The translations under genes and the position numbers were made by a program. A stretch of 64,000 bases of DNA. Origin: Cladocopium goreaui. Taxonomy: Eukaryota; Sar; Dinophyceae; Suessiales; Symbiodiniaceae. Below are positions 1 through 64,000 of this stretch, piece after piece (the first letter of the stretch is position 1; each line of letters starts with the position of its first letter). The stretch is taken from contig CAMXCT020000335.1 in assembly GCA_947184155.2 (NCBI GenBank), forward strand, positions 1,482,992-1,546,991. The letters are read 5' to 3'. The notes under the pieces are model-generated. The model was not told the origin of the DNA. It saw nothing but the letters and a program-made list of their open reading frames with translations, and did not search any database.

Positions 1-1
1 G

Positions 2-360
2 AATCCGCCGGCTCCAGCCGCAGAGCCTACCGAAGATGCTACCGGAACTAGCGCCGGTTTGTTCTACCGCAGCGAAGAACCCGGAAGGGTTCTACAGCAT
101 GGGGCCCCATAGTTAGCTAAGTTGGTTTATAACTACAGAAACAATAGTGTATGATACTTATAACTACATTTAGATGGGGTTATAAACCAACTTAGCTAAC
201 TATGGGGCACCACCTTGTACCATCGCGTGATACAGTGACCCGAATGCAGAAGTCATTGGGCAAGTCCACCGCCAAGATTGGTAGCATCTATTGCGTCGAT
301 GGTCAAACTCACCAGCAAATAGCTCATCGAAGTAGCGGACATAGAATTTCTGAGCAAATG
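2..360 (+). pseudogene. Possible host exon interrupted by a MITE
   Basis: An open frame enters from the left edge at base 2 and stops at 110-112 inside a MITE. The same reading continues after the MITE from base 220 to about 360. Removing the MITE (95-219, leaving one TA) joins both parts in one frame without a stop. The translation is mixed in composition (Pro, Glu and Thr early; Lys, Ser and His later) and is not low-complexity. No family was recognised. A second MITE starts at about 361 and ends the readable part. It could be a real exon fragment or a chance open frame; base composition richer in GC than the flanks supports coding. Confidence 0.3.
93..219. mobile_element. MITE family B (TACAAGGTGGTGCCCC type), copy 1
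   Basis: Imperfect terminal inverted repeats begin TACAGCATGGGGCCCC and end in the inverse ending CCACCTTGTA; the inner arms share GTTGGTTTATAA and TTATAAACCAAC. Flanking TA on both sides fits a TA target duplication. It interrupts an open reading frame. Confidence 0.75.
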
Positions 361-476
361 AAAACGACCTCACGTCGCAACCGAACCCTGGAATCATGGT
401 TAATAAGGGGAATCATCCCAAACCTTACTTCAGGTTAGTGAATTAATATGAATTATCATAACTAATTTGCCCAGAT
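361..476. mobile_element. MITE family C (GACCTCACGTCGC type), copy 1
   Basis: This copy shares the core CGACCTCACGTCGCAACCG and GGAATCATGGTTAATAAGG with copies at 4.3, 52.9, 53.4, 55.6 and 63.2 kb. Ends are AT-rich and related to TGGGTAAATTATAA. Confidence 0.6.
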
Positions 477-765
477 AGTATGTATTTCATATCAGTGGGA
501 TGCGATCAATCATGATGTAGCCATGAGAATAGATGTAGTTAGAACATGTTGGAACTCCCTAGTTTATAACCCCCATTCGCTCAAAAATATATCCATAGCA
601 GTCAAGATAAGTTGAACAGTTTCGTTATTCCCATATGGAGTCCATATTATCTCTAGTAATAATGAATCATTTATCCCCACAAATTGGTGTTATAGCGGTT
701 TGAAATGTCCACATTCCCAGAATAATGGCGTTCTATTGCTCCAGCTACAATCCCCATTCTTCCCA
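477..765. other. AT-rich spacer, no gene seen
   Basis: AT-rich sequence with stops in all frames. I see no repeat or coding signal in it. Confidence 0.6.
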
Positions 766-922
766 ACTTGGTGGCTCATCCCACAGCTCGTGTTTGTGGG
801 TTTGTTAGTTCACCCCAGTGAAACTCGTGGATTCACCATCCACTTAACCCATACAAATTTCGCTGCTTGGGTTTTTTTTAACTAAGCCACGGCTACTTTA
901 TTCGTGGGATGAGCCACCAAGT
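766..922. mobile_element. MITE family H with perfect 19-bp TIRs
   Basis: ACTTGGTGGCTCATCCCAC at 766-784 is matched exactly in inverse orientation at 904-922. The interior carries a second inverted pair related to CACGAGTTTC. A relative lies at 62,233-62,358 and a looser one at 35,111-35,190. Confidence 0.75.
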
Positions 923-946
923 GTAGATGCATATATATATGCATAC

Positions 947-977
<31 letters not shown>

Positions 978-1640
978 TGTATGTGTGTATGTATATATAT
1001 ATATATATTCACTAGTTGGTTCCTAATAGCTATTCCTATAGCTATAATATTAGTCCATGGTCTTTTGTCATATATATATATATGATTCCTATACCAGCTA
1101 ATATTTAGTTTTACATCCACCAGCCACCAGCTATGGATCTTCATCCGCCGTGAGGTCCAGGGTTGCCAACTCCCAAGGAGGTCCTTCAGCGCTTGGTGAA
1201 GGCCTTTGGTGAAACCAAGGTGCGCGGTAGCTGTGCGAGCTGGGGCGAATGGAGATGGTCTAAGATGCTTGGAGGTAGAATTATGGTGGCTAGGGAGATT
1301 TAGATGGGATCTATACATATATATATATAATAACATTATATATCTTTATAGATCCCATAATATAATTACATCATATATCATTATATATGCCATTATAATA
1401 TCATAATATGTCATAATATAATCTATAATATATATATATCACTATATAGCCACCCGTAGGAGGATAATCGAGATCGGGTCCCGGGGTTCAATCTCCATAA
1501 GTTGGGAGATTTACTGCCCTACTGGTGGCAGTATGATCTCCAGTAGAAACACACCCAAGGCATTTGGAATGCAAAAAACTGGATGTGGTTTTTACTAATG
1601 GAGTAAGACTAGAGATAGTTGCAGCCACAGGACTGAGGTC
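923..1640. repeat. AT-rich spacer with GTAT and AT microsatellites
   Basis: TATG/GTAT tandem units lie at about 940-990, AT dinucleotides at 990-1008, 1069-1084 and 1315-1330, and further AT-rich stretches up to 1445. The part at 1120-1290 is less AT-rich but shows no convincing coding frame. Confidence 0.6.
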
Positions 1641-1649
1641 AACATAATA

Positions 1650-1925
1650 GGTTGTTTATCATTTTTTTATCATTTTTTCATCATTTTGTTTTATCATTTT
1701 TTAACGTGTTTTTTTATCATTTCCCGACCCGTGTATCATTCTTTTGGAAATTTGTGCATCATTTCCCAGCAAGTGTATCGTTTTTACAGCCCGGAATCAA
1801 ACCGGAACCTCGCGGAAGCAGCCCGGAACCCGCAAATGATAAAAAAACGATAAACAATCGTTAAAAAAATGATAAAAAAATGATAACGCAAAATGGTTAA
1901 AAAAAATGATAAATAAATGATCAAA
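1650..1925. repeat. Large inverted repeat built from TTATCATTTTT units
   Basis: The left arm (about 1650-1745) is a run of TTATCATTTTTT units. The right arm (about 1835-1920) is a run of AAAAAATGATAA units, its inverse complement. The centre holds two short CCGGAAC motifs. The arms could pair over tens of bases. Confidence 0.6.
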
Positions 1926-1974
1926 AACTTAAAATATGTTTTCCAGTCTCTTGCTGCCAAAAAATCTCATAATT

Positions 1975-2046
1975 AGTAAGACTCCCCATTAAAAGCAGGA
2001 GTACTATTAGCTAACCATCCCAGTTAATTTTGGGGAGTCTTACTAC
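1975..2046. mobile_element. Short TIR element with AGTAAGACTCCCC ends
   Basis: AGTAAGACTCCCC at the left matches GGGGAGTCTTACT at the right in inverse orientation, about 70 bp overall. It is probably a very small MITE. Confidence 0.5.
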
Positions 2047-2126
2047 ATAAGCCATGTCCAACGGATGTTGAGCTAGCTGGGATGCACTCCAATGGGGATG
2101 TCTTTCACATGGTCTTTCACGATTCT

Positions 2127-2231
2127 TACCCTCTGGTAATTTAACATAGCTATTGAAAATGGCCATAGAAATAGTTGATTTTCCATTAAGAATGGTGATT
2201 TTCCATAGTTATCTTAGTCTACCAGAGGGTA
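2127..2231. mobile_element. MITE family A (TACCCTCTGG type), copy 1
   Basis: The element runs from TACCCTCTGGTAA to TTACCAGAGGGTA-like ends with the palindromic core ATGGCC...GGTGATTTTCC, 105 bp. Ends lie on TA, as in Tc1/mariner-type insertions. It is the most abundant short element in the window. Confidence 0.8.
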
Positions 2232-3229
2232 TCTGGAGGATGAGATCAGATATACCAAACGTGGACTGGATCGTTTAACAATTGAGCCATTAAAACTATA
2301 TTTAAAAAAATAACGAACTTTTGATGGGGGAACACAGCAGATTTTGCAAACGGAGATTACGAGTATCATACAAAACTGAAGGATACCTAAGTACCACCCA
2401 GAAAAATCGGATGGGATGGAGGTGTTTTTCATAGCTCAAGTAATTGGATGCTACGATGTGGGGTTCAATGCAACTCCTTGCAAATAGGGCAGTCAACAGA
2501 AAAATTGATGGATATATCATGGAAAATCACAGGATAGAAATAATGGTACACATATTTATCACACCAGAATTATTATAAAATCTATATATATATATATATA
2601 TATATATTTGTATATATATATATATAAATATTTATTTATATATATTCCGTAGGGGTGTTTCATGTGATATTTCACTTGAGGTTTGTTTCGTGTGACTATG
2701 TACTTAACGTGATCGCTTGTGGAAGTTGGGGAGTTACGACTCCTGGGCCGCCGAGACCGGCATCCCTCCATGGAAGTCCAACATTGACATCATGTTTTGT
2801 GCGTTTTTTCCGATGGAAATCCATATTGTGTTTGTGTTTAAGATATTTTAAGCTCATATTTTCATATATGTTCGGGGTTCAACCCATATTTTCCCATATG
2901 TGTTGTAGTTTTTTCCCGAGTTCCACCGCTATTTTTGCTTCGACGTTTCCGTTTTTTATCGGTGTGTTTCTTCCATCGAAATCAGCGAAAGGTGGGCGAG
3001 ACAGGCTATAACCTGGCTGCCACGAGGCTGGAACATGTCGATATTCCTCGAACAAAGGGGATTCACCATGTTTTAGATATCAACAAATGGGATATAATAG
3101 GTGTATGATATATATATATATTTATATATATATATATATGTTATATATATACACTAGACTGGAATATATTGGTTTCACAATGTTTGGATTTCAACCAATG
3201 GGATACCCTGTGGTAAACATACAAAAAAC
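2232..3229. other. Spacer with AT microsatellites, no gene accepted
   Basis: AT dinucleotide tracts lie at about 2580-2645 and 3108-3150. An open frame of 118 codons (2655-3011) is rich in Phe, Ser and Cys and matches nothing I recognise; I treat it as chance. Confidence 0.5.
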
Positions 3230-3231
3230 TA

Positions 3232-3733
3232 GTGCGCCTGTACCATCAAATCTTTGAAGTGGTTGCACAAGGTAGCCGACGTGCCTGCCTTGTCAGCAGT
3301 CTCATCAGCTTTGGTGACCAGTTTTCTACTTCGGAAGATACCACGAGATCGCAAGCAGGCTCCACCATTACCATTATGGATCCTAGTCCAATGGGAACGG
3401 CGCATTTTGATGTCATCATGCTCCACGGTGGAGGCCGTCATCTTAGGATGTTTCCTGACCATGGCTTGGGGCAGTTTGCGATTTTCAGATTGTCAGCGAC
3501 TTGATTTGGAGAAGCTGGTTTTGGGTGATGAAGATCATCGGGGCCTCATTTGGAGGTCTAAGGCGGCAATGAGTGGATTACCATTCGGAATCATCACATC
3601 CGGTTTCTTGAGCCACGGGTCTCACAATTGGGTATGGAAATTTCTTTCTATCCTGGATCAGCTCTATGCCTCCAACTCAGTGGGGATGGCTGATTTGTCC
3701 CGAGAGCGTCTGAGCGCAGGGTTCTTCCAATAG
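3232..3733 (+). pseudogene. Tyrosine recombinase fragment of a retroelement (C-terminus missing)
   Basis: The fragment resembles the catalytic-domain N-terminal half of the tyrosine recombinases carried by dinoflagellate YR retroelements. Visible blocks are PRDRKQAPPLPLW, then ILGCFLTMAWGSLRFSDCQR holding the probable first catalytic Arg (about residue 78 counted from the Met at 3254), then RGLIWRSKAAMSGLPFG and SGFLSHGSHNWVWKFL. The later HxxR block and the Tyr nucleophile are absent because the frame stops at 3733 where a satellite begins. The assignment is from pattern memory, not a search. No upstream reverse transcriptase is attached; the RT fragment at 29.6 kb may come from a similar family. 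Confidence 0.55.
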
Positions 3734-3744
3734 TGGGGGTCTGT

Positions 3745-4108
3745 CTCTCATCTTCTCATCTTCACATCTTCTCACTTCACTTCTTCTCATCTTCACATTC
3801 TCATCTTCACATCTTCTCATCTTCACATCTTCTCATCTTTACATCTTCTCACTTCACATCTTCTCATCTTCACATTCTCATCTTCACATATTCTCATCTT
3901 CACATCTTCTCACTTCACTTCTTCTCATCTTCACATTCTCATCTTCACATCTTTTCATCTTCACATCTTCTCATCTTCACATCTTCTCATCTTCACATAT
4001 TATCATCTTCGCATCTTCTCATCTTCACATCTTCTCATCTTCACAACTGCTCATCTTCACATCTTCTCATCCTCACATCTTCACATCTTCACATCCTCAC
4101 ATCTTCAC
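3745..4108. repeat. CATCTTCTCATCTTCA satellite
   Basis: This is a tandem array of short CATCTTCT / CATCTTCA units, pyrimidine-rich on the plus strand. It reads as an open frame of Ser, His and Phe but only because of the repeat. It abuts the truncated recombinase. Confidence 0.85.
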
Positions 4109-4110
4109 GG

Positions 4111-4202
4111 TTTGGAACATTGTTTTTCCATTCAGTTGGGAGTACTAATCATCCCAACTGACTTTCATATTTTTTTCAGAGGGGTTGAAACCACCAACCA
4201 GT
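4111..4202. mobile_element. MITE family D (TTGGTGGTTTGGAACATTTGG type), 5'-truncated copy
   Basis: GGTTTGGAACATT at the left and CAGAGGGGTTGAAACCACC with AACCAG at the right match the family. The left end is eroded beside the satellite. Confidence 0.65.
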
Positions 4203-4337
4203 AAACCATGGTTTATTAATTAGGAGGGGTACTCCTCCAATAGTCATGATTTGATACTTAAATGGTACCTTCCCAAGTAAACAGCCTAGGGGTATATTCA
4301 TCCAGGGTTGACATTCACCATGTTTAGATATCAACTT

Positions 4338-4451
4338 GGTAAATTGTAGCGACCTCACTGTTCTCCCGAACCCTGGAATGAGGGTTAATAAGAGGAATCA
4401 TCCCAAAATGGTCTTATTTCAGGTGTTTAGATTTATGCGATAATGATAACT
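4338..4451. mobile_element. MITE family C, copy 2
   Basis: The core GACCTCACTG...CGAACCCTGGAATGAGGGT and the AATCATCCCAAAATGG block match the family. Short TAGATATCAAC / GTTGATATCTA inverted flanks surround it. Confidence 0.6.
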
Positions 4452-4544
4452 AGTATATGTTGATATCTATGTTTAGTACATGATATTAGTTTTATACCTA
4501 TATATGTTTAGATATCAACAAATGGGATATATATATATAATGGG

Positions 4545-4649
4545 TAATGAGGGTAAAACAATGTCATAAACCACCCATTTGGGAATGGTAAACATACCAC
4601 CTATTTATGGTGATTTGGGGGATGGTTTATTATATTGTTTTACCCGCAT
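4545..4649. mobile_element. MITE family G (GGTAAAACAAT type), copy 1
   Basis: GGGTAAAACAATG at the left is matched by ATTGTTTTACCC at the right. The core CACCCATTTGGGAATGG recurs in the copy at 47,554-47,670. Confidence 0.65.
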
Positions 4650-4786
4650 GATATGATATATATATACACACACACTCACTAGGCTGGAATATATTTTTGA
4701 TATTGGGAAGAACATACCATTATCCTATTTTCCCAGCTTATGTGACAGAATCCAATCAATATGATCTTGTCAATACAATCCCCATT

Positions 4787-5055
4787 CTAGATCAATCAAC
4801 TGCATGGGTGGAAACTCATCCTTTAGTCTTTTGGGATGGGTGCAAAAAGATGAGTAGAACTAATCCTTTAGTCTCACTTGGTATCAGTGGCATTATCTAC
4901 TAAACATAGCTATTGAACATGGCCCATTTAATTCGTTGATTTACCTAGTAAAAAATGGTGATTTTCTATAACTATGTTAGTTTACCAGAGGGTACGTTCA
5001 CCAGCTAAGAATTGATTTTTGTTGCAGGGTATCTGGCTGATTGGCCATGATTCTA
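4787..5055. mobile_element. Repeat family F (GATGGGTAGAAACTCATCC type), copy 1, interrupted
   Basis: The start, AATCAACTGCATGGGTGGAAACTC, and the end, GCAGGGTATCTGGC then TGATTGGCCATG, match the other F copies. A family A MITE (4910-4994) sits in the middle, so A inserted after F. Confidence 0.6.
4910..4994. mobile_element. MITE family A, copy 2 (5' end eroded), nested in family F
   Basis: The right end ACCAGAGGGTA and the ATGGTGATTTTC core are clear; the left TACCCTCTGG end is missing and the homology starts at CTAAACATAGC. Confidence 0.6.
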
Positions 5056-6546
5056 TGACGTAATCCAGCTGATTCTCATGTATAATATTGCCCAACCCTC
5101 CGGTTGATTTAAATTTCCTACGGTTAAACCAAAATCCTACGGTTGAAATCTCATTTATTGATTTTTAGTATATTCAATCATGAATTCATAGATACAAATA
5201 ATCTCTATTATGTATATAAATCAAATGTCTAATGTTCACAGTACAATTGAGCCATTAAGAATGCCATCCTTCATTAGTTGCCATACAAACTTACACTACC
5301 TAATTTAATGGTGATTTACAAAAACATAGTAGGGAAAACTATCGGCCAACTAGTATAATGAGATGGGCTAGGGTTTTTTAATGGCTGAATTGCTCGAAGC
5401 ATCCCACTTTTATTTGGGATTATTTGCAATATCCACCACAGTACAAGTGGTTTTTGACCTCAACTGAACATGAATGGGAAATAGGGATACAACAATATAG
5501 TGATTAACAATGGGAAACATATTTCAATACCAAAATGATCTCATGACTTGGATGATTTGGGGGTACCCCCCCTTTTAGGAGAAACTCCAATTATTTATGT
5601 TACTAGTCATGAGTATAGTTTATGGAGAACTGTGGCAGAAATTTTTGATCAGTATTTTGGAAGATTATACCTACCACTAACTATAGTTATCTTCCAAGAT
5701 TATTATCCATACTATAATTGACTATAGTTCTGTGGAGGATTATAATCCCTACCACTAAACTATCATTGGCTTTAGTTATCCATAAACTAGTGACTATATC
5801 ATCCCATTTTTTCTATAGTTATGTGTGCTGGTCTTTTTTTAATGGACCACCCCATGCCACGGACTTGGGCCTGGCAAAATGATGATTTCAATGTGTGACT
5901 TTTTGGTACCCATGGGGATTTCAATGATGATTTCAATGATGATTTCAATGTGTGACATCAATGATTCCAATTTGTGTCACTTGATGCTTCATAATGATGT
6001 TACCTTTTGTTTGATGCTTTCTTTGGGGGTATGGGGCCTCATTTTCAGACACGCTCATCAAATAGCAAATCTTAGCTCAACAATAGCTGGTAACTGGTGA
6101 CGGACGTCACTGCCACGTCATGACTTATAAATTAAGGATGGTTAGTCATGGCGATAAAAAACGTCTATTTCAAGTTGGTGAATTATGAGAATTCAACGAG
6201 ATTACTCGGATTTAATAGTGTTGGACAGAGGGTTGATGTTGTGTTTACTTTGGATTTTTTGTGGGTCTGACGCTCTTGGGATTTAATGATGTGAACTGGT
6301 GATTTTTCATGGTGTCAAATCATGTTCACTGGTAAGTTAAAGGGATTTTGGGCATATGAAAAATTCTAGCCCTCCAAGAATGTGTGTCTTTCATTTCAAG
6401 ACATGAAAAACTGTGAACCACAAGAAGAGGCCCCCAAACGCCTGATAGAAAAGCATGTTCGTTTGCATTCACATCCATGAAACCATTGTAATTGCCGTTA
6501 ATCTCCATGTGTGCTGGTTAAATGTTGTTTTCTTGACGCTTGATCC
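5056..6546. other. AT-rich spacer with short local repeats
   Basis: No gene is seen. At 5640-5800 three diverged copies of an AGATTATxxxTACCACTAACTATAG unit lie in tandem. At 5879-5960 ATGATTTCAATG units recur. Other parts show nothing I can name. Confidence 0.5.
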
Positions 6547-6768
6547 TTGGAAAAAATCATTGCAGAGAACATGCGCCAGCGCCTTGTGCTAGAACGGCGA
6601 CGTGGCCCCGTTGGTTTATGCGATGAAGCGCCCAAGCGCCGGCCGCATGACCTTGGCATTCATGGTGGGTCTCTCGATGATCCAGAGCCAGCATCATATT
6701 GGCATCATATTGGCATGACCACTGCGATGCAAACTGCACTCAAAATTACCGTGATTACGTTCGAATAA
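6547..6768 (+). CDS. Possible exon, unknown
   Basis: A GC-richer island in an AT-rich stretch has an open frame of 73 codons, rich in Arg and Glu early. The opposite strand is open over nearly the same span, so the strand is uncertain. No family was recognised. The 3' part beyond about 6740 falls back to AT-rich composition, so only 6560-6720 may be old coding sequence. Confidence 0.15.
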   Translation: MEKIIAENMRQRLVLERRRGPVGLCDEAPKRRPHDLGIHGGSLDDPEPASYWHHIGMTTAMQTALKITVITFE

Positions 6769-6783
6769 ATGTGATAATGATTA

Positions 6784-6890
6784 CTGGTTGGTGGTGACTG
6801 GAACCATGGAATTTTATGACTTTCCATATATTGGGAATAATAATCCCAACTGACTTTCATATATTTCAGAGAATTGAAACCACCAACCAG
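6784..6890. mobile_element. MITE family D, copy 2
   Basis: CTGGTTGGTGG at the left and CCACCAACCAG at the right form perfect 11-bp TIRs. The interior has the TTGGGAATAATAATCCCAA palindrome. Confidence 0.75.
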
Positions 6891-7338
6891 ATAATCATAT
6901 AACATTAGAATAATGTGAATCTAATAAGTCATCATTCTGATTTTAAAAAGTTCTAGCTGACAATGTGTAGTAATAATCGTAGTATCAGCAATTTGTAGCA
7001 ATCGTTTTATTGCAACAACCTGTGTTGTCGATTTTAAACATTGATCGTTGTTGCGTCAACCAGATGGGCAAATAATATTGACCATGAACAATACAAAAAC
7101 ATTGATGAGAATTCAACTTATTGCTAATATTATTCCAGATACAATTCCTATGGATTCAGTCGTACCCTCTTAGCAAGTGTGACTGGAGTATAATTTACTA
7201 TAATTTGGAGGGTTAGCCGTACCTTCTCAGACAGTAGCCATGGATCATCATGGATCCATATGGAATCATCTGGGTAAATTACTAGTAATCATCCATAAAT
7301 AATTCCATTAACCATCCCTCATTCCATCCATTAAATTT
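6891..7338. other. AT-rich spacer left of the copia element
   Basis: No gene is seen. The last five bases (7334-7338, AATTT) are the left copy of the target-site duplication of the following retrotransposon. Confidence 0.6.
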
Positions 7339-7531
7339 TGTGAATTGCACCATTGATCATGGATGATGTCAGCGATTGACCTGTCCCTGTTTTCATTTTG
7401 GCTCCGGCCGCCCCTCGAATTGTGACAGATCTTCAGCCATGCTACGACTCTTGTGGCAAAAGAACTGACCGCTTCGCTTGCCGTTGCATGCGCATAAAGC
7501 TGTGTTGCGGAGATTTCTTTGTCAATCTACA
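7339..7531 (+). repeat. Left LTR of the copia element
   Basis: 193 bp, starting TGTGAATTGCACC and ending GTCAATCTACA. No obvious TATA box is seen. The sequence CATTTTGGCTC at 7394-7404 shares 11 bases with the dinoflagellate spliced leader, which may be chance. Confidence 0.95.
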
Positions 7532-7532
7532 G

Positions 7533-7545
7533 TGGTACTCGGAGC
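7533..7545 (+). promoter_or_regulatory. Primer-binding site, initiator-Met tRNA type
   Basis: TGGTACTCGGAGC starts two bases after the left LTR. It resembles the TGGTATCAGAGC site complementary to the 3' end of initiator tRNA-Met used by many copia elements, with three differences. Confidence 0.7.
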
Positions 7546-7647
7546 TTAGTGCGATCCAGGTGCCTTGCGTTTGAGTCCCTCCAAACTGTGTTTCAAGTGT
7601 CACCCACCTAGGGATCGAATTTGACCTTCTAAGAAGCTTGCAGTTCG

Positions 7648-8838
7648 ATGTCTGAAAACGGTGGTGGAAGTGAAGAGCGAGGAGGTGCTTGGTCCAATGT
7701 TCCCACCTGGGATGGCAGCCCTTTGACGTGGAGGCAGTTCAAAAGGGAGATGAAATGGTGGGTCAGCAGTTTGGACCTGGCATCAACGGCCAGGTATAAC
7801 CTGGCAGCAAGATGGTTGATGAAGCAGTCTGGCATTGTGCGCCAGCGGGGTGAGGAGTTCGACCCGGACGAGCTGAAGCACCAACCCCAGGTTGAGGCCC
7901 GGGATCCTGATTCTGGTGATATGGTGGTAATCACCCCTGTTGACTATCTCAGCGGTTTGAATCGTCTTTTGGAAGCCCTTGAGGGTATCAATGGAAAATC
8001 ACCACTGGATAAGCGCGGTGAGCTGAGGAGTCATTTTTACAATCAGTTGCATCGGAAGCCATGTGAGCGAGTCAGCGAATTTTCAACTCGTTTCCGCACA
8101 GCTGTGGCCGATCTGAAAAGTGAGGGAGTGACTTTGCCCCCATCTGAATTGGGATGGTTTTACATGGAGAAGCTTGGTTTGGATTCTTTGCGTAAACAAC
8201 TGCTTGAAACATCCTTGCAAGGTCGTGATGAATATGATCACATTGAACAGGAGTCTTTGCGTCTTTTTCGAGACCTTCATCAAGCAGACCCACTGTTCAG
8301 AAGACTTGGCAGTGATCGCATGGATAACAAGCCCAAGCTAACAATTAGACGTATGTTTGGCTCTGGCGCTACGCCATCTGGTTCGAGTTCAGCTGCATCT
8401 TCAAGCTCTTTTCGAACGTTGTCAGATGTGAGCCGTCGATCTGGCTCATCCACTCCGGCGAAAAGGGTCTATTTGACTGAAGTGCCGGAGGAGACAGTTG
8501 ATGCACCGGCGGATGCTGAGCCGGATGTTGCTGAGGACGATGCAGAGTCGTCTTTAGAAGCTGCAATTCAACGAGAAGCCCAAGCCTTTGCAACTGAACT
8601 TGAGGATGCAGAGCAGGATGGCATGGATCCAGCGGCACTAGAGGCTTTAGAAGCCAACTTTGAATCTGCAGCGGAAACTTTGGTGACTATGCGAGAAGCC
8701 AGGACTCGGCTTCAGGAAATTCGAAAAGACAGGGGCTACAAGAAAGCTGATGGGAAGACTGCTGCGGCCTTCTCGGCCATTGGGCTGGTGACAAAGAATG
8801 TCAGAAACCTGGCCAAGGACTTGCAAAGAAAGGTGTGA
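7648..8838 (+). CDS. gag: Gag-like protein of the copia element
   Basis: The 396-codon frame is the first in the element, 116 bases after the left LTR. The N-terminal part has the copia gag pattern of a short Trp-rich start (TWDGSPLTWRQFKREMKWWV, residues 20-39) followed by a helical domain. A Ser/Ala-rich stretch lies at about 235-270 and an acidic, helical tail at 280-370. No CCHC zinc knuckle is present, unlike many copia gags. The product would form the particle that packages the element RNA. Its stop (TGA 8836-8838) overlaps the next frame, which is -1 relative, so protease may be made by frameshifting, but no classic slippery heptamer is seen at the overlap. Confidence 0.85.
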   Translation: MSENGGGSEERGGAWSNVPTWDGSPLTWRQFKREMKWWVSSLDLASTARYNLAARWLMKQSGIVRQRGEEFDPDELKHQPQVEARDPDSGDMVVITPVDYLSGLNRLLEALEGINGKSPLDKRGELRSHFYNQLHRKPCERVSEFSTRFRTAVADLKSEGVTLPPSELGWFYMEKLGLDSLRKQLLETSLQGRDEYDHIEQESLRLFRDLHQADPLFRRLGSDRMDNKPKLTIRRMFGSGATPSGSSSAASSSSFRTLSDVSRRSGSSTPAKRVYLTEVPEETVDAPADAEPDVAEDDAESSLEAAIQREAQAFATELEDAEQDGMDPAALEALEANFESAAETLVTMREARTRLQEIRKDRGYKKADGKTAAAFSAIGLVTKNVRNLAKDLQRKV

Positions 8839-9134
8839 AAGCAGCCATCAAGCAAGTCCGCTTCACCGAAGTTTGTGCGTCAGATGTTGATCCAACAACT
8901 CTTGCAGATGATGGAGCACCGATTCATGAAGCTTCCATGGTTTTGCATTCCCCTGGACTTAGCCTTGACCAAGCATTGCATGCCAACATCTACGGCACCA
9001 GCCATCCAGTGATGTTGTCTGATGCCAGGAACCTTTCCAAGGACAAGATGCTCGTTGGTGCTCTCGACTCAGCTTGCAATCGTACTTGCACTGGGCCAAA
9101 ATGGTTGGAAGCCTATACAAGCCAGACTTCGTGA
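8835..9134 (+). CDS. Aspartic protease, N-terminal half (copia)
   Basis: This frame carries LVGALDSACNRTCTGPKWL, which fits the active-site strand of copia proteases with the catalytic Asp in the form DSA (other elements have DTG or DSG). It then stops at 9134. The remainder of the protease fold continues in another frame from about 9115, so a +1 shift separates the two halves. Its role would be cleavage of the gag-pol polyprotein. It begins at a GTG that overlaps the gag stop; an ATG start is not evident, so it was probably part of one gag-pol frame. Confidence 0.65.
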   Translation: MKAAIKQVRFTEVCASDVDPTTLADDGAPIHEASMVLHSPGLSLDQALHANIYGTSHPVMLSDARNLSKDKMLVGALDSACNRTCTGPKWLEAYTSQTS

Positions 9135-10818
9135 GTCAGCCCCACCTTTTGTGACTGAGCTGATTCAAGAAATCACGGAGCATGAGAACTTCAGGTTCGG
9201 CAATGGTGGAGTGGTGCCTAGCACTCATCGATGGCGAATCCCAGCATTTGTGGGTGGTCGTGTTTTGCTGATTTGGGTGTCATTGGTTCCAGTTCCCTCT
9301 CTTGGCCTGCTTTTGGGTCGTGATTTTTTGGAGTCAGTTGGCGGAGTGCTGGATTTTGTAGACAAAACTATCAGCTTCAAGCACCTTGAGGCCGAGACCC
9401 AACGTTTGGAGCAGATGTCTGCGGGGCACTACATGTTGCCTCTTCTTGCAGAGCTTTGGCCGAGGCTCCCAGTTTTACGATGGAAGCGTTGTGGTTTGGA
9501 TGGCATCATTGAATTGCAGATGAGTTCCAAAGATTGGTTGCATCGTTGTTTGACTGACAAGCAGAATGAGTTGAAGACAACCAGCAAACAAGTGAGTGAC
9601 CATTTTCTTACTGAGCATTTCAATGAGTATGTTTTTTCTGGGCCTCCGGCTCAAAGCAAGACTGCGGACATCCCCATGTCAAGCAGTGCATTTCAGACGC
9701 ACATTGTGGAGTCTTTTTGTGATGAGTGCCTCAGAAGCCCAAACAGCGTCACAGCCATGGCGGTTGGGTCCCCTGGATGTGAACGAGACAATCAGGCACC
9801 TGAGGCCTGCGGCAGCAAAGATGTTTTACGAGGAGACAGGGTCCTACGGCCAAATTTGGTACCGTTGGAGAAGATTCATCCTTCGCGCCCAAGAGCGTCG
9901 AGCCTGGCACGAACAAAGTTTGCTTTTGTGGTTGCTATCGCACTCGCAGCTACGTTTTGTGCCTTTTCCATACCCTTCCATCGAAACTCCAAAGCAATGG
10001 GAGGAACAGGCTCGTGCTCAATGTCAAGCTGGAACCCTCATTGGCTCTCATTTGCAAATGGCCTTGGACAAGAAGAGATTCAATGCCCAGAACTTGCAAG
10101 CCTTGAGCCAGTTTCGCAATCGTTGCGGATGGAGGCTGGCATTCCTCGAAGATCCAGTTTTGGATGGCTTGTTGGCCGCTCGATCACACCGAGGCCAAGC
10201 AAGCAGACTGAAGCAAGCTTCCATGACCGAGTTAAGAAGCAAGCTGCCGCCGATGCTCAAAAGACTGGCCGTGCTGCGGCCATTCGTCAATTGATTAACC
10301 CGAGAGGTGGACTTCCCACGCTCAAGGGCGATCTGATCAAGTTGGCCCACCTTGTGGATGTTCAAGTGGAAGAGAAGGACACGATCCCAGTGATCAGAGC
10401 CAAGGTTCAGCCCATTGCGCAGGACATTGCAATGACCTGTCCGGCAACTTCGGCACCCAAAGCCAAGTCCTCGGCCGCACCATCGACACCGGCCCCAGCA
10501 TCACCTCAGCCAGAGGGCGCACCTTTGAGATCAACGTGGTCCGTGCTTTCAAGTCCAAGTCCAGAGTTGAGGACAGTGGCCGACATGGAGCGCCTGGGTC
10601 GTCAAGAAGCCCTGGCAGATCAAGTGCAGTTCATCGAGGATCGCATGAGTCAGATGCTGGAGAACCGGGTGGGAACAATGTTGCACGAATCAGAGAACCG
10701 AGTGCAGGGTCTTCTGTCTCAGGTGGTGCAACATGTGATGGCAATGAGCTCACAGCAAGTGAGCAATCAGATGGAACCCGAGGATGCCGAGATGTTTCCC
10801 CCTCAGATGCCGAAGTGA
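9115..10818 (+). pseudogene. Protease C-terminal half and linker region (copia), frame-shifted
   Basis: In this frame the protease continues as SAPPFVTELIQEI..., the flap region and the LGLLLGRDFLESVGGVLDF block (the hydrophobic-hydrophobic-Gly motif of retropepsins; about 9,295-9,355). From about 9,640 to 10,230 the plausible coding passes to another frame (see the next entry), then returns here with a Lys/Ala-rich, SAP-like stretch (RGGLPTLKGDLIKLAHLVDV, about 10,300-10,365) and a helical Glu/Gln-rich region ending at 10,818. Beyond the protease the function is unknown; the LPTLKGDLIKLA segment resembles short DNA-binding SAP helices, which is inference. Confidence 0.5.
9640..10240 (+). pseudogene. 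Copia linker segment in an alternate frame
   Basis: Within an open frame at 9596-10294 the protein reads as an ordered, Trp- and Arg-rich helical segment (for example YRWRRFILRAQERRAWHEQS and KQWEEQARAQCQAGTLIGSH), whereas the competing frame reads as scrambled sequence. I infer that the ancestral polyprotein ran through this frame and that single-base indels near 9,640 and 10,230 now separate it. No known domain was recognised. Confidence 0.4.
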
Positions 10819-11795
10819 TGCCAGAAGCTTTCAAGTTGAAGGCGGATTGCAAAGTGAAGCCTGCCATCAGGCAGATGATTTCTCAGGCTTGGCAACGACA
10901 CCGCAAAGATCAACTGGCGGTGTCCACCAATCAACAACGAGTCATGGAAGTGTTCAACATGACTTGGATCAATGAGATGAAGCAGCATGAGAATCAGGCT
11001 TTCACGGTGGACATGAGCTTTCCAGATCCTTTTGTGACTGAAGTGTTCACCGACACGGAACCCATTGCTGCTGCAGCTCGTCGTATGGGCCTCAATGCCG
11101 GTCACAGCCTGACGTTGAAGACAGGTTGGGATTTTATGGAACCCAATCGCCGAAAAGCTGCGTTGAATCTCATTGATTTTCTCAAGCCTGAAGTTGTGAT
11201 TTTAGCTTTCCCTTGTGGCCCTTGGTCACCCTTGCATCGTTTGAACCCTCCAGAAGATTTGCAAGAAAGAAGGGAAGCTGCGAAGCAGCTGGTTTTGTTT
11301 GCCTTCGAGGTGGCAACTTTGCAGTTGAAGGCCGGCCGACATTTCATGATAGAGAATCCACAACCTTCCGCAGCCTGGCAATTGGAGGAGCTGAAGAAGT
11401 TTGAAGCTCGCCCAGATGTCTTGTCAGTTATTGTGGATATGTGCGCTTTCAATTTGCGATCTGAAAATGGTGGCCTTCACCGCAAACGAACAAAACTGCT
11501 CTCTTCCAGTCAAGCCTTGATTTCGAATATGATAGGCCGACGTTGTGATGGCAGACACCAGCATGACCCAGTCATTGGCGGTTCCAAGATCACAGAAGCC
11601 GCTGGACACTACAGCCGCGAGTTTTCTGAAGCTGTGGTTAATTCCTTCATGGAACAGTTTGACTTTGAGACTTTAGCAATATTTCAAGCTATGAAGCCCT
11701 GCATGAGGTCAATGCCGCTGGTTTGCAAGATGATGCGGCAGATGGCTCAGAGTTGCAAATCGAGTCAGATGGATCGTTTGAACTATAGCCAATGA
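10790..11795 (+). CDS. Cytosine-C5 methyltransferase-like domain of the copia element
   Basis: In the open frame 10536-11795 the recognisable part starts near 10,790. In order: a motif-I-like strand VTEVFTDTEPIAAAARRMG; EVVILAFPCGPWSPLHRLN with the Pro-Cys of motif IV (Cys codon 11,214); FMIENPQPSAAW with the Glu-Asn-Pro of motif VI (Glu codon 11,352); a basic HRKRTKLLSSS block like motif VIII; and a tail CDGRHQHDP...GHYSREFSEAV. C5 methyltransferases of retrotransposons have been reported in dinoflagellates and a charophyte alga, so the role may be DNA methylation, but motif I lacks the usual Phe-x-Gly-x-Gly and the PCQ Gln is Gly. The YR element at 35.8 kb carries a related domain. The true C-terminus probably lies in another frame from about 11,690. 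Confidence 0.6.
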
Positions 11796-13251
11796 TGATG
11801 AAAGTTTGGTGGTAACTCCTGCTGTGAAAGCTGCAGTTTACAGACTGCATGTGAACACTGGCCATCGCAGCTCCACTCGGCTGGCACGTGCTCTTCTCTT
11901 GTGTGGAGCTCCCAAAGAAGCTGTCTTGGCTGCTCGCCGCCTGAAGTGTGCAGTTTGCCAAGAAAGACGCCAGCCACGGGCTCGATTGCCAGCAGGTCTT
12001 CCTCCACCTCGTGAAGTTGGACAGCAAATCCATGTAGATCTGGTGTTGGTTGAAGATTCCTTGCGGCAAACCTATGTGGTTGCACATGCCACTGATGCTG
12101 TTTCGAGATTTCAAGCTGCGGCCGTGTTGAAGGACAAGTCCTCAGAGTCCTTCATTGAATTTCTGAACACCAGATGGTTGCCGCTTTTGGGCACGCCTAT
12201 GACCATCATTGCTGACCAGGGAAGGGAGTTTATTTCTTTTGTGTTTGCCGATTGGTGCGACAGCAAATCAATCCATCTGCAGCACATTGCAATCGGAGCA
12301 CCTTGGCAGAATGGTATCGCTGAACGCAGTGGTGGCACCTTGAAGGCGGTTTTGGGCTCTATCACACACACCCACTTCATTTCAACAGTGAGTGGTATGG
12401 ATCAGGCAGTTTCTGAAGCTGTATCAGCTTACAACGATGATGTGCATGACAATGGCATTGCGCCGATTCAGTGTGTGACAGGCCGCATTCCACCGGCTTA
12501 TGGCGATGTGCTGAACAACCTCTCACAAAGACTGGCGGAGCACTCGCTCATATCTGCAGAACCTTCACTGGCGAAGCAAGTTGCACTTCGCGAAACGGCC
12601 AGATTGGCCATGGTTCGACTTCACTACAGTCGAAGCCTTCGCACAGCTGAGCTTGCGAGATCCAGATCTTCTACGCAGGATCGAGTGCCTACGCCGGGCG
12701 ATTTGGTTTTCTTCTGGCGAGCCCAGAAGTATGCAGGCCGTTCAAGTGGCCCCGGCTCAAGACGCAAATTGGCTTTGCGAAGATGGCATGGTCCAGGACT
12801 TCTTGTGGCCATGGAAGGTGATGTCGCCGCCAATTGCTTCATCTCCTATCGTGGGCAATTGACCAAATGTCCATTAGAGCATGTTCGAGCAGCCTCTTCG
12901 CTCGAAAGCATTGCGGCTGGCTCTTGGCAGGCAGCCATTGATGAGGTGATTGACGCTGCTAAGCATGATGCAGGGCGAGATCAAGGAGGTCAGACTGCTG
13001 CGTTGGAAGATCAAGAACCTTTGCCAATTCCAGTTCCGGGTTCGACACCTGCGAGTTTGTCACCGCAGGAAATTGTGGCCGCGTTGCAACCTCCGCCTGA
13101 GGCCTCGGTGAGCATTGGACCTACGCCGAGATCTTCCATTGCTTCAGGTGTTTCAGCCCCAGCTAGCTCTGCAGCTCCAGGAACGCCCATTCCGGACTTG
13201 ATTTTGCAAGCATCTCAAGTTCCGGTGCCTGGCACCCTCTGTTCAATCTGA
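11782..13251 (+). CDS. Integrase (copia)
   Basis: This is a DDE integrase that would insert the cDNA copy. Counting from the GTG at 11806, the zinc-binding HHCC domain is H15-X4-H20-X27-C48-X2-C51. The core has D78 in QIHVDL, D137 in IIADQGREF and E173 in NGIAERSGG, giving the DD35E spacing (35 residues between the second Asp and Glu). A C-terminal basic region with PGDLVFFWRAQKYAG (about residues 297-311) fits the copia/gypsy GKGY-like C-terminal domain. The frame opens at 11,782 after a stop; upstream polyprotein sequence (acidic, DDAADGSELQIESDGSFEL) lies in a different frame, so a one-base shift separates the units. It stops at 13,251 while the same protein appears to continue in the +1 frame. 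Confidence 0.9.
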   Translation, partial: TIANDDESLVVTPAVKAAVYRLHVNTGHRSSTRLARALLLCGAPKEAVLAARRLKCAVCQERRQPRARLPAGLPPPREVGQQIHVDLVLVEDSLRQTYVVAHATDAVSRFQAAAVLKDKSSESFIEFLNTRWLPLLGTPMTIIADQGREFISFVFADWCDSKSIHLQHIAIGAPWQNGIAERSGGTLKAVLGSITHTHFISTVSGMDQAVSEAVSAYNDDVHDNGIAPIQCVTGRIPPAYGDVLNNLSQRLAEHSLISAEPSLAKQVALRETARLAMVRLHYSRSLRTAELARSRSSTQDRVPTPGDLVFFWRAQKYAGRSSGPGSRRKLALRRWHGPGLLVAMEGDVAANCFISYRGQLTKCPLEHVRAASSLESIAAGSWQAAIDEVIDAAKHDAGRDQGGQTAALEDQEPLPIPVPGSTPASLSPQEIVAALQPPPEASVSIGPTPRSSIASGVSAPASSAAPGTPIPDLILQASQVPVPGTLCSI

Positions 13252-13261
13252 ACCGAGTTCT

Positions 13262-15808
13262 TTGCAGCAGACTTTGCAGCGTGCAAGGAGTTTGGATGAC
13301 CTGCAACGTGGAGTCAAGCGTCCTTCAGAGCTTGACCCTTTGGATTTGGATGTGCAGCCGCCACCCAAGTCTTCTGCAGTGGCTTCTAGTTCTTTGGAAT
13401 CGCAGCCTGCGTTTGATGCCCTGGTTTTGACCAATGAAGAGCTTGAGAAGTTGTCATCGCAGCAAGATCGTTTACACCCCTTGCTGCAACTCCAAATTGA
13501 TGTTGAAAAGGATCGCCGAGACCCTTGGTCATGCCTGGAAGATGATCATGGCACTTGGGATGGCAGATGGTCCTACATGTGCCAACGTGATTGGCAGACC
13601 ATGCAGAAGTTGGGTCAGAAGTTTCCCAACGGCGAGTCTTTGTTTGACGACTTTGAAGTCAACCTTGCCCAGACTGCTCGCAAAGAATACCATTGGAGCA
13701 AGATGACTCCGGAAGAGAAAGCTCTATGGGGCGAAGCTGCAGTGAAGGGTTGGAATGCCTATATAGACAACAATGCCATAGAGATCCTGTCCATGGAGGA
13801 AAGCCGGCGAGTTTACAATGAGCTGGCCAAGCAGCAAGAGCTGGACAGAATCCTTGTTCCAAGGTTTGTCTGCACAGACAAGAATGATGGTTTGAGATCA
13901 GCTTCGCATCCTTTGCCTGTGAAACCTTCTGCCCGCATGGTAGTGCCTGGTTTCAAGGACAGAGCCAATCTTGAAGGTCAGCTGAGAAGAGATGCGCCAA
14001 CAGGCTCGAGATATGCTTTTTTCATTATTGCTGCATTTCATGAAACTTGGGCTTTGATTTCTGCAGATGTGAAGGCTGCCTTTCTCAAAGGGGACCCATA
14101 TGTCTCACGATTGCTTTGGATTGCCGCGACCAATGCAAAGACAAGCCCGCCGATTCCTTTGCAAAAGGGCCAGTTGGCCAAGATCGTCAAGGGCGTGTTT
14201 GGTTTGGCCGATGCCCCACGCCAATGGTGGTTGCGACTGGCAAGAGCTATGTCCGAGCATTCATCTCCCATGAGTTGCATTGATGGTGCACTATGGTTTC
14301 TCTGGGGAAAAGATGCCAATGCTGACGGCACTAGAACCTTGCAAGGTGTGATCGTCAGTCATGTGGACGATTTGCTATTTGCTGGATCCCCAACAGCCGA
14401 ACAATCTCTCATGGCCATTGGGGCTGAGCTTGGTTTTGGCTCGATCGAGCGAAATGATTTTGTTTGGTGCGGCAAACGCATTCGCAGGGCACCAGATGGC
14501 ACAGTTCGTGTTTCTATGGTGGAATACCATGAGAATGTGGCCGAGATTGTGATCGACCGACATCGCAAACGAGATGTCACAGCTGCGCTGAACCCGTCAG
14601 AAGCCAAGAAGCTCAGAGCTGTTATTGGAAGTTTGCAATGGCTAGTTGCACAATGTCGTTTTGACATGGGCTTCAGTGTGAGCGCGATTCAAGGAGAAGT
14701 TCTGCCAACCATCTCTACGTTGATTCGTGCCAACTCCTTGGTTCGTGAGTTCAAGTGCCACAGCAATTTTGAATTGGTATTCAGACCTATGGATTATCGC
14801 AAAGCTGGAATCGTTGTGGTTTCAGATGCAGCCTTGGGCAATGTGACTCGAGAAGGCAGCAATTGCTATTTTGTTTTGGTGGCTCAGCCTGAACTCCTTC
14901 AAGGAGATGAAGGTGTGTTCAACATTTTGGACGCTCGGTCCCACCGAATCCCTCGAGTTTGCAGGTCTACATATGCTGCAGAGACTCTTGCAGCGGAGGA
15001 GAGCTTGGATTGTGGACAACTGGCTCGTGGCCTGCTAGCTTTAGCTCAAGGTCGCCAATTGAGTGGTCGTAAAGCCAACCTTCTCATGAACAGTGTTCCA
15101 TTGACTGCAGTGGTGGATTCGGATGCCAAAGATGTCTACGACAAATCAAATTCCGACACTCCAAGTTTTGGTAGCCAAAAGTCAATGGCTTTTAGCATTG
15201 CGTGGATGCGCTCCATTCTGCGCCTCCCAAACAGCTGCTTGAAATGGACATCCAGAGAGAACATGTGGGTGGATGGTGGCACAAAAGAAATGGACTTGAC
15301 GCACATGCGTGCTATCATGTCCCGGGGGAAGTGGTCTATACCCTACAGTCCAGAATTTGTCAAGCAGGTAAGCAAGGCCAAAACACTCAAGCCTTCGGTG
15401 CAGTCAGCATGCGTTGACCTTCCTGGAGTAAGAGTTGAGGATGGCGAGCCCTTGTTGGCATTTCTTTGGGGTCTGGCGGAGAAACGAGGCTGGCACTTGC
15501 GGAATGGGATAGGCATTCAAGTTGCCTTCAACGCCAAGTCCTTCCGGACACCTGAACCAAGATTTTCCGCATCCCAGAAGCCACTGAGAAGCAGCTATGC
15601 ACGTTTCAATCTGGACGACGCACGATATGAATGGCGCCGTTTAGAGAGGGCCGTTAGGTACAGCGAGTTGCCGAATCAGCATGCGCTGATCGATGTGGCA
15701 GCACCAGTGTTAATTAGCATGTTTCATGCTGAGGCCAATGCTGAGTCATCCATTTCTGATCAACAAAAGAATGAGACAAATGTGAATTGCACCATTGATC
15801 ATGGATGA
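13262..15808 (+). CDS. Reverse transcriptase and RNase H (copia)
   Basis: This 848-codon frame is the largest of the element. The RT domain has VPRFVCTDKN and PSARMVVPGFKD near the start, the first catalytic Asp in SADVKAAFLKGDP (residue 269), VFGLADAPRQWWLRL, and the second catalytic box as HVDDLLFAG (Asp residues 369-370; copia usually has YVDD, so Tyr to His). RNase H follows with Asp 522 in VVVSDAALG, Glu in TLAAEESLD and Asp in VDSDAKDVYD. It synthesises cDNA and degrades the RNA template. The stop lies 28 bases inside the right LTR. The start is arbitrary, since coding-like sequence in this frame extends upstream across the integrase stop (PSVQSEPSSLQQTLQ). Confidence 0.92.
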   Translation: MQQTLQRARSLDDLQRGVKRPSELDPLDLDVQPPPKSSAVASSSLESQPAFDALVLTNEELEKLSSQQDRLHPLLQLQIDVEKDRRDPWSCLEDDHGTWDGRWSYMCQRDWQTMQKLGQKFPNGESLFDDFEVNLAQTARKEYHWSKMTPEEKALWGEAAVKGWNAYIDNNAIEILSMEESRRVYNELAKQQELDRILVPRFVCTDKNDGLRSASHPLPVKPSARMVVPGFKDRANLEGQLRRDAPTGSRYAFFIIAAFHETWALISADVKAAFLKGDPYVSRLLWIAATNAKTSPPIPLQKGQLAKIVKGVFGLADAPRQWWLRLARAMSEHSSPMSCIDGALWFLWGKDANADGTRTLQGVIVSHVDDLLFAGSPTAEQSLMAIGAELGFGSIERNDFVWCGKRIRRAPDGTVRVSMVEYHENVAEIVIDRHRKRDVTAALNPSEAKKLRAVIGSLQWLVAQCRFDMGFSVSAIQGEVLPTISTLIRANSLVREFKCHSNFELVFRPMDYRKAGIVVVSDAALGNVTREGSNCYFVLVAQPELLQGDEGVFNILDARSHRIPRVCRSTYAAETLAAEESLDCGQLARGLLALAQGRQLSGRKANLLMNSVPLTAVVDSDAKDVYDKSNSDTPSFGSQKSMAFSIAWMRSILRLPNSCLKWTSRENMWVDGGTKEMDLTHMRAIMSRGKWSIPYSPEFVKQVSKAKTLKPSVQSACVDLPGVRVEDGEPLLAFLWGLAEKRGWHLRNGIGIQVAFNAKSFRTPEPRFSASQKPLRSSYARFNLDDARYEWRRLERAVRYSELPNQHALIDVAAPVLISMFHAEANAESSISDQQKNETNVNCTIDHG
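15765..15780 (+). promoter_or_regulatory. Polypurine-tract candidate
   Basis: AAAAGAATGAGACAAA directly precedes the right LTR. It is purine-rich with one T and one C interruption; by position it should prime plus-strand cDNA synthesis. Confidence 0.45.
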
Positions 15809-15973
15809 TGTCAGCGATTGACCTGGCCCTGTTTTCATTTTGGCTCCGGCTGCCCCTCGAATTGTGACAGATCTTCAGCCATGCTACGACTCTTGTGGCA
15901 AAAGAACTGACCGCTTCGCTTGCCGTTGCATGCGCATAAAGCTGTGTTGCGGAGATTTCTTTGTCAATCTACA
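15781..15973 (+). repeat. Right LTR of the copia element
   Basis: 193 bp, two differences from the left LTR, followed by the AATTT target duplication. Confidence 0.95.
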
Positions 15974-15978
15974 AATTT

Positions 15979-16374
15979 TGCTATGTTTTGGTGATACCAT
16001 GGAAACCCCCATATCTGGATCACTTGGAGTTCATCCATGTCATTAACCAGAATTACTTGTGAACCGTTATTAACATGGTAACTATTAGTTATGAATACAT
16101 TGTTAATATAATCAGTTCATAAAACCATTTTTATCCACAATTATGAATATAACTACTTAATTGAATATAAGTACTTAATACCTGTTATTAACATGTTATT
16201 AAACACAATTATAAACCATTGTTATTATGATTATGAACATGTTATTATGTACCATTAATATACATGTTCTGAACCATTATTATTATGTACAATCAATACA
16301 TTGTTCCATATACCAATATTGGTTCGTGTATTAATGGAACATATTAATGTTTATAATAATGGTTATGAACCAAT
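15979..16374. repeat. AT-rich region with TTATTAACATG and GAACCATTATTATTATG repeats
   Basis: Short diverged repeats of TTATTAACATGTTATTA and AACCATTATTATTATGTAC occur in both orientations. No gene is seen. A fragment with protease-like coding starts immediately to the right. Confidence 0.5.
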
Positions 16375-16917
16375 TTGGATCTTCTAATCGATGGCCAAGA
16401 GTTCAAGGGCAAATGTACCAGGGATCCGGTTGTGTATCGTTCACAACACTCAAACCAGCAGAATCTGCACGATCGTGTGCACATTATGGCTGTCAGTGAT
16501 GAACAGTCCTTTGCCAGTGAAGACGGAGCAATGGCTATTGGCGACCAGTTCGGTGCATTTTTGTCCGAACCGGTCACTGGCAAAGTCAAAAACACAATTA
16601 TGGCCCGTGATCCTGAGGGAAATAACAACGGTATCTTTGCTCTCCATGATGAGGGCACCGCCTCGATTCCCGGTAATTCAGGAATCCCTTGCCACGGACC
16701 CAATGGTAAATTGGGTTTCCACTATGGCAAGGCTGCCACCGGCGAAGGAGCTATCCTCTGCCCTACGGGCCCAGTACCTGTAACTATCAAGTTACAAACC
16801 AAAGGCCCTAGAGATCCAATGCTCGCTGAGCAGGTCCGAGCAATGGCTAGGCCACATATCAACACGTTGAGAGGCTTGACCTTGAAATCCAAGGATAAGG
16901 ACCACGTTCAGATTTGA
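16375..16917 (+). pseudogene. Chymotrypsin-like serine protease fragment, viral-type
   Basis: The 180-codon open frame is less AT-rich than its surroundings. The block GTASIPGNSGIPCHGPNG followed by KLGFHYG matches the nucleophile region of chymotrypsin-like proteases of RNA viruses (T-x-PG-x-SG-x-P, then G-x-H-x-G); the probable nucleophile is the Ser of GNSG, near residue 105. Earlier, LHDRVHIMAVSDE could hold the catalytic Asp by analogy with D-hydrophobic-A-I-L segments. The catalytic His would lie upstream, where stops and AT-rich repeats begin, so the piece is truncated. Positive-strand RNA viruses with such proteases infect dinoflagellates, so an endogenised fragment is plausible; a host or transposon protease is the alternative. 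No polymerase or capsid sequence is beside it. Confidence 0.4.
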
Positions 16918-17487
16918 ACAAAAAACGTCCTGACCGCCCTAGGTGCAGTTAAAAGTGTAGAGCGGCCGTGACGTGTCCTCTCCTGTTCATGGCTATTTGA
17001 TCTTCAGAGGGTAATAGGTTTTTTGGCAACTCGAGGCCAAAACTTAAATTAGAACAGAGTGGCGCCATTTTTTCCCTGGAGGGTTCGATTCCTGCGACTT
17101 CGGCAGGTGCTTGTCTGAGGCCGAGAAGGCCGAGGCACGAAGGCGCGGCACCGGGGAAACGTTGAAGGACCACCAAAAAACGTGTGGAAAACAACCGAAA
17201 AACCACCGAAAACCCACCAAAATAGATAGAAATCCCAAACTTTTATGAAGTTTCAATGGGAAAAAAAGGGGAAAATCATCAAAAGGTGGGATGGAGAAAG
17301 TGAAATCTTCTACTAGAATTGTGGTAATAATATATGTGTGGTTTCTATCTTGTTTGATGTTGTCAATACTTATTGAGAAGTGATGATATTGGTAACATAT
17401 CGCTTCATGAGTGGGCTTACGCCTGTACCATGTTATCGGATACAGCAATCAGGTAATATGGATTCGTCTGAAAATGTGTTTGACCAG
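16918..17487. other. Spacer, no gene accepted
   Basis: It is moderately GC-rich to about 17,160, with no convincing frame on the plus strand. A minus frame of 134 codons (17,044-17,448) is Phe/Ser-rich with no recognisable motif. Confidence 0.4.
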
Positions 17488-17591
17488 CTGGTTGGCGGTT
17501 TCAAACATTTTTTTTTGTCCATAATATATGGGATGTAATCCTTCTCATTGACTTTCATATTTTTCAGCGGGGTAGGTCAACCACCAACCAG
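17488..17591. mobile_element. MITE family D, copy 3
   Basis: The ends CTGGTTGGCGGTTT and AACCACCAACCAG form the TIRs; the TGACTTTCATATTTTTCAG segment is shared with other copies. Confidence 0.7.
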
Positions 17592-18887
17592 TCAGTGAAA
17601 CACGAACGAAATGAAGTTTGTATGATCCTGGAAACTGATGTCGACGCTTGATGGAAGATGGGGGTGCCGTTTGGTTTCATGGTTATGTTTGGGTTTCATT
17701 TATGTTCACCAGACCATAGCTTATTCTAAGAATCAAAAAACTTGAAACAAGACAAATGGAAAAAATCATTAGAATAAGCTATAGAGGAGAACATAAGGTT
17801 TCATCTTGTTTTTGAAGTGTGGAACTGAGTCAATGTGGTACCAGTGGTCTTGCTAAATGTACCTACTGGATCTTGTTGTTTTGGCGTCTTTTTTATTGAG
17901 GGACTAGATGATGTTTATTATTCCTGTCCTTTTGGCATCCCCGAATTTGTAGGCTACAAAGAGGTTATACAAAAAAATTGTACATGGGTTTGCCGGAAAA
18001 CAGCTTACCCAATTCCATCCACTGGTCATCCTCATTTTCAAATATCAATAAGAAATGGTACATTATATATGTAGGTAAGTGCAATGTCACTTTATATGTC
18101 ACTTACCTTTCCATCCACTGGTCATGACCATATTTTTGATGGGGTACAGAGGCCCCAGCCATTGTGACTTTCCAAGGCAAGGAAGTTCTCTGCTTTATGG
18201 CGAGATGCTGCCAGATGGTGTTTCCAAGGTGCGATTTATGCGAATCCCCAGCGCGATTTTATGCGTCTCAGCGCGATGATTTTTTTGGGGTATCTTCAGG
18301 GCTAAGCAAATCGTTCTAATTCTAGGAACCGAATCTAATAGTGTTTAATAACGAAATGGTAGGAAATGGCTGGAAGATAAGTGACATATAAAGTGGGGCC
18401 TCCTAGATTTCTAAGATAGGTGAACATGACTCCAATATGTTTTATCATGTTTATAACTTAGAACCTTTTGTTATCGGAGTCATGTAATTGGGAATGTAGA
18501 CCCAACATCATAAGTTATACAAGCCCCCTACATGGTTATACTTATTACTATCATTACCTTAGTCAAACCCATATAGTCATCACCACTATAGTTAATATGT
18601 TATGATATGGGGTTTGTAGACCAACCTACAACTGGAGGCCACACATTGTAGGGTTTTTCTCGGTGAGACAGACAGGATAGGTCCACTTGCAGCTGGGGTA
18701 TCTTATCGCCTTATGATTCGTGGGGTGAACCACCAAGGAGTGTCGACTGTTTACCCAGGAAAAAAACACATGATAGGTTAAGTCCATTTAATGGATAATA
18801 ATGGGATGATTTATATGGAGGATTAGTCAATTGATATTAGTGATGGATGTTTTTTTATCGATGATTATAATGGATACTTACCCTGAT
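17592..18887. other. Spacer with two small inverted repeats
   Basis: ATAGCTTATTCTA (17,717) pairs with TAGAATAAGCTAT (17,772 region). CATGACTCC (18,426) pairs with GGAGTCATG (18,477). A family-B-like remnant lies at 18,619-18,653. No gene is seen. Confidence 0.45.
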
Positions 18888-19006
18888 ACTAGGCCAATCA
18901 ACTGGATGGGTAGAAACTCATCCTTTAGTCTTTTGGTATGAATGGGATTATCTACTAACCAGCTAAGAATTTGTCATTTTTTGCAGGGTATCTAAGATTG
19001 GCCATG
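18888..19006. mobile_element. Repeat family F, copy 2
   Basis: Uninterrupted copy: CCAATCAACTGGATGGGTAG at the left, TTTTTTGCAGGGTATCTAAG and TTGGCCATG at the right. Confidence 0.65.
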
Positions 19007-19582
19007 TTTAAGTCCCAGATTTTTTGATTAGTAATCCTATTTTAAGTGGAGTGAACCACAAACTTGGGCTGGCTTATTTGGGGTGCACTGTTGGTCAAAA
19101 TTCTTCCATAACAACCCCAACGGACGGATTGTTTGGAAATAAGGTGCCCTCAGATTTTTCCCCCTTTTCCGCTTCAATTTGCTAAAATGGGTTATCCCCC
19201 ATTTTAAGACAAACACACATCAGTTTGTTTGTTATAGCCATAGTTTATTCCATTTCTTTAAAGATACATATCCCCATTGTATCCCATGAAAGTTCCCAAT
19301 TTTTTCCTATTGGTTTGACTCCAGACAGATGCAGTAAAGCAAAATCCGACCAAACGAAGGTCGGAATATGATAGAATGTAAATTATTGCGCCCTCCCCCC
19401 GCAGATATGTTTGTTGGTTAAAAATAGAAAATTTGAGAAACCCATATTTTGATTGGTTAAAAAACAATCTTTATTGGTTAAACCATGTAGAAACCCCAAT
19501 TCTTGCTACTTGGAATCCCATTTTTGTTGCTTCAACGGCCATGTGAATCCCACGGTGGGACCCGGGACCCGGGTGTTTCACC

Positions 19583-19707
19583 AGGCCTTAGACCTGAAGC
19601 GCCTGGGTCAAGCATTGGGTGTTGGGGGCCTCAGACCTTGGCATTTTTTGGCCACTGGTAGCGATGAATATTGGAGGAAACATAGTTTTCTTCAGGTCAA
19701 GGCCTAA
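19583..19707. repeat. Inverted repeat AGGCCTTAGACCTGAAG
   Basis: AGGCCTTAGACCTGAAG near 19,587 pairs with CTTCAGGTCAAGGCCTA near 19,692 with one mismatch, enclosing about 90 bp of GC-richer sequence. It may be a small TIR element. Confidence 0.45.
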
Positions 19708-20009
19708 TCGAAGGAAGTTTAGAAGTCAAACTTCCGACAATATGGACAGCCATCCGTGATTCACAACAACCAGCCTTTCCTATATAGGTTTCCTATTTTT
19801 GAAACTTCCGCCACCGCCTTGTGCGGTACTACTGGTATCATTCTAAAAGAAAATACTGTAGTTCATACAATAATATTTTATATATTTCAGGTCAATATAC
19901 CATAATATCATAAAAATAGTAATTGACGTGAAGATAATTGAAGACTATTTTTCCAAAAAAAATACTTTACTTCGTGTGATCCCCACTATGACATTTATAC
20001 ATGTTCTTA

Positions 20010-20356
20010 CTGGCACATCTTCTGGCATTCTATCTGACATATCTTCTGACATTCTATCTTCTGGCATATCTTCTATCTGGCATATCTTCTGGCATTCTAT
20101 CTGGCAAATCTTCTGGCATTCTATCTGGCATATCTTCTGGCATTCATATCTTCTGGCATTCTATCTGGCATATCTTCTGGCATATATTCTGACATATCTT
20201 CTGGCATTCTATCTGGCATTCTATCTGGCATATCTATCTGGCATTCTTCTGGCATATCTTCTGGCAAATATCTTCTGGCATATCTATCTGGCATATCTTC
20301 TGGCATATTTTCTGGCATTCTACCTGGCAAATCTTCTGGCACTCTATCTGACATTT
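20010..20356. repeat. ATCTTCTGGCATTCTATCTGGC satellite
   Basis: Tandem units of ATCTTCTGGCAT and CTATCTGGCAT are read as pseudo-open frames on both strands. No gene. Confidence 0.85.
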
Positions 20357-20369
20357 TATCTTCCTACAT

Positions 20370-20569
20370 GAGGTCCGGCAGGGAACACTTGGCGTGGATA
20401 CTCGCGGTTGAGGTCCGGCAGGGAACACTTGGCATGGATACTCGCGGTTGAGGTCCGGCAGGGAACACTGGGCGTGGATGGTCGTGGTTGAGGTCCGGCA
20501 GGGAACACTGGGCGTGGATGGTCGTGGTTGAGGTCCCGCAGAGAACACTGTGGATCGCGGGTCGCAGTT
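20370..20569. repeat. 40-bp tandem repeat, five units
   Basis: GAGGTCCGGCAGGGAACAC starts units at 20,370, 20,410, 20,450, 20,490 and 20,530; the period is exactly 40 and the last unit is diverged. Confidence 0.9.
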
Positions 20570-20662
20570 GGACGAGGACGACGAGGACGACAAGGATGAC
20601 AAGGAGGACGAAGAGGACGAGGAGGAGAGGAGGAGGAGGAGGACGAGGCAGGAGGAGGCAAC
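20570..20662. repeat. GACGAG/GAGGAG purine-rich microsatellite
   Basis: GACGAGGACGA and GAGGAGGAG units follow the 40-bp array directly. Confidence 0.8.
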
Positions 20663-21420
20663 TGACATAAAATCTAACAACCCTCACCTGGCAGGTGGGG
20701 AATAATCATGCTTAAAAAATAAAATAAAATATGTGATGTATGCTGTCACCATAGGCTATAAATAATTTATTTTTTTTGTTTCCATTGCATGGTGCCACCA
20801 ACGCCATACTGGAATAGCAATTGGATCGTTCAAGTTGCTGCCACCAATGGCCTTTGGGCTATAGGGATAGTCATCCCGCTGTATCCAAAAATTCTGAGCC
20901 ATCAAATACCAGCATTACATCATTATGGAATGTTTCAAGATGGTAAAGAATGGGGAATCATTAAAAAAAAGTGTGTGTATGTGTGTGTGTTTAATCCTGA
21001 TTAAAAATGAGCAGTGGTTGCTGAACCCCTCTTGGTTGATGATTGGTTTAAGTGTGCAATTATCTAATTAATCGAGGATTGTGACAGCCCACAATGAGAA
21101 TACCTATTCACATGGCTCAAGCATTGTAAGTGCCATTTTTATTGGGAAACATCGACATAGAACTGACCAGTTACGCATAAAAAGCAACGAAATACAAGGT
21201 AATGTTACGCGCAAACCCCCAGTTCGCCCACACAACTGTTAAGGGGATATTGCAGGGAGTGTCAAACTTTACATTCAACAGAGTTTCTAGGGAACCATAA
21301 AATCCCCATCCCCTATGAACTTTACATTCAAAGCGAATATTCAACATGATTCAACAGAGTTTCTAGGGAATCACCAAATCCGCACCCCCGTTGAATTTAT
21401 ATTCAAGGGAATTTTCAAGG

Positions 21421-21458
21421 AGTTTAGGGTTTAAGGTTTTAGGGTTTAGGGTTTAGGG

Positions 21459-21459
<1 letters not shown>
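21421..21459 (+). repeat. Interstitial telomere-type TTTAGGG repeats
   Basis: Five units, some with one extra or missing base, run as GTTTAGGGTTT...GGTTTAGGGT. TTTAGGG is the plant-type telomere unit also known from dinoflagellates. Confidence 0.8.
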
Positions 21460-21494
<35 letters not shown>

Positions 21495-21582
21495 GCAGGA
21501 GGAGGAGGATGATGATGAGGATGAGGATGATGAAGAGGATGATGAGGGTGATGAGGGTGGTGATGATGATGATGATGATGTT
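21457..21582. repeat. GAT trinucleotide microsatellite
   Basis: GATGATGAT with GAG-containing variants directly follows the telomere-type units. Confidence 0.85.
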
Positions 21583-21807
21583 GTAACATTCAACGCACAG
21601 GTAGCCTGAGCTGTGCGTTGCAAGATGAAAGCCAAGATCACAGACATGTGCATTTTGTCGTTCAAAACACAGTTTTTTTTGTTTTTTGATCTTCGGGGAC
21701 GTCGTCGACATAGGCGCGGGCAAACTGGGGGTTTGCCCGTAATGTTAGTAAAGCAATAGTGTAAACTATCCCCAAAATTACCATAAATGGGCGGTATAGA
21801 CCATGAA

Positions 21808-21930
21808 ACTAGGTCAATCTTGCATGAGAAGAAACTCATCCTTTATTCTTTTGATATCAGTGGGATTATCTACTAATTAACCAGCTACGAATTTTCAATT
21901 TTTTGCGGGGTATCTGGCTGATTGGCCATG
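21808..21930. mobile_element. Repeat family F, copy 3
   Basis: Uninterrupted copy ending GCGGGGTATCTGGCTGATTG and GCCATG, similar to copies 1 and 2. Confidence 0.65.
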
Positions 21931-22290
21931 TTTAAGTCTGGAGTGAACCCCCAGACTTGGGCTAAAAGAGGCTAAAAGAGTTGAGTGTGGGTCAAGATAT
22001 TCCATAAGGTTTATGATTGTTTTACTAACATTGTTCAAGAATCAACTTAGCCATTATTCACTAACCATATTACTAATGTTTTACTAACATCAGTTTACTA
22101 ACATTATTTACTAGGTTTCAATATTCGCCATTTGTTCACCTGTCGAAGTTCCCACCGCCGAAATTTTGCCGAGGAAAATTCCACGATCTTGGAACTGGGC
22201 ATGGGTTGGCGACTCAGTTCGGAAGGGTTCCGTGAAAGCCGGAAAAATGGGATGGGAACCGACTGATGCAGGCTACATTGTGGTACAGCT

Positions 22291-22416
22291 TACAAGGTGG
22301 TGCCCCCATAGTTATAAGTTGGTTTATAATCCCCATTAACTATCGATATAACTCCCATAAACCCTAGTTATTGGACTTATAAACCAACTTAGCTAACTAT
22401 GGGGCACCACCTTGTA
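22291..22416. mobile_element. MITE family B, copy 2
   Basis: TACAAGGTGGTGCCCCCATAG at the left and its inverse ending GGCACCACCTTGTA at the right, with GTTGGTTTATAA arms. Confidence 0.8.
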
Positions 22417-22448
22417 CGAATGCTGATACTCTCTTGCTTTTGTGCAGG

Positions 22449-22745
22449 GACCTTTCTCGCGTCATCAAGTCACTCAGGCTTGGTATTCCAGATTCTTTGT
22501 GATCTTTTACCTGTTGGTTCACTGCATGACTGAAGCTGCAATCCGGAAGCCGTAAATCTAGATGCTGCAGGAGGCTGGCTAGAACAGGTTTGAAAGAGGT
22601 TACGGCGAAGGAGTTCAAGATGCGCGGGCATTTTTTCCATGAGCGAAAACGGGCTTACAAATGGCACCTCAAGCGCTGCGGCCTGCCCACAGAAGAGCAG
22701 AAGTGCCCAGCATTGGCTGAACCGCGAAAAAAGGCAGAGAAGTAA
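22449..22745 (+). pseudogene. Possible degraded exon, unknown
   Basis: A splice-acceptor-like TTTTGTGCAG ends at 22,447. In the following frame DLSRVIKSLRLGIPDSL is read, then two stops, then from 22,530 a clean frame with KEVTAKEFKMRGHFFHERK and RAYKWHLKRCGLPTEEQK to a stop at 22,743-22,745. The Lys/Arg/His-rich part looks like real protein and the region is richer in GC than its flanks. I do not recognise the family. It may be a host gene remnant or a retroelement piece. Confidence 0.3.
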
Positions 22746-23129
22746 CAGAAAGGACAGGGTTCCTCATCTTGATGAATCTGTGTCTTTCCTCATTGATCTT
22801 TATATTATTATACCATATAGTATGCCCTGAAGTGTCTAGGTTTTTGGCCGGTAGCATCTCAGCTTTGTGAAGGGCCTAAGTAGCCCTCAAAACGATACTG
22901 CATGGTTGCTTTCAGTTACTGGTTTCTGTCCGAATTTGAATTGCTGGATGGTGATGACAGTTGGATTCTGTTATGACACCACTTTGATACGTAATTGGTG
23001 GAATTGGCCAGCTGGACTTTATCGTATCTCCGGATCTAAAAAGATTGCAAATGTATCGTCAAGGGTTCACACTTCAGCGGAGCCTATGGCCGAAAAAACT
23101 CAGAATGTGGCTTCGCTGACAACTGCATT

Positions 23130-23234
23130 TGGTTGGTGGTTTGGAACATTTGGATTATTTTCCATTAAGGTGGGAATTTCATCATCCCAACTGACTTTCA
23201 TATTTTTCAGAGGGGTAGGTCAACCACCAACTAG
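23130..23234. mobile_element. MITE family D, copy 4
   Basis: TGGTTGGTGGTTTGGAAC at the left, GTCAACCACCAACTAG at the right. Confidence 0.7.
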
Positions 23235-23322
23235 GTAATGTTGGTAAAACAATGATATAATGGGATAATCAATTATAAAACATATTATATATATATATAG
23301 CATGGTTAATATTAAATAATGA

Positions 23323-23428
23323 TACCCTCTGGTAATTTAACATAGCTATTGAAAATGGCCATAGAAATAGTGGATTTTCCCATGAAAAATGGTGATTTTC
23401 TATAGCTACGTTAGTTTACCAGAGGGTA
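23323..23428. mobile_element. MITE family A, copy 3
   Basis: Complete copy with TACCCTCTGGTAA and TTACCAGAGGGTA ends. Family-G-like GGTAAAACAATG pieces flank it on both sides (23,241 and 23,438), so it may have inserted into a G element. Confidence 0.8.
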
Positions 23429-23589
23429 TATAATGTGGGTAAAACAATGCCATAAACCATTGGTTTCACCCAACTGGTTCAACCAAAGCCACCGAGAGGG
23501 GCAACCTTTTTTGGACCATCGGGTGGCTGCCAGAAATCATGGGGGATTCATTCAACATCGAAAGGTCCCCTTGCGATAATGATGATGTT

Positions 23590-23693
23590 TACCCTCTGGT
23601 AAACTAACGTAACTATGGAAAATCACCATTTTTTGTGGATAAATCCACTATAAATAGCAAATTTCAATAGCTATGTTAGTTTACCAGAGGGTA
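23590..23693. mobile_element. MITE family A, copy 4
   Basis: Complete copy, opposite orientation of the core relative to copy 3, ending just before the TIR DNA transposon. Confidence 0.8.
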
Positions 23694-23709
23694 AAGGGCT
23701 TCCAGAAAC

Positions 23710-23767
23710 TAGGCAACCGGTTGACTCGGCGCCCTTGTAAGGGTGACGAATTTGAAATTGTCATTTT
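23710..23767. repeat. Left terminal inverted repeat of the transposon
   Basis: It pairs with 28,033-28,091 over about 58 bp with one or two single-base gaps; the best-conserved part is CGGCGCCCTTG at 23,727-23,737. Confidence 0.8.
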
Positions 23768-24006
23768 TGAGGGGAAGAGAGAAAATGCTGGTATTTGCAG
23801 GAGTCGTCAAAAAATGTGTACAAAATGGACATTGATTTCGATTGGCAGGCGTGTGACTCAAGAGTGAAAATTTGAATTTCGCCTGCGCGGTGATTCGATT
23901 TTTCTCTTCAAGGGTGAAAAAAAACATTAGAATTTTATGATTTTGAGTCATCCAAATCACATCAATCAAGGCGGTATTCAATCCTCTTTTTTTCCACTTT
24001 TCGAAG

Positions 24007-24384
24007 TTAGCGGTGCCAGAGCGCTTGTGGCAGTGCTGATGCTACAGTCTGTAACAAGGCAGCGTTGTGACGCCAAGTCCAGCTGTAAGCATAACTGTAC
24101 CGTTTTTGGTACACCTGTTGTTTCTTTTTGTGGAGCATGGATTGAGGTCGCCATTTTTTTAAGTGTTTCCAAGTGCCATCAAGTTGTTGAGTTCCAGCGA
24201 TAATGGTTCTAGATGATTTACCCCACAAACGACCCCGAAAATGATAAGTCTTAGTGAAGATATTCTGTTTGTGGTTGACCTGGGCTACCTTGAACCTTTT
24301 TTGGGGATAGTCTTGCTCACACGTCGCTGCGAAACCTCTGGCCCCATCTGCTGTGACAATACTACTGCTAGGGACAAGCCTCAA
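24007..24384 (-). pseudogene. DDE transposase, C-terminal part
   Basis: In this frame SSIVTADGARGFAATCE carries the probable second catalytic Asp, followed by KVAQVNHKQNIFTK and AGTQQLDGTWKHLKKW. That order (T-D-G-x-x-G-F, V-N-H, then a residue before x-x-W-x-x-L-K) fits the ISXO2/IS1595 type, where the third acid is normally Glu; here Asp stands in its place. The segment is separated from the N-terminal part by two frame changes, with a middle piece at 24,536-24,727 (RILGLMCRMTGALLMRPLPL) in the third frame. As read, no intact transposase can be made. Confidence 0.6.
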
Positions 24385-24535
24385 GAGATCCGTGCCCGTG
24401 ACCTCTGAGCGCGACTCCTGCGGCGGACGTGCTTTCCTTGGCCAGCGTCAGAGGAAAATGAAAAAGAAAGCGCGCAATGAGAAACTGATTCTGACATGGT
24501 TGTGGCTCAGCAAACATTACATTCAACAAAACATG

Positions 24536-24727
24536 TCATGTAATTTCATCGGGTATCGGAGGTACCAACTTCAATGGCAAAGGTCGCATCAGCAGAGCTC
24601 CGGTCATGCGGCACATCAAGCCCAGAATGCGAATGTGAATCTGGAAGTACTTGGGGACTTTGCGGGTGTTGTGTGCTTTTTTCCACGCTTGGATCTTGTT
24701 GTGCCAGGTGGAAGATTTTGAGCTCAC
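24536..24727 (-). pseudogene. DDE transposase, middle piece
   Basis: A short minus-strand frame lies between the N- and C-terminal pieces and contains ILGLMCRMTGALLMRPLPL, resembling the segment between the first and second catalytic Asp of dinoflagellate ISXO2-like transposases. It has its own frame, then a stop. Confidence 0.4.
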
Positions 24728-24758
24728 CTCAGGCGTCGATTATATTATCTTGGAGACA

Positions 24759-25745
24759 CTAGATTGTCATGATAATAGAGAGTTTGGCCAAATGGAGAGT
24801 ACGTGTCTCACTGAAGCAAAAAAAAAGTTTGATCCAGGAAACATACATCTTGCCAATTCCCGTGCCATCTATTTCATACACGTTTTGCGGGAGCAGAGAA
24901 CTAGGCAATCTTTCTGCACCAGTGGACTGTTTGCGCGCAATGTCCCCTGTTTTCTCCGTCAAGAAGTCCAAGAGAGAATTGGCTGCGTAGCGACTACAAA
25001 GAACACGGCATGCAACTTCCCGTGCGCTAGGAGGTGAACGAGAGGCATGAATCCACATCGAAATAATTTCATCAACTTGCTCGAGAGTCAATGTTCTGCA
25101 CTTTTCCCACGGCCAAGGCCCCGTTCTCACAACATTCAATCTGTGGCGGCATTGTTGCTCTCCACAGCGTACCACATAATGTCCATATTTGTAGTACTTC
25201 TCGGACACGTGGTGACGGCCCTGATTTTTCCCTTTGACAAACTCTAACTTTTTGCTGTATCTTCCGTACTGACATTTCTGGCACGCTTTGGGCAAACGAA
25301 ACAATCCGCAGGACAAGTTTCGTTCCCAAACTTCCTGCGCAGAAGCAGTGGCCTTTTGCACTTGCATTTCCAAATTTTTCTTTGTTTTCTCCACATACGA
25401 AGCCCTCTCTTTTCTTTCTCGCAAGCGTTTCTGCTTGCTTGTGACTCCAGTGTATTTTTTTGTTCTGCTTTCTTTCTGTGCTTCTTGAGTTCTCGGACCA
25501 AATCGAACTGGACGTCTTCCAGTCTGTCTACTTTTTCGACCTTGCTCTTGCAAAAGTTTTTTCACAAGCGCAGCGCCAGGAAACTTGCAAGTGCGAAGAT
25601 CATGGCCATTGGCGCCACAGACTTGGCACTTGTGACCGTGCGCAGGCGATGCACGGAATTTCTGTTGACCAGCAGGTCTCTTCATTGAAACGGCTCTTAA
25701 GTGTTTAAACGCAAGATGGCAAGATGGCATGATGCAAAATGGCAA
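24759..25745 (-). CDS. DDE transposase, N-terminal part with zinc knuckle
   Basis: The 328-codon frame begins with a basic region and a CX2CX4HX4C knuckle (HKCQVCGANGHDLRTCKFPG, about residues 37-56). A basic coiled segment follows, then a Cys-rich module with CQKCQYG and CGEQQCRH (about residues 160-205), a helical region TLTLEQVDEIISMWIHA, and VYEIDGTGIGKMYVS (about residues 291-305) with the likely first catalytic Asp. The Asp-Gly-Thr-Gly context fits ISXO2/IS1595-type transposases. After it the frame runs out and catalysis continues in other frames. It would cut and join the element ends. The start Met could be the one 20 codons downstream (MKRPAGQQKF). Confidence 0.65.
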   Translation of the reverse strand: MPFCIMPSCHLAFKHLRAVSMKRPAGQQKFRASPAHGHKCQVCGANGHDLRTCKFPGAALVKKLLQEQGRKSRQTGRRPVRFGPRTQEAQKESRTKKYTGVTSKQKRLRERKERASYVEKTKKNLEMQVQKATASAQEVWERNLSCGLFRLPKACQKCQYGRYSKKLEFVKGKNQGRHHVSEKYYKYGHYVVRCGEQQCRHRLNVVRTGPWPWEKCRTLTLEQVDEIISMWIHASRSPPSAREVACRVLCSRYAANSLLDFLTEKTGDIARKQSTGAERLPSSLLPQNVYEIDGTGIGKMYVSWIKLFFCFSETRTLHLAKLSIIMTI

Positions 25746-25780
25746 GATGGCAAGATGGCAAGATGGCAGTGTAGCAAACT
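25746..25780. repeat. GCAAGATG short tandem repeat
   Basis: GGCAAGATGGCAAGATGGCAA units lie between the accessory ORF and the transposase of the minus-strand transposon. Confidence 0.7.
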
Positions 25781-25862
25781 AATGTGTAGATCCCATTTTT
25801 TTTAAACCTGTATCGCACATATTCTTTTTCTGTCCAACCGTCAAGCTCCTTTGTTATCTAGA

Positions 25863-26114
25863 TCAAAAGTCTTTCTCATCTTTCAGCAACCGAACACTAC
25901 CATCAGCAAGTTCGACACAATTCATCGAAGACCAAACGCCGGCAGCTTCATCAACATCTTCCCATGTCATGCCTGCGGCATCCTGCATCTCCTCAAGCGT
26001 GAACCAACGGTGAGGCAAAAAACCACCGGAGAGTTGTAGCAACGTATCCATAAACCTGGGATGGGCTGCAGACAAAACAAGATCTAGAAACTGTTCTTGT
26101 CTTCGGACATTCAT
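25863..26114 (-). CDS. Small ORF with winged-helix-like C-terminus
   Basis: 83 codons. The C-terminal part (HRWFTLEEMQDAAGMTWEDV then WSSMNCVELADGSVRLL) looks like a winged helix: helix, helix, then a beta-wing ending in a hydrophobic strand. Its ATG overlaps the TGA stop of the preceding minus-strand frame as ATGA, so it may be translated by coupling, or both may once have been one protein separated by a shift. It would suit DNA binding at the transposon ends, which is inference. Confidence 0.4.
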   Translation of the reverse strand: MNVRRQEQFLDLVLSAAHPRFMDTLLQLSGGFLPHRWFTLEEMQDAAGMTWEDVDEAAGVWSSMNCVELADGSVRLLKDEKDF

Positions 26115-26991
26115 TTAAAACAGGGATGAAACACAAGAAAGTCTTCAAGGAAAACCATACAAAGACACCTATCATAGTGAGCTCCCGTGTGATCCAGAGC
26201 GTCCCCAAAATTCGCAGGCACTTGAACTTGCAGAGTTGCAACCATTGCAGGCGGAGGCTGCCATGCTCCGCGTGCACGAACGGACGCAGCTGTTTCGTAA
26301 GGCCCTGAAGATAAAGTGGAGGACAAGGTCATCTGTTGAAATCGGCTCAAATCAATCGAAACATTGCGCACCACAGACGATTCACGAGGACGAACAGGAC
26401 CCCATAGACGAATCTTATCTCGATGCAGCATGTTTGCCCGAATACTCTTCCGAAATGAATCTGCTTTGTGGTGGTCTCCATTGACTGCCAAAGTCTCTGC
26501 CTCACGAAATCCAAGTCTCTGGATAGCTTCCAATGCTCTGCGTTCCAATCCTGCCTTTGTTTGGGCATGAGTCACCATTCCTGCACGTTCAATGACAGCC
26601 CGGCAAAATCTTTCGTGAGCATCGTTGGTGGCAAAGACCGGCACGTGCAACATCGGCAGCAGTCGCTCTTTCAATGGTTGACAACACCAGAGAACAGGAA
26701 TGTCCCCCAAGAGATGAAACGAAAGAGCGTAACCATGTTCACAACGAAGCAACCAAGTCTAAAAAATGGAGAAAAAGCTCTACATGCAATAAAGCTACAA
26801 TGGCTCCAAGCTCACGTGCTAATGTAGCAGCGGGAGAGCCCTGGTCCATCTCATTATACTCAACCTCTAGGTCATGTGGCAACGAGTTCGGTGCAGACGT
26901 CGATGCTGCAGCATTGTCCCTGTCATTCTGTTGAAGCTCTTGTGCAGATGCCACCGAAGCCAGCGGAGCTTGCTCTGGAGAAGATGCCCTG
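26111..26991 (-). CDS. Accessory protein of the TIR transposon, unknown
   Basis: The probable exon starts after an acceptor-like TTTGCAG (minus strand, near 26,991). The first part, in the frame 26,739-26,991, reads as a Ser/Ala/Glu-rich tail with LPHDLEVEYNEMDQGSPAA. It then passes, after a one-base shift near 26,745, into the frame 26,111-26,752 with CEHGYALSFHLLGDIPVLW, FATNDAHERFCRAVIERAG, RALEAIQRLGFREAETLAV and a hydrophobic C-terminus. About 290 residues in all. No domain was recognised. It lies upstream of the transposase on the same strand inside the same TIRs, so it probably belongs to the transposon. Confidence 0.45.
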
Positions 26992-27039
26992 CAAACTTTC
27001 TTTAATGACTTGTGAAAGCAACAATCATCCGCATGTATC

Positions 27040-27195
27040 AATGTAGATACATAGATATATATATATATACATATACATATATACATATATACATATATAC
27101 ATATACATATACATATATATATATTCACATATATACATATACATATCCACACATATAATTTATTTATTACTCTATAGTCTATATATATATATGAA
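27040..27195. repeat. ATATAC microsatellite
   Basis: ACATATATACATAT and TATATATA units lie inside the transposon, upstream of its minus-strand genes. Confidence 0.8.
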
Positions 27196-27714
27196 TATGC
27201 AGCAAAATAAAGCGCAATTCAAAAACCATATTGCAACAAGAAACCTAGACGACACTGCAAGCGGTGAATGCAACTGCAGAGACAACGCGTTGGAATGCAC
27301 TGACCATGGTGACCTGTTGAGATTCTTCATGTCAAAATGAAACAATTCCCCAATAATGATAGTTGAAATGTCAAGTTGTTATATCATCATCACCCCGAAA
27401 AACCAAATCAGCAAATCAATCCATCCATGTCAAATCTTTATATAACATGATGCCCACAGCTCAAACCCTTTGCTATTTGGTACGTGAGATAATTTACGGT
27501 AATGAAAAAAAATATTGAGCGTCAACATTTATAAATCCAAACAAAACAACAAATTTGAACCCAGCTGCTGATTCCTTGCCAATGTCCTCCGCGGAGGTGT
27601 GAAGTGATCCATCGAGATCTAAACAGAGCTGCGGATTTCAGCCCTGATCATATATAAATAAAATCCGACCACGACCAACATAGGTTCACGCAGGAAATCC
27701 GCAAAAAGCGCGTC
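27196..27714. other. Non-coding 5' region of the TIR transposon
   Basis: AT-rich, no open frame of note. By position it could hold the promoter and leader of the minus-strand transcript. Confidence 0.4.
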
Positions 27715-27734
27715 AGACAATGCAAGATGTCAGC

Positions 27735-27945
27735 AACGGCAACCTCTTCTGTAACGTAAAGGAAGTGCTCGATACGAACGTTAACATCCCCCCCCACCCC
27801 CCCTGACGATCATACGACAACAAATGCAACATGTGCCTCTTCCGTACCGTGAGGGAAGCGCTCGACACGAACGTTAACATCCCCCCCCACCCCCCCCTGA
27901 CCATCATACGACAACATATACAACATGTGCCTCTTCCATGTGCAA
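27735..27945. repeat. 93-bp tandem duplication with C-tracts
   Basis: ACGAACGTTAACATCCCC recurs at 27,774 and 27,867 (period 93), each followed by a run of eight C, an A and seven C. A partial third unit starts at about 27,920. The minus strand therefore has paired G-runs able to form G-quadruplexes. Confidence 0.75.
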
Positions 27946-28032
27946 CACGTAAAAAAATAGAAAATTTCAAATCCTATACCCCCATTTCGGAAAACCTCAT
28001 TCTTGAAATTTGCAACCCTTCCACGGGATCGT

Positions 28033-28091
28033 AAATGGCACATCTCAAAATCGACAACCCTTCCAAGGGCGCCGTATCAGCCGCATGCCTA
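28033..28091. repeat. Right terminal inverted repeat of the transposon
   Basis: Inverse partner of 23,710-23,767, with GGGCGCCG at 28,067-28,074 as its best-conserved block. Confidence 0.8.
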
Positions 28092-28300
28092 CAGAAACTA
28101 CCAGAAATCACTAAATGTTTTGGATTTACTAACATTTATGAGCCATCTCTTGGGGTGTTTACCCGTGCTTGGTTGCATCATGAGGCAGTGGAACGGTGGC
28201 CATGCAGATGTTTCTACAATGTCCTTCGGTGAGGACTGGAATCGAAAAAAGGGGCTGAGCTGAAGAATGGGCGGGTTTATTTGCGCTACGATTTTGGGGA

Positions 28301-29243
28301 GTTTCTCCATCAACCAATTGGAGTTAGCGTTTTTCCCTCGATTTTGCGGAGTTTCTCCATCAACCAATTGGAGTTAGCGTTTGTCCCTCGATTTTGCAGA
28401 TTTTCTCCACCAACAAACTGGAGTTAGCGTTTGTCCCTCGATTTTGCAGATTTTCTCCATCAACAAACTGGAGTTAGCGTTTGTCCCTCGATTTTGCAGA
28501 TTTTCTCCATCAACCAATTGGAGTTAGCGTTTGTCCCTCGATTTTGCAGATTTTCTCCATCAACCAATTGGAGTTAGCGTTTGTCCCTCGATTTTGCACC
28601 TTTTCTCCATCAACCAATTGGAGTTAGCGTTTGTCCCTCGATTTTGCACCTTTTCTCCATCAACAAACTGGAGTTAGCGTTTGTCCCTCGATTTTGCAGA
28701 TTTTCTCCATCAACCAATTGGAGTTAGTGTTTTTCCCTCGATTTTGCGGAGTTTCTCCATCAACCAATTGGAGTTGGCGTTTGTCCCTCGATTTTGCAGA
28801 TTTTCTCCATCAACCAATTGGAGTTAGTGTTTTTCCCTCGATTTTGCGGAGTTTCTCCATCAACCAATTGGAGTTAGCGTTTGTCCCTCGATTTTGCACC
28901 TTTTCTCCATCAACAAACTGGAGTTAGCGTTTGTCCCTCGATTTTGTAGATTTTCTCCATCAACCAATCAAATTGGAGTTAGCGTTTGTCCCTCGATTTT
29001 GCAGATTTTCTCCATCAACCAATTGGAGTTAGCGTTTGTCCCTCGATCTTGCACATTTTCTCCTTTAACAAACTGGAGTTAGCGTTTGTCCCTCGATTTT
29101 GCAGATTTTCTACATCAACCAATTGGAGTTAGTGTTTTTCCCTCGATTTTGCGGAATTTCTCCATCAACCAATTGGAGTTAGTGTTTGTCCCTCGATCTT
29201 GCACATTTTCTCCATCAACAAACTGGAGTTAATGTTTTTCCCT
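28301..29243. repeat. 50-bp minisatellite, about 19 units
   Basis: The unit TTTTCTCCATCAACCAATTG + GAGTTAGCGTTTGTCCCTCG + ATTTTGCAGA repeats head to tail with few changes; variants are CAACAAACTG for CAACCAATTG and GCGGAG or GCACCT for GCAGAT. One unit carries a 5-bp insertion near 28,966. Fifty is not a multiple of three, so the apparent open frames are not proteins. Confidence 0.95.
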
Positions 29244-29459
29244 CACTTGTTTTTCTTGCAGGCATCGACAGATGAGATTTAACTAGCAGCAAATGGGATT
29301 GAACCATCAGCAAATGGGGTCCATGTTTCACCATCACCGACTGGGATGTGTTTAGGTACATAGTCTATAAGAGGTATATAACCAAAGATTTGCTGGCTGT
29401 TGGTTTCAAAAATGTGTTTGATGATGTTTGATGCTCAATCATCTGTGCGATATTGGGGG

Positions 29460-29560
29460 GGACCTATGATGCGTAGATCTTGTCATCAGATATAGATATA
29501 TATTTTAATATATTTTAATATATATATATAGTATAATAATATAGTATATATATATACTTA
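29460..29560. repeat. TATATT-rich microsatellite
   Basis: ATATATTTTAATATATTTTA and ATATATAGTATA units precede the reverse-transcriptase fragment. Confidence 0.7.
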
Positions 29561-29594
29561 TATACACATTATCATCCTGGTGATGTCCTGACAG

Positions 29595-30290
29595 AATGTT
29601 AAATTCCAAGTCGAGGTGTACCGAGACCGACAAGGTTTCTTCCTTTCTGGAATGTTTGGGGTGGAAAAGCCGCAGAAGTTCACCGAAGACGGTCAGCCGT
29701 TGCTACGGGTGATTCTGAATTTGCGCCCGATAAACAGGGCATTGCGGATCATCCAGGGGGACATAAAGGAGCTGCCCATGGCCACCAGTTGGACTCAGCT
29801 TTGCTTGGAGGAGTCTGAGACGATTCACGTATCTCAGGCGGACATGAGCTCGGCCTTTTACTTGGTCAAGCTACCCAGAGCCTGGCGGCCCTTCATGTGC
29901 TTCAACTCCAAACTGGACGGCAGCAAAATTGGGAGGCGACCAGGTGTGACCTACGTCCCCAGCTGCGCTGTCCTCCCTATGGGGTGGAGCTCACGTGTGG
30001 GCTTGATGCAGATGGCGTCAAGAGAAATGATCAGGAGGAACATTGTGTCTCAGTGCGACAGAGCTGAGAAGGCAGATGGTGGCTCGACCCTGGTTCGTGG
30101 ACGTGCTCCGCAGAGCCGGAAATGAGTGTTTTTGGCAGGTTTACCTCGATAACTATATGGCAGGCGAAGTCGCAGCCAAAGGTTCAGGCGGCGCTGCCTC
30201 CCGTGCCCTGCACTCAGAAGCGGTTGAAATCTGGACCAGGAGGGTGTGCTGTGCGCGCCAGACAAGCCAAATTTCAGGACCTGAAATTGG
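29595..30290 (+). pseudogene. Reverse transcriptase fragment, frame-shifted
   Basis: The first frame (to about 30,045) reads RLxF-like FGVEKPQKFTEDGQ, RVILNLRPINRALR, VSQADMSSAFYLVKLP (first catalytic Asp) and VPSCAVLPMGWSSRVGLMQM. A shift near 30,045 moves to a frame with ECFWQVYLDNYMAGE, the second catalytic box in which the usual second Asp of YxDD is Asn. A further shift gives EGVLCAPDKPNFRT and a stop. The order fits fingers and palm of an RT of the dinoflagellate YR or related retroelements. With at least two shifts, no thumb, RNase H or terminal repeats, it is a dead fragment. Confidence 0.65.
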
Positions 30291-30759
30291 ACGCATTGTA
30301 CTACAATGTAAGGCCACATTTTGGTGAGGGTATTGCCTTACATATGTTTTACTTGTACCTCGACCTTTTACAGATCAGTACCTCCGCTTTAGGTACCTGA
30401 AACATGTCCTAATTGACCGTTACAATCCAAATTTCAGGGTTTACTTCCCAAACGAGTCGCTTTGCAATTGGGTTAACGTGGATTTATGTTGGATATATCG
30501 AAATATATAGATGGATTCATAAACCAAACTTTAGTGGAGCCCTTATCACGAAAGGTAGCTCCAGTGGGGCTACCTTGAGTTTTGCTTTACGAAGTAGAAG
30601 GGGAGGGTGGCCAGCCCCGTTACCTGATTATTCAGGAGATTGCTAGTCATTTCAGTAACCCCCCCCCTCCCCTCCACGCCTCCCACGCACCCTAAGAGCA
30701 GACTCAAAACATTGTAATTTACAGTATTTTTGTTCTTTTCGGATCAAGAAACCACATTT

Positions 30760-30960
30760 TGTTACATGGTGAAACCTCCGTAAATACCAGTGTTTTTGCT
30801 AGGTGCTGGCCAAAAAACACTGTAAATACCGTGCTTTTTGCTACCAGAGGCAAAAAACATCGTAAATACCGTGGTTTTGGGCTTCCGACCCGCCAAAAAC
30901 ATTGGTATTTACGATGTTTTTTGCTCCGCGAGTTGCAAAAACACGCGAAACACCACCTAT
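30760..30960. repeat. GTAAATACCGTG repeats with a perfect 21-bp inverted repeat
   Basis: GTAAATACC followed by TTTTTGC recurs at 30,780, 30,821 and 30,862. The 21 bases at 30,850-30,870 recur in exact inverse orientation at 30,904-30,924 with a 33-base spacer, so a hairpin can form. No gene is seen. Confidence 0.7.
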
Positions 30961-31017
30961 TTGACGATTCTCGGCCACTACGGAACCGAGAAAAAACGCT
31001 GCAGGGGTAACACCAAC

Positions 31018-31660
31018 ACCCAACAACAACAACAACGACGACAACGACGACCACGACGACAACGACGACGACTACAACCAACAACAAACAACAACACGCA
31101 ACAACTCACAACAACACACAACAACACACAACAACACACAACAACACACAACAACACACAACAACACACACAACAACACACAACAACACACAACAACACA
31201 CACAACAACACACAACAACACACAACAACACACAACAACACACAACAACACACAACAACACACAACAACACACAACAACACACAACAACACACAACAACA
31301 CACAACAACACACAACAACACACAACAACACAACAACACACAACAACACACAACAACACACAACAACACACAACAACACACAACAACACACAACAACACA
31401 CAACAACACAACAACAACACAACAACACACAACGACACACAACGACACACAACGACACACAACGACACACAACGACACACAACGACATACAACGACACAC
31501 AACGACACACAACGACACACAACGACCACAACGACCACAACGACCACAACGACCACAACGACCACAACGACCACAACGACCACAACGACCACAACGACCA
31601 CAACGACCACAACGACCACAACGACCACAACAACCACAACAACCACAACACACAACACAC
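31018..31660. repeat. CAACAACACA / CAACGACCA microsatellite
   Basis: Nearly 640 bp almost purely of A and C on the plus strand, in blocks: CAACAACACA, then CAACGACACA, then CACAACGAC, then CAACAACCA. Long Thr/Gln/His or Val/Cys open frames here are artefacts of the repeat. Confidence 0.95.
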
Positions 31661-32057
31661 AACAACGTTTCGGACCGCTGTTCGCGCGCGGATTCAATTC
31701 GTGCGCGAATTCAATTTGATTTTCAGCAAAGATTTTGAAATCTCTGCATGTAACGACGTCAATATATCTATATGCATACGTATCCATATATCTATATATA
31801 TATATATACAGATACAAACATATATAAATATATGTATATATAAATGTTTTGTGTGCAGATTTGATTGTGGAATCCAACTTGAAGATTTCATGTGCCCATG
31901 CTTGTCAATAGAGGTTAATAGAGCATTTGTCTTTTATTTCGTTTTTGCGTCACACCTTTAGCCAGTCTTTGTCCTGGCTCAAGTCTCCGATTTTTTTCGG
32001 TTCGCACCCTATTCGACTCATCCTTTCTTTTCCGTAAAAGGCTAACGGCTAAAGCAT

Positions 32058-32246
32058 GCAGCACTGTCCCACCCCACCCCACCCCACCCCAATGCGTGGC
32101 GTAGCATCACCAACGTGATCAAGTCCAAAGGAACGTCATCACTGCCCCACCCCACCCCAATGCGTGGCGTAGCATCAACAACGTGATCAAGTCCAAAGGA
32201 AACGTCATCGCTGCCCCCACCCCACCCCACCCCACCCCACCCCATG
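32058..32246. repeat. CCCCA tracts with a 70-bp direct repeat
   Basis: Three CCCCACCCCACCCC tracts separate two nearly identical copies of AATGCGTGGCGTAGCATCA...GTGATCAAGTCCAAAGGAA (about 32,090 and 32,159). The minus strand has regular GGGGT runs. Confidence 0.8.
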
Positions 32247-32349
32247 GTGTCGCGAAACCCTCCGTACACTGGCAAATATGACATAAAAACCGCCGTGCCC
32301 TGCAGTACTGCGTTTCTTTCGGTGCGCGCGGACAAGGGTCCGGAAGGCA

Positions 32350-33100
32350 CAACAACCACAACAACCACAACAACCACAACAACCACAACAACCACAACAA
32401 CCACAACAACCACAACAACCACAACAACCACAACACACAACACCCCACACGCCACACGCCACACACCACACACCACACACCACACACAACACACCACACA
32501 CCACACACAACACACCACACACCACACACCACAACACACCACAATACACCACAACACACCACAACACACCACAACACACCACAACACACCACAACACACC
32601 ACAACACACCACAACAACCACAACAACCACAGCAACCACAGCAACCACAGCAACCACAACAACCACAACAACCACAACAACCACAACAACCACAACAACC
32701 ACAACAACCACAACAACCACAACAACCACAATCACAACCACAATCACAACCACAAGAACAACACCAACAACCACAGCCACAACAACAACAACAACAACTT
32801 CAACGACAACGACAACGACAAGGACAACGACAAGGACAACGACAAGGACAACGACAACGACAACAACAACCACAACAACAACAACAACAACAACTCGAAC
32901 AACACCAACACCAGCAACACGACCAACAACACCAACACCACCAACAAACCCAACCACACCAGCAACACTATCAATACCAACAACACCACCAACACCAACA
33001 ACACCAGCAACACCAACATTAACAACACCATCAACACCAACACCACCAGCACCACCAAGACCAGCAACACCACAACCACCGCCAACCCCAACCACACCGC
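32350..33100. repeat. CAACCACAA / CACCACACA microsatellite
   Basis: About 750 bp of A/C-only sequence on the plus strand in successive blocks: ACAACC, ACACACC, ACACACCACA, ACAACC again, then AACGACAAGGAC and ACACCAACAAC. The 300-codon frames on both strands are low-complexity artefacts. Confidence 0.95.
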
Positions 33101-33397
33101 CGAAGCCTTTCCGTCGCTTTTACCAGATTCCACTTCATGTTTTTAGAGAGAAAATGGCCGCGTCGTTTTTACCAGACTCCACTTCATGTTTTTTTCCTTG
33201 CCCTCTCCCCTTTTTTTTTCTTCGGTTCCTTTCTTGTTCACCTACCTTTTGTGTTTCCCCTCTCAAGTTGAAAATCATGACTCGAACCATTCAACCAGGA
33301 AATACTTCCTGATTGGCGGGTAAAACTCCAAAAGCTCCCAGGTTCAGTGGGTTCAATCATCTTGAGTCCATATTTTTCCTGGTTAACCCACCTGGTA
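33101..33397. other. Spacer, short direct repeat, no gene
   Basis: TTTTTACCAGACTCCACTTC with ATGTTTTT is repeated at about 33,116 and 33,167 (one difference). No coding signal is seen. Confidence 0.5.
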
Positions 33398-33502
33398 ACG
33401 TGCCCCATACTTAGCTAAGTTGGTTGAAATAACTCGGTGAAGTCTAGGGTTTGTGAGATAGATATATCATATCTATAGTATTCATGGGGTGAAACTAAAC
33501 CG
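33398..33502. mobile_element. MITE family B, degraded copy 3
   Basis: GTGCCCCATACTTAGCTAAG and the inner TAGATATATCATATCTATAG match the family; the right end is eroded. Confidence 0.5.
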
Positions 33503-33880
33503 ACGAACATCACTGGCAAAGGGCACCTCACAGGAAATGGTTGTTTAATCTTCAATTATCCCTATGGTTGGTGTTTATGCTTAAACATAAATGTCACATG
33601 TCCCAAAAATCTTCCAGATACAAGACTGATTATATATACATACATACACATGGATGCTTTTAGAAAAGTTTGTTTTTTTTCTAAATATCAAATATAAGAT
33701 GATAACGATGATATAAGCAGCATAGTCACCATAGTTATTGTGATTTTCAAATATGGAGATGGGTCAAGTGTACCACGCGTACCATCCGCCAGGAAAGTGG
33801 TGGGCGTGGAAGTGGTGCGTTCGCGCTATTCCATCGCTGAGGCGACATCGATGGAATCAACACATTTTTGGGGAAGCTCC

Positions 33881-34005
33881 TACAATGTGGTGCCCCCCAG
33901 TTATAAGTTGGTTTATAATCCCCATTAACTATAGTTATATCTACCATAAACCATAGTTATTGGACTTATCAACCAACTTAGCTATCTAGGGGGCCCCACT
34001 TTGTA
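33881..34005. mobile_element. MITE family B, copy 4
   Basis: TACAATGTGGTGCCCCCCAG to GGGGGCCCCACTTTGTA, with the usual GTTGGTTTATAA arms. Confidence 0.8.
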
Positions 34006-34184
34006 GTGGACGTTTGAAAATATATGGAGTTTTCAACTAGTTTCAACGTCATGAAACTACTTGATTTAAGAAACCAAGTCAGGAGATCACAGGAGATGGC
34101 TTGATCATATGGAATAATCATGGTATAAACCATTTGACTAGCCTCCCAGTAAACGAACACTAGACAAAATTACCGTTTTGGACA

Positions 34185-34335
34185 CCGGTAAAAATCATCG
34201 CTTCCTCAACGGAAGCCATGGCTTCCATGGCGCCAGGCGGCGTTGCAGCGCCTGGCACAAGAGGAGCCGGAGCAATGGAGGAGCCGGGAGCCATGTCGGC
34301 CTTGACTCAGAGTTGCCCCCAATTTTGGGGTTTCT
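34185..34335 (+). CDS. Possible short exon, unknown
   Basis: A GC-rich island with an open frame from an ATG at 34,218 (MASMAPGGVAAPGTRGAGAM, then Glu/Pro-rich) ends inside the adjoining MITE. Ala/Gly/Pro-rich composition differs from the AT-rich flanks. It is too short to assign. Confidence 0.2.
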
Positions 34336-34455
34336 TCAAGGTGGTGCCCCATAGTTAGCTAAGTTGGTTTATAAGTCCAATAACTAGGGTTGATTAGGGG
34401 GTTATATCTATAGTTAATTGGGGATTATAAACCAACTTATAACTGTCCCATTTTG
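34336..34455. mobile_element. MITE family B, copy 5
   Basis: TCAAGGTGGTGCCCCATAG at the left; AACCAACTTATAACTGTCCC at the right, with the end eroded. Confidence 0.65.
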
Positions 34456-34818
34456 GGTATATTGGACATCACCTTTTTTGGTAGCCATTATAGACCATAT
34501 ACCTAGTGGTTGGGTGATGTTCAATGGGGACATTTAATGACCCATGGGACTCCAAAAATGTCCAAGTCACCATGGGTTTTTTCAAAAATTCCCTGAAGCA
34601 GAAGTCATCGGTATCCCACGTCCTCCTTCCTCGAAAATGATGAACATGGGGATCCAATGGCACTATGATGGGGATTTTAATATATATCATAATGGAATGG
34701 ACGTAATAGTGATATTAGGCGGTATCTTGAAATGGGGATCCCCAAAACCATGGCTGTGGTCATACATGACGACTGGATGATTTGGGGGTAGCCTCAGGAC
34801 TTAGGAAAGTTTATTTTT

Positions 34819-34915
34819 CTGGTTGGTGGTTTCAAACATTTTTTTTTCCATCTATTGGGAATAGTCATCCCAACTGACTAATATGTTTCAGAGGGGTGGC
34901 TCAACCACCAACCAG
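34819..34915. mobile_element. MITE family D, copy 5
   Basis: CTGGTTGGTGGTTTCAAAC to GGCTCAACCACCAACCAG; TTTT on both sides may be the target duplication. Confidence 0.75.
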
Positions 34916-35110
34916 TTTTTGTAGCCATTGAATGGGGAGAATATGAGGAATGTACCGATTTGAGATGCAACCATCAAGAAATAGCTAGAACATGGAGGGT
35001 TCCCAAGTCATGTGGGATCCCTAGTCGTCACCGTTGTTTCAATATTAAGTCATGGTCATCTATGACGACTGGATGACTGGGACCCCCTTGACGAAACAGA
35101 CGCCTCCACA

Positions 35111-35190
35111 TGGTACTTGGTAGCTCACCCCAGCTGCAACTGCGCCCCTACTTACCCTATGACCGGGGTTGCCACGTTCTAACTGGGGTG
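35111..35190. mobile_element. MITE family H-like element
   Basis: TTGGTAGCTCACCCCAGCTG at the left pairs with AACTGGGGTGAGCTACGAAG at the right with few mismatches. Confidence 0.55.
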
Positions 35191-35848
35191 AGCTACGAAG
35201 TAAATAGTTAATCATCACAAGAATGGCTTATGAATGTAGATCCCCAAGCGAAAGCCTGAAATAACAGCGCATCTTAATGGCTGGGGAACATTGGCCCTGA
35301 TATGCGGCTTCTAAATTTGTTGGTTGCTAGACAGGGGAGGAGGCTGAGACGATCTGATTCTTACATCTGCCCAGTTGACAAACCCAATTCTGGATTTATG
35401 TTTGGGAATATCTCACATGTTTAGGGAATACTAAACATGAATAGACACTAGGTTATTTGCATCCGCATTAATTAGAAAGCTATTAGTTGGTAAAAGTGCA
35501 CCTTAATTTGTATGATTTACACCCTTAAGACTTACATCCTAATAAGTGATTATTGGGCACTCTAACAACTTATCCCATGAGTATCCCAGTCTTGTTGCAA
35601 AAAAATGTGTGTTGAGTTTCATTGAAGTCAAATTGGGCCCAGATTGTTAGCCATTGGTGAAAACTGTTGTGAGCAATATGTGGCCATATCGGCTGGCCAA
35701 ATATTTCCCAACCCACAAGTTCTTCGTTTGTTTGGGACAAGAACAGGAAAAACGCAACTTTAACTAGCAAAATACATGGTTTCCCTTCAAATAGCCACAT
35801 GTTTTTCGTTGAATCCCCTTGGTGTCTTGATGTTTTTTCCCCCTTCTG
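35191..35848. other. Spacer left of the YR retroelement
   Basis: AT-rich, no gene recognised and no clear repeat. Confidence 0.5.
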
Positions 35849-35981
35849 GGGAAAGGAAATGGAGCCCCGGAATTTCCTGCTGAACAATTCAGCATGCTAA
35901 GGGGTTGGTGGGTGGATTGCTTGCCATGGGTGCCATTTTGGCTCAAGTGCCCTGGCAAGCATCCACCCATTGTTTTGTTTT
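35849..35981 (+). repeat. Split direct repeat A1
   Basis: 133 bp, GGGAAAGGAAATGGAGCCCC to CACCCATTGTTTTGTTTT, repeated as A2. It holds a long hairpin with a spliced-leader-like loop and the start of the first open frame. Confidence 0.95.
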
Positions 35982-38900
35982 TGCATTCATGGGTGGCCTC
36001 GCGTATGGCCTGGCCTTTGGAGCTAGCGCCATTTTCGTCGCTGCGTGCTTGCAGGGCATTCTATGGGGTGGAGGACCCGGTTTGGGATGCCTTCATCAGA
36101 GCTGCCGGCGATCCGGGGGACGACTACCGGTTGTTGGCAGCTTTGCCTCCAGCCGCCCTCGCGGCCACGACCGAGGCGGCAACGATGGCTTCAGGGGAAC
36201 ACCTCACTGTAGTCCAGGCCGCACAGGTGGGATTGGTGTACCGTCTTGCGAGGCGGAAGTTGCACGTGGAGGCGGGATTGGACATCAGGTTGTGGGTGGA
36301 CCCGGACCCATGGGCAGACGCCCCAACGGCGACACCACCGATCATGGAGCCCACGGACACGTCGAAGGCTTTGGTGGAGAGGAAGATGAAATTTTCAGCG
36401 GTGCTGGACCAGGGGGACGAGTCAGAGTTCGTCATCTCCTCGGAGGAGCAAAAGCAGCGCTGGCTGGAGAACTTTGTACGCCAGACTGGTGGACTCCCGC
36501 TGGAACAGGAAGAACCCTCCACCGAGCAGATATCTGCCTTGCTGAGGAGGGTGAATTCAGGTGGAGCCCCCTACGCAGACTTCTCGGTGTGGCTGCCCTA
36601 CGGCAAGAAGGCTCACAGGACCCAGAAGTACCGGTCCTACATACCGGTGATGGGGGGCTACATCACGAAGGAGATCCCTGGCCCAGGGTCATTCGACCAG
36701 TGGAGAGCCAGCTTCAGGGTCTACAGGACGGCAATGCTCATGCTCGACATCCTGACGATGGCTACGTGCGTGGCGTACGAGGCCCATGTGGAGAAGCTGG
36801 ACCGACTTTTACCCAGGGGCCTGGCACCTCATCGTGGCGGCGGACGACCTTGGGAGATCAGAGCACTTGGTAAGACTGAGGGTCTCAGTGAACCTGGACA
36901 TCGCCAACGGCACGAAGGAACCAATGGGATGGGCAGCAGAAAACCCTTGGGAGTGCCTATTCAGGATGCTCGTGAAGGACAGCTCGTTCTGGGCGGAGCA
37001 GGTTCATGTGCCAGCGAATGCATGGCTGGCGCACGGATCCAAAGGAAAGCCGCTGACGCCGGCGGAAGCGGTCGCTGCAGCCTCAATTCAAGGAGGCATC
37101 AATGCGATCAAGCCGGACACGGAATCCACGGCGGGGACACCATCTTCGACACGAAGGACAAGGAACGCCAGGAGAAGAGAGGCGTCCAAACGGAAACAAA
37201 CAGATGCCGAAGGTCCGACAGACGCCAAGAAGATCAAAGGCGACGGGAAGGGCAAAGGCAAGGGGAAAGAGAAGCCACAGGCATGCTACGCCTGGAACAA
37301 CAACAATGGGGCCTGTGCTGGCTTACCACCAGGTGCCGCCTGCCAAGGAAGGGTGGCAAGGGCGCACGCATGCACCAAGTGCGGCTCGGTGGGACACCCT
37401 TCATGTCAATGCCCTCAGAAGGACGGTTGATCGCCCAGCTGCAGATGGATTGGTTTTGCAGGACCCCCACAACAAGGCGAAGGTCGGACATGGGAGATGA
37501 TGCCAACAAGACATCATGGTATCCACCACTTTGGATGTGGGCAGGCTCGAACGCTGACCGCCGGGGAAGAGAAAGGCGGGACAGCCGCAGCGGGGACAAA
37601 GATAAGGCCGGCGAAGAGAGATCAAGATCCAGGAGGCGTCGAAGGCAGCACAACGAAGACAAAGCCGAGTTCAACGGAAAGCTCATGACGTTGGACATTT
37701 ACCTGATGAAACGCAGGTTCTTCTTCCTGCACCTTTACTCAGGTCCCCATGACCCCTTGGGCACTACGTTGGAGAGGCTCGCAAAGAGGTGCAAGATGAA
37801 GGTCACGGTGGAAAGCTATGACCGTGAAAATGGAGGAGCCGATCTACTGGCAGATCAACCCTATGCGAAACTCCTCCAACAAGCCCGTGAGGGCAAGTGG
37901 GACGGGTACCACGCAGGGTTCCCATGTACCTCCTTCTCGAGATTGCGGTGGCGGGAGAGAGAGGGCTATCCAGGTCCATGCCGCTCCAGATCACACCCTT
38001 ATGGGATACCAGGGAACTCAGTTGCTCTTCAGAAGGAATGTGATCAGGGGACCCTACATGCCTCCAGGTCATTAATGATGGCTGAAGTCATTGCAAACTC
38101 CAGGCCTGACGACGTCATCAAGCCCGCAGTGACGGTGGAAAACCCCCCGCCATCCGACCACGACCAACATTGCTCGGCATGGGAACTTCCGGAAGTGCAC
38201 AGCGCGGTGGAAAAGCTGGACTGGACGAAGGTCGCCTTCACCTCCTGTCATTTCCAACGGAGGGTGGAGCTGGGCAAGAGGACCTTCAAACCCCAGATGT
38301 TCGCTGGGAGTTTGCTGGGCATAAGGTCTTTAGCCGGAACCTGCCCCTGTGGGAAAGCCGATCACATTCCTGTGGTAGGTAAGGCCAGATCGGTGGAATC
38401 GGGCCATTACTCAGACGAGCTGTGTGAGGCCTACGCTGAACTGGTCATCCATCACTTCAGGAGACTAGCCACCGCCGAGTTCTACGCCAAGAGGGAAGCA
38501 GACTTGAAGAAGGAGGTGGATGAACTACGCCGCAAGAGCGCCAAGAGGGAGAGGTCCCCATCACCAGCAGGGAATGCCGATGAACCAAGGGCAAAGACCA
38601 AAGAGGAGGAGGCGGAGCAGGCAAAAGCCGAAAGCACAGCCACCTCCAAATCAAAGGCAAGACCCAAGGAAGAAGATGAGTACACCTATGAGTACGAGAC
38701 GGAAGATGACGAGGACACGAAGGTTCCGATGAAGACGGAGAAGGACGACCCCAAGGAAGCAAAAGCATGGATTGGAGGGAGCGGCAACTACGGCATGCTG
38801 AAGGAGTCGAAGGCGAAGGAAAACAACCCAGCCAACCTCAACTACTTGGGCGGCATGAGGAACCCCACTGAAACGGTGGAAGGAATGCCAGGCTCCCTCA

Positions 38901-40999
38901 ACTTGGGGCTCAGAATCTTTGCAGCGTGGGAGAGGTTTGTCAGCCGGAACCCGCGCGCGGTGGAGACATCTTCAACCTATGGCACCGCCGACTGCAAGAT
39001 GGACAAACCAACAGTGGAGAAGTGGAAGGCCGAACTACGCAAGCTGGTGGGCAGTCAAGGCAAGCCCACGGTGGACCTTCAGTCAAGATGGAGGTACAAG
39101 TCCCCGCTTGATGCGGACCTCATCAGGGCGTGGACCCGCAAGTCCGGGGACCCCGACACGGACCTCGCAGACTGGGTGGAGAAGGGCACCCCACTAGGCG
39201 TCAACCTCGACATCGAGCCGAAGGGCGTCTTTCCCCCATCGGACAAGGAAGGCGAGCCAGAGGTGATGATGGACGCCAGCCTGCAGATAGCACGGGGGTC
39301 GCTCACCAACTACACCAGCATCGCAGACAACATGGAGGACGCCAAGGAGGAGATACAGAGGCTCCTGGACCTTGGGTACGTGATGAAGGTCTCGAAGGAA
39401 CAGGTGGACCAGCACTTCTCACAGGGCACCATCTCCAAACTGGCCATCATTGTCAAAACGAGGCCAGACGGCTCTTGCAAGAGGAGTTTGATAATAGACC
39501 TCAGGCGCTCCGGAGGCAACAGCAAAGCGCGACTTCGTGAGAAGATCGTGTTGCCGAGGGCCATGGACGCGGTGGCCATGGTGCGGAGTCTACACAAACT
39601 CCATCAGCAAGTCACCGTGGAGGAGCAGAAGGCCAGATGGACCAGGGAGCTCACGCTCATAGACATCGCAGATGCCTTCCCTCACCTGCCGGTGCACGAG
39701 AAGGAATTGGAGCACACCCTGACCCCTGACGTTGAGGGCGACGGCTACCTGCTGTTCAGGGCCTTGTTGTTCGGCTTCCGCACTGCCCCACTGCTGTGGT
39801 CGAGGATGGCAGCGTGGACGTCCAGGGTGTTGCAAGCCTGCCTCCCACATGATGAGGCACAGCACCAGACCTACCTCGATGACTCATTGTGGGCACTGCA
39901 AGGCACCCTCGCTCGCAGGAACGTCATCCTGAGCTTCGTCCTGTACACGATGGCGGCGATTGGCTTCAAGCTCTCGGTGGGCAAAGGTGAAAGAGGCTCT
40001 GCAGTGACGTGGGCAGGAGTAGAGTTCAAACTCCTCTCGGACAGGGAGGTGTTGGTCACCCTGCCGGAGAAGTTCATCGCCGACCTGCAGGGGAGGATCA
40101 AGGAATGGGAAGGAAGAGGCATGGCGCCTATGGCCGAGCTGCGGACGGTCACGGGGAAGCTCTCCTGGCTCTCCGGGGTCCTACCAAGGACGAAGTGGAT
40201 CCTGAGGGTCTTCTACGCCGTGATGGCGGACAGGGAGGCCGAAGTGAAATCAGGCAAGGAGGCGGTAAGGAGGGACAACCGAACGGACCAGAGGAACAAG
40301 GACGGCCTCTTCGTGGTCAAACGTCTGGAAGGTGCCCGTTTGGCCTTGACCCAGTACCTCAACGTGGCGAAGGAAAGGCTGTCGAGGAAGATTGCTCTCA
40401 CCGCCCGGGACAAAGCCAAGGTGAACATTATCACTGACGCCTCCCCGGAAGGGCTGGGCGCGGTGCTGGTCATCAATGACCAAGTCATTGACACAGTGGC
40501 GTCCCCGGTCACGGAGTTCGACGCGAAGGCACTGGGCTTCGAGCTGGGCTCTTCCTCCTCTCAAGGGGTGGTCGAGGCTTTGGCCATCATCATGGCCTTG
40601 CACCACTGGGGGGCCAAGCTGGCAGGCATGAACGTACATATCACCATCCAATCGGATTCGGTGACAGCTTTGGCCACCACCCAGAAGAAGTCAGGAGCCT
40701 CAGCCGCCCAGAATTTCTGCGGCGCCGTGTTGGGTGTGCTGTTGGAGCGGTACAGAGTGGAGGATGCCAAGCTCCAGCACATCCCCGGCGTGGCAAACAA
40801 GGTTGCAGACTATTTGAGCCGGCCGTCGATGTGGGGGAAGTCCACCAGACCACCCGAGGTTGGCGAAGGAACCATCTCGGCGAGTGTTGTCAGGGACGAT
40901 GACTTCTATCCCTTACCGACGCCAGGCCGCCGACCGGACCTTTGGGGCAAGTCGGAAGATACAGACCCGACAGGACCCTGGATGTCTTGGCTTGGTTAA
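35894..40999 (+). CDS. Gag-pol of the YR retroelement: gag, methyltransferase-like, RT, RNase H
   Basis: One frame is open for 1,701 codons. Residues 1-300 are gag. Between about 36,790 and 37,430 the better reading is the next frame (separate entry). From residue about 600 a methyltransferase-like domain has FFFLHLYSGPHDPLGTTLER, GFPCTSFSRLRW (Cys 678), TVENPPPSDHD (Glu 749), KRTFKPQMFAGS and CPCGKADHIPVVG...GHYSDELCEAY. A charged Lys/Glu-rich linker follows (about 850-960). RT has LTLIDIADAFPHL (Asp 1257), LLFGFRTAPLLWSRM and QTYLDDSLW (Asp 1329-1330). RNase H has IITDASPEGLG (Asp 1515), VVEALAIIMALHHWG and ITIQSDSVTAL, ending near LQHIPGVANKVADYLSRPS. The true start could be the Met at 35,894 or later in A1. 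Confidence 0.85.
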   Translation: MLRGWWVDCLPWVPFWLKCPGKHPPIVLFLHSWVASRMAWPLELAPFSSLRACRAFYGVEDPVWDAFIRAAGDPGDDYRLLAALPPAALAATTEAATMASGEHLTVVQAAQVGLVYRLARRKLHVEAGLDIRLWVDPDPWADAPTATPPIMEPTDTSKALVERKMKFSAVLDQGDESEFVISSEEQKQRWLENFVRQTGGLPLEQEEPSTEQISALLRRVNSGGAPYADFSVWLPYGKKAHRTQKYRSYIPVMGGYITKEIPGPGSFDQWRASFRVYRTAMLMLDILTMATCVAYEAHVEKLDRLLPRGLAPHRGGGRPWEIRALGKTEGLSEPGHRQRHEGTNGMGSRKPLGVPIQDAREGQLVLGGAGSCASECMAGARIQRKAADAGGSGRCSLNSRRHQCDQAGHGIHGGDTIFDTKDKERQEKRGVQTETNRCRRSDRRQEDQRRREGQRQGEREATGMLRLEQQQWGLCWLTTRCRLPRKGGKGARMHQVRLGGTPFMSMPSEGRLIAQLQMDWFCRTPTTRRRSDMGDDANKTSWYPPLWMWAGSNADRRGRERRDSRSGDKDKAGEERSRSRRRRRQHNEDKAEFNGKLMTLDIYLMKRRFFFLHLYSGPHDPLGTTLERLAKRCKMKVTVESYDRENGGADLLADQPYAKLLQQAREGKWDGYHAGFPCTSFSRLRWREREGYPGPCRSRSHPYGIPGNSVALQKECDQGTLHASRSLMMAEVIANSRPDDVIKPAVTVENPPPSDHDQHCSAWELPEVHSAVEKLDWTKVAFTSCHFQRRVELGKRTFKPQMFAGSLLGIRSLAGTCPCGKADHIPVVGKARSVESGHYSDELCEAYAELVIHHFRRLATAEFYAKREADLKKEVDELRRKSAKRERSPSPAGNADEPRAKTKEEEAEQAKAESTATSKSKARPKEEDEYTYEYETEDDEDTKVPMKTEKDDPKEAKAWIGGSGNYGMLKESKAKENNPANLNYLGGMRNPTETVEGMPGSLNLGLRIFAAWERFVSRNPRAVETSSTYGTADCKMDKPTVEKWKAELRKLVGSQGKPTVDLQSRWRYKSPLDADLIRAWTRKSGDPDTDLADWVEKGTPLGVNLDIEPKGVFPPSDKEGEPEVMMDASLQIARGSLTNYTSIADNMEDAKEEIQRLLDLGYVMKVSKEQVDQHFSQGTISKLAIIVKTRPDGSCKRSLIIDLRRSGGNSKARLREKIVLPRAMDAVAMVRSLHKLHQQVTVEEQKARWTRELTLIDIADAFPHLPVHEKELEHTLTPDVEGDGYLLFRALLFGFRTAPLLWSRMAAWTSRVLQACLPHDEAQHQTYLDDSLWALQGTLARRNVILSFVLYTMAAIGFKLSVGKGERGSAVTWAGVEFKLLSDREVLVTLPEKFIADLQGRIKEWEGRGMAPMAELRTVTGKLSWLSGVLPRTKWILRVFYAVMADREAEVKSGKEAVRRDNRTDQRNKDGLFVVKRLEGARLALTQYLNVAKERLSRKIALTARDKAKVNIITDASPEGLGAVLVINDQVIDTVASPVTEFDAKALGFELGSSSSQGVVEALAIIMALHHWGAKLAGMNVHITIQSDSVTALATTQKKSGASAAQNFCGAVLGVLLERYRVEDAKLQHIPGVANKVADYLSRPSMWGKSTRPPEVGEGTISASVVRDDDFYPLPTPGRRPDLWGKSEDTDPTGPWMSWLG
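35910..35968 (+). promoter_or_regulatory. Hairpin with spliced-leader-like loop in A1
   Basis: Arms 35,910-35,926 (GGGTGGATTGCTTGCCA) and 35,953-35,968 (TGGCAAGCATCCACCC) pair over 16 bp with one bulged T. The 26-base loop contains GCCATTTTGGCTCAAG (35,932-35,947), identical to the last 16 bases of the 22-base dinoflagellate spliced leader as I know it. An inner GGG/CCC can extend the stem. The same structure is in A2. Confidence 0.8.
36786..37430 (+). CDS. Gag C-terminal part with zinc knuckle (alternate frame)
   Basis: This frame reads as ordered gag: RFYPGAWHLIVAADD-like (here FYPGAWHLIVAADDLGRSEH), ENPWECLFRMLVKDSSFW, VHVPANAWLAHGSKGKPLTP, a basic stretch DAKKIKGDGKGKGKGKEK and the Cys/His module CYAWNNNNGACAG then CTKCGSVGHPSCQC (a CX2CX4HX4C knuckle). 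The other frame is scrambled here. The shift point lies in CTTTTACCC near 36,793: with one T fewer the upstream frame would continue directly into this one. At 37,430 this frame stops and the methyltransferase/RT part is in -1, so gag may end here with pol reached by frameshift. Confidence 0.7.
   Translation: MWRSWTDFYPGAWHLIVAADDLGRSEHLVRLRVSVNLDIANGTKEPMGWAAENPWECLFRMLVKDSSFWAEQVHVPANAWLAHGSKGKPLTPAEAVAAASIQGGINAIKPDTESTAGTPSSTRRTRNARRREASKRKQTDAEGPTDAKKIKGDGKGKGKGKEKPQACYAWNNNNGACAGLPPGAACQGRVARAHACTKCGSVGHPSCQCPQKDG
37680..38470 (+). other. Cytosine-C5 methyltransferase-like domain in the YR element
   Basis: Domain of about 260 residues within gag-pol. It keeps a motif-I-like strand, the Pro-Cys (codon 37,925) and Glu-Asn-Pro (Glu codon 38,138) of motifs IV and VI, and a C-terminal K-x-x-x-P...C-x-C...H-x-P...GHYS pattern shared with the copia domain at 10.8-11.7 kb. 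DIRS-type elements usually carry a Dam-like adenine methyltransferase domain instead; here the type and position differ. Activity is not established. Confidence 0.6.
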
Positions 41000-41047
41000 A
41001 AATGGCTGCAGCCCCCTTGTGTTATCGTTGTGACTGCAAGGCAAAAG

Positions 41048-41101
41048 GTAAGGAGGTTCGTAATCCACAGGTCATCTTGTCATTTGATGTTCTCCCCACA
41101 G
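41048..41101 (+). other. Candidate 54-nt intron
   Basis: GTAAGG at 41,048 and TTCTCCCCACAG ending 41,101 look like a donor and acceptor with a pyrimidine tract. It lies between the pol stop and the YR frame, where splicing could join them. Alternatively it is only a spacer. Confidence 0.3.
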
Positions 41102-41148
41102 AACTGGCTCAATATGCCCCCTGACACCCCGCTGGGTTTGCTCATCCA

Positions 41149-43251
41149 ATGGCTGGCCCTGACAGGGCTCGTTTGCCACGCGACAGCCTTGGCTTGGGCC
41201 TGTCTGAGATGCTGCAGACGCAGGCAAACCTGCCCTTTCGACCCCTGCACGAGGGTCAACGCGGGGAGGGTGTGGGCATGGGAAGCAATGCATCCGGGGT
41301 GTCTATTACGAGACTACTCCGAGTGCCCGCGACAACGTCAATCGAGCCAAGGAGGAGCGGACCAAGCAGCGCCAGCCAGGGGTTTGACAACCCTGGTGAA
41401 CCGCAGGAACCCTTCGAGGCGAACCAGTCAAGGGTAACCATGAGCGATGTCTTTGGGAGAAGTCGAGGTCGTGGTGCTCATGGTGACGAAGGACAATATG
41501 AGGGACCAAGCGTCTCAATGGGGGAAGTGTTTGGCAGGACCAGGCCACAACCCCTTCACAATGATATGGGCAGCCATCTGAGCCCAAGCGCAGGACTGAG
41601 CAGTTTTGGACGGCTGCATCGAACCACCTTGGTAGACAGAGAGCCGCCCATGGAGTTCGTGCCCGGCATGATGGTACCTGCAAACGTCGAGAGGGGTGAC
41701 ACCCAGAGGGAAAACACAGCAGAGGGAGGCATCTTCGGCGCTGCCCCAGCCCTGAGCAGGGTCTTCAAGATGGCGTCCGAGACGTGCAAGTCGGTATACA
41801 ACATGTGGAGCCCCAAGAAGGAACCCAAGGAGGACAAGACGGAGAGGATAGCCGTCCCGAAGCTCAACCTAGACGGCAAGCCAGCCTCGCAAGGCTCCCG
41901 CAAGAGGAAGGCAGTGAACGTGTTGGAACTGGCCAGAAGGGCGAGCAGGAGCAAGACAGCCGTCGCAGAGCTGGAAGAGGGCTTCAACTCGAAGACGTCG
42001 GTGGCCACCAAGAAGGCGATGAGGGCTACTATTGGAAAGATCCTCAAGGAGGCGAGGGGCGAGCCGCCGGTACCCCCCACTACGGCCACTACGGAGAAGC
42101 TGAAGGTGCTTGCGGGTGTGCTCAAACAGGCCAACTATCGCGCGGCACCGCAATACCTGGGAGAGTTCAAGATCATGGCAATCGAAGGGGGCCACCAATG
42201 GTCCGACCAGCTCGAGAGGACTTTGAAGCTTTGCAAAAGGTCCACAACGAGAGCTCTGGGGCCCAAGAAGAAGGCCAAGGAAGTCCCGGTGCAAGAGACG
42301 GGCAAAACCTTTGTCCCAACAGTGACGAGGAAGAAACCTAAGACGGTCCCGCTAGCCAGGGAGCTGTTCGAGTTTGGAGTGATCTGGATGCTTCGCGAGA
42401 TTGAGCTGGCCCTGCTGACGAAGGATCACCTGAAGGTGGACGTGGAGAGCCGTAGTGTGGTCCTCACCATACCGGTGTCGAAGACGGACCAAACAGGGTT
42501 GGTGATGACCAGGATGCTGCAGTGCCTCTGTGAGAGTAAGGATTGCTCCACGGGGTGTCCACTGCGAGTGTCAGCCCTGCTCGTCTTCGGCATGGAGGAC
42601 TTGAAAACACACCACGCCGCCGTGACCAACAAGGGCAAGAAGGCAAAGAAGTCCCAGGTCGTCAAGGAGTGGCAGAAGCTCTATGGAAAGGGCACATCCG
42701 GACACTCCACCAGGAGAACAGGGGCCCTACGGTACATCCGGCATGGGTGGGCCATCCCACAGGTGGCCTACCTTGGGCGTTGGAAGTCCGACGTGATCTA
42801 CGAGTACGCGGCCGAAGCTTTGGAAAGCCTGCCGGTCAATGCCAACAGAGCCTTCATCACGAACCTCTACGGCACGAAGGAACACAATGAAATGGGGCCC
42901 ATCAATTATAAGCCCAGGGACGTGGAGGAAGTCAGAGATTACCTCCTCTCCGAATTGTCCCTGGCACAGGAGCACCAGCAGCGCGCCTTGAAAGCCATGG
43001 ACTTTGAAATCGAGTCCATGAAGAAAAGGGCCGACCGAAACAACGGGAGACTTCCCCCCTTCGTCAGGTTGCTCGACAGCAGGATCGTGCACCACAACTG
43101 GAACATGACCGCCTGCACTCCACCTCTGGCCTGGAAGACGATGTGCGGCTGGCACTACCACAAGTCGGACTACATGTTCCTGGCGTCGGAGGAAGGAGGA
43201 CAAGTCTGCAAAAAGTGCATGGAGATCGCGCAGTTGCAGAAGAGGGTATAA
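41149..43251 (+). CDS. Tyrosine recombinase of the YR retroelement
   Basis: The 700-codon frame would integrate circular cDNA through a Tyr nucleophile. A long N-terminal region with repeated VTMSDVFGRSRG / VSMGEVFGRTRP motifs (residues about 98-133) precedes the catalytic domain. Catalytic residues visible: Arg 416 in WMLREIELALL, a Lys in IPVSKTDQTG, His 519 and Arg 522 in GHSTRRTGALRYIRHGW, Trp 545 in YLGRWKSDVIYEYAAE and Tyr 551 or 553. A C-terminal CGWHYHKSDYMFLASEEGG with VCKKC suggests a zinc-binding module. The start is uncertain: hydrophobic sequence just upstream (LLIQWLALTGLVCHATALAW) lies in another frame. The stop is inside repeat B1. Confidence 0.88.
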   Translation: MAGPDRARLPRDSLGLGLSEMLQTQANLPFRPLHEGQRGEGVGMGSNASGVSITRLLRVPATTSIEPRRSGPSSASQGFDNPGEPQEPFEANQSRVTMSDVFGRSRGRGAHGDEGQYEGPSVSMGEVFGRTRPQPLHNDMGSHLSPSAGLSSFGRLHRTTLVDREPPMEFVPGMMVPANVERGDTQRENTAEGGIFGAAPALSRVFKMASETCKSVYNMWSPKKEPKEDKTERIAVPKLNLDGKPASQGSRKRKAVNVLELARRASRSKTAVAELEEGFNSKTSVATKKAMRATIGKILKEARGEPPVPPTTATTEKLKVLAGVLKQANYRAAPQYLGEFKIMAIEGGHQWSDQLERTLKLCKRSTTRALGPKKKAKEVPVQETGKTFVPTVTRKKPKTVPLARELFEFGVIWMLREIELALLTKDHLKVDVESRSVVLTIPVSKTDQTGLVMTRMLQCLCESKDCSTGCPLRVSALLVFGMEDLKTHHAAVTNKGKKAKKSQVVKEWQKLYGKGTSGHSTRRTGALRYIRHGWAIPQVAYLGRWKSDVIYEYAAEALESLPVNANRAFITNLYGTKEHNEMGPINYKPRDVEEVRDYLLSELSLAQEHQQRALKAMDFEIESMKKRADRNNGRLPPFVRLLDSRIVHHNWNMTACTPPLAWKTMCGWHYHKSDYMFLASEEGGQVCKKCMEIAQLQKRV

Positions 43252-43370
43252 TGTGCGTAACCATGCACAAAGGAGACCCAGCTGCAGCACAGATCCCAGC
43301 TGAGGTCAACCCAACCAGGTTCCACCATCCGAAAAAGATGTCTCTGGTGTTGGATGCATGTGGAATTGTT
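43242..43370 (+). repeat. Split direct repeat B1
   Basis: 129 bp starting GAGGGTATAATGTGCG and ending GCATGTGGAATTGTT; it begins ten bases before the end of the recombinase frame. Confidence 0.95.
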
Positions 43371-43503
43371 GGGAAAGGAAATGGAGCCCCGGAATTTCCT
43401 GCTGAACAATTCAGCATGCTAAGGGGTTGGTGGGTGGATTGCTTGCCATGGGTGCCATTTTGGCTCAAGTGCCCTGGCAAGCATCCACCCATTGTTTTGT
43501 TTT
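43371..43503 (+). repeat. Split direct repeat A2
   Basis: 133 bp, matches A1 and joins B1 without a gap. Confidence 0.95.
43432..43490 (+). promoter_or_regulatory. Hairpin with spliced-leader-like loop in A2
   Basis: Second copy of the hairpin; GCCATTTTGGCTCAAG is at 43,454-43,469. Confidence 0.8.
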
Positions 43504-43529
43504 CCTCACCCACCCACCCATAAGTGGTG

Positions 43530-43658
43530 GAGGGTATAATGTGCGTAACCATGCACAAAGGAGACCCAGCTGCAGCACAGATCCCAGCTGAGGTCAACCC
43601 AACCAGGTTCCACCATCCGAAAAAGATGTCTCTGGCGTTGGATGCATGTGGAATTGTT
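43530..43658 (+). repeat. Split direct repeat B2
   Basis: 129 bp, one difference from B1 (CTGGCGTTGG for CTGGTGTTGG). A 26-bp CCCACCCACCCA-containing spacer separates it from A2. Confidence 0.95.
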
Positions 43659-43859
43659 TTGCGGCTTAAATCACTGTTTCGAGCCATTCGAGCCATTCGA
43701 GCCGTGCGGTTGGAAAGGTCCAAGGCCAACACTTTTCGTGCAGGATCACAGACCACGTGGCGGGCGAAAAGATCTCCTTAGAGGTCTGGGGAGCGTCGCT
43801 AAACATTGGGCGTGGTGTTTGAACAGGAAACGGTGCGTAGTCCCATCTTGGATGATATT
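43659..43859. other. Right flank of the YR element
   Basis: GC-richer to about 43,830, with CGAGCCATTCGAGCCATTCG short repeats. An open frame of 40 codons continues here but is not recognised. Confidence 0.4.
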
Positions 43860-44030
43860 CTGGTTGGTGGCTTGGAACATTTGTATTGGGACTAATGTAT
43901 GGGAATATATGGGTTAACCACCAAGCAGGGAATATATGGGAATATGTGGGAACAAATGTTCTTGGAACATGATTTTTCCAATCATACTCCCAACTGACGA
44001 ACTCATAGTTTTCAGAGGGGTTGAAACGAA
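43860..44030. mobile_element. MITE family D, decayed and rearranged copy 6
   Basis: CTGGTTGGTGGCTTGGAAC at the left, then a TATGGGAATATATGGG duplication with CCACCAAGCAG, then TTGGAACATG...CAGAGGGGTTGAAACG. Probably two overlapping partial copies. Confidence 0.5.
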
Positions 44031-44775
44031 GCAGCTATGATATTCAATCGTTTATACGGATTCCCACAATGGATTTTGATACTCCTCTATTGTTTAGTAT
44101 AGTCCCCAATGTTCATCAACCAACAGGGACATGATAGAATACGAAATCAATGGGATTGTCATAACAGGATATACCGGAATATCATATGTACTGACAATAA
44201 TATGGATGGGAAACTGCGCAATGAATTGATATGAAAATTATATTACCATAAAGGAAGAGTTCAACCTTGAGAACTGAACGATAGGATATGGCTCATACAT
44301 ATTTGAATGTGTATATAATTATATATATATTACGGTAAGATATGAAGTATAATTATGTGTTAGATGTATACTGTATATAGGATATTCATACAATGCAAAC
44401 TTCATGATTATCGCGAACACAATAGGACCTGTTCCATGTAATTTTTCCTTGGAAACGCAGTGATAATACAATGGGAATATCACAGAGACATAGAGGGAAT
44501 ATAGTGGAAATATCAGGAATATTAAAACATCAGTGGTTTATCTAACTGTTGGGCATAATACAGATATAATGGATGTATAACTGTATAACCCTGTGATATG
44601 GGCATATTATAGGGATGTAAAAGGAATATGTAGCCAACACTAACGGTGCAATGGTTTGTTACTTCAGTGTTTGAAGCCACTTTTGGTTGATGGTTAGTCA
44701 TTCAAAATGGTGAGTTAACCGTCATTTTTGGGACTTTCAGCATGATTTAAAATTGATAAAGGATCATCCATGGAT
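44031..44775. other. AT-rich spacer, no gene
   Basis: Stops in all frames and AT microsatellite at 44,318-44,332; nothing else seen. Confidence 0.5.
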
Positions 44776-44880
44776 TACCCTCTGGTAAACAAACATAGCT
44801 ATAGAAAATGACCATTTTGAATAGGTAAATCAACTATAAATGTGGTATTTTCAATAGATGTGTTAAATTTCCAGAGGGTA
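44776..44880. mobile_element. MITE family A, copy 5
   Basis: Complete TACCCTCTGGTAA to TTTCCAGAGGGTA copy, 105 bp. Confidence 0.8.
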
Positions 44881-45486
44881 TATAGTATATGGGGCAACAC
44901 TACCAGGTTGGGGTGCAAGCACAATCCCTTGCGGCTCCTGGGAAAACCCGCCACTACAAAGGGGCGCTTCTGAACATTGCTTATGATGCTTCACCCGACT
45001 TGGAAAGTGGGTTTATCACCAGTTAGATGTGGAAAAGCACAATCCCTATCCCACCACCCAAACCAGTCAAAAGAACGTACTTAGTCAATAGCATGGGGGC
45101 AAGGGTTTGGGAATACAACCACCAAGTGGGTATGTAATCAACAAAAACCTCGGGGTCCAACCTACAGGATTTACCCGGTAAGCTAGTCTGATGAGGCAAC
45201 GAGAAATACCCATCATTCCAAAGCACCCAATGGATCTTAGTCGTCATCCCCAAATAATTAGCCCACCATGGATACATGAAACCATTGCTTTTCCCCAAGA
45301 GAAATGTCCAAACATGCACAAGGCTATCTAGTCCAATTTTGGTATGTGTCAAGTTATTAGATACCCACAGGTATGGGATGCGAATCAGTATGCGACAAAT
45401 CACCCAAATTGGCCCCAGATACCTATTAAAATTAACCCCTTTCAAAACATTCTCCGACTCATCCAAATCGCATATTGTTGATTTTT
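44881..45486. other. Spacer, no gene accepted
   Basis: A minus-strand frame of 171 codons spans 45,023-45,538, without recognisable motifs and running into a MITE; I treat it as chance. Confidence 0.4.
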
Positions 45487-45591
45487 TGGTGGTTTGGAAC
45501 ATTTGGATTATTTTTCCATACCTTGGGAATGTCATCATCCCAACTGACTTTCACTCATATTTTTCAGAGGGGTAGGTCAACCACCAACCAG
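45487..45591. mobile_element. MITE family D, copy 7
   Basis: TTGGTGGTTTGGAACATTTGG to AACCACCAACCAG. Confidence 0.75.
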
Positions 45592-45738
45592 GTTGGTTAT
45601 ATCCCATTCAATATCCGCCACAATATCCCAGGGCGGTGGGAGAGTGCTGCAATGCCACTGCGCAGATTTCTTCTCTTTGGGTGACTTGGAGGAAATGGAC
45701 AGGATGAATCCATTGTTTTTGGATATGTGATCCAATTG

Positions 45739-45863
45739 TGCAAGGTGGTGCCCCATAGTTAGCTAAGTTGGTTTATAACTCCCATAACTATGGTTTATGG
45801 CAGATATAACTATAGTTAATGGGGTTTATAAACCAACTTATAACTGGGGGGCACCATCCTGTA
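45739..45863. mobile_element. MITE family B, copy 6
   Basis: TGCAAGGTGGTGCCCCATAG to GGGGGGCACCATCCTGTA, near-consensus. Confidence 0.8.
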
Positions 45864-46004
45864 GCTTGTCATGGCCAAAAACATATCCAAAAATGGGAAA
45901 CACAATGTTTTTGGAATAGCCAGAGGGTAGCTATTTTGATGGGATTTTGGTTTCTTGTGATGATAGGTTGTCATGGCCAATCTTGGATAGCTAGGAATAT
46001 AAAA

Positions 46005-46109
46005 TACCCTCTGGTTATTTAACATAGCCATGGAAAATGGCCCATGTATAGATGGTTTACCTATTAAAAATGGTGATTTTCCATGGCTACGTTAAATAAC
46101 CATAGGGTA
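46005..46109. mobile_element. MITE family A, copy 6
   Basis: TACCCTCTGGTTATTTAACA to AACCATAGGGTA, 105 bp. Confidence 0.8.
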
Positions 46110-46467
46110 AATGCATATTTGATTGGGAATATCATCTATAAACATTAATCTATGGCTATCATAGATTTATAAACATTCATCTATGGATATCATGATCTTT
46201 TTTGTTGGACAATAACCATGGGAATATCATCAAAAAAGGGCATGGATTATTTATAAATGGCATCATAATCATATATGATTCCATGGCATCATAATCATAT
46301 ATTTATAATGGCGTCATCGGCATGTTATCATCATAAATAATCATAATCATTTATAAATAGTGGATTGTCCATTGCCAGGATTCCCGAAGGGCACCTGTCC
46401 TTGATTCAATGTTAGCAATCCATTGAAGTCATCGTTTGTTTGTAGAAGACCCATGTGGTATCCTTAG

Positions 46468-46695
46468 ATGATTACTGGTTGGTGGTCTGGTCAATGGGAA
46501 TTTTAGGATCCTAAAATGGAGGTACCTACCATATATAAGGCCTATATAAGGCCTATGTAAGGGAATATCGCCACAAAATATAGCCTTATATCGTACAGTA
46601 CCTCCATTTTAGGATCCTGGAATTCCCATTGATCTGGAACATTTGGATTATTTTCCATATTTTGGGAATAATAATCCCAAGTGACTTTCATATTA
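46468..46695. mobile_element. MITE family D, copy 8, split by a family E element
   Basis: Left part TTACTGGTTGGTGGTCTGG; right part TCTGGAACATTTGGATTATT resumes after the inserted E element; the far right end is replaced by a second E copy. Confidence 0.7.
46491..46632. mobile_element. MITE family E (TCAATGGGAATT type), copy 1
   Basis: TCAATGGGAATTTTAGGATC at the left and the inverse GGATCCTGGAATTCCCATTGA at the right; inner arms TGGAGGTACC / GTACCTCCA. Flanked by a 5-bp duplication TCTGG (46,486-46,490 and 46,633-46,637). Confidence 0.85.
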
Positions 46696-46829
46696 TCAGT
46701 GGCCATTTCAGGAACCCAAATAGGAGGTACCTACCATATATAAGGCGTAAATTTCAGGGAATATCCCAGCAAAATATGGCCTTATATGGTACAGTACCTA
46801 TATTTTTGGATACTGGAATTCCCATTGAC
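46696..46829. mobile_element. MITE family E, copy 2
   Basis: TAGGAGGTACCTACCATATA and GGTACAGTACCTATATTTTT with GGAATTCCCATTGA at the right; the left end is diverged. Confidence 0.7.
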
Positions 46830-46932
46830 ATGTGGTATCCTTAGATGATTAGAAATTGAGTTATGACCGATTTATGACCGATTTATGACCGATTTATGAG
46901 GGGATGGGTGTTATGAATGATAACCAGTTAAA

Positions 46933-47066
46933 CAAGTGAGGTGCTCCATCGTTTTCTAAGTTAGTTTGCAACTCCAATATCTAGGGTTTGTGGGTTGTAT
47001 CATATCTATATATAGTTTACGGGAAATCTAAACCAACTTATAACTGGGGAGCCTACCTTATGGTGT
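46933..47066. mobile_element. MITE family B, copy 7, diverged
   Basis: CAAGTGAGGTGCTCCATCG at the left, AACCAACTTATAACTGGGGA and a TGGTGTA end at the right. Confidence 0.55.
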
Positions 47067-47553
47067 AGTCATCGTACTTGGGTAAATCCCATCATTAAAT
47101 GTTAGATGAAGGAGTTGAACCATGGAATAATGGTTAGATTATGTTGAATAAACGGTTATGTTTGAATCGTTGGTCTATTTAAATCCACACATTATCCAGT
47201 GTTATCAGTGTCATTTTTCATTATATGTTTATTGTATATTCGATGTAATCACGCTTGAGTTGTATATAGTGTTTATATATATATATTATACAGGAATGTA
47301 TGTATATATTTAAATCAGATGTGTATATATATATATACACGCAAATATACGTGTGATGGTAGGCATCAGTGCTCCAGAAAGCAGGATGTTGTCTTCTTGG
47401 AAATGTTGGAAATGTCAGGCAACCTACTACTAGTTTGACTATCTCCCAAACAAATTGGTGACCAGTATCTATGTAGCCCAGATAGCATCACCATGTGTCT
47501 TCAACCAAAAAAAATAAAGTACCTCATTAGTTATAGAGCAAACAGATAATACT
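47067..47553. other. AT-rich spacer
   Basis: AT microsatellites at 47,270-47,290 and 47,325-47,340. No gene seen. Confidence 0.5.
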
Positions 47554-47670
47554 ATAATGTGGGTAAAACAATGGCATAGATCACCCATTTGGGAATGGCA
47601 ACCATACCACCTATTGGAAAATTTATGGTGATGACTGGGGGATGGTTTAGTATTGTTTTACCAACATTAC
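47554..47670. mobile_element. MITE family G, copy 2
   Basis: TAATGTGGGTAAAACAATGG at the left and ATTGTTTTACCAACATTA at the right are matching TIRs. Confidence 0.75.
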
Positions 47671-47769
47671 AAGCCAATTCTCATTGGTGTATTGTAAGAA
47701 TCCTACTCTTTGAATCTGTTTTTTCGCGATAACTCGGGGAATTTTTTTTGTCAGTTCGTCAATCCCAAG

Positions 47770-47879
47770 TCCCCTCTGGTAAACTAACGTGGCGAACTGG
47801 AAAATCACCATGATTAATGGGTAAATCCACTATTTCTGTGGCCATTTTCAATAGCAAACTGTAAAATTACCGGAGGGTA
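47770..47879. mobile_element. MITE family A, copy 7
   Basis: CCCCTCTGGTAAACTAACG to AAATTACCGGAGGGTA. Confidence 0.75.
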
Positions 47880-48038
47880 AGGTTCATCACCGCAAATTTC
47901 TGACGTCAACATGAAGCAATTTTAATTCATGCCAGGAAATATTTCATCGCATAAGCACCGCTGTGGCCAGCATGAGGTTTGGACTTGGTGAGGCAATGCA
48001 ACGTGGGAAACCCGGTCCAACGGTTCGGAATCGAACAG

Positions 48039-48158
48039 CCTCTGGTAAACATTCACAGTTTGCTATTGAAAATGACCAAAATGACCTACTTATAGTTGAT
48101 TTAACCATTAAAAATTGTGATTTTCCATAGTTATGTTACGTTAGTTTACCAGAGGGTA
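48039..48158. mobile_element. MITE family A, copy 8
   Basis: CCTCTGGTAAACATTCACAG to GTTAGTTTACCAGAGGGTA; slightly longer than consensus. Confidence 0.75.
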
Positions 48159-48725
48159 TATAGCTAAGTGGGTGAACCTAACTCCAATCTCTATGGTACT
48201 TAAAGCTACTGTAGTGTTCACGTTTTTTTACCAACAAACTACACAACTGGGGGGACCATTACAGCTGTTTCTTGGACTTGGGATCCCAGAATGGTCTGGA
48301 AAGCAACAGTTCCAGACCCTAGAAATGGATAGAAATGGGTTCATGACCGTCCCAAGATTCCATTGGGTTGATGATTTTAGGTCGTTAAGCTTCCTGCTTG
48401 AAGCCCCGAAGCACCAAGCTGGTCATTGCTCCGGGAGTGGTACCGAAGTTTTTTGGCCTTGGTGAAGCCACTAGTCTCTGGTAGCAGGGCCAGTTTTATT
48501 GAAGAACGGATTAATCCATGGTCTTTCTAACCTACTAAACACAATTGTATTGGGAAGAAATCCATGTTATTAAGTATGGGAAGAAATCCACTACTTAGTG
48601 ACTGTAGTTTAATTTTATCCTGTTATTTTTTTTGAACGGGATAACATTTGCTATTTGGGCTAAAGAAAACCAGCTTTCGCACGTCAATGATGTGCCAGGA
48701 AGAGGTGGTATGATTTTGGTCTCGC
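48159..48725. other. Spacer, no gene accepted
   Basis: A frame of 97 codons (48,172-48,465) has mixed composition but no recognised motif. Confidence 0.4.
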
Positions 48726-48916
48726 TAGCCTCTGGAAACTAAGCATGGCGATAGCGTTCAGTTGGTGCAAATAAGTGTCTGAATTAACTATGGTTTGTGG
48801 TAGATATAACTAGTTAATGGGGATTATACTGGTTTATAAACCAACTTATAACTGGGGGGGGGCCATCCTGTATAAATGGGTTGTTTTCCATTGCCATTTT
48901 TGATTACCAGAGGGTA
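48726..48916. mobile_element. MITE family A copy 9 carrying a nested family B remnant
   Basis: CCTCTGGAAACTAAGCATGG at the left and TGATTACCAGAGGGTA at the right are A ends. Between them 48,784-48,872 is family B (AACTATGGTTTGTGGTAGAT to CATCCTGTA). Confidence 0.6.
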
Positions 48917-49660
48917 GCCCACAGCCGCCATCCCAAGAGTGTTAGAACCTCTCAGATCCTAAGTTGTTCTTGGTTCACCTGAGCACCTGGCGGAATATAT
49001 GAACCTACGAAGCTAAAAATAAAAATGATAGTAAATCTTGCAGGCACCCAAGATTGATCATGATAAGAATTGCGCATGGTTGGAGATCTGCGGCATAATT
49101 TGCAGTTGTCGAACCTGTTTCTATTTGGGTTTGCCTTGGGATCTAGGGTACTTCAAGATCCCATGATCATCATCTATAAGACTTCAGGTATCCCGATGTT
49201 CAGAAACAACTATTTGGATTGGGTCACATGACTCGTGTGCTTGGTAATGGACAGATAGGCGGTGCAGAATGTGTTCCCGCGGTGGCGAAGGTCATTTTTT
49301 TCGCTGTGAACATTCCCTGGAAACTCTTCCCAAAGCTTTCGCAAAGGCCGGGTGGGTCCAAGGGCGCCATGAAGGGGCGAAAGGTCCAAGGGTCATGACC
49401 AGTCGAGATCAAATAGACGCCATGAAGGCGAAATCCCCAGTTTTGAGAGATCAACAGGGAAAATGATGAGTAGATATTATTTGCTCTGCTGGAATGGAAT
49501 GGGGTACCCAAGTGCCAACGAGCCAACGAGTTTGGCTCTGCTTGAGGATTTCAGATGCCCACATGGCCAGGATCTAAAAAACACCAAATTTCCATATTTC
49601 TGTGGTACAATCCTATATAGGTTTAAGGTTTGACATGCTCCAAGTTTCCTTTGGTGCCTC
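48917..49660. other. Spacer, no gene recognised
   Basis: 49,260-49,420 is less AT-rich and reads open on both strands over 60-100 codons, without motifs. Confidence 0.4.
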
Positions 49661-49830
49661 CATATATATATATACATTATACATACATAATATATATATA
49701 TTATATATATTATATATATATGATATATATTATATATATATATATATTATATATATATATATTATATATATATATATGATATATATATATATATGTATAT
49801 ATATATGGATATATATATATATGTATGTAT
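49661..49830. repeat. TATATA microsatellite
   Basis: About 170 bp of AT dinucleotides with ACATAC and GTATAT variants. Confidence 0.9.
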
Positions 49831-50047
49831 CTCCCTCTACTTTTGGCCAAACCTTGGATTCTTGCGGGATTAAATTACTATTCCCCAGCAGTTTTGTGGA
49901 TTTTTTTTGAAAGATCACCATAGACACAAAGGAGATTCGACCCAACAAGCGTGGGGATAGCAAATGCAAGCTGACTACCAAGGGAAAATACCGGCAATCA
50001 ACTGTGGCAATGGAAAACTGGAGATTACCCCGTATAAATGGAGGATT

Positions 50048-50152
50048 TACCCTCTGGTAATTTAACATAGCTATTGAAAATGGCCCACTTATAGTGGATT
50101 TACCCATTAAGAATGGTGATTTTCCATAGTTATGTTAGTTTACCAGAGGGTA
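50048..50152. mobile_element. MITE family A, copy 10
   Basis: Consensus-like 105-bp copy, TACCCTCTGGTAATTTAACA to TTAGTTTACCAGAGGGTA. Confidence 0.85.
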
Positions 50153-50287
50153 ATAGGAAATTAAACGAGCATCGATACATGGGTTTTTTATCCAGCAAGC
50201 CATGTGGGATCGCCCGTTCGGCGGAAGAGGATCATCAAATCTCCGGTGCAAACGGCGGGTGAGGCTTTCCCTCTGATGTTTCTTGGT

Positions 50288-50517
50288 TTATGGGGCCCCA
50301 TCAACTATAGTTATATCCTGGTTGGTGCTTTGGAACCATGGATTTTTTTGACTTTCCATATTAATTGGGATCCCAACTGACTTTCACTCATATTTTTCAG
50401 AGGGGTAGGTATACCACCAACCCGTATCATATTATAATGTTATTTTCCCATAAACTTATAAACCACAGTTGACCAAGTTACAAGTCAACTTAGCTGTTCA
50501 TGGAGCCTCGCCTTGTA
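50288..50517. mobile_element. MITE family B, copy 9, split by a family D element
   Basis: TATGGGGCCCCATCAACTAT before and AAACTTATAAACCACAGTT to GCCTCGCCTTGTA after the inserted D element. Confidence 0.65.
50318..50424. mobile_element. MITE family D, copy 9, nested in family B
   Basis: CTGGTTGGTGCTTTGGAAC to ACCACCAACCCG, flanked by TATC on both sides (50,314-50,317 and 50,425-50,428). Confidence 0.75.
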
Positions 50518-50559
50518 GCAAAAAAAACATGAGGTTGGCTATGTGGGTTTGTCTGAAAA

Positions 50560-50760
50560 TAGTGTACCCCTACACCCAATGGTTTTGCTGATCATTATCC
50601 CTACTAAATGGCTATTTCATTGGGGGTATACCCCATTTTCAGACAGACCCATATAACCACTGGTTGATGATGGTTATCCCACTATAATGGCTATAAATGA
50701 TGGTTAATGATGGTTGATGATGGTTAATGATGGCTATATAACCACTATAATGTCCTGAAG
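50560..50760. other. Spacer with GGTTAATGATGG repeats
   Basis: GATGGTTAATGATGGTTGATG units occur at 50,655-50,735 together with a GGGGTATACCCC palindrome near 50,620. No gene. Confidence 0.5.
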
Positions 50761-50906
50761 CTGCCTCGAACCCCCCCAGCAACTCCTTGATACGTTAAAA
50801 ACCGCAGGTTTACGGAGGTGAAGGAGCCGCGAAAAACGGCGGGGTCGTCCTGGATGCGGGGAACAGGCGGTGAGGTGGTGATTTTTTGTTGGCAAAAAAT
50901 GGGAGT

Positions 50907-51010
50907 TACCCTCTGGTAAACTAACGTAACTATGGAAAATCACCATTTTTAATTGGAAAATCCACTATAAATGGCCATTTTCAATAGCTATGTTAAATTA
51001 CCAGAGGGTA
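50907..51010. mobile_element. MITE family A, copy 11
   Basis: Complete 104-bp copy, TACCCTCTGGTAAACTAACG to AAATTACCAGAGGGTA. Confidence 0.85.
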
Positions 51011-51022
51011 GCCAACAAAAAT

Positions 51023-51473
51023 TACCCTCTGGTAAGTTTTAGCTGTGGCAATGCAACATCTGTGCCTACCCTGTGTTTCACAGAGACATATATTGTATTG
51101 CCAGGTCCTTTTGCGAACGATGTCGGAGCTATTTATATAATCTCTGATCCAGAGGCGGCAATTTCTCTCGACAGAGCTGTCAACAGGTTGTTTGCAAGTT
51201 CTTGGTGGACGTTATTTGCGAGGCCTTCAGCGAAGATCTAAAAAAGACGCCACTGTTGAAGGCACGGCAAACGAGAAACCGAGCAGGCCAAGGAATGTCG
51301 AATGGATCTTTAGCTCTCCGGCAAGTGGAAGCCGCTTCCAAAACTGATCTTGCAAGTGCCGGTCGAATGGTTTTTGAATTGCTGCCCGATCAGCTGAAAA
51401 TCACCATAAAGGTTAAAGGGTTAAAGTTATCTATCAGCGGGCCATTTTCGCCATGTTAATTTACTGGAGAGTC
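51023..51473. mobile_element. Long family A-like element with captured sequence
   Basis: The left end TACCCTCTGGTAAGTTTTAG and a right part with AAAATCACCAT, GGCCATTTTCGCCATGTTAA and TTTACTGGAGAG match the two halves of family A. Between them about 330 bp of GC-richer, coding-like sequence lies (51,065-51,395). Confidence 0.5.
51130..51410 (+). pseudogene. Coding-like segment inside a family A element
   Basis: Two plus-strand frames are open; the one through 51,202-51,459 gives a balanced helical sequence (VDVICEAFSEDLKKTPLLKA, then LRQVEAASKTDLASAGRMVF), the other YIVLPGPFANDVGAIYII. No family is recognised. It may be a captured host exon. Confidence 0.25.
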
Positions 51474-51515
51474 TGTTTAGTGGGATACCAGGGGGATAAA
51501 ATGGGCATCGGAATT

Positions 51516-51690
51516 GTAGCGACCTCGTTGAGATTACCCTCTGGTAAACTAACATAACTATGGAAAATCACCATTTTTTATGGGTAAATCAACTATAAAT
51601 GGCCATGTTCAATAGCCATGTTAGTTTACCAAAGGGTACACTGGAATGATAGCAGGGCTAATTCTCCCCATTGTGAGCCGCACTTTTCAG
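51516..51690. mobile_element. MITE family C remnant split by family A copy 13
   Basis: GAATTGTAGCGACCTCG lies just before and CACTGGAATGATAGCAGGG just after the A element at 51,535-51,638; together they match the family C core. Confidence 0.5.
51535..51638. mobile_element. MITE family A, copy 13
   Basis: TACCCTCTGGTAAACTAACA to AGTTTACCAAAGGGTA. Confidence 0.8.
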
Positions 51691-51712
51691 GTAAATCATT
51701 GCCTCCAACAAC

Positions 51713-51818
51713 TACCCTCTGGTAAACAAAAACGATGGAAAATCACCATCTTTAATAGGTAAATCAACAAACTAAATGGGCAATTTTCTATAGCTATGTT
51801 AGTCATAACCAGAGGGTA
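51713..51818. mobile_element. MITE family A, copy 14
   Basis: TACCCTCTGGTAAACAAAAA to CATAACCAGAGGGTA. Confidence 0.8.
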
Positions 51819-52865
51819 TGGCTTATGATGATATAGTATTCATAGGTTTTTTTTTAGCCAACAAAAATCACTCGGGGGGGCCCACATTGTAGAAATTTTC
51901 CAGATATCTGGGAACCCAAATACAATGAACTGGACCGTCAAGAGTGACAAGAAGCTAATGGTGAATATAGCTGCTGTTGGGTCTGCAAAATGCTCCCCAA
52001 AATCTAAAAAAAAGGGGCGGACATGAATCAGAATCAGAATCTCATTGGTTTGAAGTTGATATGTGATGGTCCATCATTGCAGGGAGACCTGAAGATAACA
52101 CAGAAACATTACCGAACCACAAATGCGGCAGTGGTGAAGGGTAGGCTAGTGGATTATTTGGTGTTCAAATGGAAAAATATGACTGATCAGCAAAATGTTG
52201 TTTTTCATTGGGCATCGAAGTTTAGCCATGTTCAGTTTCAACTTGAACATCAAGCTTTGGTGGTCTTAGATTTCCAACTATTCCCATGAACAGATGATTT
52301 GGGTATGGGCCATCTGTATGGGGTATGTGGATCAGAAGTTATCGTCTTGCGAATGAACTCAAGCAGCAACTTGCTGCCATTTCTTAGGCATGTTTTTCGA
52401 TGTTTGCAGACGTGTTTACGCACCGGGCACGTGGCGCCTGTAGACTCGTGATCACATACCAGAAAGGACCTGATGGGGGTGATCTGCTACACCAAGACCC
52501 TGGGGTGAATCTGTTGAGCTCCACGTTGGGGTTGGAGTTACTAACATGATGGTGGACATGTGTTCGTTGCGAAATCCCTAATGTCTTTGTTGTTTGTTTA
52601 AAAACATATTAAGAAACGTTGAAACAACAGCATTCACTCCCCAAATTTGGTTACACTCCGAATTTTCACCAAACTACATCTAAATCCCCAATGGCAAATC
52701 GGTTGCTACATCAGCCCCACTCCAGGAGGGGTGCAGGCTCTTTACCTATCACCGTCTTGACACAGTCTGGTGGACAGAGGAACCTTGTCCGTTTCATCAA
52801 GTGGAGGCGAGGCATTGGAGCGGAGCTTCGGTGAAACATGGCTATTTTATAAGGGAAATATCTGG
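51819..52865. other. Spacer, family B end remnant, no gene
   Basis: GGGGGGGCCCACATTGTA at 51,876-51,893 is a family B right end. Open frames at 52,023-52,289 and 52,619-52,834 show no motif. Confidence 0.4.
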
Positions 52866-52990
52866 GTAAGTTATAACATGTTATAACGACCTCACGTCGC
52901 GACCGAACCCTGGAATTATTGGTTTATTTTAGGGAAATCATCCCCAAATGGCCTTAATTCATGTTAGTAAAACATTATAATTTTCCCAGA
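52866..52990. mobile_element. MITE family C, copy 3
   Basis: CTGGGTAAGTTATAAC at the left, TTATAATTTTCCCAG at the right, core CGACCTCACGTCGCGACCG. Confidence 0.75.
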
Positions 52991-53404
52991 AATATACAGT
53001 TTTATATGTGTTTTTCAAAAAAGGGAATATGCAATGGGAATACAATGAGAATACCATAGGACCATACAGTAGGTTTTGATAGGAAATCACTACCAATCAT
53101 ACTAAAATTAGGCTATTTTACCTGCAAAAATCGTGATTGAGTGGGTTTCATTGGATTCTAATGGGTATATAAAGTGGAAATATGGTTGGATGGTTGAAAA
53201 TGTTGAATATACTTGGATCATGTGGATTCAATGGGATATAATGCAGCATAACCAGCAATTTCATTTCAAGCACACCTGGGATATGATAGGAATATGAGTG
53301 GGGATATAATAGATATTGAGATAACCCTCCGGTAGAACGAAACATGGCTAGCTGGGAAACTTTACGAACTCAATGGAGGTACCGAGATGGGAAAATCACC
53401 AGGT

Positions 53405-53524
53405 GACTTCTAGCGACTTCACGTCCCGAAGTCACTGCGAATGGTTGTCAGTAAGGGGAAAAATATCCCAAAATGGCCTTAATTGAGATGAGTGAATTGT
53501 TATATAATTGTTATAATTTATCCA
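53405..53524. mobile_element. MITE family C, copy 4, diverged
   Basis: GCGACTTCACGTCCCGAAG core, AAAATGGCCTTAATTGAG and TTGTTATAATTTATCC. Confidence 0.6.
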
Positions 53525-54049
53525 TATATATATATATATGAATTCCTAAACTGATGACTTTGCAGCATTGCAGCGTATACTTCTGGGATCGAATCAACCG
53601 TGGGGACAATGCTGGGAATATGGGTGAAGTGTGGCCTAACGACCGTTTGGGCCAATCCAGGATCCCTCAAAGTTGCCCTTTTTGACGGGTGAAATGATGG
53701 TGAAGTGATGAAGCATCAAAAAATTGAGCACACTATTTTCAGGCAAGCCTATATTTTATATGATATTTTATGATTATGCCACTAAAAAAGTACACGTGGA
53801 TGGATTAGATCCTTGGATTAGATGTGATTTTGGGGAATGAACATACTAGCTATCGGATTCTCCAGGAATATATATATATATATACATAATGGTATCTGAT
53901 ATATATATATATATATGAATAATGAGGATATTCGCATAATACTTCCGTTATTATGTATATCCTGGTATCTGCCATTTTTTTCAGAAGGGTTGTTCTCCAA
54001 TCAAAGGTGGCCATGGACATCCAGTTGGTGATTTCCGTTGCATCAATTG
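53525..54049. other. AT-rich spacer
   Basis: AT tracts at 53,525-53,540, 53,870-53,885 and 53,898-53,918. No gene seen. Confidence 0.5.
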
Positions 54050-54340
54050 TCACCCATTTCTTGACCAAGATTTACCACTTTACCAGGTCAATCAACTGGA
54101 TGGAGGATATACAACCAACCATTGAGGATATAATGGGTATATAACCAACATTAACCAACCAAAATGGGATAGTTAATGGATGATTAACGGATAATTAATG
54201 GATGATTAATGGATGATTACTAGGTCAATCAAGTGGATGGGTAGAAACTCATCCTTTCTAGTCTTGGTATCAGTGGGGTCAGCATGGATCATCTACGTTA
54301 GCGAAGAATTGCTCATTTTTTTGCTGGCAGATTGGCCATG
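54050..54340. repeat. Long repeat family F copy 4
   Basis: CACCCATTTCTTGACCAAGA to GATTGGCCATG; a related long copy is at 55,882-56,101. GATTAATGGATGATTAATGG tandem units lie in the middle. Confidence 0.65.
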
Positions 54341-54680
54341 AATCCTCAAATTTCAGTGCTGAAATCCTTCAAAATCGCCAAATTGCACAAATCCCATCAT
54401 AATATTTTTCACACCCCACTTGCTCCCAAAAAAATGTGGAAATGCCCAACAAAAAACACCCCACTGCATGGTCCCAACAAAAATGTGGAAATGCCAGGTG
54501 AATGTCCCGGAGAGCGACACTTTCTCGACCTCATGGTCCCCGCAAGGGTTCCGGCCGCAGTGGCCTTGTTTGAGCCGCGAAATCTCGAGTTGGGAGTTCA
54601 AGCTTCAAAAGTCTAGGAAGCTTAAAGCACAAGAGGGATTTCAGCACCCCAAATAAAGAGAGATATATATATATATACGA

Positions 54681-54787
54681 CTGGTTGGTGGTTTGGAGCA
54701 TTTGGATTTTGACTTTCCATGTATTGGGAATAATAACCCCAACTGACGAAGTCATATTTTTTCAGAGGGGTTCAAACCACCAACCAG
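54681..54787. mobile_element. MITE family D, copy 10
   Basis: CTGGTTGGTGGTTTGGAGC to AAACCACCAACCAG. Confidence 0.8.
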
Positions 54788-54960
54788 ATGATATAATTAA
54801 CCACAATACTATGGGATTTGAGCCGCAAAAAACTTGGATTTCTCGGTGAGTTTTCAACCCTAAACCCGAACCCGGAGAGTACTGACATTTCAAAGTCCCA
54901 ATTTCTCCAAGGGCACCAACGGCGGAAAAGATCCTCCAGCGCTCTCAGACATCTCAGAAC

Positions 54961-55066
54961 TACCCTCTGGTAAACTAACAGTTGGCTATTGAAAATGGCC
55001 ATTTATAGTGGGATTACCCATTAAAAAGGGTGATTTTCCATAGTTACGTTAGTGTACCAGAGGGTA
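54961..55066. mobile_element. MITE family A, copy 15
   Basis: TACCCTCTGGTAAACTAACA to AGTGTACCAGAGGGTA. Confidence 0.85.
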
Positions 55067-55251
55067 AGCGATATGATCTAATATGATCTAATCATGGCAA
55101 AATAGTTCTAGAATGATCTAATGTGATCTATATAATCATGTAATGTAAAAGCTGTGAGAGTTTTGTTGAGAAGTTGTTTCATGTAGTCCTGAACATCTAG
55201 CCTGAAAGTGGTTAGGATATGTTAGGATCCAAGGAAGGATCAGGAAAAACA

Positions 55252-55377
55252 ACACCCTCCGGCAATCAAACATGGCAAAGGGAAAACCATGGAAAACCCA
55301 TATTAACGGAGATGTTAATGAGAAAATAATCTATAAATGGAAAATTGTCCTTTGCCATGTATGATTACCAGAGGGTA
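55252..55377. mobile_element. MITE family A, variant subfamily (CAATCAAACATGGCAA)
   Basis: ACACCCTCCGGCAATCAAAC to CATGTATGATTACCAGAGG and GTA. The same subfamily recurs at 57,806-57,924. Confidence 0.65.
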
Positions 55378-55490
55378 GCTTAGTTCAATTGGTTCATGTC
55401 TAATTTGCCCAGAAAATTGTTGTGAGCACTGGCTAGATTCGACACCCCGGCTGGTTGATGATAAGTTTGATGGCTTTTACTACAAGGCGG

Positions 55491-55737
55491 TGCCCCATGC
55501 TTAGCGAAGTTGGTTTATATAACTCCAGTAATTTTGGTTTATGGTAGCTATATCTGGGTAAATTATAATGACCTCAGGCCGCGACCGAACCCTGGAATCA
55601 TGGTTAATAAGGGAAATCATCCCCAAATGGCCTTAATTCATGTTAGTGAAATATTATAATTTACCCAGATATATATCTATATATAATATATCTATAGTCT
55701 ATATATCTATAGTCAATAATGGGGTTGCCACCTTGTA
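55491..55737. mobile_element. MITE family B, copy 11, split by a family C element
   Basis: TACAAGGCGGTGCCCCATGC at the left and GGGGTTGCCACCTTGTA at the right, interrupted at 55,556-55,669. Confidence 0.75.
55556..55669. mobile_element. MITE family C, copy 5, nested in family B
   Basis: TGGGTAAATTATAA at the left and TTATAATTTACCCA at the right are perfect 14-bp TIRs. Confidence 0.8.
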
Positions 55738-55881
55738 TATGTTGGGACTATCATCGACCATAAAGTGTGGAATCACCAGGACCTACATGGAATGACCGAA
55801 GGTTTTGAACACCAGTTGTGGTCTTCGCGGGTGAAAGATCAATTCCGTTAGAAAATGGAAGAAGTTCACCAAATCAATTGT

Positions 55882-56101
55882 CACCCATTTCTTGACCAAG
55901 ATTTACCACTTTACTAGGTCAATCAACTGGATGATTAATGGATGATTAATGGATAATTAATGGATAATTAATAGATGGTTTACTAGGTCAATCAACTGGA
56001 TGGGTAGAACTAATCCGAACTAGTCTTTTGGTATCAATGGGAATATCTACGTTCACCAGCAAAGAATCTATTTTTTTGCAGGGTATCTAAGGTTGGCCAT
56101 G
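55882..56101. repeat. Long repeat family F copy 5
   Basis: CACCCATTTCTTGACCAAGA to GGTTGGCCATG, with ACTAGGTCAATCAACTGGAT given twice. Confidence 0.65.
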
Positions 56102-56424
56102 AAATAAGGGACAACTAAGCCAAGTACAGTTGGGACATTTTAGAACGGTGGAACCATGAAAGTCAGCAACCAGTAGTCATTGGATGCCTTTTTCCAAAAA
56201 TGGTCTTCTATGTGTTGTTGAAGCATCAAGAATTTACAGAGACAATGGACAGAATTGACGAAATATGTTCAAGTGACCATGGTCTCAACTGAACCCAAAA
56301 ATCATGGATGCTTGGATTAACAGCACTGGTTGGAATCCGGTGGAGACCTGGTTGGAGACCCTGGTTTGAGGTGATGGTTCTTGTCGACATAGCAATGTGG
56401 TTCTCTTACTGTTTAGATGATTTG

Positions 56425-56526
56425 TTGGTGGTTTGGAACATTTGGATTATTTTTCCATTCAGTCGGAATTTCATCATCCCAACTGACGAACTCATATTTT
56501 TCAGAGGGGTTGAAACCACCAACCAG
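56425..56526. mobile_element. MITE family D, copy 11, with 9-bp direct flanks
   Basis: TTGGTGGTTTGGAACATTTGG to AAACCACCAACCAG, flanked by GATGATTTG at 56,416-56,424 and 56,527-56,535. Confidence 0.85.
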
Positions 56527-56535
56527 GATGATTTG

Positions 56536-57805
56536 TTGTATTTTTCAAAGGGGGAACCAGAAATAGAGAATCTATAGGGACAGATGGCTTGGGACCACAA
56601 GTTTCGGGACAGGAACGATCAAGAAGCGCCTACCGGTAGCATCTTGGAAAAACCGGGGAAACCATCAAGTTGCTGTAATTTGCTTGTAGCTTTGTCCCAA
56701 TCAGAAACTGGTCAACAGACCATGGCAACCGGCGATCATCGAACGAGCACTCGCTTGTGCACGTAGCTGACCTTCATCTGGTGGCCATGGATTTGAAAAG
56801 AACTGTCTTTGATGGTCTTTCTCAAAGCAGGGGCATGTCTACGTGGGCTTGTCATATCCATCCGCCTTTTGAACGGCCATCCATGTTACAGTTCCAGTCT
56901 GCAGGCGTGGAATGAACACCGCCTTAACCTGCAGGAAGAGTGATCGCTCAATGATTGGGAGCCGGAACTTCCAAAGCTTCCATGCTCGCTCACACGCTTG
57001 GGGCATCTATTGCTTTAAGATGCTTTAAGTCAGTGGTTTAGTTGGCTTGCTCAGGCAACTTTAAATAACCCCCAACTCAGAACCATGTGTCAAAGCTCAT
57101 GCCAGCAAGTTTCTGGTACGTCGCTCGGGATGATGGCTTCGCGTGCACTTTTTTACACAGCTGGGGCTGTGTTGGTTCCATCCCGGTGATCGGGGAGGGA
57201 TGGATTTCAAATGTCATGTGCGTCAGCCATCAACCATGACTGGCCCATCAACCATCAACCATCAACCTCAACCAGACGGCCACGGCCACTCTTAGCTTCC
57301 AGCACTTCGAAGAGGTTGTATTCCAGCTTTTGGTGATGACAGAAAAAATTCTGCCTGTGACATCCAAGATTTTACTGCGTAGTTCTCAACCGTTATGATT
57401 GACCCAAAATGTTGTTGGTGTATTCTGATGTGTTTCTAATTGCTGCTGGTTGCTTAAATTCAAAATTTCAGATGTTCGGCGACGTCTTCACACCGTTCAT
57501 TGGTTAGATTCCAATAAAAAAACGCGGTTCAATCCTCATTTTTGTTCACGGATGCACTAGGGTTTTCATTTGAAATCTATGTGCTCGGAAATACGGTTGT
57601 TCCTGACCTTCTGTTAATGTCATAGATTATCATGGCATGTTCATAACAATGGCTACATCCCCAAAATTACCCTTCAATAGTTGAGTCATTTTTTCCTGCA
57701 TTTGAACCCATATTTTCTGGCTGACACTTTGGAGAACCGCACTGTTTTCTTCCGTTTGCTGGTTCAACCTCAGACAGACCATTTCATTCTCAACACAAAT
57801 TACGA
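56536..57805. other. Spacer, no gene recognised
   Basis: Composition is mixed; open frames do not exceed about 60 codons. CATCAACCATCAACC units lie at 57,245-57,275. Confidence 0.4.
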
Positions 57806-57924
57806 TACCTTCCAGTAATCAAACATGGCAATGGGAAATCCTTCAAAAATGGATGTGTTGATAATAAATAACATCAATAAAATGGTTGATTCTCCAGCCA
57901 GCCATGTTTGATTTTCCGGTGGAT
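57806..57924. mobile_element. MITE family A, variant subfamily, second copy
   Basis: TACCTTCCAGTAATCAAACA to CATGTTTGATTTTCCGGTGG. Confidence 0.55.
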
Positions 57925-57945
57925 ATTTCTTTTTCACCAGTGAAC

Positions 57946-58051
57946 AAGGTCAATCTTGGATGGGTAGTTTCATAATCCTTTAGCCTTTCAAGTATCAATG
58001 GGATTATCTACCTTCACCAGCTAAGAATTTATTTTTGTTTGCAGGGTATCT
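57946..58051. repeat. Repeat family F, copy 6
   Basis: AAGGTCAATCTTGGATGGGT to TTTGCAGGGTATC; family B copy 12 sits at its right end. Confidence 0.6.
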
Positions 58052-58052
58052 A

Positions 58053-58156
58053 TACAAGGTGGTGCCCCATAGTTAGCTAAGTTGGTTTATAACTCCCATA
58101 ACTATGGTTTATGGCAGATATAACTATAGTATTCATGGGGTTTATAAACCAACTGA
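58053..58156. mobile_element. MITE family B, copy 12, right end missing
   Basis: TACAAGGTGGTGCCCCATAG at the left is intact; homology stops at AACCAACTGATTC. Confidence 0.7.
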
Positions 58157-59582
58157 TTCTGCCATGTGAAAATCCGCTGATGTTTTTCCCATGGTTTTCC
58201 CACGTTTTCCCATCAACGGCCTCCCGAAAAGCGCCAGGTTTTACGTCTACGTTTGCGATCGCAGCCGCGATGCCAGCATTAAGGCGACCGAATAAAGGTG
58301 GTGGGACAGGAAATGGGTGCACACCAAGTAGGCTAACTGGCAGGGGTTAAAATATGGGTTCATATGGGTTAATATGGGTATGGATCAATACCTATTAATA
58401 CCATTTTTAGTGGGATGAACATCCATTTACCAGCTATTTTGATGTTCACCAGGGGTACAAGGTTTTGACACACTGCCATATGGGTTAATATGAGTTCATT
58501 AGTATGTGAATATCATATATCTACCCTTATATGGGTGTATCAACAGACGTGGATATCGTTGAATGGAGCAATTGTACTGTATGACCATGTACAATGTACA
58601 ACCTGCACGTGCGGTGGTCAAAACCAGTGAGTGATCTTCGATACTACGCCATTTCTTCCGAATTTATGATGTGCAATTCACCTTTGCTCTAGATGACATT
58701 GGGAATAACAATGGCGGCTTTGCAGGAGCCAACAGATGTGACAAACTCAATAGGAATGACAAATGTGGCTGACGGACTGGAGGCACCAGGCGTGAATGAA
58801 AACTTGAAGCTGTAATATAGTCGTTACATGTAGCCAACAAGCCTTTTAACAGAGAAAAAGAGTGACCCCTGCAGTCGCAACATGTCGCAACCAGTTCAAC
58901 CAACCACTTGCGCACTTCTGGACTCTTCGAAGCGGTGTGGAAATATAGGAGAAAACACTTGTGAGCCAGAGAATATCAATCGGGGATTAGTAGACATTGA
59001 CATTTTTGGTGGGGTTACCCCCAAATTTGTGACAACTTATGAAATTTGGTGCCTCTTATGAATGAACTGCTAGTTTGTTAATCATCGGTGAACAGTAATG
59101 TGAGCACTCTGAGATTCTCTGAGCATCTTGTCTGTTGGTACTTGTAGCTGGCAGAGCCTCACTAAATGAGATTTACGCTAAGATGACCATACCCTAGCCA
59201 TACCCTAGCCATACCCTAGCCATACATGTTGTGACCATGGCCAAAATGATCCCCTGATTTCCCAGCTTGCCATGTTTGCTGCTGCACCTGGCAGGTAGAC
59301 CCACGGAACGAAACTTTCTCAGAGTGGCAGGTGGCAGAGTGGGATGGTGGCTTGGTATCACCTACCCAATACGAAATAGAAAGTGGCGACTTATCCTTAA
59401 GAATTGAATTTTATCTAGCACAAGATGTCACCAGTTGAAGTCACAACCTCGTCACTGATATTTCTGTCAAAAGCTGATGTTTTGAAGTCCAAAGTTGTTG
59501 ATTTCTCCAACTGCGACAGGGGTAATGCAAACAACACGACAAGCACTGGGAAAACTGGGAATAGAGTTAGGAACAGCATAGC
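58157..59582. other. Spacer, no gene recognised
   Basis: ATACCCTAGCC is given three times at 59,190-59,222. Other parts show no repeat or coding signal that I can name. Confidence 0.4.
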
Positions 59583-59711
59583 TACAATGTGAGGCCCCCC
59601 AGTGATGTTTGTTGGTTTAGGTTCGCCCCAGTAACTATAGTTATAAGTACCATAAACCATAGTTATTGGAGGTATAAACCAACTTAGATATCTTGGGGGC
59701 CTCACATTGTA
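59583..59711. mobile_element. MITE family B, copy 13
   Basis: TACAATGTGAGGCCCCCCAG to GGGGGCCTCACATTGTA, near-perfect 17-bp TIRs. Confidence 0.85.
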
Positions 59712-60116
59712 GGTTTGTACCAAATATTTTTAGATGTCACGTCATGTTGGATTCTAAAACCACACAAAGGATAGCCAAAGCAACAGAGTCTCCTGATGAA
59801 AACGGCATTAATCTGGATTTCTTCCCGTCCATACCACTTTTATCGAGTCATTCACTTGGATCAAAATATATCTTGTCGGTTTTATCCCCACATGTCGAAA
59901 TAACAACTCATAAAAACTCTGCCACCTCAATCTTAAAGCCTTAAAGTAATTTATCTTTCCTGAACATACAAAGTGGGGCACCCCTTAATGATATCGTCGG
60001 TCTGTTTTCCTCCAATAGCTGTGGTTTATGGGGCTTGGATCTGCGCATTTGGCTTTAAAATTGACCTGGCTTCGATAAACTCCATATGTTTTTTGATCCT
60101 TCAAGCCATAGGATAA

Positions 60117-60224
60117 CTGCTTGGTGGTTTGGAACATTTGGATTTTGACTTTCCATATATTGGGAAGAATAATCCCAACTGACAAAGTCATATTTTTCAG
60201 AGGGGTAGGTCAACCACCAACCAG
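60117..60224. mobile_element. MITE family D, copy 12
   Basis: CTGCTTGGTGGTTTGGAAC to GTCAACCACCAACCAG. Confidence 0.8.
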
Positions 60225-60399
60225 ATAATATCCCATTAAATATCCCATAGGATTTTACTGAATGGAGTTATGATCATAGTTCTATCCACCATAAATCTTA
60301 AGCCATTTGTGACATGGATTTAAATATTAGCCAGAGAAGCTTTCCCCTTCCACCTGACATTACCTCCCTGCACCTAACTTGACCTGACTTCACCTGTCA

Positions 60400-60560
60400 C
60401 CTTCACTGCCAACGTCCGGTTCAAGACGCGCGCAGCGGTTTTTCGCGCCGCGCGTGGTAGTTGATCCGTGGCGCGCGTGGGTTTTTTCCCGCAGGGGGCC
60501 TGGCGGCAAGGGACGAAGCCGGGTTCACCGGGACTCTGTGGGAGTCCCTGGCTGTAGCCA
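60400..60560. other. GC-rich island, no gene
   Basis: GCGCGCAGCGG, CGCGCCGCGCG and GCGCGCGTGGG stand out from AT-rich flanks. No long frame or RNA structure was recognised. Confidence 0.35.
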
Positions 60561-60592
60561 TAGGCAAATGATAGCCACAAGCGTAAATAGGA

Positions 60593-60700
60593 TACAAGGT
60601 GGTGGTCCCCCAGTTATAAGTTGGTTTATAATCCCATGAACTATAGATATATCTACCATAAGTCCTAGTTATTAGAGTTATAAACCAACTCAGCTACCCA
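60593..60700. mobile_element. MITE family B, copy 14, right end missing
   Basis: TACAAGGTGGTGGTCCCCCAG at the left; homology ends at AACCAACTCAGCTACCC next to a family D copy. Confidence 0.7.
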
Positions 60701-60701
60701 A

Positions 60702-60808
60702 CTGGTTGGTGGTGACTGGAACCATGGAATTTTATGACTTTCCATATATTGGGAAGAATCATCCCAACTGACTTTCATATTTTCAGAGGGGTTGAAACCA
60801 CCAAGCAG
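60702..60808. mobile_element. MITE family D, copy 13
   Basis: CTGGTTGGTGGTGACTGG to AAACCACCAAGCAG; nearly the same as the copy at 6,784. Confidence 0.8.
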
Positions 60809-60829
60809 CCGATTTATACCCAATTGATA

Positions 60830-60924
60830 TACCCTCTGGCAAACTAACAAATGGCCATAGAAATAGTTGATTTAGCCATCAAAAACGGTGATTTTCTATA
60901 GTTGTGTTAGTTTACCAGAGGGTA
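60830..60924. mobile_element. MITE family A, copy 17
   Basis: TACCCTCTGGCAAACTAACA to TTAGTTTACCAGAGGGTA with a 10-bp internal deletion. Confidence 0.8.
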
Positions 60925-62037
60925 TCCCCCTTGTACATAGGGTGTTTGGAGCCTGCAGTTTCTTTAGGAAACTGGAGGTAGTGGCTGGTCCATTTATCTA
61001 TTCTGCCAATATAAATTGACATACTAGATACATCCAGCACATTGTCATTGGGGCCAGCGGCTCCTCCAAATGGCAATGGGCTGCAAGATCATTTATATAT
61101 TAATATACATATATATATACATATAATTGTATTATATATATATATTTATTTATTTATGTATCCCACAAATTTGGTTGGTTTAAGATCAAGAAAACGACAA
61201 CACTGTGGTATATAGCGATACTCAGTGTTTTATTGCTAGTGTTGGTTGCACACCCATGATCGCTGGTATAGCTCAGGCTGGAACATGATTTTAGTGCTGG
61301 AGAACCTATTGTCATTTTTGGTTATATTTGGGGGGTGCAGTTGGGGTTATCAATGGGTATATATAAGCTTGGATAACCTACTTATTGATAACCCCAACAA
61401 TATGGATTGTCCCAACAAGTATAGTTCCACTAATATACAACCTATATATAGTTCCACTAATGGATATAGTCCCAACAAGTATGGTTGTACAACCTACCTA
61501 GTGGAACTGCACCCCCATGTATCACACCATCAGCTAACTATCATTGGTGGTTATGTGCCTACTATCCCAATATTGCTCGCAAGTATGCCAAGACAAGTTG
61601 GCTGGTTCCCAGTTTTTATCCAAACTGTTGCTAAGTCTTCGTTGTTTCATTATGTCCACAAACTGCAGCCACTCTATTTGGTCCCTTCAGTATCACATTC
61701 TGGAATATTCTGGATGTGTTTTTTTTTCTGAGAGGTTCCTTGAATAATGATGATTAATATGCGGGAACCGTCAACTTGAAACCTTAGATTGACCAGATTT
61801 CGGTGTGAACCATGTGATGATTGATGAATGGTTTGTCAAGGGGTGATTAATGATTCACAAACATGTTGGTTTAGATGAATGTACTGTTTGCCGCAAGATA
61901 GTTCCCTTCAAAAGTTGCATTTTGTTATCAACAAACCCGTAATTAAAGCTGGCAACGGAATATTAGAAACTCATAGATGTTAGTCTCTTGTTACGAGAAT
62001 CAAATAGTGGGAACGTGACCACCTTGTCACCGTTGGT
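60925..62037. other. Spacer with AT tract, no gene accepted
   Basis: AT tract at 61,097-61,155. A 161-codon frame (61,246-61,731) is Tyr/Asn/Ser-rich with CCAACAAGTATAG-type internal repeats and matches nothing; probably chance. Confidence 0.4.
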
Positions 62038-62147
62038 TACCTTTGGTAAATTAACAGTTGGACCCTGAGAATCACCAATTTTTAATGGAAATTAATCTTC
62101 CAACCCCGATGACTGCCAGGGTCGAACTGTTAATTTACTGGAGGGTA
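62038..62147. mobile_element. MITE family A, copy 18, diverged
   Basis: TTACCTTTGGTAAATTAACA to TTAATTTACTGGAGGGTA; the interior has a second inverted pair GGACCCTG / CAGGGTCG. Confidence 0.65.
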
Positions 62148-62232
62148 GATCATGTTAGATCACCATCATCTCATTCTTGTTCTGAACCTATTCTCTGATT
62201 CCCATTGTCCCGGCTAATTGCTGATTTTGGCA

Positions 62233-62358
62233 TATGGGAATGCTCATCCCACGGCTCGTAAGTGGATTATAACCCCAATTATAAGTGGATTAACCCTACT
62301 TATCCCATTTATAACTGGGCTTATAACCCACTTACTAAGTGGGATGAGCCACCAAGTA
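62233..62358. mobile_element. MITE family H, copy 2
   Basis: GCTCATCCCACGGCTCG at the left and GTGGGATGAGCCACCAAG at the right; ATAAGTGGATTATAACCCC-like inner repeats. Confidence 0.65.
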
Positions 62359-62603
62359 TGGGAATGGATCAAAATTATTGCATCAAAAAACCACACAGAA
62401 TAGAGTCGATTCTTTGTTTTTAACCATCCAATTGTAGGACTATCCAATTTTGACCCATAGCTGTGAAGAGATTGAGGATAGCTTCAGACATGAACCTTAG
62501 GGTCCTGGTTTCCGAAAGCTATCCCCAAGTCCGACGGATTCAGTTTCGGATTAAAACAGCATGTTCCCTTGAGGGCCCTTGTGGATATTTGTTGGTATAT
62601 ACG

Positions 62604-62709
62604 CTGATTGGTGGTTTGGAACATGTGGATTATTTTTCCATTCAGTTGGGAATTTCCCCATCCCAACCGAAGTCATAATTTTCAGAGGGGTGGCTCAACC
62701 ACCAACCAG
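62604..62709. mobile_element. MITE family D, copy 14
   Basis: CTGATTGGTGGTTTGGAAC to CTCAACCACCAACCAG. Confidence 0.8.
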
Positions 62710-62729
62710 ATCATGTTCATCACTTTTTG

Positions 62730-62849
62730 CCCCCCATTGGAGGTACCTACCATATATAAGGCCTAAATTTCAGGGAATATTCCCACAAAATATGGTCTTC
62801 TATGGTACAGTACCTCCATTTTAGGATCCTTGTTTTATTCCCATTGATA
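62730..62849. mobile_element. MITE family E, copy 3
   Basis: TTGGAGGTACCTACCATATA to GTACCTCCATTTTAGGATCC and ATTCCCATTGAT; the left TCAATGGG end is lost. Confidence 0.7.
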
Positions 62850-63173
62850 TAACCAATGGAAACTTGTTTAACTATATCATATGTTTAACCATATTTTTAA
62901 CCTATATAACCCATGTATAACCCATTTAATTTCATCCCTTGTGGATATTTGTGGGTATATACTACCGTACATACCCTATTTTCAGAGAAAGCCAGATCAA
63001 AACTATATGGCCCCTGGGGATCCGATTCCATCCTGCAGAAAGACCCCAAGATAGGTTGATGATTTGAATGTAACAAACGACAGGAAAAAAAGCAGTAAAA
63101 TGATGTTTCGAATTATGTACAGACATGTGTTTGGAAATCAAAAAATGTGTTATATATTTACATATATTTGGAC

Positions 63174-63287
63174 AAATTGTACCGACCTCACTGCGACGTC
63201 ACTGGAATGATGGTTAAGAAGGGCAATCATCCCCAAATTCAATTGGCCTTAATTTAGATTATTGAATTCTCATAATTTATCAAGATA
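63174..63287. mobile_element. MITE family C, copy 6
   Basis: GACCTCACTGCGACGTCAC, AATCATCCCCAAATTC and CATAATTTATC match the family. Confidence 0.6.
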
Positions 63288-64000
63288 CACATTTGGAGGT
63301 TTCCTAAAATAGAGGTACCCCGAATGGATGATTTACAATGGAAAATCTGATCTATAAATGGATGATTTGGGGGTACCCGTATTTTGCGAAACCTCCATAT
63401 ACAATTGATCATAGAATTGGATGATGGGAAAATTTATAGGAAAGCCCTATATTTGATGGTAAAAACCATGGTTTCCTGTAAATTTTCTCTTAAACCAATC
63501 CAGTGAACTGAATGGTGAAACTCATCCAACGAAAATCCCTCAGAGGACGGGTCCAATGTTCTGAGGCTAAGATGCAGCGGCAATTCCGAGCAGGACGCGG
63601 ATTTTCTGGATCCAACGGGCTGCGAAACATATCCCGTGTCTGGTTGCTAAACATGTGAGCCATGAACAAAATTCCAATGTTGATTAGTTATGAAAAGGTG
63701 TCATGCTACCTGGGTTATTCGGGGTTGTGACATAACCCATAATTAACGGGATACCTATTAAATCCTATTAACCAACCAATTTAATGGAATGGGATAGGGG
63801 TATTTTTCGAGACCCGAAAGAACTGTTGGTTAAGTCAATTCCGTGTTTTGTTTTACATTGCTAGACGCTTTTTTGCATGGTGAAACTTCCCAGTGCATTC
63901 CATTTCTGCGTGGGTTTTTCCTATTTTCCATGACTCAAATCCCAATTTTTATCGGTCAAGATCCCTTCAAACCAATTTCTTTGCTCTTTGTTTGTCAATT
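63288..64000. other. Spacer at the right edge, no gene
   Basis: GATGATTTGGGGGTACCC and TAGAGGTACCCC at about 63,320-63,375 form a small inverted repeat. A short GC-richer stretch at 63,540-63,640 is open for about 35 codons, too little to call. Confidence 0.4.

Follow-up and report, generated by a model that had tools for sequence, protein, structure and literature searches.

On comparison of their sequences, numerous families of DIRS-type retrotransposons in the genome of Cladocopium goreaui are best read as carrying, in their A repeats, a copy of the host spliced leader (SL) tail that is under selection. The motif concerned, the 16-mer GCCATTTTGGCTCAAG, corresponds to bases 7–22 of the dinoflagellate SL. 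In the window, i.e. the whole stretch of 64,000 nucleotides analysed here, it occurs exactly at two positions, 35932–35947 and 43454–43469, both on the plus strand and each within one of the two A repeats of a single element. The earlier sequence-only reading of the window had left it open whether the element once captured the SL or uses it as a cis signal; the conservation of the SL tail together with hairpins formed by different letters favours the cis signal over a one-off capture.

Identity of the 16-mer

The assignment of the 16-mer to SL bases 7–22 was confirmed against the published dinoflagellate SL, which reads DCCGTAGCCATTTTGGCTCAAG in the literature, as well as against a full SL in this genome (locus L012). 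The latter carries letters identical to the window 16-mer, is followed by GTACAC and is likely to be an SL RNA gene of this genome. The candidate gene is located among three tRNA genes (780–2300 of L012).

The genome searched comprises 1,165,616,438 bases in 6202 contigs and contains the exact 16-mer at 746 places, as compared with 0.54 expected at equal base frequencies and none for the reversed control. The earlier judgement that such a match does not arise by chance is thereby borne out. Within the window, four matches are obtained with up to three mismatches (mean of shuffled sequence 0.85). The 21-base SL is present at 172 places of the genome (reversed control 0). An A precedes base 7 in 302 of the 746 16-mers, including these 172 full SLs, and is lacking in the other 444.

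As had been concluded before, the element copies do not represent an SL RNA gene: SL bases 1–6 are missing, and GT as a donor after CAAG is found in none of the 20 flank clusters described below, with GC in three of them. A retrogene carrying an SL relict was likewise discarded, the motif being present in both A repeats with element sequence on either side. The internal position of the motif in A also led to rejection of a site at the edge of the element.

Six contigs of IMG/VR contain the 16-mer, none of which gives a tblastn match to the ORFs of the elements fetched in this study, and two protein scans of IMG/VR found nothing. One of its contigs (L059, 7157 bp, AT-rich, filed as viral) carries the SL tail twice on the minus strand (2746–2908), starting at CCGTAG or CCGTA, 147 bp apart and with GC after each. 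It possibly represents dinoflagellate SL genes or a virus of a dinoflagellate; no Rfam match was obtained for it.

Architecture of the window element

Judged by its sequence, the window element is a DIRS-order retrotransposon of the split-direct-repeat kind (PAT/Ngaro/VIPER-like), with the layout A1 - ORFs - B1 - A2 - B2 obtained from repeat comparison within the window. All its features lie on the plus strand. The left A repeat A1 (35849..35981, 133 bp), which forms the 5′ end of the element, is 100% identical to A2 (43371..43503); by repeat search of the window A1 extends over 35844–35981 at 99%. B1 (43242..43370) is 99% identical to B2 (43530..43658), the 3′ end of the element. Both SL copies (A1, 35932..35947; A2, 43454..43469) match SL bases 7–22 exactly and are surrounded by fully identical A sequence, in agreement with the earlier description of a motif within a terminal repeat that recurs in A2.

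ORF1 (35894..40999) is an open frame from 35894 on, the start of which is inferred and perhaps lies at 36005. It is assigned to a reverse transcriptase, with a YLDD motif recognised by eye in the translation, and an RNase H; its Pfam matches to PF17917 (E 8e-5), PF17919 and PF13456 (RNase H-type) are all below the cut-offs, and the cut-off for RVT_1 is passed in three related elements (L042, L048 and L055). The first ATG after the 16-mer, at 35989, opens an ORF of 294 amino acids in a frame other than that of ORF1 and is indeed close to the motif, which ends at 35947. The first 300 residues of ORF1 and its remainder match L039 in different frames (window 35989–36873), and in either the window element or L039 the reading frame may thus change where a gag-like part passes into a pol-like one.

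ORF2 (41149..43251) is tentatively assigned to a tyrosine recombinase on the basis of a weak Pfam match and the residues HxxR ... GRW ... Y seen by eye. The PF00589 scores of ORF2 (E 0.0047) and of the relative L049 (E 0.0007) are both below the curated cut-off, and no PF00589 match was obtained for the ORFs of L040 and L045 in the Pfam scan. ORF1 furthermore contains putative cytosine methyltransferase-like motifs, recognised by eye. No Pfam methyltransferase matched window ORF1 (up to E 10) or L045 (up to E 1); the candidate regions of the two share 24% identity in blastp (E 1e-7). Downstream of A2 only B2 is found in the window element, and A2 has no ORF of its own.

Elsewhere in the window, several consecutive ORFs at 7648–15808 include an integrase core (PF00665) that passes its cut-off and an RVT_2 match that does not, by which this segment is classified as a Copia-like retroelement; it is free of the SL 16-mer. 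The segment 30001–34000 displays strong strand asymmetry (GC skew -0.26 and -0.43) and long ORFs on both strands.

One motif in many families

Among the first 100 listed places of the 16-mer, 22 pairs are located on the same strand at distances of 5.5–14 kb and none on opposite strands. Nineteen elements were examined, namely the window element and 18 fetched for having two 16-mers. An A repeat surrounds both 16-mers in all 19, and B repeats are present as well in 14; in the L040 family no B repeat is found in any of the five copies within the fetched DNA. The motif is positioned 57–195 bp inside A, and 14 bp in the truncated L044. By comparison with its sibling L051, the left end of A1 in L044 is truncated about 14–17 bases before the 16-mer, near the base of the hairpin arm.

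For comparison of the flanks, 33 copies were used: one each from the window and L039–L057 (20 in total), and 13 exact stretches from the recombinase-chosen sample described below. At 70% flank identity they fall into 20 clusters, between which the mean flank identity is 0.29. The proteins diverge as well, the identity of reverse transcriptase and recombinase to the window element falling to 22–30% where blastp matches exist, and the L040 family gives no blastp match to the window element proteins at all. Judged from the translations, L045 has its recombinase ORF upstream of the Pol ORF. The SL tail is conserved more than the rest of the repeat, being exact amid unrelated flanks; at its left end, bases 7–8 vary in other paired places.

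The L040 family (L040, L041, L046, L054 and L056) is abundant and, since dozens of recombinase copies are found at 96–100% identity, young. It carries a further long ORF after A2, and its 3′ end lies beyond the fetched DNA.

The position of the motif relative to the coding sequence is similar in most elements. From the A1 16-mer to the ATG opening an ORF of at least 120 amino acids in any frame, the distance is 19–76 nt in 17 of the 19 elements, the exceptions being L055 (274 nt) and L047 (no such ORF). In all five copies read of the L040 family the A1 motif precedes one long ORF by 58–59 nt and the A2 motif a different one by 61 nt.

Elements selected by their recombinase

A search with the window recombinase yielded 64 scored matches, 20 of which were picked for reaching the C-terminus, with most near-duplicates omitted. 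For each, a stretch of 221 bp located 100–320 bp downstream was read; 19 were readable and one consisted nearly entirely of N. The exact 16-mer is present in 13 of the 19 (10 clusters). Another stretch deviates from it by two substitutions or, as read here, by one inserted A, and the remaining five contain nothing within five substitutions of the 16-mer. Extension of two of these five by 400 further bases revealed no motif.

In addition, four recombinase queries gave 38 matches on the contigs as far as C489, and the coordinates of these matches were compared with the listed 16-, 15- and 14-base motifs. A listed motif is found on both sides of 18 matches, upstream only of six, downstream only of two and on neither side of 12, in a sample to which the L040 family contributes seven matches and for which all four queries stem from motif-bearing elements. 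The 12 matches devoid of a motif include all six that show 33–37% identity to the L045 recombinase. There thus seems to be a related recombinase group without the motif, so that not all such elements would need the SL tail.

Hairpins around the motif

Each motif was folded with 30 nt on either side (30+16+30 nt) and the 16-mer held unpaired; arms exchanged between clusters served as controls. The A2 copy of the window folds with 23 enclosing pairs, two bulges and a 17-base loop at -38.2 kcal/mol (43429..43493, plus strand), and the hairpin of A1 (35907..35971, plus strand) is taken from this fold of the identical copy. None of 38 arm swaps is as stable as the window hairpin. The location of the 16-mer in a hairpin loop proposed by the sequence-only reading is therefore retained, and the stem of 16 bp with one bulge is replaced by one of 23 pairs with two bulges.

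Averaged over the 20 clusters the energy is -23.56 kcal/mol, as compared with -13.66 kcal/mol (sd 0.80) after permutation of the arms, and none of 10,000 permutations is as low. The same holds for the nine clusters whose first member was protein-chosen (-28.08 versus -15.49, likewise undercut by 0 of 10,000). Counting enclosing pairs separates the two less sharply (15.1 versus 10.6 when permuted, reached by 4 of 10,000). Taken individually, nine of the 20 clusters are more stable than every one of their 38 single swaps, and in another five one or two swaps do as well, giving a clear presenting hairpin in 14 of 20. No clear presenting hairpin is found in L039, L040, L045, L048, L055 and L068, where 9 to 35 of the 38 swaps are as stable; the 16-mer of L040 is paired to a complementary stretch upstream of it. 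A universal hairpin was consequently dropped.

Since the stem letters differ between clusters, it is the pairing and not the letters that is kept. The anticipated conservation of the stem arms is accordingly seen as pairing in the 14 clusters; it does not extend to the letters, nor clearly to the other six clusters.

Left edge and drift of the motif

The motif does not start invariably at base 7. A base other than G at position 7, with bases 8–22 kept, is found at 445 further places (control 2). Among the first 100 of these listed, 28 same-strand and no opposite-strand pairs are counted, after removal of seven pairs of a tandem array on C191 (G000:C191:445133-449917), in which a 15-base SL tail recurs every ~630 bp on one strand. 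A base other than C at position 8, with at least bases 9–22 retained, accounts for another 572 places, where 6.5 are expected and the control gives 1; the first 100 listed contain 28 same-strand pairs versus one opposite-strand pair. From this pairing, the 15- and 14-base pairs are inferred to be elements of the same kind, and one of the listed places is located 1.2 kb downstream of a recombinase match (C448). The idea of a fixed start at base 7 was therefore abandoned on account of the pairs with other bases at positions 7 and 8. As far as the letters tell, the common core is the 3′ part of the SL, bases 9–22 being shared by all three sets.

With at most one mismatch, 1673 places are found (control 8). 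Of these, 927 carry one change, located at base 7 in 445 and within bases 8–22 in 482. The inner motif hence drifts as well, far less per base than base 7.

Further to the left, SL bases 1–6 are not kept, base 6 in the 20 clusters being T in 13, G in six, C in one and A in none. A at base 6 is found in none of the 22 G7 pairs (both ends), as opposed to 17 of the 28 A7/T7 pairs. Relict SLs are proposed to start with CCA because AG at bases 6–7 served as splice acceptor. The counts are suggestive of an avoidance of AG directly before CC by the elements; they refer to pairs and not to independent families, A is rare in the 5′ arms (13.6%), and the absence of A at base 6 from the 20 clusters has a P of about 0.05.

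Possible functions of the spliced-leader tail

The SL tail is exact while its flanks change fully, therefore a cause of the homology type or a factor fixed on the SL is needed. The presence of the motif in both A repeats suggests that copying or expression of the elements is tied to SL trans-splicing of the host. The explanation we prefer, and hold tentatively at somewhat less than an even chance, is that element RNA is trans-spliced at the CAAG of the SL tail and that the host SL supplies terminal redundancy by way of the SL tail in A2. According to this proposal, trans-splicing at CAAG would give an mRNA beginning with a true SL, whereby the left part of A1 would be lost and only its part downstream retained. 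Reverse transcription of such an RNA would produce a cDNA end complementary to the SL, for which the SL tail in A2, often open in a hairpin loop, would offer a matching sense site. A template switch at this site would then rebuild what had been removed from the left of A, so that the terminal redundancy would come from the host leader. More tentative still is the notion that the tail in the loop acts as a strand-transfer site and that each replication round compares it with the host SL or overwrites it from there; such a check would explain the exact tail in otherwise unrelated repeats. What the sequences show is the motif in both A repeats, its persistence where the A repeats are otherwise unrelated, the hairpins of most clusters and a position shortly upstream of an ORF; splicing of element RNA at CAAG, the template switch and any function of the loop are inferred.

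The proposed transfer at A2 fits the view that split repeats allow DIRS elements to regenerate their ends. Several observations speak against it. Unfavourable are the drift within the motif, the six clusters that have no clear hairpin, the recombinase matches devoid of a motif and, in the window element, the absence of an ORF after A2. A differing left edge at base 7, 8 or 9 is not what a fixed stop of the reverse transcriptase predicts, and the part of A downstream of CAAG could supply the homology by itself. For the L040 family, no place in the genome shows its A flank fused to a complete SL with up to two mismatches, and none of the 30 full-SL loci read runs into the A flank of a fetched element. 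Two of these 30 (L016 and L028) show a weak downstream likeness to recombinase ORFs (26% over 120 aa and 23% over 215 aa, respectively), for which there is no supporting Pfam match.

A separate observation concerns L016 and L022, where the full SL at base 1501 (SL strand) is flanked by the same 18-base stretch on both sides (TTTCCCCTCAAGTGTGCT in L016 and TCGGGCTCAGCTCTTTTG in L022, with a relict SL in between). These loci look as if the SL had been inserted into an older 5′ UTR or a trans-spliced cDNA had recombined with it.

Among the alternatives to trans-splicing and strand transfer, the one that survives best, and is still unlikely, is that the SL tail, with the TTTT run it contains, forms a core promoter or transcription start that gives the RNA a leader-like end without trans-splicing. 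The short distance between motif and ORF in 17 of 19 elements would suit such a function, a TTTT box in the SL has been suggested in the literature to drive transcription, and a genomic SL copy could give a leader-bearing message without trans-splicing (PMC2488372). However, most clusters retain the ability of the 5′ hairpin arm, which lies upstream of the motif, to pair, suggesting that a strand containing this arm is made, and a TTTT promoter needs no 14–16 exact SL bases including CAAG.

Somewhat less probable is recruitment by the loop of an SL-recognising host factor, such as the SL RNP or a leader-binding or translation factor, or of a packaging step. A site consisting of a sequence in a loop fits the presentation by unrelated stems, and a factor committed to the SL would account for the exactness of the letters, but the loop is not universal, six of the 20 clusters being without a clear one.

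Two further readings are improbable to a much higher degree. A passive relict, i.e. letters merely inherited from an ancestor that gained the SL from a trans-spliced RNA, would be in keeping with the literature, in which relict SLs are common in dinoflagellates, and with the 172 full SLs and frequent one-mismatch copies in this genome. Drift fails, however, to account for flanks at chance identity (0.29) around a motif which, in stretches selected independently of it, is intact in 13 of 19. Just as improbable is a role at the DNA level, the hairpin being a site of the tyrosine recombinase or of circle formation and the SL letters merely its shared core. The elements encode a recombinase and bear the motif in both A repeats; yet the motif lies off the element edge (57–195 bp inside A, 14 bp in truncated L044), and recombinases that are only 22–30% identical would need one core coinciding with the host SL. 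A chance match or artefact, conceivable in so far as the partial self-complementarity of GCCATTTTGGC might let it emerge close to hairpins, is practically eliminated by the 746 places versus 0.54 expected, the empty control and the paired repeats of many unlike clusters.

If the preferred trans-splicing proposal is true, a mobile element has made a tag from the RNA processing of its host part of its own termini, and the question of how a retroelement copes with trans-splicing, which removes the 5′ end of its RNA, becomes testable.

Comparison with known systems

In the main texts of the open-licence papers searched, no description of mobile elements with SL letters in their terminal repeats and no paper joining spliced leader, dinoflagellate and DIRS was found. 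The general plan of the window element is close to that of SymbioDIRS-Dnmt3 of Symbiodinium (PMC5890265), which has the same order A - coding - B - A - B, an RT/RNase H polyprotein and a separate tyrosine recombinase ORF. It is described in two ORF orders, which the window element and L045 resemble. Its polyprotein includes a methyltransferase, whereas window ORF1 has motifs seen by eye and no Pfam methyltransferase match. An SL tail and hairpin in A are not described in the text consulted; the main text does not use 'leader' and has 'trans-splic' once, on dinoflagellates generally.

PAT-, Ngaro- and VIPER-like DIRS elements (PMC6681497) share with the window element the arrangement A1 ... B1 A2 B2 as well as RT, RNase H and tyrosine recombinase, and the hosts of VIPER also trans-splice. 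Unlike for the elements reported here, 'spliced leader' is not mentioned in the main text of that paper. In the retrotransposon Cer1 of C. elegans (PMC3315495) a short mRNA can be SL trans-spliced, a site that reportedly goes unused for trans-splicing in its 8 kb RNA; the text consulted makes no mention of SL letters in the repeats. In an Amphidinium gene (PMC2488372) an SL-like genomic sequence is located exactly at the trans-splice site, in a host gene and not in a terminal repeat. According to the same paper, trans-splice acceptors are AG and follow no simple consensus. In Perkinsozoa the SLs vary (PMC9399869), and a study of m1A in dinoflagellate mRNA provided nothing on the SL cap in the text consulted.

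The same letters, SL bases 8–22, occur in the DinoRL relicts, genomic remnants of trans-spliced RNAs that had been reverse transcribed (PMC12014239, PMC6616646, PMC7245778). DinoRL relicts are positioned at the 5′ ends of retrogenes, whereas the element copies described here are paired and, if base 7 is G, never show A at base 6 (22 of 22 pairs). SL-like letters upstream of genes have been used as marks of retrogenes (PMC8045281). Searches of this kind could also count the elements reported here, 444 of the 746 exact 16-mers being without the A that precedes base 7 in the full SL.
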